Assembly (NCBI GenBank): GCA_963971405.1
Contig: OZ020484.1
Span: 8,060,001-8,124,000, forward strand
Length of the DNA stretch: 64,000 nt
Origin: Psococerastis gibbosa
Lineage: Eukaryota; Arthropoda; Insecta; Psocodea; Psocidae
Direction: 5' to 3'
The notes beneath the pieces were generated by a model. That model had not been told where the DNA came from and ran no database searches. It saw only the letters and a program-made list of their open reading frames with translations. Positions 1-64,000 of this stretch are shown piece by piece. The stretch's first letter is position 1. The number at the start of each line of letters is the position of its first letter. The position numbers and the translations under genes were made by a program.

Positions 1-43
1 ATTTTTCATTGACGATTGACGTATGTGGAATGGGCGCCTTAAG
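1..43. repeat. 3' end of a MITE, cut by the window edge
   Basis: The segment matches the right end of the complete element at 639-905: an ACGTATGTGGAATGGGCGCC terminus preceded by an ATTTTCATTGACGA block. Only the terminus is inside the window. It belongs to the group of elements here whose ends read GGCG...ATTCCAC. Confidence 0.6.
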
Positions 44-638
44 AAAGCAAAACTGAATTTTTGTAAATACAACAAGTAGAAATATAGAAAGAACAGAACA
101 AATTTATTTTTTATTAATTTAAACGACCTTTTGAAGGGACTGGCAAAGAATGAAAGTATAAGAAAATACTTTGTGGACGATGGAATTTTTCACGACGGGA
201 AGGGTCCGGCCCCTGGATGATCCCCCCCCCCCCCATAAATACGGCCTTGGTCGCTTACAAACAATTTAATGAATGTATCCGATTGACATATTCGGTCGCC
301 TCTGTAGGTTAGTACCCGTGTTGAGTTACTACACTTCTTTGATCGCGTGGCGTGTAGAGACTCGCACAAGTACAAGCATGCTACCACCTTGCCATCGATG
401 TCTTGGCATTATATTCAACAGTCCACAGTAATGTTTGATATTACAATATATCGGGACAAGATGGGAGTGGGAATGACTGGGACAAATCCAGTAATAAAAA
501 TTACTTTATGACCTGTTGTATAGAATGTCGTACAAGGAACACACATTAAGGTGGCATTCCTGTCTGCAACGCACGAAGTCACCCTTCTTTAGACTCGTTC
601 ACGAACCTGGTTACTAGGAACCCAAAGCTTAATACATA
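44..638. other. Gene-free stretch with one poly-C tract
   Basis: No gene or recognisable element is seen. The only landmark is a run of 13 C at about 222-234, of the kind that recurs inside repeats across the window. Confidence 0.5.
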
Positions 639-905
639 TGGCGGGTATTCCACATACGTACAACGTCAATGAAAATTATGAAATTGAAGGACATTTCAAT
701 TTCTCATTGATGGGGGCCATTCCGTATGTTTTTTCAAAAATTGACAATTTTCAATTGAACTGAATTGAAGAACTTCTAATATTCTAATATTTTACTCTAT
801 GATCAATTGACCATTGATCAATTTTAACAATGGCATAGAGTAAAATTGAAATGTCCTTCAATTTCATAATTTTCATTGACGATGTACGTATGTGGAATGG
901 GCGCC
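639..905. repeat. Inverted-repeat MITE (GGCG...ATTCCAC ends)
   Basis: The termini are inverted: GCGGGTATTCCACATACGTA on the left is answered by TACGTATGTGGAATGGGCGC on the right. The arms extend inward through matching AATTGAAGGACATTTCAATTT blocks, separated by a palindromic ATTGATCAATTTTAAC region. No coding capacity is seen. Termini and centre resemble the 380-bp elements at 20,343 and 44,747, so these are probably related non-autonomous DNA transposons. Confidence 0.75.
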
Positions 906-982
906 TAAAGAGAATAAGGCGTCTGTGCGTCACCACCGCAGACATATCTATGCTCTTGGATTATAAGTTGTTGTTGTCTGTG

Positions 983-1165
983 AATATCTTCTTCTTCTTA
1001 AGGTTACAATCTTAGCGATTGGTTGGCAGCAACTCCCTGCATATCGTCTTCCAGTTTACTCGGTCCTCGATCTTCCTCTTCAGTTCTTGTTATGATATTG
1101 CTCCTGCGTCTTCTTTTACTTGATCCATGAATTCCTTCTTCGGCCGTCCTCTTCGGTTATTTCCC
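983..1165 (-). pseudogene. LINE ORF C-terminal tail, degenerate
   Basis: On the minus strand the sequence reads RRGRPKKEFMDQVKEDAGA, then a stop, then further residues including DRVNWKTICRELLPTNR and a terminal stop. This is the basic, Trp-containing tail seen at the end of many non-LTR retrotransposon ORFs. A second copy of the same family lies at 35,000-35,330. It is 5'-truncated and inactive. Confidence 0.65.
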
Positions 1166-1956
1166 TCTGTGAATATAAGTAGCGTAAAACCCTAATTTGT
1201 CTCTCCATACATCAAATAATATTAATCACAGTTTAACTTTAGTCTGTTCTAATCTGTTTCGCGCAGGGCCAAACGAACGGCTCCGGGCTATCGAATCCAA
1301 TTTCTTAATATCACCGTCTAGTCTGTTATAATCCAAAAGTACTTTCTGAAGTAACGAATGCCTTCCTATCGCCAGGGTTGTAGAGTGAAGTCGTCCCTGT
1401 AATTCTTCTTCTTCTTCTCTCTCAGTGCCGTGAGCACAGGGTGAAGGGGGGGGGGGGGTCACCTCGGGTCCTTTACTTATACTCCTTCAGATTTCTCAGA
1501 TATCTATATTTTCGCAAGCATAAGGTGTATCCACATTATTCGCGCCATCCTGCCCGCGGCTCATCAATGATGAATGAGTTTAACTTCTCAACCTTAAAAT
1601 CTAGGAGAGTTGTGTTGGACTGCATGTTTGTGTACAATGTCTTAAACTACTTAATTGACAGTCCACAATTTTTGGAATTATTTCCAATTAGAGTAAACGT
1701 GGGGGCCACTCGCTCTTGAGAGTTATTTATATTTAATGGTCACTATGAGAATCCTTTACAGAGGATTTACAAATTATTTAATGAATATGATATTGAGCCG
1801 TTCTCAATGGGACGTAACCTATTTAAAAATGAGCTATTACATAAGGTATGACAGATCGGGTGACTTTGCATTCAAGTGGAAATGGCAACAGAATGAGGGA
1901 CTTCGCATGCTTCTGCTTTCTGTTATTATTTCAACTTGAATATGCGGACGTGTTTA
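1166..1956. other. Gene-free stretch with a poly-G tract
   Basis: A G-run lies at about 1,446-1,457. Short open frames are present but show no similarity I recognise, no start context and no splice structure. Nothing else can be supported. Confidence 0.45.
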
Positions 1957-2153
1957 GTCCACGCAAAATGAGAAAAGTATGGACATGGAATGTTTTGATC
2001 CTGTCCAACACTGTAAAAATATTCGTTGCACAATTTCTGTTATGCCTTGCATCCAATGCAAAAAGGTAACCCAAAATGGTGCAAGGAATATTTTTACAGT
2101 GTTGGACAGGATCAAAACATTCCATGTCCATACTTTTCTCATTTTGCGTGGAC
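1957..2153. repeat. Near-perfect hairpin MITE with TA target duplication
   Basis: Two arms of about 65 bases are almost perfect reverse complements around a spacer of about 60 bases. The outer ends read GTCCACGCAAAATGAG and CTCATTTTGCGTGGAC. A TA dinucleotide flanks each side (1,955-1,956 and 2,154-2,155), as expected for Tc1/mariner-type insertion. Both strands carry open frames through the arms, but they are mirror images of each other and are not genes. Confidence 0.85.
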
Positions 2154-2915
2154 TATACCCGGGTGTATTTTGTATTTTTGTAAATGTGATCGTTTTGGTT
2201 TGTCTTGACAACTGTGATTCACATTGTATATATATTATATTATTATGATTATATAGAATGAACTGAGAGCGGCGAGAATTGCAACTAACTTCCCTAAATT
2301 GCTTAGAGACCATCTCTCAGAGAAAGATTTCTACACTGTCACTGAGGCACTAGCACAATGACAATTACAGAACTAGGACCTGATTTTGACGATATCCGTT
2401 TGTTATGATCGGATTCCACTATGCGGAAGTTTTAAAGGCTACTGACACATGATATGGGTGTGGCCGTTAGCAAACTACTCATCGTATCTGTGAGTAGTTA
2501 CTTTTCTGTCAATTTTCCCCCTTTATTCCATTAGTGATGACATTGGTATTGTATTTCTTCCTTGTCACCCGCCATAGATTAATGATAAGACTATATCAAA
2601 TTACCACTCCGGACTGCTGCATGGCTTCTTCCCGCGGTAGTGTGAGACACTAGCGGATCTTGAAATTTTTGGAGGGGGGGGGGCTGAACTAGTGGATAGA
2701 AAGTGTATAGTCAGGAGGTTCTATGATAGAGTGAAGACTTAAGCATAGTAAACTTACTTTAATTACTTGTATTGTAATGTATGGAGTACATTATAAACTA
2801 CTATTAAGCTATTCCGCCCGAGTCCACGTAGATGCCAAATCTAAAAAATCAATAGCAAATATTGTCGCTGATTTCATGAAACACAAGCTTGACTCCCATC
2901 ACTAGATTGTTTGTT
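2154..2915. other. Gene-free stretch; protein-like 30-codon patch near 2,270
   Basis: A plus-strand frame at about 2,258-2,360 reads RAARIATNFPKLLRDHLSEK and onward to a stop. It looks protein-like but is too short to assign and has no partner exons. A G-tract lies near 2,665. No other structure is seen. Confidence 0.3.
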
Positions 2916-3763
2916 CCTTTCCAATTTATACGTAGTATAACGAAAGCTTTGTGATGGTCCAAATTTTCGATGCCAAGATTTCAACGGATTTACACGTTTT
3001 AAGGTCCCAGGAACCCAAAAAAGTGGTTTTTACGAAATGTCTGTCTGTCTATCTGTTCATCAATTTCCGGGCAAACTACTCGGTCGATTTTGATGAAATT
3101 CGGCATGTTTCATAAAAATCATACCTCGGGATGATTTTTTTTTTTTTTTTGGGGCTAACTCAATTTGGGGGGGTTTTATTCTCAAAAAAACTCCAAAAAA
3201 ACGTCTAAAAAAATTATTTCCCAAAAACGGCTCCAACGATTTCTTTTAAGTTCACATATATTGTAGTTGATATTAATGTTGATAAAATGCGGGGGGTCGC
3301 TTGCCCCTTGATAGTTTGCTTCTGGGGGTAAAAAAATGAAAATAACTAAATTTCAATGAAAAATGATTAAAAATTAATTTTTCTGTGAAACCTTTCCATC
3401 GATGATTTCTACCTTCAGGCATGTTTTAGGTGTTAAATTGAGTAACGAAACCGGACAGATTGCTTTCATAAAAAACTATTTGGTTTTGTGCAAAATTTTT
3501 TTTTTTTGAAAAATGATAGAAAATTCAAGGTCAAATGCATTGCGTGCCCTGCCATATTGTTGTGTGGTAATTTGTTGGTCTGATCTATCTAGAATTTACC
3601 TCTCCTCCAGTGACGTCAGGTGGGCAACCCCCCCCCCCCCCCCCCCCCGAGTTGCCCGAAGTTTAACTATAGGAAAATTATTTACCATGAAATTACTCAT
3701 TTTCTCTAGCCACTACTTGATAAATTGGAAAGCATGTTCGAGTAAACACGGACCGGTTCTTTG
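2916..3763 (+). mobile_element. Family A inverted-repeat element, copy 1
   Basis: This is the first of at least seven copies of an element of about 850 bp. It opens with CCTTTCCAATTTATACGTAG and closes with ATAAATTGGAAAGCATG followed by a GGACCGGTTCTTT border, so its ends are inverted. Internal landmarks are a CTGTCTGTCT microsatellite, a GCAAACTACTCGGTCGATTT block, a long C-tract (here 3,628-3,648) about 110 bp from the right end, and a CAGTGACGTCAGGTG motif. There is no coding potential, so it is a non-autonomous DNA element by inference. Confidence 0.8.
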
Positions 3764-5221
3764 TTCATGTTGTTTATTGTATAAGTAGGATAATTTAGGT
3801 TAGGGCTTTGGGCGTTTCCCCACGCGCCATTAGACTTGGGGACGCCCTGATTATGGCAATAATGTTAACATATTCGGAAAAATAAATAAATTATTATTAT
3901 TATTATTAAACGGCCAGTTGAACTCTGCGCGGATTCTTCACCACGTACTCATTTTATATTTCCTCCGCCGTCACTTTGAAATCTTTATTAAGGTATAGCG
4001 TACCTGTTTATGGTTATGCACCTGGAATATTATCATTGATACATCTTGAATGAATGAATGAATGAATAAACGACTTTATTGCAGTACAAATGGCGAACAA
4101 CAAGACTATAAAGTATTTTTTTCGTGTTAACCATTACTTAATAACAGTATACATAGTAAAATATAACTTAAATTATCGTATATGGAATATAGAAAGGGGG
4201 AAAGAAGGTAAAATATGAGGGGGTATAGGAGAGGGGAAAAAATGGGGGGTCCATTGTTTGTACTGCTACGAGGCTAGGTGTTATCGAATATATATGATTT
4301 TATTTTTAAACTGATTGTGCTATCCATCTTCGAGTTCATTTCCATCGAGGGTAGACTAGTTTCCTTTTAGGGGGGTTATGACCCCCCCTCCTTTTAAACT
4401 GCCCCTGGCGGGGAGTCCAGTTTTCGCGTAACAGGTCGTGCCAGTCTCTGTCAAGGGTTTTGTTGAGACCAACAGGTTCAGATTGTTCCCTCGACATAAC
4501 TTCCTATCGAGAGTACCAGCCAGCAGGGAACTATAAACAAATTATCTTAATATCGTCTTATTTGGTGGGAGATAAGACACTCATATCCGCTACTTGGTAG
4601 ATTGCACAGTTCCTGTACGTGTTTATCATAATCATCTTGTTTATTACTACTTTCAGAAGCTCCATTGATAGCCGTCGACATAGCTTGTGGAAACATTTTT
4701 TATTTATTTTTAAATTACTCTGTAGCATTAGGCTTCGGCCATCAGCTTTCTTTCAGCCCAATACAACACATAATCTGGTAATCTGCTATTGACGAGAGCA
4801 GGGCACGTATTAAAGGTGTTTTCTGTCCATTTCTTCCCAGGTTTGACTATGGGAATTGAATTGAGGTGCAGTAATCCTTTAATCAGAGGAACTGCACTGG
4901 AGTTGGCTGGTGTGTCTGGGTGACCTCAAACGGGCTCAATGTTTGCTTTCACTGTCAAACCCCACGTGCGCGCGCAAAGGTTCTTTTATTGAAACAACTG
5001 ATCAAAACTACTGTAACTCGCATATGTGACGAGTTCTGTGCGTTCTCGGTGTAATTACATCATCTTCATTGGGTTGGCAAAAATGCATTTCCGTCAATCA
5101 TCGGTGGAATTTCTCTCCTGACCTAAGACGATAAAGTTGCTTGGGATCGGCAAGTTTTCCCCAAACTTTTTCCACCCTTCGAATACACCTGTGGTTATAG
5201 ATTCGCTTATGTGCTTGGTTA
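3764..5221. other. Gene-free stretch with microsatellites and a retroposon tail
   Basis: An (ATT)n run lies at about 3,890-3,906. An (AATG)n run at 4,050-4,068 is followed by a block of about 100 bp beginning AAACGACTTTATTGCAGTAC that recurs, diverged, at 14,465-14,590. This pattern fits the 3' end of a retroposon on the minus strand. The rest holds nothing recognisable. Confidence 0.4.
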
Positions 5222-5420
5222 AGTCATGCTTTAGCCTGTTTCATTGCTTCAATGGTAAGCTTGTCTCTTCTTTTCCATTATCGCTTGTAGTCGGTGTAGG
5301 TTGACATCGAGAACGTATCCCAGTTTGTTAATGGCCAATTTCATATTCATACGGAAACAATATAAATAATGTCCGAAATCCATGGAGTCGTTGGCATTGG
5401 ACAAATGATCTATGGGCCAC
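5222..5420 (+). repeat. Dispersed repeat family B, copy 1
   Basis: This block of about 200 bp (TCATGCTTTAGCCTGTTTCA to GTTGGCATTGGACAAATGAT) recurs at about 43,850-44,035 in the same orientation and at 52,310-52,526 in reverse. The 43.8-kb copy lies inside a terminal-inverted-repeat element, so family B is probably the interior of that transposon. Confidence 0.7.
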
Positions 5421-5534
5421 CATAAGTAGGCCTAGGTGCATATAAAGTCCTTCAGGACATTATTTCTACTACTACACCTGTGGTTATGGTATTGAGCTGG
5501 TCCCTAGAGAGAGACCTGCAGGATAATCATCTAG

Positions 5535-5657
5535 GATGACGATTCATCTCCATCATTCATGTAGCAGTCAATTCGTCCACTTCCTCAACCCATCTTATTG
5601 GACTCCTGATCGCCTTCTCCGTCATCATCACCGCCAAGCAGCTTGTCCGCATCCCCC
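5535..5657 (+). pseudogene. Oldest decayed copy of innexin first-exon sequence
   Basis: The stretch CGCCTTCTCCGTCATCATCA, then CCGCCAAGCAGCTTGTCCGC, aligns with codons of the intact innexin exon around 7,247-7,282 (AFSVIITANQFVGNP). The preceding bases align more loosely with the codons for FRLHNVFTTVLL. It is the most diverged member of the array running to 7,072. Confidence 0.55.
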
Positions 5658-5659
5658 AA

Positions 5660-5830
5660 ATTAACTCATAGCACGTAGGCTTTGATATTATGGGCCAGTG
5701 ATCCGTCAGCATGTTCTAGCTTGTCGGAGATCTCCAGGAGTTTAGCAAATGGCAGATGGCAGGACATCAACACAGTCTTCCGCCTCAACAACGATCTATC
5801 CTCTCGGTCAGCATAAACGTCAACCAGTTC
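5660..5830 (+). pseudogene. Tandem pseudo-exon copy 1 of ogre exon 1
   Basis: The unit contains the 5' leader (ATATTATGGGCCAGTGATC), the start codon (5,711-5,713) and about 45 codons of the intact exon at 7,139. The reading frame is broken at the third codon (TAG at 5,717). It shares with copies 2-4 a deletion that removes most of the VFTTVLLMAF codons. It ends at AACCAGTTC, where the Penelope-like fragment begins. Confidence 0.85.
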
Positions 5831-6598
5831 CACCCCAAGACGTACTATTCTGGAGATAGGAAGAAACAACGGGTACCAGGAAGGCGACACAGAAAGGATC
5901 CTAAGGAAACATGAACTCAAGAGCTTAGCACGGATGGTGTACGCAGGACAAGACGTTACCAAGGAGAACAAGCAGTATGCCAAGATCCCGTTCATAGGAG
6001 AAGTCAGCATGAAAGTAGGAAGACTAATAACCCGAACCACTAACAAAGTTGTATCCTTTAGCTGCCCGCCCAACTTAGGAAAATTCCTCATCAACTGTAA
6101 GGATAAGGTTAATAATAATAGGAAATCAGGGGTTTATAAAATTTCTTGTAATGAATGTAGTGCGAGTTACATTGGACAGAGTGGACGCAATTTTAAGTTT
6201 CGCTTACGTGAGCATAAAAATGCGATCGGTAAAAATGACTGTACCTCAGCTTTTGCGGACCACCTCTCAAGTAACTCGCACTCATGTAATTTTGAAGATT
6301 TTAAAATTCTACATTGTTGTAGTAAAGGTAGACTATTATACAGGTTAGAAAGCTTAGAGATTAGAAAGGCTATTAGGAATAACGAGGTTCTCACGAATGA
6401 TATAATGTTTCAAACTGTATCCCCACTACTCGATTTATGTACTCAACCCCCGCCTCCTCCTCCCACTCCCTTCCCGTAGTATATAAGCTGGCGTTTTTTC
6501 ATGTGTTGTTAGTCTGATGATGGATTTTATCCGAAACCGGTCACTATTAAAGTATTTTACTGTGGATCATTGCGTTCTTCTTCCTCTACTCATGATAT
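5831..6598 (+). mobile_element. Penelope-like retroelement, C-terminal GIY-YIG fragment
   Basis: An open frame runs from about 5,840 to the stop at 6,477-6,479. It begins with an RT-to-endonuclease linker (an NGY motif near 5,873; IPFIGEVSMKVGRLI at about 5,968-6,012), followed by the GIY-YIG nuclease: KSGVYKISCNECSASYIGQS, then RLREHKNAI and an HLSSNSHSC block. This order is characteristic of Penelope-like elements. The 3' UTR carries CTGATGATGG and CCGAAACCGGTCAC. The copy is 5'-truncated (no reverse transcriptase palm) and lies between pseudo-exon copies 1 and 2. The last roughly 210 codons are undamaged, so the insertion may be fairly young. Confidence 0.88.
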
Positions 6599-6600
6599 CC

Positions 6601-6777
6601 TAAATTAACTAAGCACGTAGGCTTTGTTGCAGATATTATGGGCCAGTGATCTAGCTTGTCGGAGATCTCCAGGAGGTTAGCAAATGGCAGATGGCAGGAC
6701 ATCAACACAGTTTTCCTCCTCAACAACGATCTATCCTCTCGGTCAGCATAAACGTCAACCAGTTCGTCGGCAACCCC
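6601..6777 (+). pseudogene. Tandem pseudo-exon copy 2 of ogre exon 1
   Basis: It includes the intron end with an acceptor-like CTTTGTTGCAG, the leader ATATTATGGGCCAGTGAT, and exon sequence through CAGTTCGTCGGCAACCCC. It has lost the CCGTCAGCATGTT segment that holds the start codon, so it cannot initiate like the parent. The end at CAACCCC is shared with the other copies and marks the duplication breakpoint. Confidence 0.85.
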
Positions 6778-6955
6778 TAAATTAACTTATAGCACGTAGG
6801 CTTTGTTGCAGATATTATGGGCCAGTGATCCGTCAGCATGTTCTAGCTTGTCGGAGATCTCCAGGAGTTTAGCAAATGGCAGATGGCAGGACATCAACAC
6901 AGTCTTCTGTTTCAACAACGATCTATCCTCTCGGTCAGCATAAACGTCAACCAGT
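6778..6955 (+). pseudogene. Tandem pseudo-exon copy 3 of ogre exon 1
   Basis: A TTAACTTATAG junction leads into a CTTTGTTGCAG acceptor, the leader, a start codon at 6,838-6,840 and an early TAG at 6,844. It is nearly identical to copy 1 through the following 100 bases, including the shared internal deletion. The array therefore expanded after the first copy had already broken. Confidence 0.85.
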
Positions 6956-7072
6956 TCTAGCTTCTCAGAGGCCTCCAAGAGTTGAATAAATGGCAGGACA
7001 TCAACACAGTCTTCCGTCTCCACAACGATCTCTCCTCTCGGTCAGCATAACCGCCAACCATCGGCAACCCCC
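6956..7072 (+). pseudogene. Tandem pseudo-exon copy 4, 5'-truncated
   Basis: It lacks the leader and start codon and begins at AGCTTCTCAGAGGCCTCCAA. AATGGCAGGACATC and AACCATCGGCAACCCC match the parent exon, and it carries the common internal deletion. It is slightly closer to the intact exon than copies 1-3 in places (no ATGGCAG duplication) and directly abuts the functional exon unit. Confidence 0.8.
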
Positions 7073-7100
7073 AGCTCTTCAACATAACTCATAGCCATTA

Positions 7101-7112
7101 AATTTGTTACAG
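7101..7112 (+). promoter_or_regulatory. Likely splice acceptor before the ogre start codon
   Basis: AATTTGTTACAG followed by AT fits an insect acceptor and implies an upstream non-coding first exon that I cannot locate. The equivalent site is kept as TTTGTTGCAG in pseudo-exon copies 2 and 3. Confidence 0.55.
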
Positions 7113-7117
7113 ATATT

Positions 7118-7129
7118 ATGGGCCAGTGA
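7118..7129 (+). promoter_or_regulatory. Minimal upstream ORF (Met-Gly-Gln-stop)
   Basis: ATGGGCCAGTGA lies in the inferred 5' leader, nine bases before the innexin start codon at 7,139. If transcribed as inferred, scanning ribosomes would meet it first. The same four codons are preserved in pseudo-exon copies 1, 2 and 3. A regulatory effect is inference only. Confidence 0.45.
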
Positions 7130-7138
7130 TCGGTCAGC

Positions 7139-7501
7139 ATGTACAAGCTTCTCGGAGGTCTCAAGGACTTCATAAAATGGCAGGACATAAAGACCGACAA
7201 CGCGGTCTTCCGCCTGCACAACGTCTTCACGACAGTCCTCCTCATGGCGTTCTCGGTCATCATAACCGCCAACCAGTTCGTCGGCAACCCCATCAGCTGT
7301 TTGGTGAAGGGAGCGCCCTCGCACCCCGTAAACACCTTCTGCTGGATCACCTCCACCTTTACCATGCCTGACGCGCACTTCAGGAAGGCAGGCTCGGAGG
7401 TGGCGCACCCTGGCGTCGGGCCTGAGTTCTACGACGGGGAGGAAGGGGATCGCAGGTATCATAGCTACTACCAGTGGGTCTGCTTCGCCCTGTTTTTCCA
7501 G
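7139..7501 (+). CDS. ogre: ogre coding exon 1 (residues 1-121)
   Basis: It covers the cytoplasmic N-terminus, TM1, extracellular loop 1 with both cysteines, and the start of TM2. It ends on a complete codon (CAG for Gln121) before the donor GTACGT. Its last 100 bases are very similar in nucleotide sequence to the same part of gene 2 exon 1, including at silent positions. Confidence 0.95.
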
Positions 7502-10500
7502 GTACGTCTATTCTACTACAGTTAGATATATCTAGTAGTATTTACACGCTTGTAATGTTTTCTGTTTAAATTGTGAATGGTCCAGTTGGTGAAGAACTGG
7601 ACTATGAAATGGGAGTTCCAGGTTCGAAACTCGATGTACATGAATTTTTTTTAGGCCGGAGCTGAGTCTATCCATTTCAACCCCAATGGGTATCTTCATT
7701 GATAGAGAAAAACCACGATCCAAATCGAGGGGTGGTCAAGAGACCAGGCTACCACCATATTATAGTCTAGATAGACCTTCTTTATTCTTATAACACTTAT
7801 AGTTGTAAATTATGTAGTAGATTATAAAGCGACTATCTGAAACCATTCGTCCAACCTTAAACGACGTTATTTATTTATGTGTCTATTAGATAATATCAAT
7901 GAAGTCGATCGTCTACATTGAGACAATGGTTTTTGGATATTGAGATTATGGTTAAAAGTCTGATGTTAAGATTTGGTGAGGTAGATGGTCGATTTGTGTT
8001 GGTTTGTGTTCCACCTGATCTGCGGTTGCCGAGATCATTTGTTCCCGTCAGTGATCAGATTCGACACGTAAGGTCACCGCAAACTATAATTTTTCAGTAA
8101 CACCTTGAAGCTTCAATTTAGCCTATGTTTTCCTGGTGTTCTTATTGTCTTATAGTTTTTTTTTTCTCGAAAATGTAACCAAGCGCATAAGACTTGTGGT
8201 TCTATAGCGTGCATTTCAAACTTAGCAAAACAAACAGCATGATAACCTTTTCGCTCCTGAAGGTTAAGAAATTACTTTAAATACTCAAGGGCGACCAGAG
8301 CCTGGGACGGATCCAAGCCATTTGGGGGGGGGGGGGGAGTAGTTGTGGGTATAATAGAACAAACATGTAATAATATGTAATTAGCGTAATAAATTAATTT
8401 ACAATAGATTTACTAAATGTAAATCTACCCCCATGCGTTTGTTTTCCAACACCTGCGGTCCTATTATGTCGTTCAGTATTAACCTAGTCCTGGGGTTAAA
8501 GATGAAAAAAAAAAACATTTTCTAAATAAGTTGCTACTAAGCCTACCAGATACAATAGTAGAGGTCTGCGCAGTGCCACTGAGGATGTGGCCCTCAAATG
8601 TTGCCGAAACGTTTGGGGAAGTAAGGTTTCTGATCATCAACCCGAATTAGATTCTACTGCTTCATCATGGTTATTTAACATTTTAACAAAGGGTAAGTTG
8701 GGCATACATGTGTCATTAAATTAGGTACTACTCCAATCAGGACTGCGCCTGGCAATGAGGCCCATCTTAATTGTTCGATGACTTTGAGGCCCTTGCCTCT
8801 AATGACAATTAACACAGCAGACAATGTAATACCTGACCAAGATGGGAAGACATTTGGAACACTTATAAAAATCGAATAAACTCGCGGTGTTATGCAAGTT
8901 TTTGAATAAACAAAGTGTTCCAAATGTCAACCTATCGTGGGCAGGTAGTTAGTCCAACTATCCCTTTGTTAAATAACAGAGCACCATTGCCAATAACCTT
9001 TACCAATAGTCCATCTGTGCATGCTTAAGAGTGTAAAAGCTTGTCAATACGGCAGATTTAATATTTTAAGTCATTTTGCGTGCGATGGCGTCATCAGGGA
9101 ATAACTGTCATCTGAGTAAGCAACAGGGTCGGAATAAGGCTTAGAATTAGACCTACAGTATGATGCGGGTCGGTTGTCGGTGCTAATATCGGCTCATGGC
9201 CACATCTGTTCGTATATTACTTAGTGCTATACGACATCAGGGCCCCAAATGGCAACTCACCAGATTTTTTTTATGGTCTATAATTCATTTGCCGTTGGTT
9301 TTAGCTGGCTTTTATTGTGCGGGCGTGCTCATAAGCTATATAAGTTATTTAAAAAATTCTCCACGTTGGTCGTGCTTTTCGCTATACAGCTTTCATTATA
9401 TATTCGCTAATTTCTACATCCTCCTTTAAACGTTTCAATCGTTTAATAGTACCTTATTACTATTTTGGGGGTGGGGGGAGAGGGGGGGGGGGTTCGGGCC
9501 CCTGGACCCCCCCCCCGTCCCTCTGGCTACGATCTTATTACTAATTATATTGTTGGCAAGTGCAAATGTAGCTAGGCTGGACCGGTAGTTGGTCCCAAGG
9601 TGCATTTTGAGCATGCGGAACTTAAGTTTCCCTAGGGTGAGGTTGTCAGGTGGTTGGGTTTTGGTCCGCCCCTGGTATTTTACTTCCGGTATGGCGGGTA
9701 TGCATTATAGCGCCATGGCCCAGCCGAGCCGTCCGTGAGGCGGGTGACGTCCAATGGCGGATCCACAGGGGTGTCACGAGGGTCATGACCTTCAAAAACA
9801 ACAAAAGACATGTAGCGTGGTGGTACGGACTCTGACTTTCACCCGAAAGGTTGTTGGTTCGAGTCCCAAACTGGCTACATTTTCTGGCCATGCTTCAGAG
9901 GGCTTGTAGTAGTAGTAGTGTTAGTCGGGTTAAAAACGACTTAGGCCTCATATTTGGGCCCATAGAGCGACCCCGACTTGACTGTCCTATGCCAGCCCAT
10001 AGGACAGTGGACCTCCTGATTATAGTGGATTCCGAACCACTTGGGAAACACAGTGAAGTCACACGATTAGTTCGGAGGTGACCAGGACAAGTCCTACCAT
10101 GTTTCCCTACCGGCAGTGTGCACACGACCAAGTTATCTGCAGCTTTGAACCTGCTCTGGTCCGCTGGATTCAACTTGGCATGGCGGCCGGCTGCGGGCAT
10201 GTAAAGCAGGCGGTCCCGGGTCTTTCTAGTTGAGTGTATAGCCCTAACTCCGCTAGGTTGGCTGAGTAATAGAAGCAACAAAAAGTCCTTATTTATTTAT
10301 TTAAAATAAAATGTTAAAAACTTATAATATACAGACTGCACCCACACATGCAACTTGTGACCCTCTCCGCTGTGTCCGCCCTTGGGTACTCCCCCCAGCT
10401 TATTTGGACGCTGAAAGTTTGATAAAAATCAGGAAAACAAAGTTACCTATGTCTTAGAACTTGGACATAATAATTTTTTGACATGCGGGTTATCTATAGG

Positions 10501-13248
10501 CTGGTCTGGCGAATTGCTACTTAATAGTCTCCAAGTGAAGCTGTTGATTGAATTAGCGGGTCAATACGAGGTCTCGCTCCGACCAATGGTAATTGAGGGC
10601 TACTTGCTGCTCCAATTCCTTCCTGCTGCTGTGGCCTAAAATGCTGTTGCTACTGTATGAAGTGGCGTAGCCAGTAATATGAAAGGTGGCATGGAACGTA
10701 GATATTGGTCACCCTGGAATCTGGATCACCCAAAAATTGATGTTGTGGTCGGGAAAATAATAAAGTATTTTTTATTTTTAATTACATAGACGTACTTAGC
10801 GTAGGTAGCATAGAGGAAAAGTGGGGTCAGCGCTTGCGTGGGATCTCCTTACACCTTATTGGCCAGAGTCGAAAGGGATTTTTACATACAGAAGCAGACA
10901 CTGCCTACTCATAGGCTATGGCATATTTTGTTGTAATTTGTCTTGGATACGGACATTGTTGTATGTAGATTACGTCCGGTTATGGGCCAGAATACTGCTG
11001 ATTCATACGATTATTAATTAGTCCACTCTCTTATAATGCAAGGCAACATTATCAACACATTGCCAAGGTAATACTATAATTCTTCCTCTGGTTTGAATAA
11101 TAAGAGGCCAAGGTGGAAATTGACACCATGTTGGTTAGGCGGCTATTCCACTTGTCAATTTTTCTTCAATTATTGATGAGATTGCTCTATGTCGTAGTCT
11201 GTTTTAACTTCCGCATGTTAAAATTGATCAATAGGTAGTCATAGAGTAAAATCACGCTTTGCAAACAATAACAAACTAAAATTAAACAATGGCGTCGTCT
11301 GGATATGATAAATAATTGTAATTAATTTCTTGAGATCAAACGAATTATTTCATATTTTAAATTACAAAATTTCTTGTAGATTATAAAATTAAAAGAAAGT
11401 CGGCGGGCAAACATACAAAATTGGGAAAAATTGAAACCAAAAATGGTCAATTATTGAAGACAAATGGAATGAGGTGTAAAAATATAAATGCAACATTGAT
11501 GATTTTCCATCAATGACATCAAAATTGAAGAAAAATTGACAAGTGGAATAGCCCGTAGCCACCTTAGCGGAAAATTGGAGGACATGTGAAACCGGCGTTA
11601 CTGATAGTATGGTAACCTACAGTATGTGTTTCTTTACCAAGAATAGGATCGATGCGTGAATTTGTTACCTTTTGCTTACATATTCAAGAGCGGGGTTGCA
11701 GGTGTAAACGATTAAATTTCGTGTTAATTGTTAGAAGAAATGAACCTCTACATTTTGGTATCGTAATAGCTGCAATAGTATCACTCGATACGGTAGTCGA
11801 TTATCGATACGTGAAATCTCACTTATAGATAATTTTCCGAAAACAATCTACCGGGTGAGACCCCAAAATGGGCTCCTAGGGCTTCAAAATGTGTAAATCC
11901 ACTTAAATCCGCCAGTCGAAAATTTCCACAATCACAAAACTTTCTTACGCATAAATAGCAATTCCAAAAATCGCAATCTCCAAATACCTACTTTTAAAAC
12001 AGCCTCGTACAAACATTCCCACTTATATTTAGGGATTTTAGCTTTTAACGCACTACCAACTGTTCTTAAAACATTAATGCCAGATAAGAAGTGCCGTAAA
12101 ACAATTAAGCAATTTCTGCATAGTAATCCACAGTTTATAAACATAATATATCCGGGAGAATAGCTTAACGAAGAGAATGCCAATTTGCCAAATAATGTAT
12201 AATGTACCGCATACCTAGTTTTATTATTTAATTATTATTCTATAATTAATATTAATATCTTATAATACTAACCTAGCAACTAAGACAGAACCATCACGGG
12301 CTACATGGCCTATAGGGTTCATTTTCTAATATGTATATTTTGTATTGTATTCTTAATTTTGAATATATTGATTGATTGATTGATTGAAAAATCACTCCAC
12401 GGGGGAAAACCCCGCCCCCCCCCCTCTTTGCAACAATATCAATGTGTCTAGTCCGGAAAAAATCCTGTATATGGCCGTTGGCGGATTCTTCAAAGTTGAC
12501 TCGAGTTTAGGAAATACCTACGCAGACAGTTTTCATGATTCTTTTTATTATTAGACACAACTCAACTGTTGGGTTAAACTGAACAATTGTGTTATTTAAG
12601 ATATTTAACAGAGAGGCCCCGGGCCCTGAAGGCTCAGGTGTGAGATGATGTGGATATAATGGGCCGTTGTCAGAAGGTTGCTTATGCGATTATAATTGCT
12701 CTGAATACCTCTCCTCCGGTATTTTATAGCCACATATCATCTGCCTCCGCACTCCCTATTAATTGCCGTTAGTTTTGTCTGTTATGGCTGGGGTTACCAG
12801 ACGTCAGGGATTCAGACTGCCGTCAGGAATGCCAGGAATTGCCGGGAACTTTACGAGAAACATGCAAATGAAAGAAAAAAAAAATGGATTTCGTAAAGTT
12901 AAAAATGTGTAATAAAGTTTTTTACTGAAATGAAAAACTTTTTCGCGCTTTAATTTTAATTCAAATTTGACGGGACCGTATATTACGAGTAGTATTAATA
13001 TAATATTGCCATTTTATTTATTTTAATACTAGTATGGCAGTTTATAACAGCGAAATGAACAAGTACAGGTAAATTGTAATTGTAAATTTACACTAGTGAT
13101 AATGTGACACGTTTGAAGGAAATTTACATTATATGTAGAATGACACTTTGATTAAGGTGTCAGGTATTGAGCTTTCTGAAATCTAGTAACCCTAGACTTT
13201 TGGCCCAACTCCAGTCCACCCCCCCCCCCTCCCGCGGGACACCAACGT

Positions 13249-13282
<34 letters not shown>

Positions 13283-16200
13283 GACATTTTGAGACATTAT
13301 GCAGTATGTGACGGTCACTATCACGGATTGGTCACAATTGTCTGAATTGATGAGTATAAAAACGGCTGGTAAGGCGTGCAGACGTCATTATTGTATATGT
13401 ATATCAATTCTGGCGATTGTAGCCAATCGGTGCTAGTGATGGCCACATAGCATGTATCAAAATGTCGAGAAATATTTGTTTTAGCGTCTAAAATGTTTTT
13501 TCTAGTTCTAAAATAAATTTTTACTGCGAAATTTGACTATATGATGTGATTTTGTCCCTTACCCAATCTGCTAGGTACCCGTAGTCTGCTGGTGTAATTT
13601 AAAGAAGAAAAAAAAAACATTATTTATTTAATGGGCCCAAAATTCGCCCATATAGAAAAATAAAGACAATTTTCTTTCTTTCTTTCTTATGGCCGTAACT
13701 ATCGGTTTATCTCAACAGTAGTTTTGGAACTTGTTTTCTTTGGAAACCGGAAACCGGCTAGTAGCCAGGCCAAGTAGGCACATTCAAACATGTCACAAAT
13801 TAAAATTGTTTCACATATTACGGGAACAACACCATTGTTCCTTTAAAAATATATATGGGGGGCATCCATGCATGACCTCTTCTTCACTAATTGGAAGTTT
13901 AAATAAAGTGCTGTAGGTCTACTGCCAGGTTCCAGTAAGCCCTAAACTAACTTACACAGAAGACGACAAGTAGATCCGGAATAGTAAAAAAAACTTTCAA
14001 AGATCCAGAAAAGGAATGGAATAAAAAATATAGAACACTTCTTCATCCTAATTCCTCTAACTGCTCTACGTTTGAAATTTCCGGTAAAATGTGGCATTTT
14101 TTCAAATTATAGACAAGGGCCTATAGGGGAGGGGGGGGGGGGCGCTTAAACTTGCGTTTTTGCGTAGACAGTGAGCAAACAAAGTTTTATCTTTAGGTAC
14201 AGGACAGCCACAACTAGGTACATTAGCCTGCTAATTGTTTTGTCTAGGATATTAAAAGTTAGATATTTCCATGCAGTTGTGGTCACGTGAGAGATAGAAC
14301 ACGCTCATGTTAATTATGGCACCGCTGCCTGCCTACTGTTGCAGAAATGTTGTATGAATAGGTGGCACAATTGTCTGGACGGCATGAGTGGCATTTCATG
14401 GCTGAACGAGTCCATTGTCGCCCTGCTGGTAGCCTAAGAAACAATCTGACACACCACTGTCCTTTTTTGAATAAATGAAATGAAAAGAAATGAAAACTAC
14501 TTTATTGACAACTCAAAGGGTGAACAATTAGACTATTAAGTCTTGTTTGACGTGCTAACCCTAAAGAGATTATATTCTACGAATACATTAATTAAAATTA
14601 CAACGAGAGAAAAGAAAAAAATCCTATTACAATGGAAAGATGATCTTAGAGCCATAAATGAGGGGTCATAGAGATTGAACAAGAGGAAGAAGGAATATTG
14701 CTCTGCAGTCTACATTTTATATACAGTATTTAAATAAATAAATAATGAGTTTTTATTATATTATTAAGCCAGCGTAGTGGAGTTAGGGCTATATTTATAT
14801 ATTTATACTTATACTTGCTTTTACTCTTTTTTCGCTTTTATCCCTTGGTGGGGTCAGCGATACGGCAGCTTCCCTTCCAGTCCTTGCGATTCTGCGCTTC
14901 GGCTGCAGCTGCTCCTACAATTCAGAGGTGTTGACGAGACTTCGTTTCTACTGTTAACCTGGGCCGGCCTCGTCTTCTTTTTCCCTCAGCTTTGATATGT
15001 TTCATCCGCTTCATCAGGTCATCTGGCTGCCTTCTTTCGACAAGGCTCCACCATGACAGTCGGCGTTGACGGGCTTTATTGACTATGCCAGGTGTCTTCA
15101 TTTCTGCTCTTATTTCGTCGTTTCAGCGTCTACCACCTAGTCGGTCGTCGCAGCATCCGCATCTCGGCCACATTGCAGTCTTTGTTCCCGTCACTCTGAG
15201 CCATACAACGTGCTAGGCATTTATTTATACATATATTGTGTAACTATTTATTTCTTGATTTGCAGGCGTTGGCGTGCTATGTACCCAAGTGTCTGTGGGA
15301 CGCGTGGGAGGGCGATCTGCTGCGGACAATCATCATGGGACTGAACGTGGGCTGCTGCCACGAGAACGAGAAGAAGCACAAGAAGAGGGTCCTCCTAGAC
15401 TACCTGAGGAGCCACGAGGGCGTGAGTAACTACGCTTTGTTTATCACTGCAGGACCAGCGTAGATCCTGGTTTCGAATCCCGTTCTACCAGTTTTTTCTT
15501 CTCGATTTCCTATTTTGGATATAATTATTTCTTTACTAAGCCAATTTAAGGCGGAGATCCCCAAAAATTTTGTAGGGTTCATATATAGGCTGTGATTATA
15601 AATATTAATATTTTGTAAACAAAGAATGCGCCTTTTTGAAGATTAATTTCTCCTTCCCCAGCCGCTACTGTATAAAAATGCTATTATGGAAAATTTGTAA
15701 ATAATAGAAGATTTCTAAAGAGCAGACTATTTACCCCGCGGATACTAATGCGCTGTTTCGTGTTTTCCAGTGTAATAAAACTGTACCTTTATAACGTGAA
15801 AATTTTGAGGGGGGGGGGGTAAAGACCTACATCCTCCTTATACTTACCCAAATTATGGACGCTGGCCCTTTGCGTGCCAACTATGACGATTAGTATTACC
15901 TTAAAAATGTTATTCTCAAGGTTAAAAATAATAAACAATGCAATTTTGAATAGCTCTTGCCTCTTCCCATTACTTGTAGGGATTTACAACCACGGCCGTC
16001 TTCTAACTTTCCCAGAGAAACGCTGCGGTGTGGTTATATACCCCTCCAAGTAGGTAGAGGTCAACTTATAATATGATTGTTTGCAGCGTGCAACAAGGGT
16101 ACATCCTGCGACCGTAAAATAGGGGAATGGACTTAAACATACAATATTCAATGTAGTACAGGAGCAAAGCAGGCATCTGTGTCCTAGAATCTAGAATATG

Positions 16201-17553
16201 GGACGCACCGTGTTAAAATGCAATGATAATTCGCTGCGCAATATAAGATGTGCCCCACCTGGACTTTTATTGTAGCCTACGATACAATAGACTTGGGGTT
16301 GCGAGTTGTGTGTGTGTGTTGTAATTCTACCTATAGACTGATATCTGACCTGCTTCCATAGTACATAGATTTATTAAAAGTAAAATTATTATTTTTTCCT
16401 AAAAACCGTTACCCTATTTAGTAGGAGAAAAATATTTTCTCCATTAATTTAAGTTTGATGGTGAACAAGGGGGTCAAGTGACTGCAGAATGTGACGTCAT
16501 TTATGACGCCGGGCAGTAGCCTCCTGTTGGGGAACTACTAGCAGTTCTATTGGTAGTGCCGTCATTTTCTTGTCACTAATGTCTACTGTAATCCATAGTT
16601 AAAAACACTAACATTGATTTATTGCTTTCCAATTTATACGTAGTATAAGGAAAGCTTTGTGACGGTCGAAACTTTCGATTCAGAGATTTCAACGGATTTA
16701 CACGTTTTAAGGTCCCAGGAACCCAAAAAAGTGTTTTTTACGAAATGTCTGTCTGTCGTTCTGTCTGTCTGTGCGTCGGTTTCCGGGCAAACTACTCGGT
16801 CGATTTTGATGAAATTTGGCATGTAGGTTCACAAAAATCATACCTCGGGATAATTTTTTTATTTGGGGGGGGGGGGGGGGGGTTTATTCTCAAAAACTCA
16901 AACAAAACGTCTAAAAAAATGATTTCCCCAAAACGGCTCCAACGATTTCTTTTAAATTCACATATATTGCAGTTGTTATTTATGTTGATAAAATGCGGGG
17001 GATCGCTTTCCCTTGATAGTTTGCTTCTGGGGGTAAAAAAATAAAAATAACTAAATTTTAATGAAAAATGACTAAAAAATAATTTTTCTGCGAAACTTTT
17101 CTATCTATGAGCTCTACCTTCAGGTATGTTTTAGGTGTTAAATTGAGTAACGAAAACGGACAGGTTGCTTTCCCCGAAAAGTATTTGGTTTTGTACAAAA
17201 TTTTTTTTTTTGAAAAAAAGATAGAAAATTCACGCTCAAACGCATTGCGTGCCCTGCCAGCATTGCTGTGTGTTAATGTGTTGGTCTGACCTATCTAGAA
17301 TTTACCTCACCTCCAGTGACGTCAGGTGGACAACCCCCCCCCCCCCCCCCCCCCCCGAAGATATCCGAAATTTAACCATAGGAAAATTATTTTACATGAA
17401 ATTACTCATTTTCTCTATCTACTAATTTTGATAAATTGGAAAGCATGTTCAAGTAAACTCAGACCGGTTTTTTATTTGTAATATTTGCCATTTTTCTCAT
17501 GTTAAAATATAAAACAAAAAAAAAATGTCAATTTCGACTTAATAACTCTATAT

Positions 17554-17588
<35 letters not shown>

Positions 17589-20500
17589 CTGTATTCTGAT
17601 AGTAAAACTGCGTTTATGTATTGTGTATATTTTCCGCGCGAGGGCAGAACGTATTTGGCGGAACTGCCAGGTAATTCATTATTTAAAAAAACTTAATCTT
17701 CATTATCTGTAAATTGACAGATTTAGAGTAGTGTCCCTTTTCTTCCGAAGTAGCGATATAGGCTAGTATTATTATTTTTAACTTTTTTTTTCATTATTAT
17801 TATTATTATTTTTTTTATAATTTACTTATAAGCTACTTTATAATTACTTATAAGCTACTTTACCTAGCATATTTTATATTTAATTGTTACAACTGTCAAG
17901 TAGCCTTTTGCTTTCTTATGTTTGGCCCTATAGTGTACAATAAAATTAAAGCTTCTGTTGGAGCATAAAAGGATAGGGCGAAGCTGGCTACTTCCGGGGA
18001 AGGAGGCCGCGCAGGGCGTAGCCTCACAGGTGAACCATTGCAAGCATGTATTATTCGATCCTATATATTATACAGTTATGTTTATAGGTATCTTTAATTA
18101 ATTTGATTTCAATGTACCTTGCTATGGGCGTAATTAAAGATTTATAGCTGGGGTGGCATAAGCAGGAGCCAGGAGTTAGATTTAAAAAAAAAATTCTTTC
18201 CCGTCCATAATAACCGTTAACTCTTAACGAATTAAGAAGGCCATAGTCTACTATTGTTACTAAATCTTACTGTGCGCTATAGTATTGTTATGTAAACACA
18301 GGGTGAAACTGCAATATTAAGTCAGTGATATCTTGTATATTTTTCGAGGGGTGTCGATTCAAATTCAGAATAGATTGGACTGGCAATCTGGCACCCGTGC
18401 AGTTTGGCGCATTGTTATGCATGGGATGACGCTCACGTAGCCTGTTTCGAGGTTTCTCAATGGCGCTGTTAGACAATGAAAGTGTCATATCTAATAAGAC
18501 CTTTGCGACTGCCAGTAATAGTTTCATTGTCTGAAAGCTTCGTAGTAAAATGGTTGCCTACATGCGGTTATTACCTACTAATACAGGCCACAGGGGCGCA
18601 TTGTCTGAAGGCTTCGTAGTAAAATGGTTACCTACATGCGGTTATTATACCTACTAATACAGGCCACAGGGGCGCATTGTCTGAAGGCTTCGTAGTAAAA
18701 TGGTTGCCTATATGCGGTTATTTAATACAGGGGTGGATCTAGTAAATTTACGTCAGGGGGCACCCTAGCCAAAGTGGCTAGTGTTTATATAAGACTGCCT
18801 GTAATAAAGTCATTGTCTGAAAGCTTCGCAGTAAAATTGTTGCCTAAATGCGGTTATTACCTACAGTATTAATACAGGGACAGATCTAGGATTTATGTCA
18901 GGGGCGCCATAGCCAAGGTGGCTAGTGTTTATATAAGACTGCCTGTAGCCTGTAAAAGATGGTACATATAACACTGACATTAAAATAAATTTGGCTGAAG
19001 AGGTGACCTCCATGTTATAACTGAAATTAGAGGATATGGAAAAAAACTGGACTTGGCGGGATTCGAACCCACTGGACAACAAGCCGTAGTGGACTTGACG
19101 GGATAAATAACAGTTAACTTAGGTTTTTCTGGGGTATCAACATGTCAAGGTGTCAATGTACAATGTTGTCTACTGGGACTCTGGGACAAGATTATTTTTG
19201 CTATTGTATGAAAATGGTTTAAATCATTCTTTGGGTAAATTATTGTATTCACTTCGTGGTAGGGCTGCAGAGGCAATATGACTAATATGACGTCACTATT
19301 ACACTAACAAAGTAGTGCCATACCCACATGACACAGGGCTCTATGTAGTTAGTATGCAGTAAGTAGCCATTGCCATTTGCAAAGTATTGGTGGAATGTTA
19401 TCGTATGCACGTGGGTGACTCACGGCAATTAGGCTATGATAACTTACGTAGTAGGAGCAGGTACTACAGTACGTATATAGGTGGCCTTCACAGATAGCCA
19501 CAGACTCATCACACTTTATAGTCTATGATAGCAAACCACTACAAAGACTAGTGTATATAGGCCTACGCTTAGAAAGCATTTATAAAATCCAGCGCTAAAA
19601 GGCGATTTTATCGCGGGCGATACGTTGGGGAAACTTATTGGAGCAAATGAGTTGGTGAAAAGCCACAGAGTCTAAATCAGAAGATTTCCCTCGCCGACGC
19701 TGAGCTCACACCAGTGCATAGGTTTCCGAAATTTGTGCTCTAGCGCGGGATCAGCAATCTGAAGTGAATTCAAAAATAGAATGTTTTTTTTAATCAAATA
19801 AATAAATAAGGACTTTTTGTTGTTTCTATTACTAAGCCAACCTAACGGAGTTAGGGCTATAAAGCCCTCTCTTACACTCAACTAGGAAGGCCTTTACATG
19901 CCCTCCGAAGCATGGCCAGAAAATGTAGTCAGTGTGGGACTCGAACCAACAACCTTTCGGGTGAAAGTCAGAGCCCGTACCACTACGCTACATGTCTTGA
20001 CATGTTTTTTGCACCGACCATTCAGAACCATTTGCTCCAATGACGGATTTCCCAGCTCGTATCGAATCGTTTTGTACAGGGAATCCATCTTGTTGAGGTT
20101 ACAAAGCAGTGCGTTGGTGAGGATTAAGATTTCTCCTTATAAGGCCCGGTATATCTGCGGACGATTCAAACGCCACTTAATCGCTGACAAATTTGTCATG
20201 GGTGCCAATGGGTTGGTGATTGGCTGGTGCACAAAAAACAGTCTATTTCTGAACGTACTTCTTGCTTTCTTTAGGCTGCTGATGTGTCGCTGGCGTGTCG
20301 ACAAAAAAAAGCATCCGTGACGAGCCTGTGACAAAAATCTTAGGCGCCCATTCCACCGACCGGCTAGGGCTATTTACAAAAACGGTGACGTGGTAGCAGA
20401 CATTCAAGACTTAGGTGGCGTTTCCACCGACCTCGCATTGCAGAATGCAAATGACATTGACGGAAATTAGAATTTTTCTTTTTATAGAAATCTATTAAAA

Positions 20501-22702
20501 TGTTTGTACTTAACATATCCCATGACGCCATTTTTTAATTTTAGTTTGTTTGTGATTTTACTGTATGATCATTGATCAATTTTAACTATGGCATAGAGGA
20601 AAATAAACATTTCCGTCAATTCTGCAGTGCGAGGTCGGTGGAAACCCCGCCTAAGTCTTGAATGTCTGCTACCACGTCACTGTTTTTGTAAATAGCCCTA
20701 GCCGGTCGGTGGAATGGGCGCCTTACAACAACTCATTTGCAACTAATCTCCCAGCGAATCACTGGCGTTGGAATCGTCTGTGTGTAGCAGCACTGTTGCC
20801 TGAAAAGTCCCCGGTCACGAACAATTTAAGTTCCTCGAGTAAAAATAATTAATGAAATAAATAAATAACCATTTATTTGCAGACAGACCTAAAAGTCCAA
20901 TAAAATGCAAATATTATACAGAAAATTTGAGTACCTATTTAGGTAATGCGTCAGCATTTATGCCAATAATCTGCGTGGCGCTGTGCCTCGTCAATGGACC
21001 ACTTGCGTATAGGAAAGTGTTTGCGCCCCCCCCCCCCCCTCAGATTATAAGGCCAACCAATCCAAATAGTCGGTTTTGACGTCATTTCTCTATGGCTCCA
21101 ATTATATTTCTTTCTTTTCGTGTTCGAGGTAGAGATTCCTAGTTTTTTGGTCCAGCATTCTGGCAACCTGACGTCAAGTATAAATATAGCCCATAAATTG
21201 CATTTCCGATTTTTATACTGTTCCTCATGTAGAAGTTTAGCAACTGAGGGTGTCTTGAATGTCACACAAATAATTTGTCTCATTTTATTTGCAGCGGCAC
21301 AAGGCGTACGCACTGCGGTACTTCTTCTGTGAGGCGCTGTGTCTCGTCAACATTATCGTCCAGCTGTACCTCATGAACAAGTTCTTCGACGGCGAGTTCT
21401 TCAACTACGGGCTGCGCGTCATGAACTTCACGGACGTGCCGCAAGAGCGCCGGTTTGACCCGATGGTGTACGTGTTCCCGCGCGTCACCAAGTGCACCTT
21501 CCGCAAGTATGGTCCCACGGGCACCATAGAGACTCTGGACGCTATGTGTGTGCTGCCGCTCAATATTGTCAACGAGAAGACCTACGTGTTTTTATGGTGA
21601 GTGACAAAATTCATTTAACAAAGGGCTTTTTTGGACTTACTTACTTTAGGACATATTGATCCAAAATATTGTTGCCTGGATGGCCTTGTCATTGGCATCT
21701 GAGAGATCTGTCTGAGACACAGCTTCTTGGACTTCCATTGCCTGCTGTGTTAATAGTCATAAGAGGCAGGGACCTCACACTTATCGAACATTTAGTGCTG
21801 ATGGGATAAGCAAGCAGGCCCCGACCTTGGGATTTCGCCGCCTTTGGCAGCTAGTCTTCCAGCGCCCCCTACCTCATTAAAACAAAATGTTACGAACGGA
21901 TATTGTAAGAAATACGACCAAAGTATAAGGGGGTAAACTTCTTCTTCTGGCTCGACAGCCCTTGATGAGCTTCCTCGACAACACTCCTCCAGTCATCTCG
22001 GTTTTGTACAATTCTCCACCATCTACGGACTCCCAACTCCCGATGGTCAGTTTCCAATTCATCCTTCCAGCGTTTTTGAGGACGTCCGGCCAATCGTCTT
22101 CGTGTCATTCTTGCTTTGTACATCTTTTTCGGCATGACATTCCAACGACGTGTCCCAGCCAGCGTATGCGTTGCGCTTTTATGAGCCGGACTAAGTCTTC
22201 TCCGTGGAGTATTGCGTCTATTTCGGCGTTATTTCTTATATGGCACTCTCCGTCTTCGCCTAGGTGTCCATAGATCCTCCGTATTATCTTTCTTTCCAAT
22301 ACTCGCAGTTTGTTTGCATCATTAACAGTCCCTCTCTCGCCATAGTAGTATTGCAACAGTCTTTAAGGCGCACTAACTACAGAATGTAAGTAGCCTAAGA
22401 ACATCTAGCTAGACGTTTTCATTAAAATGACAATCTATGGTGATTTCAGGTTCTGGTACATAATTCTGGCAGCAATGCTGACCGGCCTGGCCATCTACCG
22501 AGTCACCATACTGGCATGGCCTGCCGTCCGGCCGTTCTTGCTACACAGGCGAAACCGCATGGTGCCCTTCGACATATCGCGAGCTGTCTGCCAGAAGATC
22601 GACGTGGGCGACTGGTATCTAATATACATGCTCGGCCGTAATATGGACCCGCACATCTTCAAAGAAGTCATCAGCGAAATGTACAAGAACGACGGCTCGT
22701 GA
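7139..22702 (+). CDS. ogre: Innexin-1 (ogre), four-exon gene
   Basis: Gap-junction channel subunit of the plasma membrane; hexamers of innexins dock between cells and pass ions and small molecules. Coding exons are 7139-7501, 15266-15421, 21295-21596 and 22450-22702, giving 357 residues against about 362 for Drosophila Ogre. All splice sites are GT-AG and the phases are 0, 0, 2. Seen in the protein: an N-terminus MYKLLGGLKD, TM1 at about 27-44, loop-1 cysteines C54 and C68, the YYQWV signature at 110-114 leading TM2, TM3 at about 183-203, loop-2 cysteines C240 and C258 with FPRVTKC and NIVNEKTYVF, TM4 at about 273-297, and a short C-tail containing GDWYLIYMLGRNMDP. The start is chosen because it gives the conserved Ogre N-terminus. 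The start region is duplicated as pseudo-exons just upstream. Assignment as ogre/Inx1 is by recalled family similarity and is strong. Confidence 0.95.
7575..7650 (+). repeat. tRNA-like SINE head fragment
   Basis: GTCCAGTTGGTGAAG resembles an A box, and AGGTTCGAAACTC a B box, with about the right spacing. There is no cloverleaf I can close, so this is a tRNA-derived retroposon head rather than a tRNA gene. Confidence 0.35.
8306..8420 (+). repeat. GGATCC/poly-G dispersed repeat, copy 1
   Basis: GACGGATCCAAGCC precedes a G-tract (about 8,324-8,337) and then GTAGTTGTGG, ATAGAACAAACA and TTTACAATAGATTTACTA blocks. The same blocks in the same order recur at 40,866-40,985. Confidence 0.65.
8560..8660 (+). 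repeat. Retroelement 3'-end-like fragment
   Basis: ACTGAGGATGTGG followed by GTTGCCGAAACGTTTGG resembles the GATGATG...CCGAAAC 3' region seen in the Penelope-like fragment at 6,518-6,545. ATTCTACTGCTTCATCAT recurs near 26,818. It is too short to classify. Confidence 0.35.
8676..8850 (-). repeat. Dispersed repeat shared with ogre intron 3
   Basis: In reverse this segment (for example GTGTTAATTGTCATTAGAGG) matches 21,742-21,800 (GTGTTAATAGTCATAAGAGG and the following bases). A CATTTAACAAAGGG block is also common to both loci. The family is unknown. Confidence 0.5.
9808..10302 (+). mobile_element. tRNA-derived SINE, long form
   Basis: The head has an A-box-like TAGCGTGGTGGTACGG and a consensus B box GGTTCGAGTCC (9,856-9,866), as in RNA polymerase III promoters. 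A unique body of about 400 bp follows. The 3' end reads CAACAAAAAGTCCTTATTTA plus ATTTA repeats. Shorter copies at 19,793, 25,887 and 38,559 share the head and/or tail but lack about 290 bp of the body. Confidence 0.85.
10710..10900 (+). repeat. Dispersed repeat shared with 58,945-59,105
   Basis: GTTGTGGTCGGGAAAATAAT, a TAGCGTAGGTAGCATAG block and GGCCAGAGTCGAAAGGGAT all recur as reverse complement at about 58,945-59,105. It is non-coding and of unknown family. Confidence 0.6.
11136..11566. repeat. MITE with GGCTATTCCACTTGTC termini
   Basis: Left end GGCTATTCCACTTGTCAATT and right end AATTGACAAGTGGAATAGCC are exact inverted repeats and the arms run further inward. The core contains TTAAAATTGATCAATAG and AACAATGGCGTCGTC, resembling the core of the 380-bp elements at 20,343 and 44,747. 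A half copy lies at 39,275-39,420. Confidence 0.8.
13200..13700. repeat. Homopolymer tracts and short shared repeats
   Basis: A C-tract near 13,219-13,229 is followed by 28 T (13,251-13,278). The block TGTAGCCAATCGGTGCTAGT near 13,420 recurs diverged at 28,215-28,240. AATTCGCCCATATAGAAAAA plus a CTTT repeat (13,650-13,690) recurs near 42,318-42,358, probably a retroposon tail. Confidence 0.4.
14820..15230 (-). pseudogene. LINE ORF C-terminal tail in ogre intron 1
   Basis: The minus strand reads ERRQPDDLMKRMKHIKAEGK, then RRRGRPRLTVETKSR, a stop, and AQNRKDWKGSCRIADPTKG. This RRGRP...NRKDW...CRIADP pattern is typical of the last segment of non-LTR retrotransposon ORFs. Stops and frameshifts show it is dead. 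It ends just upstream of exon 2 and is antisense to ogre. Confidence 0.65.
15266..15421 (+). CDS. ogre: ogre coding exon 2 (residues 122-173)
   Basis: It starts after acceptor TTGATTTGCAG with ALACYVPK, finishing TM2, and continues into the cytoplasmic loop with a Lys/Glu-rich stretch (ENEKKHKKR). It ends with SHEG on a whole codon before donor GTGAGT. The length of 52 residues matches the equivalent part of insect Ogre. Confidence 0.93.
16623..17472 (+). mobile_element. Family A inverted-repeat element, copy 2
   Basis: Full-length copy with TTGCTTTCCAATTTATACGT on the left and ATAAATTGGAAAGCATG on the right, plus the border GACCGGTTT. It carries a G-tract at 16,865-16,882 and a run of 23 C at 17,334-17,356. 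A stretch of 30 T follows just downstream (17,556-17,585). Confidence 0.85.
18525..18960 (+). repeat. Tandem repeat array, units of about 75-135 bp
   Basis: CATTGTCTGAAAGCTTCG starts units at about 18,525, 18,599, 18,675 and 18,810. The first two are 74-76 bp. The last two gain a TATAAGACTGCCTGTA block and are about 135 bp. Each keeps AGTAAAATGGTTGCCTA and ATGCGGTTATT. No coding potential. Confidence 0.85.
19035..19100 (-). repeat. tRNA-like B-box fragment
   Basis: On the minus strand GGGTTCGAATCCCGCC contains a perfect B box, preceded by GTCCACTACGGC. No A box of normal spacing or acceptor-stem pairing is evident, so it is read as a retroposon head remnant. Confidence 0.35.
19793..19996 (-). 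mobile_element. tRNA-derived SINE, short form, copy 1
   Basis: The reverse complement has the same head (A and B boxes) and the same tail as the 9,808 element but lacks about 290 bp of body. The join is at GAGGGCATGTA, the same junction as in the 25,887 and 38,559 copies. Confidence 0.85.
20343..20722. mobile_element. 380-bp MITE, TTA target duplication, copy 1
   Basis: Long inverted repeats of over 100 bp start GGCGCCCATTCCACCGACCG and end CGGTCGGTGGAATGGGCGCC. TTA flanks both sides (20,340-20,342 and 20,723-20,725). TWA duplications are usual for PIF/Harbinger elements. Inside each arm a second GGTGGCGTTTCCACCGACCT motif echoes the terminus. Confidence 0.88.
21295..21596 (+). CDS. ogre: ogre coding exon 3 (residues 174-274)
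   Basis: After acceptor TTATTTGCAG it opens with RHKAYALRYFF and covers TM3 and the second extracellular loop (C240, C258). It ends inside the Trp274 codon (TG|G), giving phase 2. The donor is GTGAGT at 21,597. Confidence 0.95.
21597..22449 (+). other. ogre intron 3 (853 bp)
   Basis: It contains the dispersed repeat at about 21,742-21,800 that matches 8,676-8,850, and an antisense LINE tail at 21,890-22,356 filling most of the intron. The acceptor is TGATTTCAG at 22,441-22,449. Confidence 0.85.
21890..22356 (-). pseudogene. LINE ORF C-terminal fragment inside ogre intron 3
   Basis: Two minus-strand frames join by a frameshift near 22,110-22,135. The first includes LRVLERKIIRRIYGHLGEDG and RIRWLGHVVGMS. 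The second includes RRRLAGRPQKRWKDELETD and DDWRSVVEEAHQGL. Order and motifs match the C-terminus of non-LTR retrotransposon polyproteins (WLGHV, GRPxKRW, DDWR). It is inserted antisense to ogre and is inactive. Confidence 0.75.
22450..22702 (+). CDS. ogre: ogre coding exon 4 (residues 275-357 and stop)
   Basis: It completes Trp274 and gives FWYIILAAMLTG (TM4), then the cytoplasmic tail with RRNRMVPFDISRAV and GDWYLIYMLGRNMDPHIFKE, ending KNDGS and TGA at 22,700-22,702. Confidence 0.95.
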
Positions 22703-25700
22703 CCGCCTGAACCTGACGACTACGCTCTGTAGACCAGAGTCTTTCAGTGAGGCCTTACTTCAAGTGTTAGTTGGTTGCAAAGACTGTATTGTTGAAAGTT
22801 TATGTTAACTTGCTGTACAGTGATGTTTTAACTGTGGGAACACCCTCCACAGAAGTGGAATGGTGAGAAGGGTCATGTTAGGTTAAAGGTGTCTGTTGCT
22901 GATGGGTTTGAAGGTAAGCCTAAGCTTACACTTTCTGCGGGCCTACTATGAGGATTAATCTTAACTAGGGCTTAAAAATGAAAACAAAATAATTTTTGAA
23001 TGGAAAGATGTTCGGTTTGGTTTTGTTTCCATTTTTTTAACCTCAAGAATAAGTTATTACTAAACAACATAGCTGGCCCGCCGGGCTATTTAGGGAAATG
23101 TGTCCGAAATGTAGTCAGCGATGAAATTTGAATACGTAGCCTGTACAGTATCGATAAAACGAAGTAATCGAAGACATTTGACTATTTCCCTACTAATTAA
23201 TTAATTATTTATTAATAAATTTATGTAATTACTACAGTAGGGGCATAAATTATTAGTTTTTAATATAGGTACCGTACAGTAGGCCTCTATAACTGATGCT
23301 GAAAACCTTTGAGAATTTCAACCCGAAAAAATGTCAACGTGCCTGTTCTGTCACATGGAACTAACAGCTATTTTGATATTTTTGTTATTAATTGTATTAA
23401 CTGCATTTATTTCAGTTATTAAAATACGTTGGGCTATTGTTAGGTTAACGTAATTTCAGGTTTAACACGAACCTTTTCAACTAGAAGCCTATTAAACCTA
23501 CCTATAGTGAATATACACCAATAATTTGTCACGGGAGTTGGCGATCAGCTCAAATCCCTTTTGATATTAACTCAGTTATTATTATTCGCATTAAAATTAG
23601 GCTATATTTCCTTGGGATCTCGAACCTGTAACGCTCTTCATATACTGTAACTTTATACTATAAGTTAGGCCAGGGGTTGGCAGCGTGTAGCCTATTGTAC
23701 GATCGAACCTTGAATTTGACTCATTCTTTGAAACATGGCCATTGCAGAATTCATACACAGGGTTTTTCAGACCACCCGGACACCACTTTTATTTCGGTTA
23801 TTGTGAGGAAATGTGAAATCCGGTAAAAAAAAATTGATCACAAAGTCGGGGTAGAACTATGTTGTTTCGTAACAGCAATATTTTGCCCCAATATTTAACC
23901 CCTGAAAAATAAAACTAGCATTAACTTACGTGATAATAACAGGTCCACAGAAACAATGAAAAAAATTCTTTACGTCTAATCCACTATTTGAAACATAAGT
24001 TCTGGTAGTTATTTAACGTCTACATTTAGACGCCAAGTTTAAAATTAGTACAGCAAATGAAAGGTCGTAAAAAAGAGATATAATTTAATGTGCTACATGA
24101 CATTATGTTTACAATTGAACATTCTGAAATACCGCAATTGACACCCTGACAACCGATTTCCGGGGGCCCAAAGTATTACTATGCCAAACATAAGATGTTG
24201 TAGTTTCACCCCGACTATGTCGATAGATAGATAGAAAAACCGTGTATTTCTCGTTACAGATTACAGACTGTGCCCCCTCAAGCCGGAGCGTGGGAGGGTG
24301 GCACATCAAACCTAATATATGTAATAAAGTAAAATTAACAAATTCTATGTAACAAAAGCGGACTATTGTCCTTGTTAGGCAATACAATGGCTATAGCAAG
24401 TTTCAATTAAATTATCAAATTTACACAAACGAAGCAAAACTATGGTCCTTGTTAATGCTAGTGCAATGCATTCATAAATAAGTAAAAAACAAATATATAA
24501 AAATACCGTAGGCTACGTAGTCAACGCACATTTACCCAATTTGTTTTAGCGGATTTCAAAATTACTCCCATTAACCAAAATAAAAGGGGATTCCGAGAGG
24601 TTCGGATCACCCTGTACATACTATACTATCATGGTTTGCATTCATCTTGTTACTTCTGCTCAACCCCTGGATAATTTGCTGCGTGCGCTCTTTTTTGTTT
24701 AATTGGGCAGCATAATTAATTAAACATGACAATATTAAAGTTAAGTATGCTACAGGTGCTTTTGTAATTCTGGTACAAATGATTTAATTGCTACTATGTT
24801 CTTGCTTGATATTTATCACATCTTTTCAATGAATTAGGGGCAAGTAGGCCTAGTTTAGCCCATTGACATTCACTTTCAAAAAATTTAAATTATACTCATA
24901 CAATACTTTTACCACCCTTTGTTTAGGGGGTTCTGTGCTATAGACACCCAAATTTATTTTTTAAGTTAAGGGATTAATTTCCTAATATTTTGTAAACAAA
25001 TGCTGACCTGACTTATTTTAAAAAGAATTAATTAATATCTCGGATCATCAGTCGCAAACCGATTAGAATAGACTTTTGAAGACTTCATAAAAAATACGAG
25101 CTTCGGTAGTCTAATTTTCTCACCTGAATTATTATTACTATAAAAACAAAACCCGATAAATTGCATTAATATACCTATGTACCATAGATGTAGGTCGACG
25201 GGGTTTGGACTCTGCGTCTGGAGAAAGTTTATATTTTTATGAACTGTTCTTAAAAAGTCCGACCGCCCTTTCTTAAAAAAAAATTTGGAATGTTTTACCT
25301 TATGTATAGCATGTCAACCATCTTCCTAACATTTAATGGGAGCTGAATTAAAAAAAATTCTGAAACATGCTCGTAGGTAGGCCCTTCTACCCCGGGGCTC
25401 TGCCTAAACAAAGGAATGTGTACATACCGTATCTAATATTATCATTAAAATTGTAACTGTAGTTCCTTAGTAACTTACGCTACTATAAATATGGTAGATT
25501 TTGTTTGATAAAAATACTCTTTTTTAGAAGCTACATTGGACTGAATATTAGTTTTCAAACGTGTTTTGATATAAAATATTTCTATAATAAAGATTATATA
25601 AATTATGAATATATTTGACTGATTTTTATGCCTGTTTATCGTCAATATGGTAAACAATAAGAGTTCTGTATAGGAGAGATGGGGCATTCGAGCCCAACAA

Positions 25701-25810
25701 AAATATTTGCGATGTGAAGGCTACCCATGTAACAAAAATCGCTTACCGTACTTATTTATCGTATTAAGGGAAATTCGCATTAAAAAGTTTGTTCAAAATA
25801 GAGTAACTTC
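22703..25810. other. ogre 3' flank and intergenic DNA
   Basis: Possible polyadenylation signals AATAAA occur at 23,214 and 23,908, but neither can be tied to a cleavage site. About 22,955-23,060 is a diverged copy of the core also found at 43,638-43,750 (ATTAATCTTAACTAGG, then TTTTGTTTCCATTTTT). No gene, array or clear mobile element is seen elsewhere. Confidence 0.5.
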
Positions 25811-25814
25811 GCCA

Positions 25815-25849
25815 TTCGCCCAATGTTGCTGCCAGCAACATTGGGCGAA
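25815..25849. other. Perfect 35-bp palindrome
   Basis: TTCGCCCAATGTTGCTG, one C, then its exact 17-base reverse complement. It could form a cruciform or hairpin; no flanking element is evident. Confidence 0.8.
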
Positions 25850-25886
25850 CGCACTTGTTCACTTGCCACTTGCTGGTAGGTGAGAT

Positions 25887-26103
25887 AAAATAAATAAATA
25901 AAGACTTTTTATTGTTTCTATTACTAAGCCAACCTAGCGGAGTTAGGGCGATAAAGCCGTCTCTTACACTCTACTGGGAAGGCTCGGGACCGCCTGCTTT
26001 ACATGCCCTCCGAAGCATGGCCAGAAAATGTAGCCAGTGTGGGACTCAAACGAACAACCTTTCGGGTGAAAGTCAGAGTCCGCACCACTACGCTACATGT
26101 CAT
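25887..26103 (-). mobile_element. tRNA-derived SINE, short form, copy 2
   Basis: Same tail (AATAAATAAAGACTTTTT on the plus strand), same deleted body and same head with a CGCTACATGTCAT end as the 19,793 copy. The B box is slightly mutated. Confidence 0.85.
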
Positions 26104-26123
26104 GACTTGATAACGGTTGGTTA

Positions 26124-26516
26124 AGAGTGTACAGTCCGTAGGAAATTTGCAGCCCTAAATTTATTACTTTCTATTTTTTATTTAATTAACTAAGCATGTT
26201 ATGAAAAAGATTTGGCTCATTAAAGTTGTAGAAGACTCAAGACTACTTCATGCATCATATAATAAGATATTTTTAATTTTAGAAATTGTAGTTCTTTCAT
26301 AAACATGATAATATTTTATAAACAATCTTTCAAGTATAATCGATTAAATTATAAAAAAATCTACAGTTTCGAAAATTAAAAATATCATTATTATATGATG
26401 CAGGAAGTATTCTACCTATACAACTTAAATGAGCCAAATCTTTAATAACTTGCTTAGTTAATTAAATAAAAAGTATTAAATTTCGGTCTGCCATTTTCCT
26501 AAGGGCTGTACACTCT
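26124..26516. repeat. TIR element with TA target duplication
   Basis: Ends AGAGTGTACAG and CTGTACACTCT are inverted, with TA on both outer sides (26,122-26,123 and 26,517-26,518). The arms pair discontinuously inward, for example CATCATATAATAAGATATTT against AAATATCATTATTATATGATG and GAGCCAAATCTTT against AAAGATTTGGCTC. It is a Tc1/mariner-like MITE by inference. Confidence 0.8.
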
Positions 26517-26654
26517 TATATCATAGAATAGTATAGAATATATCTCTGTATTGAGTCATAACATGAATCAATAGGCGTTCTAAAACCTAAGACACAATAA
26601 CAATAAATAAATGAAACCCCTAAAAATAGCCTAAAGCAATATATACCAGCTGTT

Positions 26655-26745
26655 GGTAGTGGTTTATGGCGGGTATTCCACATACGTCAATCGTCAATGA
26701 AAAATTGAAAAATGACGTAACAATGACGTGGTAGCAGAAATTTTA
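26655..26745 (+). repeat. MITE left-end fragment
   Basis: TATGGCGGGTATTCCACATACGT is the left end of the 639-905 element, followed by ACGTGGTAGCAGA, a motif from the arms of the 380-bp MITEs. There is no matching right end. Confidence 0.6.
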
Positions 26746-27787
26746 GTATGTCTTTACACTCTTTAATGTCTGCTAAAACGCATAACAGATCGACTACGAC
26801 CTAGGCTATCATCCGGGATTCTACTGCTTCATCATCAGCTATCTATAGCTTACTATCTATAGGGTTTAGTGCCCCTCCCCCCCATGGATACCCTCTTGTT
26901 AACACCCAGGCTCCTTTCCACTTGAGGGATTCAACCTAAATAGACCACAATAGCGTACCGGTACCTACTTTATAAATGAACTAACATTCAATATCATGTA
27001 ATACCATGTTTCATTCATTTGGTGATATACAACTACCCTAGGGTGGTGACTCGCGAAGGCTATATACAAAAAGTACAACGTACAATAGTTCAACCCGAAA
27101 ATAGGCTATATATTTGTTGAATGCGTCATAACATGATAACCGTACTCACCAATGGAGTTTCATTTGTAATCAAGTCACAACTGGACTATTTCGATTTTGT
27201 GCTTAGACGACTCAACAGCAGTTAACGTTCCAAATCATCCATAATTTCTTTGTTTCGACAAACAACGTGAGTACCTGCCGTTTTATGCACTAAATAACTT
27301 ATTGGCTTATGCTGCATGCAGCATACTGTACATTGTAAATAATTATTTGCATTTTCAATATTTATATAAAAGCGTGCTAGTTATAATAAGGCAACTGGCG
27401 AGAATATACGGTAAGTAGGTTAAATTAGAGTTCTATATGGGAGAGATGGGGCGTTCGTTTCCCGCCAAAAATGCATTTTTTAATTTCTGGGGCCACTCGC
27501 CACGTCTCTTATATGACCAGCCATTGATTTAACGTAGCAGGTGGGCGGTGGCCCAGGATTAAAAAATATATATTTGGCGCGATCGCGCGAATGTCCCACT
27601 GTCCCATACCATTGATTATATAAGTTACATAATGTAACACTAGTGTACTAGTAATAGTATATTCAATGCCCATATGTAAGAAGTTATCCATTAGGCACCA
27701 GGCATGCAAATGTAACATAGAAAAGTTCCGTTAAAGAGACAATCCATTATGGGCGTATAAAATCAAATTTTATGGATTATATAGGTA

Positions 27788-28037
27788 TGAAGGGTCCACG
27801 GGAAAAATGGGGTTTGTCACATTTAAAAAAAAAAAAAACGAGATGGGGTATGTGTCGTATTTTTCCTCTAGGAAAGGAGAATGATATTATGCACTCGTAA
27901 AAGGAAAGAACGATCTGAGTGCAGAGATATAAGCACATTTAAAATCGAACCAAACGGAAATAACGAGCTATAAACGAGCTTAAAATTAATTTTCTGAAAA
28001 ATCAGTGACAAACCTCATTTTTCCCGTGGACCCTTCA
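27788..28037. mobile_element. 250-bp Tc1/mariner-like MITE
   Basis: Inverted ends of about 35 bp: TGAAGGGTCCACGGGAAAAA and TTTTTCCCGTGGACCCTTCA, extending to GTTTGTCAC/GTGACAAAC. TA flanks at 27,786-27,787 and 28,038-28,039. No ORF. Confidence 0.88.
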
Positions 28038-28084
28038 TATCGTTCTGAGTCGTAAAAGAGATGTTCCTCTACATTTTGATGTAC

Positions 28085-28245
28085 ATTATTTTGTGGTCCT
28101 CGCTAATAGTAATAATATATACCAATCGGCCACAGTTTTTGAACTTTATTTTATTAGGTACTTGTAGGAAATAACGGACACTGCCGAGGTTGTTAGCGTG
28201 AGGGATTTCCATAACTGTGGCCAATTGGTGTTAGTGACGACCAGA
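28085..28245. repeat. Imperfect inverted repeat
   Basis: TGGTCCTCGCTAATAG and ACCAATCGGCCACAG near 28,094-28,136 pair loosely with CTGTGGCCAATTGGT and TTAGTGACGACCA near 28,214-28,242. A related right half occurs near 13,416-13,450 and a short one at 42,868. Confidence 0.45.
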
Positions 28246-28647
28246 CAATGTACCAAGAAACATTTCTTCTCCATTATTACAACCTTCTGCTCTCTCTTTT
28301 AAATATATGGACTGCACAGGGTTAGGGGCCTCGTTTGGGGTACCAGGGGGGTCATTCGCCCCCCCCCCCCTGTGATTGGGAAAAAATACGACAATGGCCC
28401 TGACTAACGATGAATTACAAATTTGTTTAAAAATTCCCCCCTCCCCCTGAAAAAGACGATTGTCAATTAATTATTCTTACATGGATGATACGTTATATAT
28501 AATTCTGATGAGCCTAAGTTAGACCTAATAGACTAAGGATGTAAATGACGAAGACAAAGATACAAAAATTTTTTTTCCTTCTAAAAAAACCAGTCTAATC
28601 GCCTGACTCATTTACTTCTTTACTAAAATTTACTTGGGCTACAATCA

Positions 28648-28782
28648 AAGGCGGATTTTAGGGGGGTCAGGAGGTCTGGTTTACAGTGGGAATTAAAAAT
28701 AATAATGTTTTTTAATGTTATAATCCACTGAATCGGTGCGCTGACCCCCCCCCCCCCTAAATTGGAGGCAAAATCCGCCCTT
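28648..28782. repeat. Short TIR element with G/C tracts at both ends
   Basis: AAGGCGGATTTTAGGGGGG on the left is mirrored by CCCCCCTAAATTGGAGGC and AAAATCCGCCCTT on the right. Total about 135 bp, with no ORF. It shows the homopolymer tracts lying next to element termini. Confidence 0.7.
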
Positions 28783-30029
28783 GTCTACAATACTGCAGTA
28801 CAAAATCGATATATTATATTGCTTTTTATAATGTATTTTACAGTAATAATAATAATCATATCATGTGCAGGAGCGTCATTTGCAGGGGGGGGGGAATGTC
28901 GCCATGGGGCAGTTGGCAGCCCCCCCCCCCCCCCCCAAGGAAAATTCACCCCAGAGGCCCCAAGTTTATATAGGCTATACTAATTATTAATACTAAATAC
29001 TTTATATAAATGAACCCGGAAAACGAGGGTTTTCACGAAAATAATATCTAACCTAATCGTAAAAAAATAATTTAACAAAAAATAATGATAGGAAACCAAT
29101 TTTGCATATCACAGGGGCTATGGTTTTTAAATGGTCGATAAATTTGACTCATTGGTTAATAAAAGTTGGGAATTATTACCATTTACCAAGAGGGCGTTGG
29201 AAATTAGTTTTCTTTATTTCTTTTTTTATATTATTATTTTATTTATTTATATTATTATATTAATTAATTATTATATATATATTATAATTATTATATTAAT
29301 TAATTAATTAATTATTATATTTTATATTATTATTATTATTATTATTTTCTTATTTCTGTAAAGGTTAAAAAAACGTTAAAGCTGAAATGACGCCATTGAT
29401 CATGTGAGACTAGAAAATGTCACTTTATAGTGAAAGTTTCTATTTTCTTCTAAATAAATTTGTCAAAGTCCCTTTCCAGCTTGTACAGTATATATATATG
29501 CATCAGCTGTGGAGTGTGGAACGAGGAATTAATTAACCTATAATTCCTACAAATTGTCCTAATCTCAAGTTGTTTCAAAAAGATGTAGAAATCTGTCTTA
29601 TCAAGAAGTATATTATATGTAGTTATGTACAGAACGACGGTACCACAATCGCAGAGGGGATAGAGCATTGTGGTTGGTTTGACCTTTGGTCCAGTGCCAG
29701 AGGGACAAGCAGCCTAAATCACCCCAAGCCATAGGCGTTCCTAATTAGGTGAGCCCGCAGACATTTAATGTTTACTGCCAAAGAGCAAAGGGCCGGCAAC
29801 CTTCCATGGATAAGCCAAACTGCCAATGGTAACATTATACAAAATACAACTTACAACATTTTCCAGTTTTAGTTGAAATAATATATAGAAACACCATCCA
29901 TCACAGAAAGAGTCGGGGGTCGAGGGATCGGGGTTCCCCCGGGGGAACATTGAATGTTGGTTCAGAATTATTCCGCCACTGTCGCTTGACTATGTAACAC
30001 CTGCAGCATCAAAAAATTGAAACAATTCA
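28783..30029. other. Gene-free stretch with G/C tracts and AT microsatellite
   Basis: A G-tract (28,886) and C-tract (28,921-28,936) border a GCCATGGGGCAGTTGGC block. An (ATT)n/(TTAA)n microsatellite spans about 29,220-29,345. The remainder has no supported feature. Confidence 0.45.
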
Positions 30030-30868
30030 TTGCTTTCCAATTTATACGTAGTATTAGGAAAGTTTTGTGATGGTCGAAATTTTCGATTCCGAGATTTCAA
30101 CGGATTTACACGTTTTCAGGTCCCAGGAACCCAAAAAAGTGGTTTTTACGAAATGTCTGTCTGTCTGTCTGTCTGTGCATCGATTTCCGGGCAAACTACT
30201 CGGTCGATTTTGATGAAATTCGGCATGTAGGTTCACAAAAATCATACTTCGAGACTATTTTTTTTATTTGGGGCTAACTCAATTTGGGGGGGTTTAATTC
30301 TCAAAAAACTCCAGAAAAACGTCAAAAAAAATTATTTCTCAAAAACGGCTCCAACGATTTCTTTTAAATTCACATATATTCTAGTCGTTCTTAATGTTGA
30401 TAAAATGTGGGGGGTCGCTTACCCCTTGATAGTTTGCTTCTGGGGGTAAAAAAATAAAAATAACTTAATTTAAATGAAAAATGACTAAAAAATAATTTTT
30501 CTGCGACACCTTTCTATCGATGATTTCTACCTTCAGGCATGTTTTAGGTGTTCAGTTGAGTAACGAAACCGGACAGTTGGCTTTCCCAAAAACCTATTTG
30601 CTTTTGCGCAAAATTTTTTTTTTGAACAATGATAGAAACTTCACGCTGAAATGCATTGCCTGCCCTGCCATTAATACTGTGTTTTAATGTGTTTTAAATA
30701 TATTGAGGTTACCTCACCTCCAGTGACGTCAGGTGGACACCCCCCCCCCCCCCGAGATATCCGAAATTTAACCGTAGGAAAATTATTTACCATGAAATTA
30801 TTCATTTTCTCTCCCTACTAATTGATAAATTGGAAAGCATGTTCGAGTAAACTCGGACCGGTTCTTTG
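30030..30868 (+). mobile_element. Family A inverted-repeat element, copy 3
   Basis: Full-length copy: TTGCTTTCCAATTTATACGT at the left, a (CTGT)n block at about 30,155-30,175, a C-tract at 30,740-30,753, and ATAAATTGGAAAGCATG plus GACCGGTTCTTTG at the right. Confidence 0.88.
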
Positions 30869-31109
30869 AAAATGTGACGAAAATTGAATTAATAACATTT
30901 TGAATTTTGGGTCTGATTTTTTTCTTTAGAATCTTGAGAGCAATGTTTTCTAAATTTTAAAAATTAAAAAATGGCTTGTTTTAATCTTTTTTTAAATTAA
31001 TTTAATTTAATTAATTTTTTTGAAAAGTTCTGACACGCTCAGCTACCTAGTCGTCTCATTCTCTATGCATAATGGCCAAATTGCTGAACCTGCTCTGACT
31101 GTTGGTAGT

Positions 31110-31220
31110 AGGCGCGGATTGAGACATTTTTCTTGGAGGGGGCGGGAGAATTTTGTCTAAAATTGAAGTTTGAAAAAATAGGCCTGACATATTGGGGTTG
31201 TAAGCATTTTGAGTAATTTC
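31110..31220 (+). repeat. Single copy of the GC-rich unit found near gene 2
   Basis: TTGGAGGGGGCGGGAGAATT, then AAAAAATAGGCCTGACAT, resembles one unit of the array at 48,508-48,935 in the same orientation. Confidence 0.5.
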
Positions 31221-31806
31221 ATGACTGTAAAAGAAGTTAAGCATACTACCAAGAATTAATATTCCTTTCGTTATTATGGAAACCGTACTGTCTTTAGCTT
31301 CCGTAACGTCTTAGTCACCGGAAATTCTAGGGGGGGGGGGGGGGCTGGCAACGGGTGCCCTTCTTACGCCAATGGAAAATAATTATTGTTTGTTTGTCGC
31401 AATCAAATTGATTGCAATAGTGTCTTTTTTCAAATAAAATACACTAAAAGTGTGTGATGATTGAGGTATTTGTTAAACGCACAGCTGGGCGCAGGGCATG
31501 GCGAGGAGGTTTCCACCCCCTGTAATGCAACCAGCACTTGGGTGTTCTTTCTTCCCTTGACGGACCTGCAGCAATCACCACGTCTATTATTAGCTTGTGA
31601 GCGAACCTTTTTGCTTGGCAGGTATGCTTGGCGTGCGCAACCACTGTCCACTCTCCACTTCTTCTAACCATTCACTTATTTCACTTGCAGTATTTAGCAT
31701 AGAGACTAGAGAGTATAGTCAATAGTGAAAGTTAACGTGGTGAGTGGTGTTCAACCCCTGTCCCTTTCAGGTATGAATTGGATTTGGACCACGCGTGTGA
31801 GGAGAT
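31221..31806. other. Gene-free stretch with a G-tract
   Basis: A G-tract lies at about 31,330-31,343. A GC-richer patch at 31,480-31,670 is open in several frames on both strands but matches nothing I recognise. It may be a retroelement remnant. Confidence 0.3.
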
Positions 31807-32030
31807 AACTTTCCAATCTATACGTAAGTGCAAAAAAAGCTTTGTGATGGTCTAACTCAGTAACTCCCCTAACTCTAAATGTTTGAGACCGAGATTTCAA
31901 CCGATTTACACGTTTCAGGCACCAGTAGAAAAAAAAAGTGATTTTTACGACAAGTATGCCAGTCGTCATCGATCTTTGAACCAACAGAGTTTTCATGAAA
32001 TTCGGGATGTAGGTTTACAAAAATCACATA
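31807..32030 (+). repeat. Diverged 5' part of a family A element
   Basis: CTTTCCAATCTATACGTAAG, GCTTTGTGATGGTC, GAGATTTCAACCGATTTACA and TGAAATTCGGGATGTAGG follow the order of the first 220 bp of family A but with many changes. The right part is missing. Confidence 0.7.
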
Positions 32031-32154
32031 TACAGTAGTCCTATATGTGCATATTTGTTTTTTCTCATATACACTGCTAGAACGAGTTCATTAAAACTCA
32101 CATACAGACACATAATATATAAAATATTGTAGACGTTATCGATATTATTTTTTA

Positions 32155-32195
32155 TCAAATTTAGGGGGGGGGGGCGCTGCCCCCCCCCCCTCGGG
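32155..32195. other. G-tract/C-tract hairpin
   Basis: A G-run of about 12, then CGCTG, then a C-run of about 13. The same G-CGCTG-C arrangement recurs at about 33,273-33,298. It can fold on itself and is prone to length change. Confidence 0.7.
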
Positions 32196-32614
32196 TACAG
32201 GCCTGCGATAAGTAGGTTTTGAGACAAGCTTTAGGGTACCCAAATAAAGGTTTATTCAATTTTATAGCTTACTATTTCTCATTCCAAGGTTTTTGTCCTC
32301 ATTTGACTAGCGTTTCTCGTTTCTGGACTTAATAAGTAATAACTTAGAAGCCTTAGAGGCAATTAATGATATTTGTAGAATGGTATATCTATTATCTAGT
32401 GGCAGCAGGTATAGGCCCTGCACCACCTACCTGCAGCCACCGAGCTATTGTTTATTTATTACTATTTCTTTACTTATTGAGACTTTGACATCCCCCTCCC
32501 CCTGAAATTTATTCAAGCAAGTGAAGCTTGTATATACACAGTGGGACAGAATGTGTGAAACTTGGTACTAATTAAATGAGAAATAAATGCGATATGTAGG
32601 CCACAGAGATGTAT

Positions 32615-32945
32615 AAATAAATAAATAAAAATAAATAAGCGTTTATTTGCAAACATACAAAGTCCAATAATATACAAATTTGACAATTTTTAATTTTTAT
32701 GAAAACCAGTAGGCCTACAGGAATCTTTCGGCCTTTTATTCTTCTTCTTAATAAGTTACAGCCTGCTGGCTGGTTCGCAGGAACATGTGGCTTCGATGAT
32801 CCGCCCTCCACCCCCCTCGATCCGATCCTGGCACGCCCTATTCAACACCACGTATGTCTTGGCCCCTACAGGCTACATCTTCCTTCACTTGCTGCAGAAT
32901 GCATTGTAGATACTCTTTTCTCGGGCACCCAGATCGGTTGAAGTC
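32615..32945 (-). pseudogene. LINE ORF C-terminal tail, degenerate
   Basis: The minus strand reads GCPRKEYLQCILQQVKEDVA, then after a stop GSDRGGWRADHRSH, a LINE-type tail. Its 3' side is an AATAAAT-rich stretch with GTTTATTTGCAAACATACAA, a motif also at 20,875 and 56,190. It is 5'-truncated with stops. Confidence 0.5.
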
Positions 32946-33391
32946 TTCTACTGTTCTCTTTATGATCAATAGAGGTGGGGCCTGGGGCGTGAAAGATATT
33001 TCCAGGAGCAACAGTGACCGGTGACAGTGACTCGACAGTCACTGATACAAATACTGGTGATTTCTGTCACTGGAGTGACTGCTTTTGATCCTGCTATCTG
33101 AGTAATCTTGGTACATCTTGGTATGAGTAATCAAAAGTCACTGTCACTTCTCTTACTTGACAGTGATTTATACAAGTTACATAGACTTATAGGCATTAAG
33201 TCTCTCTGCGTCTACGCGTGGTCGCATGAAACTATATAAATAAATGAACTGCACTAACAGCTCTTCGTTTCTGGGGGGGGGGGGGGCGCTGCCCCCCAGA
33301 AACTAGTCTGCGGGGGCAAGATGGACTGTGCCCCCCAAGTTGGCGTCCCTGATTGTGTGTTTTAATTTTGAAAGATAACGTTCTATCTACT

Positions 33392-34076
33392 CAGTGGCGG
33401 CTCGTCCATAAGGGCACTGGGGCTACAGCCCTCCCATAATTTTACAGGCAAACAAAGTAATTTCCTTTTAATAATAATAATAAAATAATAATATACTATT
33501 CTGAAGAAAAATGCAACTGCTACAATTCGGCTATGCTATGTGCGTGCTCTGGGCAACTTGGGGCAATTTTCAATTTAGCCCCGGGTCGCCATGGCAACCG
33601 AGTCAGGCAAAAGTTAAGAAGATCGTTCGCACCATTGAAAAGGTGTACACAACTTCTCTCTTATGGACCTTGCAATGCAATTCATGCCATATGCATTTTT
33701 ACATGGGCAGCGGGGCAGCGCCCCAAAAATGACTTTAAATGTTTCGTATTGATAATAACGTTGAATATTGGTATTTTTTTAAAATCATAATTATAAGAGT
33801 TATTTTTGAGAAGAGTTTCACTATTTTGTCATGACTGATGATTATTATAAAATTTTTCAAAGAAGAATTTTTGACTAGGGCAGTCAGGTTCTTCCCAACG
33901 GGCAGGCAGGGTAATGTAAACAAATATTACAAAAATGTAAACAGCGAGTGATAGACTTGTTTGCCACATCGAAATGCCGAAGAATCTATTTGATATTCAA
34001 GTAGTGGTAAGTTATATGCTATTACTTTATTACAATTCGTTGCCCCACCATTTTGATACACCACGAGCCGCCACTG
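33392..34076. mobile_element. hAT-like non-autonomous element with 8-bp duplication
   Basis: Inverted ends CAGTGGCGGCTCGT and ACGAGCCGCCACTG are flanked by a perfect direct repeat TATCTACT (33,384-33,391 and 34,077-34,084). An 8-bp duplication with CAGNG-type ends is the hAT signature. The 685-bp interior has only short frames and no transposase, so it moved in trans. Confidence 0.9.
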
Positions 34077-34091
34077 TATCTACTTCTATCT

Positions 34092-34738
34092 TACTTACTT
34101 ACTAGCCAACGCCCACCCTTGGCATTTCTGCCATCAGGCGCCGCGCTGACCAGTATAGATGTGCCGTGTGTTCATCTCCGGTAAGTCGATCGTTTCTTTC
34201 ATCATCAAGCATCGGGCAGTCCTTGAGGTGGCTGGTGGCCATAGGGGTACTCCCGCACAGGACGCAGTCGGGGGACCTCAATATTCCAATTCGGTGGAGG
34301 TGGGATGCCAAAAGATCGTGCCCGGTTATTGTTCTGAAGACTGCTACTGAAGTGGGCCGTGGTAGGTTCTTCTTTACGGGTTTGTTTAACAGTGTGCTCC
34401 ATTGTTTTCCACTTGAGGCTAGTCGCAGTCTGTCCTGGTTTTTCCTCCGTACTGATATGTCTATGAGGTTTTTCACAGCCGTGAGGGGTGTTGCTTTGCT
34501 GGGCTGAGGTAGTTTTGTGCCCATCTTTGCCAAGAAGTCCGCCTTTTCATTTCCAAGTATGTCGACGTTCCAAAATAGGACTCGAAGGTCCTCGTCGCGG
34601 TCCTGAAAAGGACCTTTTGGTGTTTGAGCGGGAACACCGGCCGTCATCTGGTCAGCTTGGTGAATCGGCGTAATCCCGTTGATCGTTTAGTTATTGCAGG
34701 CAGGGGGCACCACGTGCAGGCGATCAACATCACCCCCC
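34092..34738 (-). mobile_element. Internally deleted I-clade-like LINE with open fusion ORF
   Basis: A minus-strand ORF of 181 codons (34,647 to 34,102) is intact. Its first part contains DLRVLFWNVD, like the start of an APE-type endonuclease domain. It runs directly into GNEKADFLAKMG, an RNase H C-terminal motif, then TGHDLLASHLHRIGI, CVLCGS and RRLMAEMPRVGVG. The reverse transcriptase and most of both flanking domains are absent. The 3' end has TAAG repeats and the copy sits in a perfect 14-bp duplication ATCTACTTCTATCT (34,078-34,091 and 34,739-34,752). It inserted into the edge of the hAT-like element's duplication. This is a SIDE-like non-autonomous derivative by inference. Confidence 0.82.
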
Positions 34739-34999
34739 ATCTACTTCTATCTATTTTTATTCATTTTTGTTAAACAAATACATTAATAATATTGGTTCAT
34801 TGTGACTAATGAATGGACTGTTTTATTTTATTTATTTTTATTTTACAGAAGAGCGAATTTTTTCAAGTTTTTTTTTTTTGGTTTTTCCTTTTAGTTCAAT
34901 TTTGGTTCCGAAATAATACTTGATTACTTATAATCCTCTTATTATTTTTAATTTGTAGAATGCTCTTAAAACCAGTACGCATCTAGTACTACTTCTTCT

Positions 35000-35330
35000 T
35001 CTGAGGCCACAACCTCAGCGATTGGTTGGCAGCAACTCCCTGCATATCCAGCTCTCTGTCCTGCGGCTTCCTCTTCAGCTCTTGATACGTTCGATCTCCT
35101 GCGTCTTATACTTCAGTTGATCCATGAATTCCTTCTTCGGCCGTCCTCTTCTATTGGTTCCTTCCACTGTGCCCTCAATGATGGTGTGTACCAGATTTTC
35201 GTGTCGTAATAAATTCCCTACCCATTTCGCTGTTTTACTTTTTATATGAGGTAGCAGCTGCCTCTCTTCTTCGATAACCTCTAGCAGTCTAGCACTCTTT
35301 CATTCGTCACGTGGTCCCGTCAGCTTATCA
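35000..35330 (-). pseudogene. LINE ORF C-terminal tail, second copy of the 983 family
   Basis: The minus strand reads IIEGTVEGTNRRGRPKKEFM, then DQLKYKTQEIERIKS, a stop, and CRELLPTNR. RHEN...IIEGTVEGTN matches the family of the 60,839 fragment as well. Dead copy. Confidence 0.7.
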
Positions 35331-36668
35331 TCGAGTACAGTTGGTCAAAAATCAGTGCTTTACTGGCCAGTACCTTAAGCCAATTACAAAGAAATTGTTT
35401 ATGACATGTACAATATGTGCGTGTGAATCGGAACGATGCAGCCTTTAAAAAAGCGTGGGATAGAAAACTTTCCCCCAAAACAGACACAAAAGAACTCGCT
35501 TTACAATGCAACCCCTTAATTTTTGGTACCTGCATTGAAATGAGAATGTGTACCTATGCAACAAATCCTTACATGCTGGAATGCAATAGGGTGTGAAATA
35601 CCTAATGAGGGTCCGTATGACATTTATTTAATTTATTTAAAGGATGGATAACTTTTTTTCTAAAATTACCTGTTTTGGCAGACATGGAAATCAATGGTTC
35701 ATTAACTTTGGTAAACATTGATTTAATATTCAAATATTTCATTAGAAAAATTAACGATCTGTCTGGAAATCCATTTTTTTTCTTCAAAAAGCAAACTAGT
35801 CACTCGGGTGACCAGGGTACCTAGCAACGAAGTCTCTGTTTCTGTACCTGCTGAAAAAAATAAATCCTTTGCCAGCGGGTGACGTTATTCATGCTGGTGC
35901 CCCAACTTTCTCATGCAGCGCATCTAGAATGCCGTGTTTAGAGTATTATATGGTCTATATAATATCTATAGGTTGTTTCTTTAAGAGCAGTAATAAATAA
36001 CGTTTTTATGTTCGTGAATGGAAGGGAACCAAGTCAATGAGACTTGTACCTTTTATTTTATTTGTGAGCACAAATATATCAATGATGTTTTTCTGAAATA
36101 TACTGGTTGCCTAACTAATTCATTTACTTGTGTGACAAGTGTGACTAATGATGTATGGGAACTACCTTTTTGATGGGTGTTTGCAGAAATTAACAAAAGA
36201 CCTGCTTATTCTCTTTTAAATTTTAGTGGGCAAGACCATTGACAATGATTTTTGAACAAACAAGAGGTATTTAGTCAGTGGCGGCTTTAGAGATTTTTTG
36301 GCAGCAGGCTGAAGAAATTTGCAGCCCCTTGTGATGATGACTTATGTCATTGAATATATAACACTATAGAACGGCCCTTGCATTTACGATTCCATTCTAT
36401 AGAAACGCGAACTAAGATGATACTTGGCAGCGAACTGTTGCTCAACGCAAGCACCACCCGCGGAGCTTCATACCTGGGTCCAGCTAGGGGTTGCAAGTCT
36501 CATTGTACACTTCCTTATCCCTGTTTCAAAACAGGGCCAGGTACAGCATTTACTCATTTAGAAAGCACTGAGCAGTTCACGGGCCTCGTTCATTTATACT
36601 TAAATATTTCAAGATAATTATAAGTCCAATACGTGCATTACTGTGTGTGTTTTTTTCTTTACATCTCT
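35331..36668. other. Gene-free stretch
   Basis: Short open frames on both strands show no recognised motif. GTGGCGGCTTTAGAGA near 36,281 resembles the GTGGCGG starts of several repeats here, but no partner end is found. Confidence 0.4.
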
Positions 36669-37289
36669 AAGAACCGGTCCGAGTTTATTCGAACATGCTT
36701 TCCAATTTATCAAAATTAGCAGATAGAGAAAATGAATAATTTCATGGTAAATCATTTTCCTATAGTTACATTTCCGATATTTTTTCGGGGTGGGGGGGGG
36801 GTGTGTAGCACCTGATGTCACTGGAGATGAGTTAAATTCTAGATAGGTCAGACCAACACAATACCACCCAGCAATAATGGCAGGGCACGCAATGCATTTA
36901 AGCGTAAATTTTCTATCATTTTTTTCAAAAAACAAAATTTTTGCTCAAAACCAAATGGTTTTTTGGGAAAGCAACCTGTCCGGTTTCGTTAATCAATTTA
37001 ACACCTAAAACATGCCTGAAGGTAGTAATAATCGATAGAAAGGTTTCGCAGAAAAATTATTTTTTAATAATTATTTTTTAATAATTTTTCATGAAAATTG
37101 AGTTATTTTTATTTTTTTACCCCCAGAAGCAAACTATCAAGGGGCAAGCGACCCCCTGCATTTTGTTAACATTAATACCGACTACAAGATATGTGAATTT
37201 AAAAGAAATCGTTGAAGCCGTTTTGGCGAAATCATTTTTTAGACGTTTTTTTTTGGAGTTATTTGAGAATGAAACCCCCCCAAATTGAG

Positions 37290-37321
<32 letters not shown>

Positions 37322-37655
37322 TGGGGTACAGGTGTTACCTGTGTGCACTTAAGCCTATTGGGCCTATTGTGCCCTCCCCAAATTGAGTTAGCCCGAAATA
37401 AAAAAAATTGTCTCGAGGTATGATTTGTGTGAACCTACATGCAAAATTTCTTCAAAATCGGCCGAATAGTTTGCCCGGAAATCGATGAACAGACAGACAG
37501 ACATACAGACAGACAGACAGACAGAGCGACAGACAGACATTTCGTAAAAACCACTTTTTTGGGTTCCTGGGACCTCAAAACGTGTAAATCCGTAGAAATC
37601 TCGGAATCGAAAATTTCAACCATCACAATAAAGCTTTCCTTAGACTACGTATAAA
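36669..37655 (-). mobile_element. Family A element, copy 4, reverse orientation
   Basis: It begins AAGAACCGGTCCGAGTTTAT with GCTTTCCAATTTATC and ends at CTTTCCTTAGACTACGTATA. A foreign segment of about 90 bp starting with a long T-run (about 37,290-37,378) interrupts it. It abuts copy 5 head to head. Confidence 0.85.
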
Positions 37656-38440
37656 TATCACACCTCGGGACGATTTTTTTTATTTTGGGCTAACTCAATT
37701 TGGGGGGTTTTATTCTTAAAAAACTCCAAAAAAAACATCTAAAAAAATTATTTCTCAAAAACGGCTCCAACGATTTCTTTTAAGTTCACATATATTGTAG
37801 CCCTTATTAATGTTAATAATAAATGTGGGGGGTCGCTTGCCCCTTGATTGTTTGCGTCGGGGGGTAAAAAAATAAAAATATCTAAATTTTAATGAAAAAT
37901 GACTTAAAAAAAAAAAAAAATCTGCTAAACCTTTCTATCGATGATTTATACCTTCAGGCATGTTTTAGGTGTTAAAAAGAGTAAAGAAAACCGGACAGGT
38001 TGCTTTCCCAAAAAAGTATTTTTTTTTGGGCAAAAAAATGATAGAAAATTCACGGTCAAATGCATTGCGTGCCCTGCCATTATTCCAGTGGGGTAATGTG
38101 TTGTCTGACCGGTCTAGAATATGCAATGCCATCGATTAATTCAGTGCTTTGGGATAGGTGATATCCTAGGCGATTGCCAGAGGGGGTCCTTGGGTTCCGG
38201 ACCCCCCCCCCCCCCTTCCCAAATGGTTACAGCGTACACTAGATAGAATGGAGTTTTATAGATTCCTAAATTTATTGAGGTTACCTCACCTCCAGTGACG
38301 TCAGGTGCACCCCCCCCCTCCCGAGATATGCGAAATTAAACCAAAAGAAAATTATTTACCATGAAATTACTTATTTTCTCTATCTACTAAGTAGTTGATA
38401 AATGGGATAGCATGTTCGAGTAATCTCGGACCGGTTCTTT
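37656..38440 (+). mobile_element. Family A element, copy 5, 5'-truncated
   Basis: It starts inside the family at CACCTCGGGACGATTTT and runs to GACCGGTTCTTTT. A foreign segment of about 160 bp (about 38,115-38,272) carries its own C-tract. With copy 4 it forms an inverted pair of about 1.7 kb. Confidence 0.82.
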
Positions 38441-38558
38441 TTGAATTGTCATTACTTACAATAGAATTATTTGGTTGTATATTTGTATATATATATTTTT
38501 TGGTTTAACTCATAATTGCTAAAAATCTGTTGGTAATTGAAAGGTGATGTAATGAGTG

Positions 38559-38692
38559 GATGGCCATGCTTCGGAGGGCATGTGAAGCAGGCGGTCCCGG
38601 GCCTTCCTAGTTGAGTGTAAGAGAGGGCTTTATAGCCCTAACTCCGCTAGGTTGGTTTAGTCATAGAAACAACAGCAAAAGTCTTTATTTAT
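38559..38692 (+). mobile_element. SINE 3' portion, short-form junction
   Basis: GGCCATGCTTCGGAGGGCAT through CCTAACTCCGCTAGGTTGG to GTCTTTATTTATT matches the short SINE form. The tRNA-like head is missing. It directly abuts a family A copy. Confidence 0.82.
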
Positions 38693-39272
38693 TGCTCTCC
38701 AATTTATACGTAGTACCAACATATATAAGGAAAGCTTTGTCATGGTCGAAATTTTCGATTCCGAGATTTCAACAGATTTACACGTTTTGAGGTCCCAGGA
38801 ACCCAAAAAAGTGGTTTTTACAAAATGTCTGTCTATCGCTCTGTCCGCCTGTCTGCCACTCTGTCTCTTCATCGATTTCTGGGCTAACTACTTGGTTAAT
38901 TTAAAAGAAATTTAGCGTGGAGGTTCACAAAAATCATACATCGTGACCTTTTTCTATCATCTTTTAAAAAAATAATTTTTTGCACAAAAATAAATATTTT
39001 TTTGGGAAAGCAACCTGTCCGGTTTCGTTACTCAATTTAACACCTTAAACATGTCTGAAAGTAGAAATCATCGAAAATTATTTGTTATAGTCATTTCTCC
39101 TTAATTTTTTTTTATATTTTTTACCCCCAGAAGCAAACTATCTTGCGGCAAGCGACCTCCCGCATTTTATTAACATTAATATTGACTACAATATATATGA
39201 ATTTAAAAGAAATCGTTGGAGCCGCTTTTGAGAAATAATTTTTTTAAACGTTTTTTTTTTAGTTTTTGAGAA
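38693..39272. mobile_element. Family A composite: plus 5' part joined to minus part
   Basis: 38,693-38,948 is the plus-strand left portion (GCTCTCCAATTTATACGTAG to ATCATACATCGTGACC). From about 38,949 the sequence is the minus-strand middle (CTATCATC through GAAGCAAACTATC to GTTTTTGAGAA). The internal join is an inversion or a second insertion. Confidence 0.75.
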
Positions 39273-39274
39273 AG

Positions 39275-39420
39275 ACTGCGGGCAAACTTACAAATTTGGA
39301 AAAAATTGAAAACAAAATGTGGAATGTGGTGTAAAAATAAATAAAGCATCATTGAAGATTTTCCGTCAATGACAAAATCAAATTTGAAGTATAATTGACC
39401 AGTGGAATAGCCGCCTTAGC
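39275..39420. repeat. Half copy of the 11,136 MITE
   Basis: It matches 11,400-11,565 in order: GCGGGCAAAC, GGAAAAAATTGAAA, GTGTAAAAATA, GATTTTCC, GTCAATGAC, TTGACCAGTGGAATAGCC. The left half is absent. Confidence 0.75.
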
Positions 39421-39544
39421 ATTATTCCAATTTGAATTTGAAGAAGCTCTCATATACGGCTTCAAAATAATAATAGGTAGATTTAGTATTTTACAGTAGA
39501 TCCATTAAGTCTAATTAAATCATTTGCAATTCTAAAATAAGCTA

Positions 39545-40507
39545 TTGATAGTAGGGAATATGAGTAATTTCATGGTAAATGATTTTCCCGTTGTTAAATT
39601 TCCGATATCTCGGGGGGGAAGGGGGGGTTGTCCACCTGACGTCACTGGAAGTGAGATAAATTCTAGATAGGTCAGACCAACACAGCAATAATGGCAGGGC
39701 ACGCAAGGCATTTGAGCGCGAATTTTCTATCATTTTTCCAAAAAATAATTTTTTTTGCAAAATCAAATATTTTTTTGGGAGAGCAACCTATCCGGTTTAG
39801 TTACTCAATTTAACACCTAAAACATGCCTGAAGGTAGAAATCATCGATAGAAAGGTTTCGCAGAAAAATTATTTTTTAGTCATTTCTCATTAAAATTTAG
39901 TTATTTTTATTTTTTTACCCCCAGAAGCAAACTATCAAGGGGCAAGCGACCCCCCGCAATTTGTCAGCATTAACAACAACTACAATATATGAGAATTTAA
40001 AAGAAATCGTTGGAGCCGTTTTTGAGAAATAATTTTTTTAGACGTTTTTTGAGAGTTTTTTGTGAATAAACCCCCCCCCCCCCCCAAATTGAATTGGCCC
40101 AAAATAAAAAAAACGATCCCGAGGTATGATTTTTGTAAACCTACATGCTAAATTTCATTAAAATCGACCGCTTAGTTTGCCCGGAAATCGATGCACAGGC
40201 AGACAGACAGACTGGCAGATATTTCGTAAAAACCACTTTTTTGGGTTCCTGCAGTCTGATCGAGGCGTTTATAATACCGGGGTTAAATAAATACCATAGG
40301 ATTATAACTGTAAACAAACAAATTTTGAATAGCACTTTCCATTATAAAATTATCTTGTTTACCAGTGGATTAAATAAATACCGGTCTTATAAACGCCCCG
40401 ATCAGGCTGCTGGGACCTGAAAACGTGTAAATCCGTTGAAATCTTGGAATCGAAAATTTCGACCATCACAAAGCTTTCCTTTTACTACGTATAAATTGGA
40501 AAGCAAT
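39545..40507 (-). mobile_element. Family A element, copy 6, reverse, with nested MITE
   Basis: It runs from ATGAGTAATTTCATGGTAAA to TACGTATAAATTGGAAAGCA. It carries a short CCCCC tract pair and the AGACAGACAG block. A 158-bp MITE (40,252-40,409) splits the CTGGGACCTGAAAACG motif, so the MITE is younger than this copy. Confidence 0.88.
40252..40409. mobile_element. 158-bp MITE nested in family A, CTG duplication
   Basis: Ends CAGTCTGATCGAGGCG and CGCCCCGATCAGGCTG are inverted, and the arms of about 45 bp include GGTTAAATAAATACC/GGATTAAATAAATACC. CTG is duplicated on both sides (40,249-40,251; 40,410-40,412), clear because the interrupted family A sequence is known from other copies. A CWG duplication fits PIF/Harbinger. 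Confidence 0.9.
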
Positions 40508-40865
40508 AAAATATATACAGTATATACCACAGGCCATTATTAAAGTAGGCAGCCAATTGAAGGGGCAGGAAGAAATTGAGAGTATTGCATAGTGAGGGTA
40601 TTTAGACCGTCCCTGGTAATGATGTGACGAGTTGGACCCTGACGAATTGCACAATGGGCTGACACCAGCGGGACGTCCGACCTTTTTTCTAGTTTGTAGG
40701 TTTTTCACCAGAAAAGCCTGTTTGCAATATTTGACCGTCGTGACCATTCTATAGTGTTATATATTCAATGCTTATGTGTCTTGTGAGGCCTTACCCCTGG
40801 ATATAAACTTATATAATCCGCATGCTGTTTAATTTTTGCCTGTAGGCCATTGTAAGCCCCAGGCT
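40508..40865. other. Gene-free stretch
   Basis: One minus-strand frame of 93 codons (40,747-40,466) overlaps the end of the family A copy and has no recognised similarity. Nothing else supported. Confidence 0.4.
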
Positions 40866-40985
40866 AGGAACGGATCCAGACCCTTTGATAAAGGGGGGGG
40901 GGGTAGTTGTGGATAAAATAGAACAAACACATGTAATATCGATTAAATTAGAGCGTAATACATTAATTTACAATAGATTTACTAG
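40866..40985 (+). repeat. GGATCC/poly-G dispersed repeat, copy 2
   Basis: AACGGATCCAGACCC, a G-tract (about 40,892-40,902), GTAGTTGTGGAT, ATAGAACAAACAC and TTTACAATAGATTTACTAG match 8,306-8,420 block for block. Confidence 0.65.
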
Positions 40986-41142
40986 TTTATTTTTTGTCAT
41001 GCCCCAGAAATGTTCCAAGAATCACATTTTAAGTAAGTTATTGTTTGAGGTTAAAAAAAAGAAGTTTCTTAAACCCTTAACTGAAAATTTGGCAACCTTG
41101 TAATCCTATATTTAAAGGCACCGCCAAGAATGGATACAGCGG

Positions 41143-41332
41143 CAATGGCGGATCCACGGGGGGGGGGGGGGGGGGCAGGGGGCCATGACCCCCCCTAAAA
41201 GAGTAAATTCATAAGATACCCAGTAAAAAAAAAGGTATTGAATAAAACTACACTTTTCAACAAAAAACTTACCTAAACTTACAAAAAACTTGTGACCCCC
41301 CCCCCCTAAATTTTCGGCTGGATCCGTTCTTG
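41143..41332. repeat. GGATCC-ended short inverted element with G/C tracts
   Basis: GGCGGATCCACGGG plus an 18-base G-tract on the left faces a 13-base C-tract with CGGCTGGATCCGTTC on the right, about 190 bp in all. A similar arrangement occurs at 45,666-45,845. Confidence 0.6.
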
Positions 41333-43637
41333 TACAGCGGGGGGCAGGGGGTAACGGATACAGATACAGGTCTCACAAGACCAGTGGTCCCCAAACTTTT
41401 TTTTCACGAGGGACACTTTACCGCGGGCCGCAAGTGTAAAAAATGAAAAAGCATGAAAATTGACAAGGTGCAGGCAATTTAATGAGACCCGTGAAACTTT
41501 ATAATATTTTCTTCAACGATTGCTCCACTATAAGGCGATTCGCAGAATTTTTAATTTTTTGTCAGGTAGGCCGAGGGTCACATCAAAAGAGCAGCAGGCC
41601 ATAGTTCGGGGATGACTGCTCTTCGTGAACTTCCTCATAATTGATTGCTTCTTCTATACCCTTGGCTGCCCCAATTTGCGCGCTGTAGCTACAAAATTTT
41701 CGCTTTGTGAGTTAACACTGTATGGGGTCGTCCTGTGCGTGACAAGGGTCCCCTCACGTCAAAATATTCTAAATACAGTACTTATAACAGTGCGCCTACT
41801 GCACCTTAAGGCCCCATCGGAGCCACCCCTCCTTCCGGGGACACCACTATAGTTTCTCGTGTCTTGAACAATGTCGAAATAAATAAGTATTATAAAATAG
41901 AGACGTCTGTCAGTTTGAGAAGCTGCAAATGATGCAAAACGTTTGTGTGAGGTAGGTACATTGGTACATTATGGGAGCACGTATGTAGGTATGAGCATAT
42001 TACTGGTTACTATTGACAATTAAAATGGCTGAAAATAAGGGAAAGCAGATTTTTGCATTCCCTACGTGTTTTGCATAATGTGCTTGTAAAGGAATTGCCC
42101 CTCTATTTAACACAATATTTCAAGTTTTTATCGTCATAGGTACCTACCACAACATAAATTCCAGGGTAAAAAAAAACTATACCAATCCATAGGTCCAAGG
42201 CCGTGCCCAGATTTTGATTTCGGGGGGAGGGGGGTCCATTTTTTTTAAAACGTAATTTATTAATGAATACCGCATAATATTGTGGGTTAATTGTAAGAGT
42301 GAGCCGAAAGGCCCCTAATTCGCCCATAAAAATAAATAAATAAAGACAATTTTCTTTCTAAATTAAAAAAAGTAAATATTCATGAGAGCTTCTTCAGTGA
42401 CTACGTGAAAGTGATATATGACAAATAGGCCTAAGTAAATAATAATTATAAATAAAATTGCACTTACTCGTAATTCCACAACATAAATTTTTAATAGTAA
42501 CAGCTGTTTCGTTGTAACACCATCTTCACTCTTCAGACTAACTCTCCTGGCAGGCCGGCTCTCGCAGCCTCGCAAGGGCAAGACGCAAGTACCTCTGACA
42601 GTCTGACATACATCAGACTTAATTTGTTGAGGAGGGGGAATGGGGGGGGGGGGGCATTCCTATTCCTAGATCTGGTATGTGAAGTGCCCCGCCAATTCCC
42701 CCTCCTTACCAAATTAAGGCAGATGTACGTCAAGAGGTACTTGTGTTTAAATTTATAATTATTTACTTATTTGTAAAGTAAATATTAATTTAAGAGCTAG
42801 AAAAAATGTTGTTTTTCCTAAATACATACAACATATTATCAGTTCTGAAGATTGTGCATATTCCAATAATTGGTGTTAGTGACGGACTTGCGGTTACACT
42901 TTGTTACAACGTGTACAAAAGAAATATTTTTCTAATGGCTGAAATCATGTGCATAACTCCCCCCCCCCCCCAAATATTTGCTGCCAGCGTAGGCCTACAC
43001 TACTATAGATACAATGGAGTTTTAAATATAATGACCTCCGGTGACTACCACCCTATGGCTGTGGCCTCGGCCGAAATTATTTTTCAAGTTCTACAATGAA
43101 TATTTACTGTGAAATTCGAATTTGAACAAAAATGAATGGGGTTGGCGTTTTAGGGGAATACCGAAAGTTACTGATTCTCCACGCAGCAAGGGTTCCATGC
43201 AACGGTGCGGGGTTCCTGCTTTTAGGGGTTTCTTTAGTAAAGATCATCGTTTGTATCCAAACCCTTTTGCAAGGCTGGTTTAATTAGTTTTGGTATGAGC
43301 AGTTTTAAAGTTTTTGGGTTTTGAGTTTTGAGCACAGCCAGTATAAAAATGTTTACGTGCGGTTTGGACGTTGGACCTCTTCGTTCCCCGAAGGAACGAA
43401 TTCGACCCCGTTTATACTTTATACATCAGTTATTTTAGGTACTATTTTATGTAATCTGTGATACTATTACCCGTTTTAAATGCGTTATTATTAATGTACA
43501 TTGTATATAGGTATTGCAAATTTTGTAATCAGTAGGGAGATTACTACGTGATTTACCATGCTTAAAGTTAGCAAAATTACAAAATTGCAAATGTGATATT
43601 ACGAGTATTTAATCAGCCGGCAGGCTTATGGCGATGA
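41333..43637. other. Gene-free stretch with an imperfect palindrome
   Basis: 42,589-42,747 forms imperfect arms (CAAGTACCTC...GGAGGGGGAAT against ATTCCCCCTCCTTA...GAGGTACTTG) around a G-tract at 42,643. AATTCGCCCATA plus an A-rich tail near 42,318 matches 13,650. A C-tract lies at 42,960. A perfect short palindrome TCGTTCC...GGAACGA is at about 43,380. No gene is seen. Confidence 0.45.
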
Positions 43638-43750
43638 TTTTTTAATCTTAACCTAGGATTAAAAATGTAAGCAAGATAATTTAGGAATGAATAGTGCTAT
43701 TCAAAAAGGTTTTGTTTCATTTTTAACCCCCGGAATGGGTTAATACTAAA
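43638..43750 (+). repeat. Core repeat related to the CTG-flanked MITE family
   Basis: AAAAATGTAAGCAAGATAAT, then TAGTGCTATTCAAAAAG, resembles the middle of the MITE at 46,223-46,391, and a further diverged copy is at 22,955-23,060. Confidence 0.55.
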
Positions 43751-43756
43751 CGCCAG

Positions 43757-44120
43757 CGGCCCAATCATGGTGATTTTAATGCCGGGGTTAAATGTTAATA
43801 TAATTTACCATGTCACGTGATGGTATTAATTAACTGGTATCTGTAGTCATGCTTTCGCCTGTTTCATTGCGCCAATGGTAACCTTGTCTCAGCTTGTCCA
43901 TTATCGCTTGTAGCCCGTGTAGGTGGACATTGAGAACGTATATCAGTTTGCCAATGGCCCAAAATTCATACGGAAACAATACAAATCATATCCGAAATCC
44001 ATAGGGGTAGTTGGCATTGGACAAGGGACCTATGACCCTGGGTCCACAAAAAAAGGTACCGTATCAACATTTATATGGTATTATATTAACCCTGGTATTA
44101 ACATCACCATGATTGGGCCG
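43757..44120. mobile_element. 364-bp TIR element carrying repeat B, CAG duplication
   Basis: Inverted ends CGGCCCAATCATGGTGAT and ATCACCATGATTGGGCCG, about 36 bp each, lie between CAG direct repeats (43,754-43,756; 44,121-44,123). The interior contains a full copy of dispersed repeat B (about 43,850-44,035), so the B copies at 5,222 and 52,310 are probably fragments of this family. Confidence 0.88.
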
Positions 44121-44123
44121 CAG

Positions 44124-44743
44124 GTAGTTAGTTGAAAATTTAAAATTGAGGAATGCAAATGCAAAATGTAGGTTTTTACCCTCTTCACCACCACTCACGA
44201 TACCGTTCTTACTTAAGATTTAAAAAAAGAATATGTAGGTATACACACTGGGGCAGTATGCCTTACATAAAAAAAAAACAAAAAACGAAGAGAATGTTGG
44301 AGTCCAGGATTCTCTTGGACTTCTTCGGGCTTTCCTGAATCTCCAGCAGCAATTTATAATGCACTGGTAGGCTACTAGTAGTAGGCTGCTCGCTACTGTA
44401 GGTTGTGAAATGACTGCACTTGTAGGTTGAAAGAAGTGCTATACTATAGGTACTGTATAGTGTATTTATAAAAGCCCAGGTTAGACCTTAACTTCATGGA
44501 ATTCATCAGCAGAGTTATTCTATGGCTAAGCTAAACATAATTGCGTCAGTAGTTGGACCAGGCCATTGGTCCATTATTTCAAAAAAAGTCAAACATGAGA
44601 TTTGACAGTTATTAATAGCATTCACAGTAGGCACCAGAAATTCGCGAAAAACAAATCTTTTTTTCGTACAATACAATCATAGGTGACAGGGACATTAGTC
44701 AAATTCTATACGCATTTAATTTCAAGAAAAGGGGCTTTGTTCC
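44124..44743. other. Gene-free stretch
   Basis: No element ends, arrays or recognised protein similarity; only short open frames. Confidence 0.4.
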
Positions 44744-44746
44744 TAA

Positions 44747-45126
44747 GGTGCCCATTCCATTGACCGGCTAGGGCTATTTCCAAAAACGGTGACGTGGTAG
44801 CAGACATTCAAGACTTAGGTGGCGTTTCCACCGACCTCGCATTGCAGAATTGACGGAAATGTTTATTTTCCTCTATGTCATAGTTAAAATTGATCAATGA
44901 TCATACAGTAAAATCACAAACAAACTAAAATTAAAAAATGGCGTCATGGGATATGTTAAGTACAAACATTTTTATAGATTTCTATAAAAAGAAAAATTCT
45001 AATTTCCGTCAATGTCATTTGCATTCTGCAATGCGAGGTCAGTGGAAACGCCACCTAAGTCTTGAATGTCTGCTACCACGTCACTGTTTTTGGAAATAGC
45101 CCTAGCCGGTCAATGGAATGGGCGCC
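44747..45126. mobile_element. 380-bp MITE, TAA target duplication, copy 2
   Basis: Same length and layout as 20,343-20,722: GGTGCCCATTCCATTGACCG to CGGTCAATGGAATGGGCGCC, though its core lies in the opposite sense. TAA flanks at 44,744-44,746 and 45,127-45,129. Confidence 0.9.
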
Positions 45127-45173
45127 TAACCCCCGCGTCCTCACTAAAGGTATAATATCACCCTACTCTATAG

Positions 45174-45256
45174 GGTGACCACGGCAGTTCTGCTGGCCTG
45201 TTCAGTCATACTCATAATCACCACCAGTCAGTACTCAGTACGTTGGCGACCCAATG
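45174..45256 (+). pseudogene. Orphan fragment of gene 2 innexin exon 1
   Basis: GTGACCACGGC, GTTCTGCTGGCCTGTTCAGT, CCAGTCAGTA and GTACGTTGGCGACCCAAT align with 47,611-47,680 of the intact exon (LTTAALLACSVIITASQYVGDP). It has small insertions (an extra ACTC near 45,211 and CTCAGTA near 45,235) and no flanking exon sequence or start codon. It lies 2.3 kb upstream of the intact exon. Confidence 0.88.
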
Positions 45257-45665
45257 TATTTATTGTACAATGTTAATAAATGAAGATTTCGAGAATGTCC
45301 TCGACAGCCAAAATATTGAATGGAAAACACTCTTCAATGAATTCCAATCTGAGCTTGGTTAATTACCCCATGCAGGCATGTAGGACCACCCATGACCCAA
45401 GTGTAAGGCTACCAGATTCCTAAAACTTCAAAGCCGGACATGAGTCAAATTTTTTGTTGAAGTAAGATTCCTGCAGAAAACTGGTTATACCTACATCATC
45501 CATAATATGAAAATGAATCGCAAAATGTGTTGTGTGCAACGCCAGATTTTCATATTATTTTGTGAGGTAACTGCTTGGTTAAGCTAAGTGCAGGGGACTG
45601 TTGTGGAGTGCCGCTGTGCCGGTACCTGCTTGGATTGGATTCAACAACTAAATAGGGCCACTACG

Positions 45666-45845
45666 ACCAAGGACGAATGCAGGGGGGGTCGGGGGGTAGC
45701 TGCCCCCCAAAATTTGGTAAATCCATTGTATTGTAAATTAAGTTATTACACTATAATTTAGTCGGCCCTACATATGTTTTTCCTATTTTGACCCTCAGCT
45801 ACCCCCCTCCCCCCCCAAAAAAATGGGCTGGATCCGTCCCTGACT
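45666..45845. repeat. GGATCC-type short element with G/C tracts
   Basis: GGACGAATGCAGGGGGGG and GTAGCTGCCCCCC on the left face CAGCTACCCCCC, a C-tract and GGGCTGGATCCGTCC on the right. It is similar in plan to 41,143-41,332. Confidence 0.55.
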
Positions 45846-45864
45846 ACGACCATTCTCAGGTGTC

Positions 45865-45980
45865 ATGCGAGCCCCGGAGGGGCGAGCTGCGTAATGCGTA
45901 ATGCCCAATGCGAGAGCCCGAAGGGGCGAGCTGCCCCCTGCCGCGGGCGCAAGGGGGGCGGGGCCCAAGCCCCGCTTGTA
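45865..45980. repeat. GC-rich direct repeat island
   Basis: GAGCCCCGGAGGGGCGAGCTG (45,869) and GAGCCCGAAGGGGCGAGCTG (45,913) are near-identical. A very GC-rich segment GCCGCGGGCGCAAGGGG follows. It stands out sharply from the AT-rich surroundings. Confidence 0.7.
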
Positions 45981-46222
45981 TAGAATATAAATACTACAGT
46001 CATTTCTCAACGTTTAATGGATCAAGTTAGTAAAATACTAATTATATGCTTTTAAAAATTAACTTTTAGCAGTAGATATGGCTCAATTATTTTTTGTTTT
46101 TGTTTTTTACATCTCCTAAGGGCTAAGACCCTCAAAATTATGAGACAATTTTCTCCTCTTTTCTCAAAAGCCGGATATATTCGGGATTTTAAAAAGAATG
46201 GGGACTCCGGACGGGGCACCAG

Positions 46223-46391
46223 CAGCCTGATCGAGGCGATTATAATACCGGTATTTATTTAATCCCCTGGTAATAAAAATGTAAACAAGATAATTTTATA
46301 ATGGAAAGTGCTATTCAAAATTTGTTTGTTTAAAGTTATAATCCTAGGGTATTTATTTAACCCCAGTATTATAATCGCCTCGATCAGGCTG
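46223..46391. mobile_element. CTG-flanked MITE, second copy
   Basis: CAGCCTGATCGAGGCGATTA and TAATCGCCTCGATCAGGCTG are perfect inverted ends. It is the same family as 40,252-40,409, with a similar interior (GTAAACAAGATAATTTTATA). The outer triplets are CAG and CTG rather than an exact direct repeat. Confidence 0.88.
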
Positions 46392-46595
46392 CTGGAAAGC
46401 GGAACTGTCCGTACCACATGGAGTTGCCAGATTTACAAAACATAAAAACCGGACAGGGAGTCATGGGCCATTCAATATATAGTGTAAATTATTCTAAAAA
46501 AAACTCTATCATTTTATCTAGTCTTCTGGTGACAAAGATGTTGATAGTCAGTGATAGCTTTAATCGATGGTACAATCTGAACTGTACTGCCTGCA

Positions 46596-46930
46596 AAATG
46601 CGCAAAACCTCACTAATTTGGGCCTATTTATCAATTTTCCTTCTCCGGGGGAGACCCCCGGCCCCCCTTTCTCCGGGGTTTAATTTGCGTTAAACCTCAC
46701 TAATTTGGGCCTATTTATCCATTTTTTCTCCGGGGTGACCCCCGGGCCCCCCTTCGTCTGAGTTGCAGTATGCGTAAAACCTCACTAATTTGGGCCCATT
46801 CATCTCTTTTTTTTCTCCAGGGGAGACCCCCGGGCGCCCCTTTCTCCAGGGGATAAAGTGCTTAAAACCTCACTAATTTGGGCCTAATTATCAATTTTTT
46901 TTCTCCAGGGGATGGAAGTCTTGGAGTCCT
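46596..46930 (+). repeat. GC-rich tandem array upstream of gene 2
   Basis: Four units of about 85-88 bp start with AAACCTCACTAATTTGGGCC at about 46,604, 46,692, 46,776 and 46,864, each followed by a CTCCGGGGGAGACCCCCGG-type palindrome. The reverse complement of this unit resembles the units of the 48,508-48,935 array. Confidence 0.88.
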
Positions 46931-47470
46931 CCTGCCCCCCCCCCCCCACAGAATTTTGGTAATTTACGCCAATGGGTACATATAGATAGTAGATATTAAT
47001 GGTGAGACCTATCTCATGTTTAACATAACATAATGGCTTGGATTCACGGATAATAGCTTAGATCTGATTATGACAACCCAAAAAACCTAGCTCCCCCCAT
47101 AAGGTTACCCAGTCCCCCCTAATGATTTTCTCAGCGCTACGGCCCTGGTAGTTACCAAGTTAGGCGTAGCCTACCGCAACGTAAATAAAATTGTAAAACG
47201 ACAGTAAAATTTAGGCATTTTTAATTGCTGTACCTATTTTATTACCAACTTGTTTTGGCGGCTAGTAGCCTAATTGCCTAAGTATTAGGTTTTTAAACTT
47301 ATTTTGTTCTATCCTCCAGAATTTATTTTTTTGGTCGCTCGAGCGAAAAAACGGGACTGTCCGGGGGAAAACTGGGCATCTAGCAACCCAAGTCAACTAA
47401 TTTACGTAAAAATCCCTCTTCTCTAAGGTAATTTGACTTCGCGACGCTCCCATGTAGGCTTAATTGTATT

Positions 47471-47487
47471 CTATTGCTGTGTTGCAG
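47471..47487 (+). promoter_or_regulatory. Likely splice acceptor before the gene 2 start codon
   Basis: CTATTGCTGTGTTGCAG is a good acceptor 33 bases before the ATG at 47,521. It suggests an upstream non-coding exon, as for gene 1. Confidence 0.55.
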
Positions 47488-47520
47488 ATTCTGCACTAAA
47501 GACCATTAACAACTCGTACA

Positions 47521-47889
47521 ATGCTGAGCTTACTGGGCGGTCTTAAGTCATTCGTCAAATATAAGGCGTCAGCAATAAAGGAGGGTCAGCTGTTTCGGAT
47601 CCACTGCATGCTGACCACGGCCGCTCTGCTGGCCTGTTCAGTCATAATCACGGCCAGTCAGTACGTTGGCGACCCAATCACCTGCCTGGTCGGAAACGAT
47701 CGGGACAAGGCGGCTATAAACACCTACTGCTGGATTACGTCCACCTTCACCATGGCAGACGCACATTACAGAAAACCGGGCTCGGAGGTGGCGCATCCTG
47801 GTGTCGGACCTGACTACTACCAGGGGGAGGCGGGGGAGCGCAGGTACCACAGCTACTACCAGTGGGTCTGCTTCATCTTGTTCTTCCAG
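47521..47889 (+). CDS. Gene 2 coding exon 1 (residues 1-123)
   Basis: N-terminus, TM1, loop 1 and start of TM2. It ends on CAG (Gln123) before GTAGGT. The codons for GSEVAHPGVGP and YHSYYQWVCF are almost identical at nucleotide level to gene 1 (for example GGCTCGGAGGTGGCGCA is shared exactly). Confidence 0.95.
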
Positions 47890-50800
47890 GTAGGTTTACT
47901 GGTTTAATGAAATTCCCCAGAAAATATGATAGAGGAAAGAAAAATTCTCTTTACATTCCATGTAGGCGGATTTTGGGCCTGTCGGCCCACTCAAAGCCCC
48001 CCCCCCCCCCCAGGGACCCCTATTTACGACAATGATTAAGCTCTATCATTAATTTGGTTTACAGGCAATGTTATGCTTTGTGCCAAAGCACCTTTGGAAG
48101 AGCTTCGAGGGTGGACGGCTCGAGAACATTCTGATGGGGCTGAACACGCCTTGTGTCAAAGAAAACGAAATCAACGACAAGAAACAGCTTATAGTTCAAT
48201 ATTTCCGGACCTGCGCAAGTAGCCGTTGTGTAAGTAATTTCAACTTATAAGAAGTAAGAACCGTTATTATCAAAATCTATTAACCGAGAGATATAATATC
48301 AAATAGGAGAGATAGGACCAGTGGCGTAGCCAGATTTTTTTTTTGGGGGGTCCAGTTTTCATAAAGTTTGCCCGTTTACGTTAGGTTTTCGAATGGGGTG
48401 TTGTTTTATTTGGCGCTCCCCCCCTCCCCGTATTTTCGTAGAATAGTGGAAAAGAGGAAAGCCGTTCTCATGGATCTCACGCATATTCTAATTAGGTACA
48501 TTATCTGAAGTGGGCTCGGGGGTCTCCCCCGGAAAGATTTTTGAAAAAATAGGCCTGAAATTGTGGAGTTTTACACTTTTGATGTATATATACGGCTTGT
48601 AACGTATTCTTATAATGTTTAGGTTTTACAGCCGAAAAATAGTAGACCTACTGCGAGAAAAGGGGGACTGGGGGTCTTCCCCAGGGGAATTATTTTGAAA
48701 AAGAATAGACCCAACATAGTGGAATTTACCATATTTTTTTATATTTTACATGTGAAATTGTGAAGAATATTACAGCTAACAAGGGGGCCGAGGGTTACCC
48801 CGGGGATTTTTTTTTTTAAAGAAAGGCCTGAAATAGTTCGTCGGCAAAATTTTTGATTTTGCAGACAATACCTTTATTAACAAAACTGGGAAAAGGGGGC
48901 CCGGGGTTTCCCCGGCGATTTTTTTAAAGACAAATTGTAAGGTGAAACGGGAGAGATAGACCAAGTACCAGATGGTAACCCACAAAACCGGAGAAAACTC
49001 CTCCTTCTAGCAAAAGCCGAATCGTCTTACAAGGGTGGCCTCAGCCGGTGCGTCGGTAGCTCAGGGACGGCAGAAAGTAAAGGGCGTGGATCATGGGGGC
49101 TAAAATCAGCAACAAGAGAGAGAGTCCCCTACCTTAAGAGATATGGAGGAACCACAGAGAACACCAGATTATCCAAAATAGCAACAGTGTATTAGGCAAC
49201 TTCTTCTACGACCGAAATTTGGCCGCTGCCCAAAACATCATCACAACACAACAATAAGACAATATAAGGAGGCATATCGCCGGAGATCCGACATTGGTTC
49301 GGTGAGGAACGGAAGAGTGTGTCCGATTCCATCCGGAGACCGGATACAGAATTGAATCTGGACCACTCCCTCCGTTCGTCATCGAACCCACGATCATCCT
49401 AATTATCATTGCGCACAAATCAACGAAGAATTTTCTGAGAACTGGTCTTTTGTAAAGAGAGAAAATCATGGTGCCAGTCACAGAAATCTCCGAATTACAT
49501 AACTATTATCCAGAGGACCGAACATCCATCTGCTCTGGGAATGGATCATGGCCCCGGATGAAGAAGAGGAGCGACCCGCTCCCCTCTCCAACCGAATCCA
49601 TCCTCCACTCCCAGATCAGCGACGTCGTCCCGCGCACAATCTAGATAATACAGCATTTATAGACATTCCTTTCAATTACAAACAATAATGAGACTTACAG
49701 GTGCTGAGAATTCTTACTAATAGGCAGATGAACGATGTGAAGTGAAGTGTAATAGGTTAGAACCCTCGTCCTAGCCCATTCCTTTAGCCCTGGTGCATCT
49801 CCCGCTCGGTTAGGCCATTACGGCCTACATCTCTCCTCCTTCCGGACACTTCCTTCCTTAGCGTAGTTCCCTTTTGAAACACAAGTTTCAATAAATAATA
49901 ATCATTACAACAACAATATGACCATAATGACTCCACTTCTGGAGATGAAATTTAATTAAAATAGTAATCATAATAATGAAGTTGAATAATTTGGATAATA
50001 AATGAAGATACTAATAAGAATTTGTAATAATATAATAATATAATACTGAATTAATAAAATAAATACTAATATCGATAAGATAATTTAATTTGACGCGACT
50101 ATAATAATCTAATAATTAATTATAAGGAATGTACGATATTCCTAAAGTTAAATTAATTAATTAACTAATAGCTAGCTGATCAATATGGTAATAATAAAAT
50201 ATAATTATTTAGCAGTCAGTTCTAAGATTCCCTCGATTCTGACTAATACGATGTAATAAATAAAATAAGAAGAATAAAATTCTATTCATAATTAAAGGAA
50301 TCTACCCTTAATGGAAATTGTTTAATAATAATTATTCCATAATTAAATAATTCTAAATAATAATAAAGATGATGTGGATTTCATTAGATATTCACTATAG
50401 GCCTATGCTTAAATGACCAAGTATCTTGAAATTAAATGATAATAATTTTAATTCAAATAAAATAAATTTATAACAATAAATAAATTGTTGCTAATAATTT
50501 TGAAATACAAAAGACCAAGAAAATTATCTAAAGAAACTCGTTAAAACTAAACACGACACGTCTCGACTTCCTTTCGACCTGACCTAACTCTCTCATGTCC
50601 ATCGGACCACGGCTCTAATTCCGATATCTCCAAAGTCGACAAAGGTTTCTTCGGTTTCCTAGTTAGTCATTGAATGTTAACTAAATTCATTTATAATAGC
50701 AGCAGGTCTATTTCAATCCCACTTAAGTTTCTTTTGACTTGATGTCGCTCAGCTAATTTCAAATTTGAAAGGATTCAAAATTTTTTACAAGTTCCTCATC

Positions 50801-53800
50801 AATCTTTTATCAGGCAGAGTCGAATGTCAAGATTCGACAAACTCAGGACCGGTTTCAGCTTTGAACGAACAGTCCTTGTCAAGGACTCCTTGACTTCGAT
50901 CAACGGTTTTTTTCAAGTTACGGCACTGACTTTTCAACAACACGAGTAACGGTTTCTCTCTCAGAACTCAATTTTAAAGAAAGCAACTTACCCATCAGGG
51001 GAATTACGCCAAGAAACGCCTCCTCGGAGCTCTCGTAATACGGTTTCTCGTCCTTTTACACCTTAAAGCAACATCTGAATTCAACAACAATCCTCCAATT
51101 CGCTATACCGAACATTCTAATACGAATTTCCGTCTACCGACAATACTAATTCGGAACATCTCTTATTTCCTGATGCTCGACCACTGGACAATTACATGCA
51201 ACGTTCGATTTTACTGTTAATTCATGAATCAGCTGTTCTCAAAATGGCGGACGCCTTATCATTTTGGGTTTTAATCAGTCTGGCTCTTCCGTATCTTATT
51301 TTCAACTTATTTTATCGTTATTTATTCTAGTAAACGTTTAATCTAACGACAATTTTACTGCACTCGTTATTTCTCACTGATATCATACTACATGGGGCCA
51401 TCAGCTGGGAAAGTACTAATGTAATTTCTAAAATTTTGGTCCCTTTACTTTCGAACTTATTGTTAAATGGTAGATTATGGTATACGGGAAAACTTTAATA
51501 TGGGGTAAACATAACTATTTTTAATAATTACTGAATTATATCGATTTAAAGTGTCATAGACATGCGGTCATTGGCCTTGACATTTGGCTTATTTCTTATA
51601 ATATTCTATGAGAATTATAAAGTTAACTCACCATTGGGTTCGCCCAGGTTAGGGTCAGATGGTTGTAAAATACTATACACTTTACATGAGAAAAGATATT
51701 TTCCACATTAAAATTTAGAACCTTGCAGTTGGAAGCTCTCGTTCACTCTGAATTGTGAACTTTTGTACCTGTCCACGTTAACTTTTCTTCTGCTATGGTT
51801 AAGAAAGAAAATGGCGCGCAAAAGTTTGAGAGTTGGCGCAAATAGTAAATTTCTATATTTCTTTTGTTTTCCAATTAATAGAATGTTCCTGTAATTTATT
51901 TTGACTATAGGTATTTATATTCCATTAAGAGGGTTATGGATCTGCCTTTCCTCTAGGTATTTTATTAAAATTTGTATTTCTCGGATTGCTGCTTACTCCT
52001 TAGCGCAAAATTTGCCATAATCTTTCGAGCGTCGATTCTTTGTTAGTGTTTATAAACAACAATGGCTAAAGAGGGCCTCATCATGAATCGGATTTTTGTA
52101 AGTTTTTATTAATTTTCTTGAATTGTACAAGGCCCTGCATTTCGACCCCACGGTCGGAATGATTTGACACGGTAGCGGAAATATCCCGCTACAAAATATC
52201 TAAAAAATTTGCTATTTTGCCGGGGGTCCCCGCTGATCCCCCCCATAGCTACGCCACTGGATAGGACATTCACTCCCCATTTGAATGTCTTTAATGACAT
52301 TTTTTGTGCGGACCTCGGCCTGCTTATAGTGGCCTATAGATCCCTTGTCCAATGCCAACGACCCCATAGACTTCGGACCTTTATTTTTGTATTGTTTCCG
52401 AATATGTGTTTTTGGTCATTGGCAAACTGGTATACGTTCTCGATGTCCTCCTACACCGGCTGGCTACAAGCGATAATTGACAAGCTGAGCTTGCCATTCA
52501 AGCAATGGAAACAGGCGAAAGCATGACCAAGTACAGATACGAGACGTTGTAGTAAAATATATCATTATGTAAATTTGATATCCGCATATTGGTATGAAGT
52601 TTACGCTGATGGCTGTGGGCCTGTGGCACGCCTCTGGATGGATTGACGAACTTCGGGCCTAGTGTATTGGACCTGCTGACGACCGCTGACAATGAGAAAC
52701 TACCTAGGTAGTTGGTAGGATTGGATAGCGTGAGTCAGAAGCGGAGGAACGAAACTAGGCTCGGAGGGACCGTAGTAGGCTAATCCGGAAGGCGGAGATT
52801 TGGCATATTTTCCTTCATTATCTTTCTGAATGTTCTAGAGCCCTAACAGTACGTACGCTCTACGCTACTTCTTCTGTGAGTTCCTGTGTCTCGTCAACGT
52901 TGTGGGACAGCTGTTCCTGATGGACTGGTTCCTTGGCGGCGAGTTCTTCCGCTACGGCCGGATGGTGGTCAGCTTCACAAACATAGACCAGGAGGACCGT
53001 TACGACCCCATGATTTACGTGTTCCCGCGGGTCACTAAGTGCCTCTTCCACAAATACGGACCCACCGGGACCATCCAGATCTCGGACCACCTATGTATTC
53101 TTCCCCTTAATATCGTCAATGAGAAGGTCTACGTTTTCATATGGTAGGTAGGAATGATATGATACATTAACATGTTGGCAAAGGCGCACCGGGGGGGGGG
53201 GGGGGGGGGGGGGGTACAAAATATGTTTTTTAACTTGCCTAATCAAAATACTTGACCTATTCATGCGTGGATTTAGAAATTTTTCTTTGGTGGGGTGGAG
53301 AAACTTTTTTGAGAATTTTACTTAGAAACCCTCCCTTATAATTGCTGCTTACTACCAATATAAAAGAACGTATGACGTATGTATGCTTTCCTATTTACAA
53401 ACTAACATAGTCTAGAAATTGTACATCAGTGGCGAATAAATTGTTGCAGGGGTTGGCTACATTTAGGCGGCAACTATTTTCCCTATCCTAAAGCATTAGA
53501 TTGGTCAATGGAACATTGCATAATCCAATTTCGGTAGGCGAACGTAATTTAAAATTTTCATCCTGGCGAAGCCAGATTTTTTTTCTTTTTTTTTTTGGGG
53601 GGGGGGGGGTCCGGTTTACATGCAACATCAATATATAGTACAACAGTTGGCAACTTACGAGTACCATGGATCAGGGTCGTATTGATAGGATTTTGAAGGG
53701 TGCGGTGCTTCATTTGGCGCTCGACCCTCCATTTTCGTAAACATGTAGAAAAAGAGGAAAGTCGTCTTCAAGGACGTACTCAGCTGCTAATTTCTTCTAA

Positions 53801-54434
53801 TTAGGGGGCATGATCTTCCGCCTCCGTGGTGCTCATATGTACAGTCCGTTCATATATTTTAAGGTCACAGGATGAGCCCTTGTTACGCGTTTTAAACAAC
53901 CACAACCAAGTTCACCTCTCACTACTTGGAGGGGTTTACAACCGCACGGTCACCTTCTAACATTCCTGGAGAAAGACCATTCCATCTCTGTTGGTTGTCG
54001 CCATAATGCGGTTTTTACCACTGACTTCTCGCCTTCCTTTCAGGTTCTGGTTCATTATCCTGACGGGGCTGTTGATCTGCTTGATCATCTACAGAGGCAT
54101 CATCCTAACTGTTCCTTGGATCCGTCCATACCTGTTGAACACCCGCAACACCTTGTTGAAAGAAAAGGTTATTAAAAGAGCCATCAATGGACTCGGCTGT
54201 GGCGACTTTTGGCTGTTGTATCTGCTGGCGAAGAACATGGACCCACACATCTTCTACCAGGTTGTCAAGGAGCTCGCCAGAACTCCTGTGAGCGTCGACA
54301 ACAGCTGCGGCGTCGGAAGCTGCAGCGCCGGTGCCAGTGAGGGCTGCTGTGGGCCCGAGCACGGCCTATTTCTTAATAATGTCGGAATGTCTTTAAGAAA
54401 AAGTAATGACAACAACGCAACCTTGTTGGTTTAA
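47521..54434 (+). CDS. Innexin gene 2 (Inx2-like / ogre-like), four exons
   Basis: Gap-junction channel subunit, 409 residues. Coding exons are 47521-47889, 48065-48229, 52839-53143 and 54044-54434, with phases 0, 0, 2 exactly as in gene 1. Seen in the protein: MLSLLGGLKS start, TM1 at about 30-46, loop-1 cysteines C55 and C70, YYQW at 112-115, TM2, TM3 at about 190-208, loop-2 cysteines C246 and C264 with FPRVTKC and NIVNEKVYVF, and TM4 at about 280-305. The C-tail is about 40-50 residues longer than typical Inx1/Inx2 and contains a cysteine-rich stretch (C368, C373, C381, C382). WKSFEGGRLENILMGLN and the loop-2 flanks resemble Inx2, while the end of exon 1 is nearly the same as gene 1. It could be a divergent Inx2 or a lineage-specific ogre duplicate, so no symbol is given. 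Family assignment is very secure. Confidence 0.93.
47890..48064 (+). other. Gene 2 intron 1 (175 bp)
   Basis: Short intron with a C-tract at about 47,997-48,011 and acceptor TTTGGTTTACAG. The equivalent intron in gene 1 is about 44 times longer. Confidence 0.9.
48065..48229 (+). CDS. Gene 2 coding exon 2 (residues 124-178)
   Basis: It starts AMLCFVPKHLW and includes FEGGRLENILMG and a Lys-containing cytoplasmic loop, ending CASSRC before the canonical donor GTAAGT. It is three codons longer than the gene 1 exon. Confidence 0.92.
48508..48935 (+). repeat. GC-rich degenerate tandem array in intron 2
   Basis: About four units of 100-130 bp, each with a GGGGG(T/C)C...CCCCGG palindrome followed by a GATTTTTxAAA block and an AATAGGCCTGAAAT-like block, begin near 48,508, 48,656, 48,780 and 48,890. 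Reverse-complemented, they resemble the units at 46,596-46,930. Confidence 0.75.
48936..52110. other. Unexplained 3.2-kb region in intron 2
   Basis: The first 700 bases are of mixed composition. 49,860-50,560 is extremely AT-rich with TAATAAT and AATAAAT words. 50,560-51,320 contains many TCGAC, TTTCGAC and CGGTTT words. No long open frame, terminal repeat or recognised protein motif was found. It could be one large non-coding insertion, but I cannot find its ends. Confidence 0.35.
52310..52526 (-). repeat. Dispersed repeat B, reverse copy
   Basis: Reverse complement of the 5,222 and 43,850 copies: GGTCATGCTTTCGCCTGTTT to CGTTGGCATTGGACAAGGGA. A 105-codon open frame on the opposite strand is a by-product of the repeat and not a gene. 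Confidence 0.75.
52839..53143 (+). CDS. Gene 2 coding exon 3 (residues 179-280)
   Basis: Acceptor TGTTCTAG ends at 52,838. This start keeps phase 0 and gives SPNSTYALRYFFCEF. The later AG at 52,849 would break phase. TM3 and loop 2 follow (C246, C264), ending inside Trp280 (TG|G) before GTAGGT. Confidence 0.88.
53144..54043 (+). other. Gene 2 intron 3 (900 bp)
   Basis: It holds the longest G-tract in the window (24 G, 53,191-53,214). A GGCGAAGCCAG plus T-tract and G-tract repeat fragment lies at about 53,571-53,615. The acceptor is CTTCCTTTCAG. Confidence 0.85.
54044..54434 (+). CDS. Gene 2 coding exon 4 (residues 281-409 and stop)
   Basis: FWFIILTGLLICLII gives TM4, then the tail with GCGDFWLLYLLAKNMDPHIF. 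After KELAR it diverges from known innexins as I recall them: SCGVGSCSAGASEGCCGPEH, then a Ser/Asn-rich end. TAA is at 54,432-54,434. Confidence 0.93.
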
Positions 54435-54605
54435 ATGGGCAAAGAACGGCTTGTATTCCGTGGAAAGAGTAAATCGCACAATAATGTATGTGCCTACGGT
54501 ACTGCACATTGCAGTTTATGTATTGTTCTAAATTACACTGCCACAAAATAGCTATAATTATATTGTAAACAATGGTAGGCCTACTACTATGTACTGAATG
54601 ATGAT

Positions 54606-54637
54606 ATTAAAATCCTATAGAGGCTGTTAGTAATAAA
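54606..54637 (+). promoter_or_regulatory. Possible polyadenylation signals of gene 2
   Basis: ATTAAA (54,606) and AATAAA (54,632) lie about 170-200 bases past the stop codon. No cleavage site can be verified. Confidence 0.3.
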
Positions 54638-55097
54638 TTAAGGTGGGTAATTAGAATCATTGTAAGAACACTATAGGCTCCCGCCTATAATATATGTAAT
54701 ATATACAGTATATATTTATTACCTATTTGCTATTATTAGATGGTTGCAAGTGAATTTGTGTTTGTGAATATGTGAATTTATTTTTGAACAATTTTAAGGC
54801 CAAGCAAGCATTATAATAGATGGATAATGTATTGATTGTATTTTCTTTAGGCTTACCTTGTTATATCTTCTATAAACATTTGTATGCTTACTTAAATAGC
54901 TAAACACATCAAAATCTGGATTTATCCTTAACAGTCAATTTAGTACCAACGTAGAAGAATAACGTAGGCAGGAATAAGTGTAGATTAGTCTAAGAACTAA
55001 TTGGTTTCGCGTAGTTCAGGCGCTTGCCATGCATTCAGCGGCGGAGCGTGCATGAAAGGTGGGCAATGCCGCATTACACACAACAAATGAATGAATA

Positions 55098-56176
55098 AAG
55101 AACCGGTCCAAGCTTACTCGAATATGCTTTCCAATTTATCAAAATTAGTAGATAGAGAAAATGAGTAATTTCATGGTAAATAATTTTCCTATGGTTAAAT
55201 TTCCGATATCTCGGGGGGGGGGGGGGGGGGGGGTGTCCACCTGACGTCACTCGTCACTGGTGGTGAGGTAAATTCTAGCTAGATAGGTCAGACCAACACA
55301 TTACCACACAATAATACTGGCAGGGCACGCAATGCATTTGAGCGTGAATTTTCTATCATTTTTTCAAAAAAAACTTTTTTTACAAAACCAAATACTTTTT
55401 TTGGGAAAGCAACCTGTCCGGTTTCGTTACTCATTTTAACACCTAAAACATACCTGAAGGTCGAAATCATCAATAGAAAGGTGTCGCAGAAAAATTATTT
55501 TTTAGTCATTTTTCATTAAAATTTAGTCATTTTTATTTTTATACCCCCAGAAGCAAACTATCAAGGGGCAAGCGACCCCCCGCATTTTATCAACATTAAC
55601 AACTACAATATATGTGGATTTAAAAGAAATCGTTGGAGCCGTTTTTGGGAAATAATTTTTTTTTAGACGTTTTTTGGGAGTTTTCTGGGAATGAAACCCC
55701 CCAAATTGAGTTAGTCCAAAATAAAAAAAATGGTCCCGAGGTATGATTTTTGTGAACCTACATGCCGAATTTCATCAAAATCGACTTACTAGTCTGCCCG
55801 GAAATCGACGAACAGACAGACAGACAGACAGACATTTCGTAAAAACCACTTTTTTGGGTTCCTGGAACAAGCAGTATGGATGGCATGTCCCAACAGAAGA
55901 AGACCTTTGGGGCGTCCGAGACGACGCTATGGCGACCAGCTAAACGAAGATATACAGGAAGTTGGCCTTCGGGCCGATAATTGGTGTGATCTGGCGAAGG
56001 ACAGGATCCGGTGGCGTAGTGTTGTGAATGCGGCCAAAAGTCCCCCAGGGCTGACAGCGCCAACTTAAGTCAAGTAAGTCAGGAACCTTAAAACGTGTAA
56101 ATCCGTTGAAATCTCGGAATCGAAAATTTCGACCGTCACAAAGCTTTCCTTATACTACTTATAAATTGGAAAGCAA
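55098..56176 (-). mobile_element. Family A element, copy 7, reverse, with nested LINE tail
   Basis: AAAGAACCGGTCCAAGCTTA at the left and ATAAATTGGAAAGCAAT at the right, with a 21-base G-tract at 55,213-55,233 and the AGACAGACAG block near 55,813. A retroposon piece (about 55,869-56,085) interrupts the CCTGG...AACCTTAAAACG motif. Confidence 0.88.
55869..56085 (+). mobile_element. LINE 3' fragment nested in family A copy 7
   Basis: The plus strand reads RRPLGRPRRRYGDQLNEDIQ, then EVGLRADNWCDLAKDRIRWR, SVVNAAKSP and a stop, the typical basic/Trp-rich C-terminus of a LINE ORF. A TAAGTCAAGTAAGTCA tail follows. GGAAC occurs at both edges, a possible short target duplication. It is younger than the host element. 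Confidence 0.8.
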
Positions 56177-56565
56177 TAATTAAGCATTTAGGCCTATTTG
56201 TAAACAGACAGTCCAATGATATGGAAATATTAACTTAAACTTATCTTAAGCTTATCTTAATTTACATGTATGAGTCATAACTATTATTATGAAATTAGAG
56301 TTATAAGCAGTATACATCTATTTAACAATATGAAGATAAATTAGTAATATTGTATACATGATATGAGGTTCATTTGTGACGTCATTTTGTACCAGTTTCA
56401 AGGAAAGCGTTGATTTTTCCATAAGCCTCAATACTATTTTAAAATGATTTTTAATTACGTATTATTTTAAAGTGATATTTTTCTATGAATAATGGAGAAT
56501 ATATATATTAAATTATATGCAGCGAAATAATGGTCCAGACATAGTAAAAATATTATAAAAAATAT

Positions 56566-57643
56566 AGTTAGTTTAGTTTAGCCAACGCCCGTCTGTGGCA
56601 GTTGGGCCATTAGACGCCGAGCCTCCCAGTAGCGCCTCGTTGTGTCGGCAGGAAGAAGTTTTAATCTGGAACAGGTCTCCAAGTGAGTGGCCACCATCCT
56701 TCCGGACGCGCACAGTGGACAGATGTCGGAGTCAGCAATTCCGATGCGGTGAAGGTGGGCTTGGAGTAAGTCGTGTCCGGTAGTTAGGCGGAAACGCGCG
56801 ACCGCAGCGCTTCTCTCCAAGTTTGACGGGATGTGTCCGGGGGTGGTGAGTGGCTCCCATTTTTTACCAGTGCTCAGGCTCCGAAGTTGAAGACTAGTGG
56901 CCTTGGAGATTTTCGCGGCTATTATGTTCCGTGCTGACTGGAGGGTTTGTGGAGCTTCGGGTTGGTCTGCTTCCGCTCCCTTTTTTGCCATTTTGTCCGC
57001 TATTTCATTTCCTACGAGACCGACGTGGCTTGGGACCCACTGAAGCCTGGCATTCCACTCAGCATTGATGAGTTCGGCTAGTTTGTTGCGGCAGTTTGAT
57101 GTGCGGGGACAGTCAGTGGGCTTGTTGTTACTGAGTGCCAGAATTGCCGCCTGGGAGTCGATCAGGAACACCAGGTTGCCGGGATTAGTTGTGAGGTTGA
57201 GAATTCTGTTGGTAGCTTCGGTAATGGCGGCAACTTCACCGTCGTAGTTGCTTGTATTCCTTCCTACTGCTGAGTGCTGTTGAAATAAATTACAGAAAGA
57301 TCCAGCTCCTGTGGAGTTTGATTCAGGGTTGTATGAGCCGTCGGTATAAACATGGAGCCACTCGGTAGCTGGATATAGATTGTGTATAGTTTCTAGGGCA
57401 CTTTGTCTGAGTTCAAAAGCGCTTAGGTCTTTCTTGTTAGTTGCATACTTTGTATTTCCAGGTTTATGCTTGGTAACGCTGACACTGTTTTATTGTAACT
57501 TTGCAGAGGCGCACGTACGGGCGGATGCCTCAGTCAGCGGATGCCAATCTAAAAAAATTCGATGTAGTACAGAACAACGCGCTGAGAACAATTACCGGTG
57601 GTGTAAAATCTACTCCTATTGTGGCAATGCAGCTCCAAACAGG
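56566..57643 (-). mobile_element. I-clade-like LINE: RNase H 3' part plus inverted 5' segment
   Basis: On the minus strand an open frame from about 57,460 to 56,578 encodes a full RNase H domain with all four acidic residues in context (YTDGS, DGEVAAI, IDSQAAI, NEIADKMAK), WVPSHVGLVGN, and the tail TGHDLLQAHLHRIGI, CPLCASGR and RRLMAQLPQTGVG. The 3' end has TAAAC repeats. The adjoining segment at about 57,506-57,643 is in the opposite orientation and encodes FDVVQNNALRTITGGVKSTP, the linker that normally precedes RNase H. Both lie inside a single perfect 15-bp duplication TATTATAAAAAATAT (56,551-56,565; 57,644-57,658). It is the same family as 34,092-34,738. Confidence 0.88.
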
Positions 57644-57659
57644 TATTATAAAAAATATT

Positions 57660-58200
57660 AAAAAAATTAATTAGATGCTAAGAGCTTAGTTTTCACATGC
57701 AAACGGCGGCCATTTTGAATAATATGGATATAGGTTTGTCGTCAGCGACCCGAACCTAGTTACCAAAACTGTCCCTACAGAACCTCATACATATCTTTTA
57801 CATTTCAACTAAGTCTTTACGATTATAAATGGTTATCTGGACTCAATATAGCCAATGTTATGATAAATTTTCGTTTGTTATCGGTAATGTCCTAATGTCT
57901 ATATTTGTAGCATTAATATTAAATATTTTAGTTAGCCTGTAAATGGGAGTATTTGCACGTTCATTATGTTGGTTCTGGGTGTTTGAAGATAAAAAAGGTC
58001 TTTGTGTCTGGATCATCGTCTATTTGATGGTATTAATTAAAAAATTTTCTTAGAGCTCTGATGAATCAATGAAAGAATGGAATATATTACATTGTATATA
58101 TAGGACTTTTATTGCAATTTTTTATCTTCTTGCCTTTAGCGTGGGCATCTGAAGGGGGAACCGGGTTCTTCAATTTTGTCTGCAAGGGGCCAAGGGCTTT
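57660..58200. other. Gene-free stretch
   Basis: AT-rich DNA with no recognised element or coding similarity. Confidence 0.45.
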
Positions 58201-58204
58201 CCAA

Positions 58205-58520
58205 TAGAGACAGTGACATTACCTCGCCGGGCATTACATCGCTGGACAGTACATCGCCGGGCACTTCCTCGCGTGACAGAGCATCGCCAGACAAATCTCT
58301 CTTCTTACATTAAACCTAACATGGACAAGGCATCGCCTTTATGCAAATTTCGGTCACTGCATCGCCGGTCATTACCTCGCTGACAAGTACATCGCCAAAA
58401 TTGAAATATCGGGCGTTGCATCGCCAGACAAGTCTCTTTTCTTACAATAAATCGAATACGGACAACACATCGCTGTTTATGCAAATTTTGGTCATTGCAA
58501 CGCCGAGCTTCTCATCTCAA
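58205..58520 (+). repeat. CATCGCC-type minisatellite
   Basis: A 15-base word like ACATCGCCGGGCATT is repeated about five times at 58,209-58,288, then spaced copies continue to about 58,520 within two longer units that share CAGACAAGTCTCT, TTACAATAAA and TTTATGCAAATTT blocks (about 145 bp apart). A short plus-strand frame crosses it but is not gene-like. Confidence 0.75.
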
Positions 58521-58944
58521 CCACCAGGTGGCGACACTGCCCTCTCTTCTTACATTTTTTTTTAAACAAGGGCTGTCGCACGATTTTGGATCATGGCAGT
58601 CTAATCCTAAGCCAAAACATGCCTGTAATGTTGTCTTCTTATAATGTTTCATAACTCCATACCGGGAATATACTTGGGATATATCAGGTTTTCATTTTAG
58701 GGAGCATCCATAAATTGCGTAACGCTTCTGGTGGGGGTCCCATCAGGGTTATGCTTCGTTACGATAGGGTCTTCAATTATGAGCGACTCGCGATGCTATT
58801 TTAATCATATTATGCTGCTAGTATGACCCTCTCTTGACTATAATGTGTACCTATTCTAATCGCTTTCCGAGCCTGCCTTAATCCTGTCATGCAGATGGTA
58901 GGATTTTCAATAACTACAAAACTGTTGAAATATGGTTTTATTAT

Positions 58945-59105
58945 GGTATGCAATAAAAAATCCCTTTCGGCTCTGGCCGATCAGGAGTAGTGAGATTCCG
59001 CAGACCCTGCTTTTCGTCTACGCTACCTACTACGCTATGTATGCAATAAAAAATTAAAAGTACTTCATTATTTTCCCGACCACAACATAAACACTCTTGT
59101 GTTCC
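58945..59105 (-). repeat. Dispersed repeat, reverse copy of 10,710-10,900
   Basis: ATCCCTTTCGGCTCTGGCCG, then TACGCTACCTACTACGCTATG, then TTATTTTCCCGACCACAACA match the 10.7-kb segment in reverse. Confidence 0.6.
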
Positions 59106-60838
59106 AAACAATGACGACTACGAACTTTTACTCATTAAATTATTTTTACTTTGAATGGACGTCATCTTGAAATCGTTGATTTGTCGTAAAAAGTGTTGAT
59201 AACCATTATCGTAGATAATAATACGAGTTGCTGTCAGATTTTAGTTCATTCCTTTGCGACCAATTAACTGAGATATGAATTATATGAGGTTTCAATCGGC
59301 CACCATCTTGTAACTTAATAGTGGATCTACTGTAGCTGGTTAACGAAATCTATCAAGAAATTTGTGGGATCAATTTTTGTGCCAAGTTTCATCAAAGTCA
59401 GATAATATTTTCGGAAGTTAGAGTGTTACCTAAACATACATATACAGTACATATTATATATACTGTAGCCTATATAACATTTTGGACGGAGGGTGGTTTT
59501 AGGCTCAGGGGGTCATGAAATGAAAAGTTGTGATGATATTTTTGGAAAGTTGCCGAACATTGGTCGCCATCTCAATAGGTAGGCTAGATAAATCTCCCTA
59601 AAACAGATTAAGCCTACATGACATTTTAATATTCAATATATACAAATAAATAGAACCTGAAATACTGAAATAAATCTTACTTACAGTATATACAGTTATA
59701 CAGTATATAAGTTCTTACATAGCAGGTACGAGAAATACGCATGCCACAACAAATATTTCGGTTTTTTTTTTCTATTGTTTGACAATAAATTATTAAAGGT
59801 AGGCTATACCAGTGTTGGTAAAACATATGACATAATGAAGATGACAGATGTTATACTTAAAACGTAAGGCTACTGAATTCCTATAATGATTCTCCCTCTT
59901 TCAAAGTTTCATTTTAGCTTATTTCCCACTTTACCACATGAGACTCCATTTAAATATTATTAAATTGGATATATTAGCCCAGAGTGGAAATGAAATCATA
60001 TTGAGCTTATTTGCTTTTTGAGTTCTATTTGAACTACCGATTGAGTTTTCCACGTCATCATAGTAATCATAATATACTGCCTATGAGCTATGAGCCTATG
60101 GCCCTCTCCTTCACCTAACTGTACATATCAATAAGTTTAAAATTGCAATATAGGTTAATAATAATACAATACGTTTTGTATTGTTCATGAATTAAATAAA
60201 TAAATATGAGTGTCTTAGCTGTCGATTACAAAAGCCAGAACGCCAACAGACATCCGATTACTACTTATAATAATACGAGTACTGCTAATCGCGGCATCAC
60301 TATACATGAAGTTACATTCTACTGTCATTTTTCACCCATTTTAACAAACAAATTTAAATTCATGGAAAGAAATCTTTCTTTTCCCTACTACTAACAATGA
60401 CATTTTTATTAAAAAAATAATTTTAAGGGGATAAAATAGATTTTCAAACATTGTCAAGTAGCCTCTTTGTTAACATTACCCTCACTACTGCTGTTTTTTT
60501 CTATTCAAATATATTCTTAAATTCCCCTTGTTCGCCATAGATACTGTAAATAGTGCAAAAATGCATTCTTATAATTCTGCGGTATATTATATTGTAACTT
60601 ACTGTATGTTTGTTGTTTTGACTGGACCTACCTATACCAGAGCGTAAGGTGGCCTACATAAGTTCAATTTGAGCAACCTAAAAATACACTGAACAGAAAC
60701 AAGAATAACAAGATATATCATCAGGCAAAGGTGGGTAGAAAGCATATCATACACCTTACAAAAATACACTCGTTCTGTGACGGCCGCATAAAAGTCTGAC
60801 ACGATTTTTTTCAGGAGACTTGATTCTTGAGTTTCAAT
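59106..60838. other. Gene-free stretch
   Basis: TATA/ACAGTATA-rich sequence with no recognised element ends, arrays or protein similarity. Confidence 0.45.
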
Positions 60839-61410
60839 CTAAGGATTGGTTTGCAGCGAATGTTTTATTTTTCTCCTCCACTCTTGTCTGTTTTGTGCGG
60901 TCCTTTTTAGTTCTTTGTAGGTGGCGCACCCTAGGTCCTTCATGACATCTTCTAGGTACTCCTTCCTCTTTCGTCCTCTTGAGTTGGTGCCTTCAACCAT
61001 ACCCTCAATGATGCTCTTGAGGAGCCCTTCGTGTCTCAGAATATGCCCCATCCATTTGCCTCTTCTTGTTGAAATGGTGGCCATAATAGCTCTTTTTTCG
61101 TTTATTCTATGGAGCACTTCTTCGTTGGTTATGTGGTTTCTCCATGGGATTTTCATGATTCTTCTGTATCAACACAACTCAAAGGCTTCCAGCTTTTTTT
61201 TTCATGTTCGTAAATGCACCATGTCTCACTTCCGTACAAGAGCACACTCCACACTAGAGTTTTGAGAAGTCTTTTCCTTATTTCCAAGTCGATGTTGTTA
61301 GCTTCGAATATCTTTGACTTTATGTTAAAAGCTAGTCTGGCTAAGTTAGACTTGATAGGGTACCCAAAAACACTTTCAACTTTACATGTTAAAGACAATT
61401 ACGTAGATTA
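60839..61410 (-). pseudogene. LINE ORF C-terminal fragment
   Basis: Two minus-strand frames adjoin near 61,155. The upstream one includes RKRLLKTLVWSVLLYGSETW and the downstream one GKWMGHILRHEGLLKSIIEG, SRGRKRKEYLEDVMKDLG and NRQEWRRKIKHSLQTNP with a stop. LLYGSETW, W.GHILRH and the basic tail are standard for the end of a non-LTR RT ORF. A frameshift separates the halves. Confidence 0.85.
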
Positions 61411-63060
61411 TACTGTTGGCTAAACAGCTCATTATAAAAAAAATTACTGCAGCAAAAAAGATTTACCTAGGCCTATTCTGCCGTGCTAAACTTAACCTAA
61501 CACTAACCATAAAAACGAAAAAAACGTTTTTGTTAATATGAATCATGGATTTGACACTTGAGAGGACTTTTGGTTGGTGGAAATAGTTTTTTAATCATGA
61601 ATGTACTGTTTTTTTTTTATAAGAAAATGGAGTTAGGGTACGTTGACTGAATTTTTGTACAATTTCCTGCTGCGAGATATGGACTGAACAGTGAACACAC
61701 TAACTTTCGATATTACCCATGATTTTTTAATGCAATGTCGAAGTAGAGGAGAATGCGCTAACTCAACTATAACCACGTTAAATGAGAAAGAAGCCCCATG
61801 TATCGGTCATTCTATTTGAAATGAAAATATCTGATTTATTTATAGAAGTTTTGTCAAGAGTTGGTTTTAAATTATGATTGCTTCAATAATAATCAGCGGT
61901 TTAGCTTAATGACTCTTAATTTAAACGCTTGAATGTTTTCCCGGTCTCAAACATAAGGTGTCTATGCGTTGTTTTTGATTCATAATGTATTCTTCCAACA
62001 TTAACAATCTGATACTCATGTTAGGGGAAACACAAATTGTCGAATGTGTCAGGAAATAATTTTATTTATGGCCTACTATTGCGCTTCGGAAAGATGTGTA
62101 TACCTCATCGGAATTAAAACATGCCAAAATATAAAATGGAAAATAGATCAGGGTCTTGTAGCTTAGCACGGCAGTATTGGCCAGCTCTTACGTTATTGCG
62201 TTCACCTAGTACACAAAGTAGGCTATGCCATTTTAGAAAGAAATAACATTATTTTTAATTTCATTATGAGCGCATTTTCGTCATTTCCGCCCACTCTTAC
62301 AATTAACTGATTTTAATGCATGATGTATAATTTAACCCACTTCTCAACTTATTAACATAGAAAAAAAGTACCTAGCAGGAAGATATAAGTGAACTGTTTT
62401 AGACGGGCCCAATGCGCTACGGATAACAGTTTGTTCAAAATAACTTAGAGTAAACAGGTTACACAATGAAATGGTGATGGCTGTGTATCCCCATTCCTCT
62501 TTCAAAAAAAGCGTACAAAAATATTTCAGGCCACTTTGTTCAAACAATTTCTCCAGGGGCACCATCGGGCATCGGGCCCTCGTGTTTGGTTATACAAATC
62601 TTCATTTGTTAGAAATTAAACCTCACGTTACTGCTTCAAAATGAGTTAAACACAATCAGGTTTAACACGTGTATCAGTTACTTATACTTGAAACTTGACT
62701 ACATAGGCTATAATTTTACAACATTTCGTATAAGTATTGTACTATTGACAGATCTCCCTTTCCAAATTCCTGGGCAAGGCATTGGATGCCTGCTTAATTT
62801 TATTCTACGGGGTAATGGCTAGTCTTAAGCAACTCAGAAGTCTCATAATATAACTTGTTTAAAGTTAATACACCCTTCGGGTAATTGTTCATGGCGCGCA
62901 AATTTTATTTGTAGTTTAATTATACATTAGTTTTCATTCGGTATACCGCATTGGCTAATAACAATAATATTTTTTACAATTTCAGTAGTCCTATCCAATA
63001 TTTTACTCAAAACTTTGGTCTGATGGTTTCTACAATACAATAAAAATAGCCGCAACTGAA
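61411..63060. other. Gene-free stretch
   Basis: AT-rich DNA with only short, unsupported frames. Confidence 0.45.
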
Positions 63061-63160
63061 ATCTTTTGACATTCCACTTCGTCTCTCCACAGGTTCCGTG
63101 GTCTTCCTTGCCGCCTGAAGTCCTCCATTCTAGCTCTAAAATGACAATCCAAGTATCTGA
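63061..63160 (-). other. Possible LINE-tail scrap
   Basis: The minus strand reads RMEDFRRQGRPRNLWRDEVE, which carries the GRPRxxWRDEV motif of LINE tails. It is only about 25 codons, so the call is weak. Confidence 0.3.
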
Positions 63161-64000
63161 AACAATTGCAATTCCAGCATTATTAATGTCAGTATAGCCT
63201 ATTTCAATGGCCGTAAGCAGTATACCTAATAGCAAAGTTTCAAAAAGTTTACCTTAATTGTTAGCGGTGCCATTGTAGACCTATTTATAAGGTTGCAGTA
63301 AAATTAGAAAAATCAAATTTCACTCTTTTTTTACACCCTAGCCTAGCAAAAATACACTAGCTTAGAGAATTTCACCCTTTTCGAAGTACGGTACTGTTCG
63401 TCGTGAAAAAAATGTAAGACAGCATCTATGGATATGGCATACTAGCCTATACTTTTTAACGTAATGACAATAAATGCAGCCTTACTGGGATAATAGGGTG
63501 AGAGTAAGAATTTTGAATGTGTATTGCAGTGTAAGCTTCTAAGCTATTAGCCTACAGTATATCAGTGGTTCTCCTTTTTGAAGGCGGTGCCCTTTTTTAC
63601 AGGAATTTAGTAAGCGGTGCCCAGCATGGCCCGAATGCATATATTCTTTATTGTACATGTAGGTCTACATACGAACAAATCCTACCGACCCTACCTTTTT
63701 GAACCTATCCTAAATACTTGTAACACCTCGATATCATGAACTTGGGCTTAAATAATAATAAAAATAACAACAAATCGTCTTTATTCAACAGCGTAGATAG
63801 CGCCAATGGCCCTTTCTTACACTAAACTGCATTTGCAAGTTGGAGAGTATAATTATTTCTATTCTCACAGAACTATATTGTCACAAAACCATTTAATTTT
63901 ATCAAATTTTAATGGGATTTACGAGCCTCATGGACGTATGCAGCTTTTAAATTAATGTTCTTAGTGTCCTTAGCGCAGGAGCCAGAGGGTTCGGGAGATA
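63161..64000. other. Gene-free stretch to the window edge
   Basis: An (AATAAT)n run at about 63,750-63,765 followed by AATCGTCTTTATTCAACAGC resembles the retroposon 3' tails elsewhere in the window (minus strand). Nothing else is supported. Confidence 0.4.

Follow-up and report, generated by a model that had tools for sequence, protein, structure and literature searches.

The first coding exon of an innexin gene of Psococerastis gibbosa, which we take to be ogre, is directly preceded by a real array of four partial copies of its own 5' edge and a 54-bp older remnant, arranged head to tail at positions 5,603-7,079 of the window (the whole 64,000-nucleotide stretch analyzed, C1:8,060,001-8,124,000). 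We put a probability of about 0.82 on the array being non-functional, left behind by local tandem duplications that recur at the background rate of this genome. It looks like a genuine and well-preserved case of a known process rather than a new kind of gene control; read in this way, it is a legible fossil in which a short tandem duplication decays, re-amplifies and takes a transposon hit beside a working exon.

The genome comprises 409 Mb, and a profile search placed 26 of its 33 innexin matches at C1:7.95-8.26 Mb; the innexins here presumably resemble those of arthropods. In the window, PF00876 was detected at 7,196-7,549, 15,248-15,445, 21,280-21,615 and 22,445-22,690. The last three matches are probably later exons of the gene starting at 7,139, so that the domain of this ogre-type innexin would extend over several exons of one gene. 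The intact exon (7,139-7,501) is presumably the one from which the gene works. Its leader follows an AG at 7,111-7,112 and contains one upstream ORF of 3 codons (ATG at 7,118). In two paralog exons (window 47,521 and L022:3,791), a 33-nt leader comes after TGTGTTGCAG; from just 5' of the TGTGTTGCAG site to the ATG these exons agree at every position, and further upstream they diverge, which supports the AG before the working exon's leader as the putative acceptor of a 5' UTR intron. A further tandem array of the window, its period being about 88 bp, lies at 46,592-46,912; the second innexin start codon (47,521) follows about 600 bp downstream. Elsewhere in the cluster, the innexin genes at L028:2431 and L029:2256 have a single 363-codon open frame with nearly the whole domain, and their neighbours are split into exons. 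The features of the array locus are as follows.

5,603-5,656, forward strand: unit 0, older exon remnant of about codons 34-51 that lacks the second shared deletion (54 bp at 81%, E 1e-8)
5,657-5,837, forward strand: unit 1, leader, ATG TTC TAG and broken first codons, preceded by an intron end that has lost its acceptor (BLASTN, alignment)
5,838-6,596, forward strand: candidate Penelope-like element, 5'-truncated, inserted at the unit 1/2 boundary (97-99% identity to nine copies; PF01541, E 7e-5)
6,599-6,777, forward strand: unit 2, acceptor-like site at 6,631-6,632, leader, ATG removed by a 13-bp deletion (BLASTN, alignment)
6,779-6,957, forward strand: unit 3, acceptor-like site at 6,810-6,811, leader, ATG TTC TAG (BLASTN, alignment)
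6,958-7,079, forward strand: unit 4, beginning within the coding part, with acceptor, leader and ATG gone (BLASTN, alignment)
7,113-7,138, forward strand: leader of the working exon, 26 nt
7,139-7,501, forward strand: working first coding exon of the ogre-like innexin (PF00876, E 1.3e-31; frame open over 121 codons)

A preliminary description of this locus had claimed four units and an older one similar to the exon, and alignment bore this out. A BLASTN search of the window with the exon region matched 5,603-5,656 (81%), 5,657-5,830 (69% with gaps; the similarity of unit 1 to the exon stops at 5,830), 6,623-6,777 (67%), 6,783-6,957 (70%) and 6,946-7,079 (67%), with E values from 1e-8 to 7e-23. 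Scored against the 5' part of the exon, units 0, 1, 2, 3 and 4 reached 51, 92, 77, 94 and 65 bits, versus 25 bits for the best of 200 mononucleotide shuffles and 21 bits for the best match elsewhere in the window with the paralog exon removed. The interval originally given for the array, 5,535-7,138, needs correction: the units lie within 5,603-7,079, the Penelope-like stretch had gone unnamed, and 5,535-5,602 has no significant similarity to the exon by BLASTN within the window. Likewise, the units repeat the acceptor, leader and start codon only in part, since unit 1 has no acceptor, unit 2 no ATG and unit 4 none of the three. The same kind of junction, CCCC(C/T)AAATTAACT, occurs between units 0 and 1 and between units 2 and 3. 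As in a tandem partial exon duplication, part of an exon with its flanking intron is repeated head to tail next to the parent, and the copies are disabled, units 1-3 being free of coding constraint.

The lesions of the units indicate in which state they were multiplied. Units 1-4 share two deletions, one of 9 bp and one of about 20 bp (a net loss of 19), and not the single one described earlier. Unit 0 lacks the second, and its 54 bp do not span the site of the first; both paralog exons are full length where units 1-4 carry the deletions. Units 1 and 3 have a stop at codon 3, and unit 4 is without a 7-bp duplication carried by units 1-3. Pairwise differences amounted to 5/159 (units 1 and 2), 4/173 (1 and 3) and 7/164 (2 and 3), to 13/105, 16/114 and 14/105 between unit 4 and units 1, 2 and 3, respectively, and to 17/112, 19/119, 20/112 and 14/113 between the exon coding part and units 1, 2, 3 and 4. 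Given that the deletions are common to units 1-4, and that units 1-3 are 2-4% apart from one another and 15-18% from the exon coding part, the earlier suggestion that an already broken copy was amplified is supported.

About half of the interval 5,535-7,138 is taken up by the insertion at 5,838-6,596, which is 97-99% identical to the nine other genomic copies compared. A genome search with the element gave 878 candidates, of which 40 were scored, and at least 67 matches. Its frame contains a GIY-YIG endonuclease region (PF01541, E 7e-5), the score of 23.5 bits being barely above the cut-off of 22.6. A GIY-YIG domain together with a repetitive nature presumably identifies a Penelope-like element, and the features of 5,838-6,596 point to a truncated member of this class. 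Inspection by eye recognised no clean target-site duplication around it.

The following course of events would account for these observations. A stretch of about 180 bp would have been duplicated head to tail; it ran from the end of the 5' UTR intron through the leader to about codon 51 of the ogre-like exon, and the complete exon remained as the 3'-most copy. One upstream copy would then have lost 9 and about 20 bp and drifted, and this drifted copy may later have multiplied again, through unequal crossing-over or slippage, to give units 1-3. Losses in individual units would have come later, and the Penelope-like element would have landed where units 1 and 2 meet. Unequal crossing-over is a plausible mechanism, one not separable here from replication slippage.

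Differences from the exon were counted by codon position and found evenly spread in units 1-3, with no codon-position bias: 6/38, 6/37 and 5/37 in unit 1, 7/40, 6/39 and 6/40 in unit 2, and 8/38, 6/37 and 6/37 in unit 3. Unit 4 leans to third positions (4/38, 2/38 and 8/37). The leaders of units 1, 2 and 3 differ from that of the exon at 1/26, 0/18 and 1/26 positions. They show less divergence than the intron part (units 1, 2 and 3: p 0.011, 0.064 and 0.016); compared with the coding part, the excess of conservation is not significant (p 0.20, 0.08 and 0.13), and constraint on the leader was rejected on this comparison.

The preliminary description had correctly noted that units 2 and 3 keep acceptor-like sites and the leader, and from this it had derived a possible role for them as splice decoys or alternative leader exons. 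The little-changed acceptor and leader of these units do count against reading the array as debris, since a functional leader would look alike. One alternative is that units 2 and 3 serve as alternative acceptors, whereby a long leader rich in upstream ORFs would lower or tune translation; duplication debris would then have been turned into translational control. The acceptor-like ends, TTTGTTGCAG, and the leaders preserved in both units favor this, as does the similar TGTGTTGCAG that precedes the leaders of two paralogs. However, both units have a further AG (GTAG) about 12 nt 5' of the acceptor, and their leaders are not significantly better conserved than their coding parts. By computation, splicing to unit 2 would retain 6,633-7,112 and yield a leader of 506 nt with 9 upstream ATGs, and splicing to unit 3 would retain 6,812-7,112 and yield 327 nt with 6, compared with 1 ATG in the 26-nt leader; no upstream ORF in either long leader overlaps the main start. 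Among the three donor motifs scored in 6,633-7,112, AGGT occurs once, and GTAAG and GTGAG are absent. Alternative or variable first exons have a donor that joins them to common exons, and no unit reaches the donor at 7,501/7,502. With their coding parts dead and evenly struck, their leader conservation not significant and 6-9 upstream ATGs in the resulting leaders, a leader or decoy role for the units is possible and unsupported, and regulation through these acceptors is unlikely.

Unit 0 deserves separate consideration. Its frame is open over 18 codons, and its 10 differences from the exon are distributed 2/1/7 over the three codon positions (18 sites each, p 0.011). Together with the absence of the second shared deletion, this favors a view in which the array arose not from the present exon but from the remains of an earlier functional exon or gene copy, with unit 0 as its relic. 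However, a mere 54 bp are left of unit 0, and its third-position pattern may reflect either a coding past or synonymous change in the exon that still works, which would yield the same distribution. We regard such an origin as very unlikely.

The array had also been presented as having no described equivalent among innexins. It is not singular even within its own genome. At L023 (C1:8,248,000-8,254,000), broken copies of the start of another innexin exon lie directly upstream of it in the layout of the ogre array: 3,197-3,297 (70%) and 3,304-3,438 (65%) match 3,485-3,589, in an array beginning near 2,694. At L026:3765-4159, the end of an innexin exon and its donor region are repeated twice downstream (88% and 73%), the donor context being changed in the second copy, and at L027:2288-2796 an innexin exon piece is repeated downstream, two of the copies (82% and 77%) having an 18-bp deletion in common and the donor kept. 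Outside the innexins, a GPCR exon piece with its donor forms about six tandem copies at L044 (C14:38,988,000-38,990,500; 745-1753), at 745, 937, 1,136, 1,328, 1,523 and partly 1,698, with a step of roughly 190-200 bp.

Local duplications touch 4/25 innexin exons (25 exons or ORFs, namely 24 of the 33 profile matches and one further exon), 1/16 SNF-transporter exons (16 of 92 SNF matches) and 42/400 random 280-bp segments from ten control loci, a rough background figure since the 400 draws overlap one another. Enrichment of arrays at innexin exons was not found (4/25 vs 42/400, binomial p 0.26), the ogre exon that prompted the comparison being itself one of the four positives. About one random segment in ten of this genome thus lies in a local duplication, so gene prediction here will be misled by partial copies of exons.

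Periods were compared among the arrays of three sets of sequence: the cluster and its surroundings (14 arrays, 123,510 bases), L030 (1 array, 6,001 bases) and loci elsewhere (15 arrays, 130,016 bases). The locus L044, picked for its repeated exon matches, was excluded from all array counts, and L040 (C12:20,000,001-20,010,000), ten kilobases of satellite with a unit of 166-167 bp, from both the array and the random-segment counts. Periods of 125-185 bp were found in 9/14, 1/1 and 3/15 arrays, respectively, and a nucleosome-length step as a genome-wide rule was rejected on the last figure; a period bias specific to the cluster is compatible with these counts. A broader proposal appears highly improbable to us. 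It would have a duplication process of the innexin cluster, with a near-nucleosome-length step, recopy exon edges time and again, and the acceptors surviving in the ogre array serve as an inbuilt means of switching to a leader with many upstream ORFs.

That the units persist because they carry promoter or enhancer sequence is barely credible: their position immediately 5' of the exon and the leader block they retain speak for it, but no test in this analysis points to such an activity, and copies of the same layout occur at the background rate. Equally hard to credit is an assembly artefact; misassembly of tandem repeats can happen, but these copies differ in substitutions and in indels of their own, and a retroelement interrupts the array. 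Spread of the units by a mobile element was rejected, own-genome searches (queries 6,590-7,138 and 5,480-5,837; very common words skipped) having found them at the array locus only, and so was descent from another innexin, the ogre exon being, outside the array, the best match of every unit in the window and L022-L032.

Among the papers listed by literature searches, no title or abstract opening dealt with broken first-exon arrays in innexins. Related processes are already in print, and the array, here read as residue of local duplication, fits a known process. In Drosophila, tandem duplication of coding sequence with proto-splice sites has been described (Lehmann et al. 2010, PMC2891723), and there, as here, short regional duplications take in splice signals in or beside coding exons; in the Drosophila case one copy turns into an intron, whereas the copies here are broken, sit 5' of the exon and are putative splicing targets. 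Ivanov and Pervouchine (2022, PMC9013439) aligned exons to the genes that contain them, detected tandem exon duplications in this way and found unannotated copies adjoining the parent to be widespread, UTRs included; their approach asks for expression of the copies, whereas the pieces here are disabled and known from sequence alone. The UGT1 variable first-exon cluster (PMC1885805) likewise contains tandem first exons, some of them pseudogenes or relics, but several working first exons are joined there to constant exons, whereas here one works and the rest are fragments. Finally, tandem duplications capturing gene parts in Drosophila yakuba (PMC5460883) resemble the present array in that partial-gene duplication leads to altered gene structures; in that study the change in expression was measured, whereas the ogre array is characterized by its DNA.
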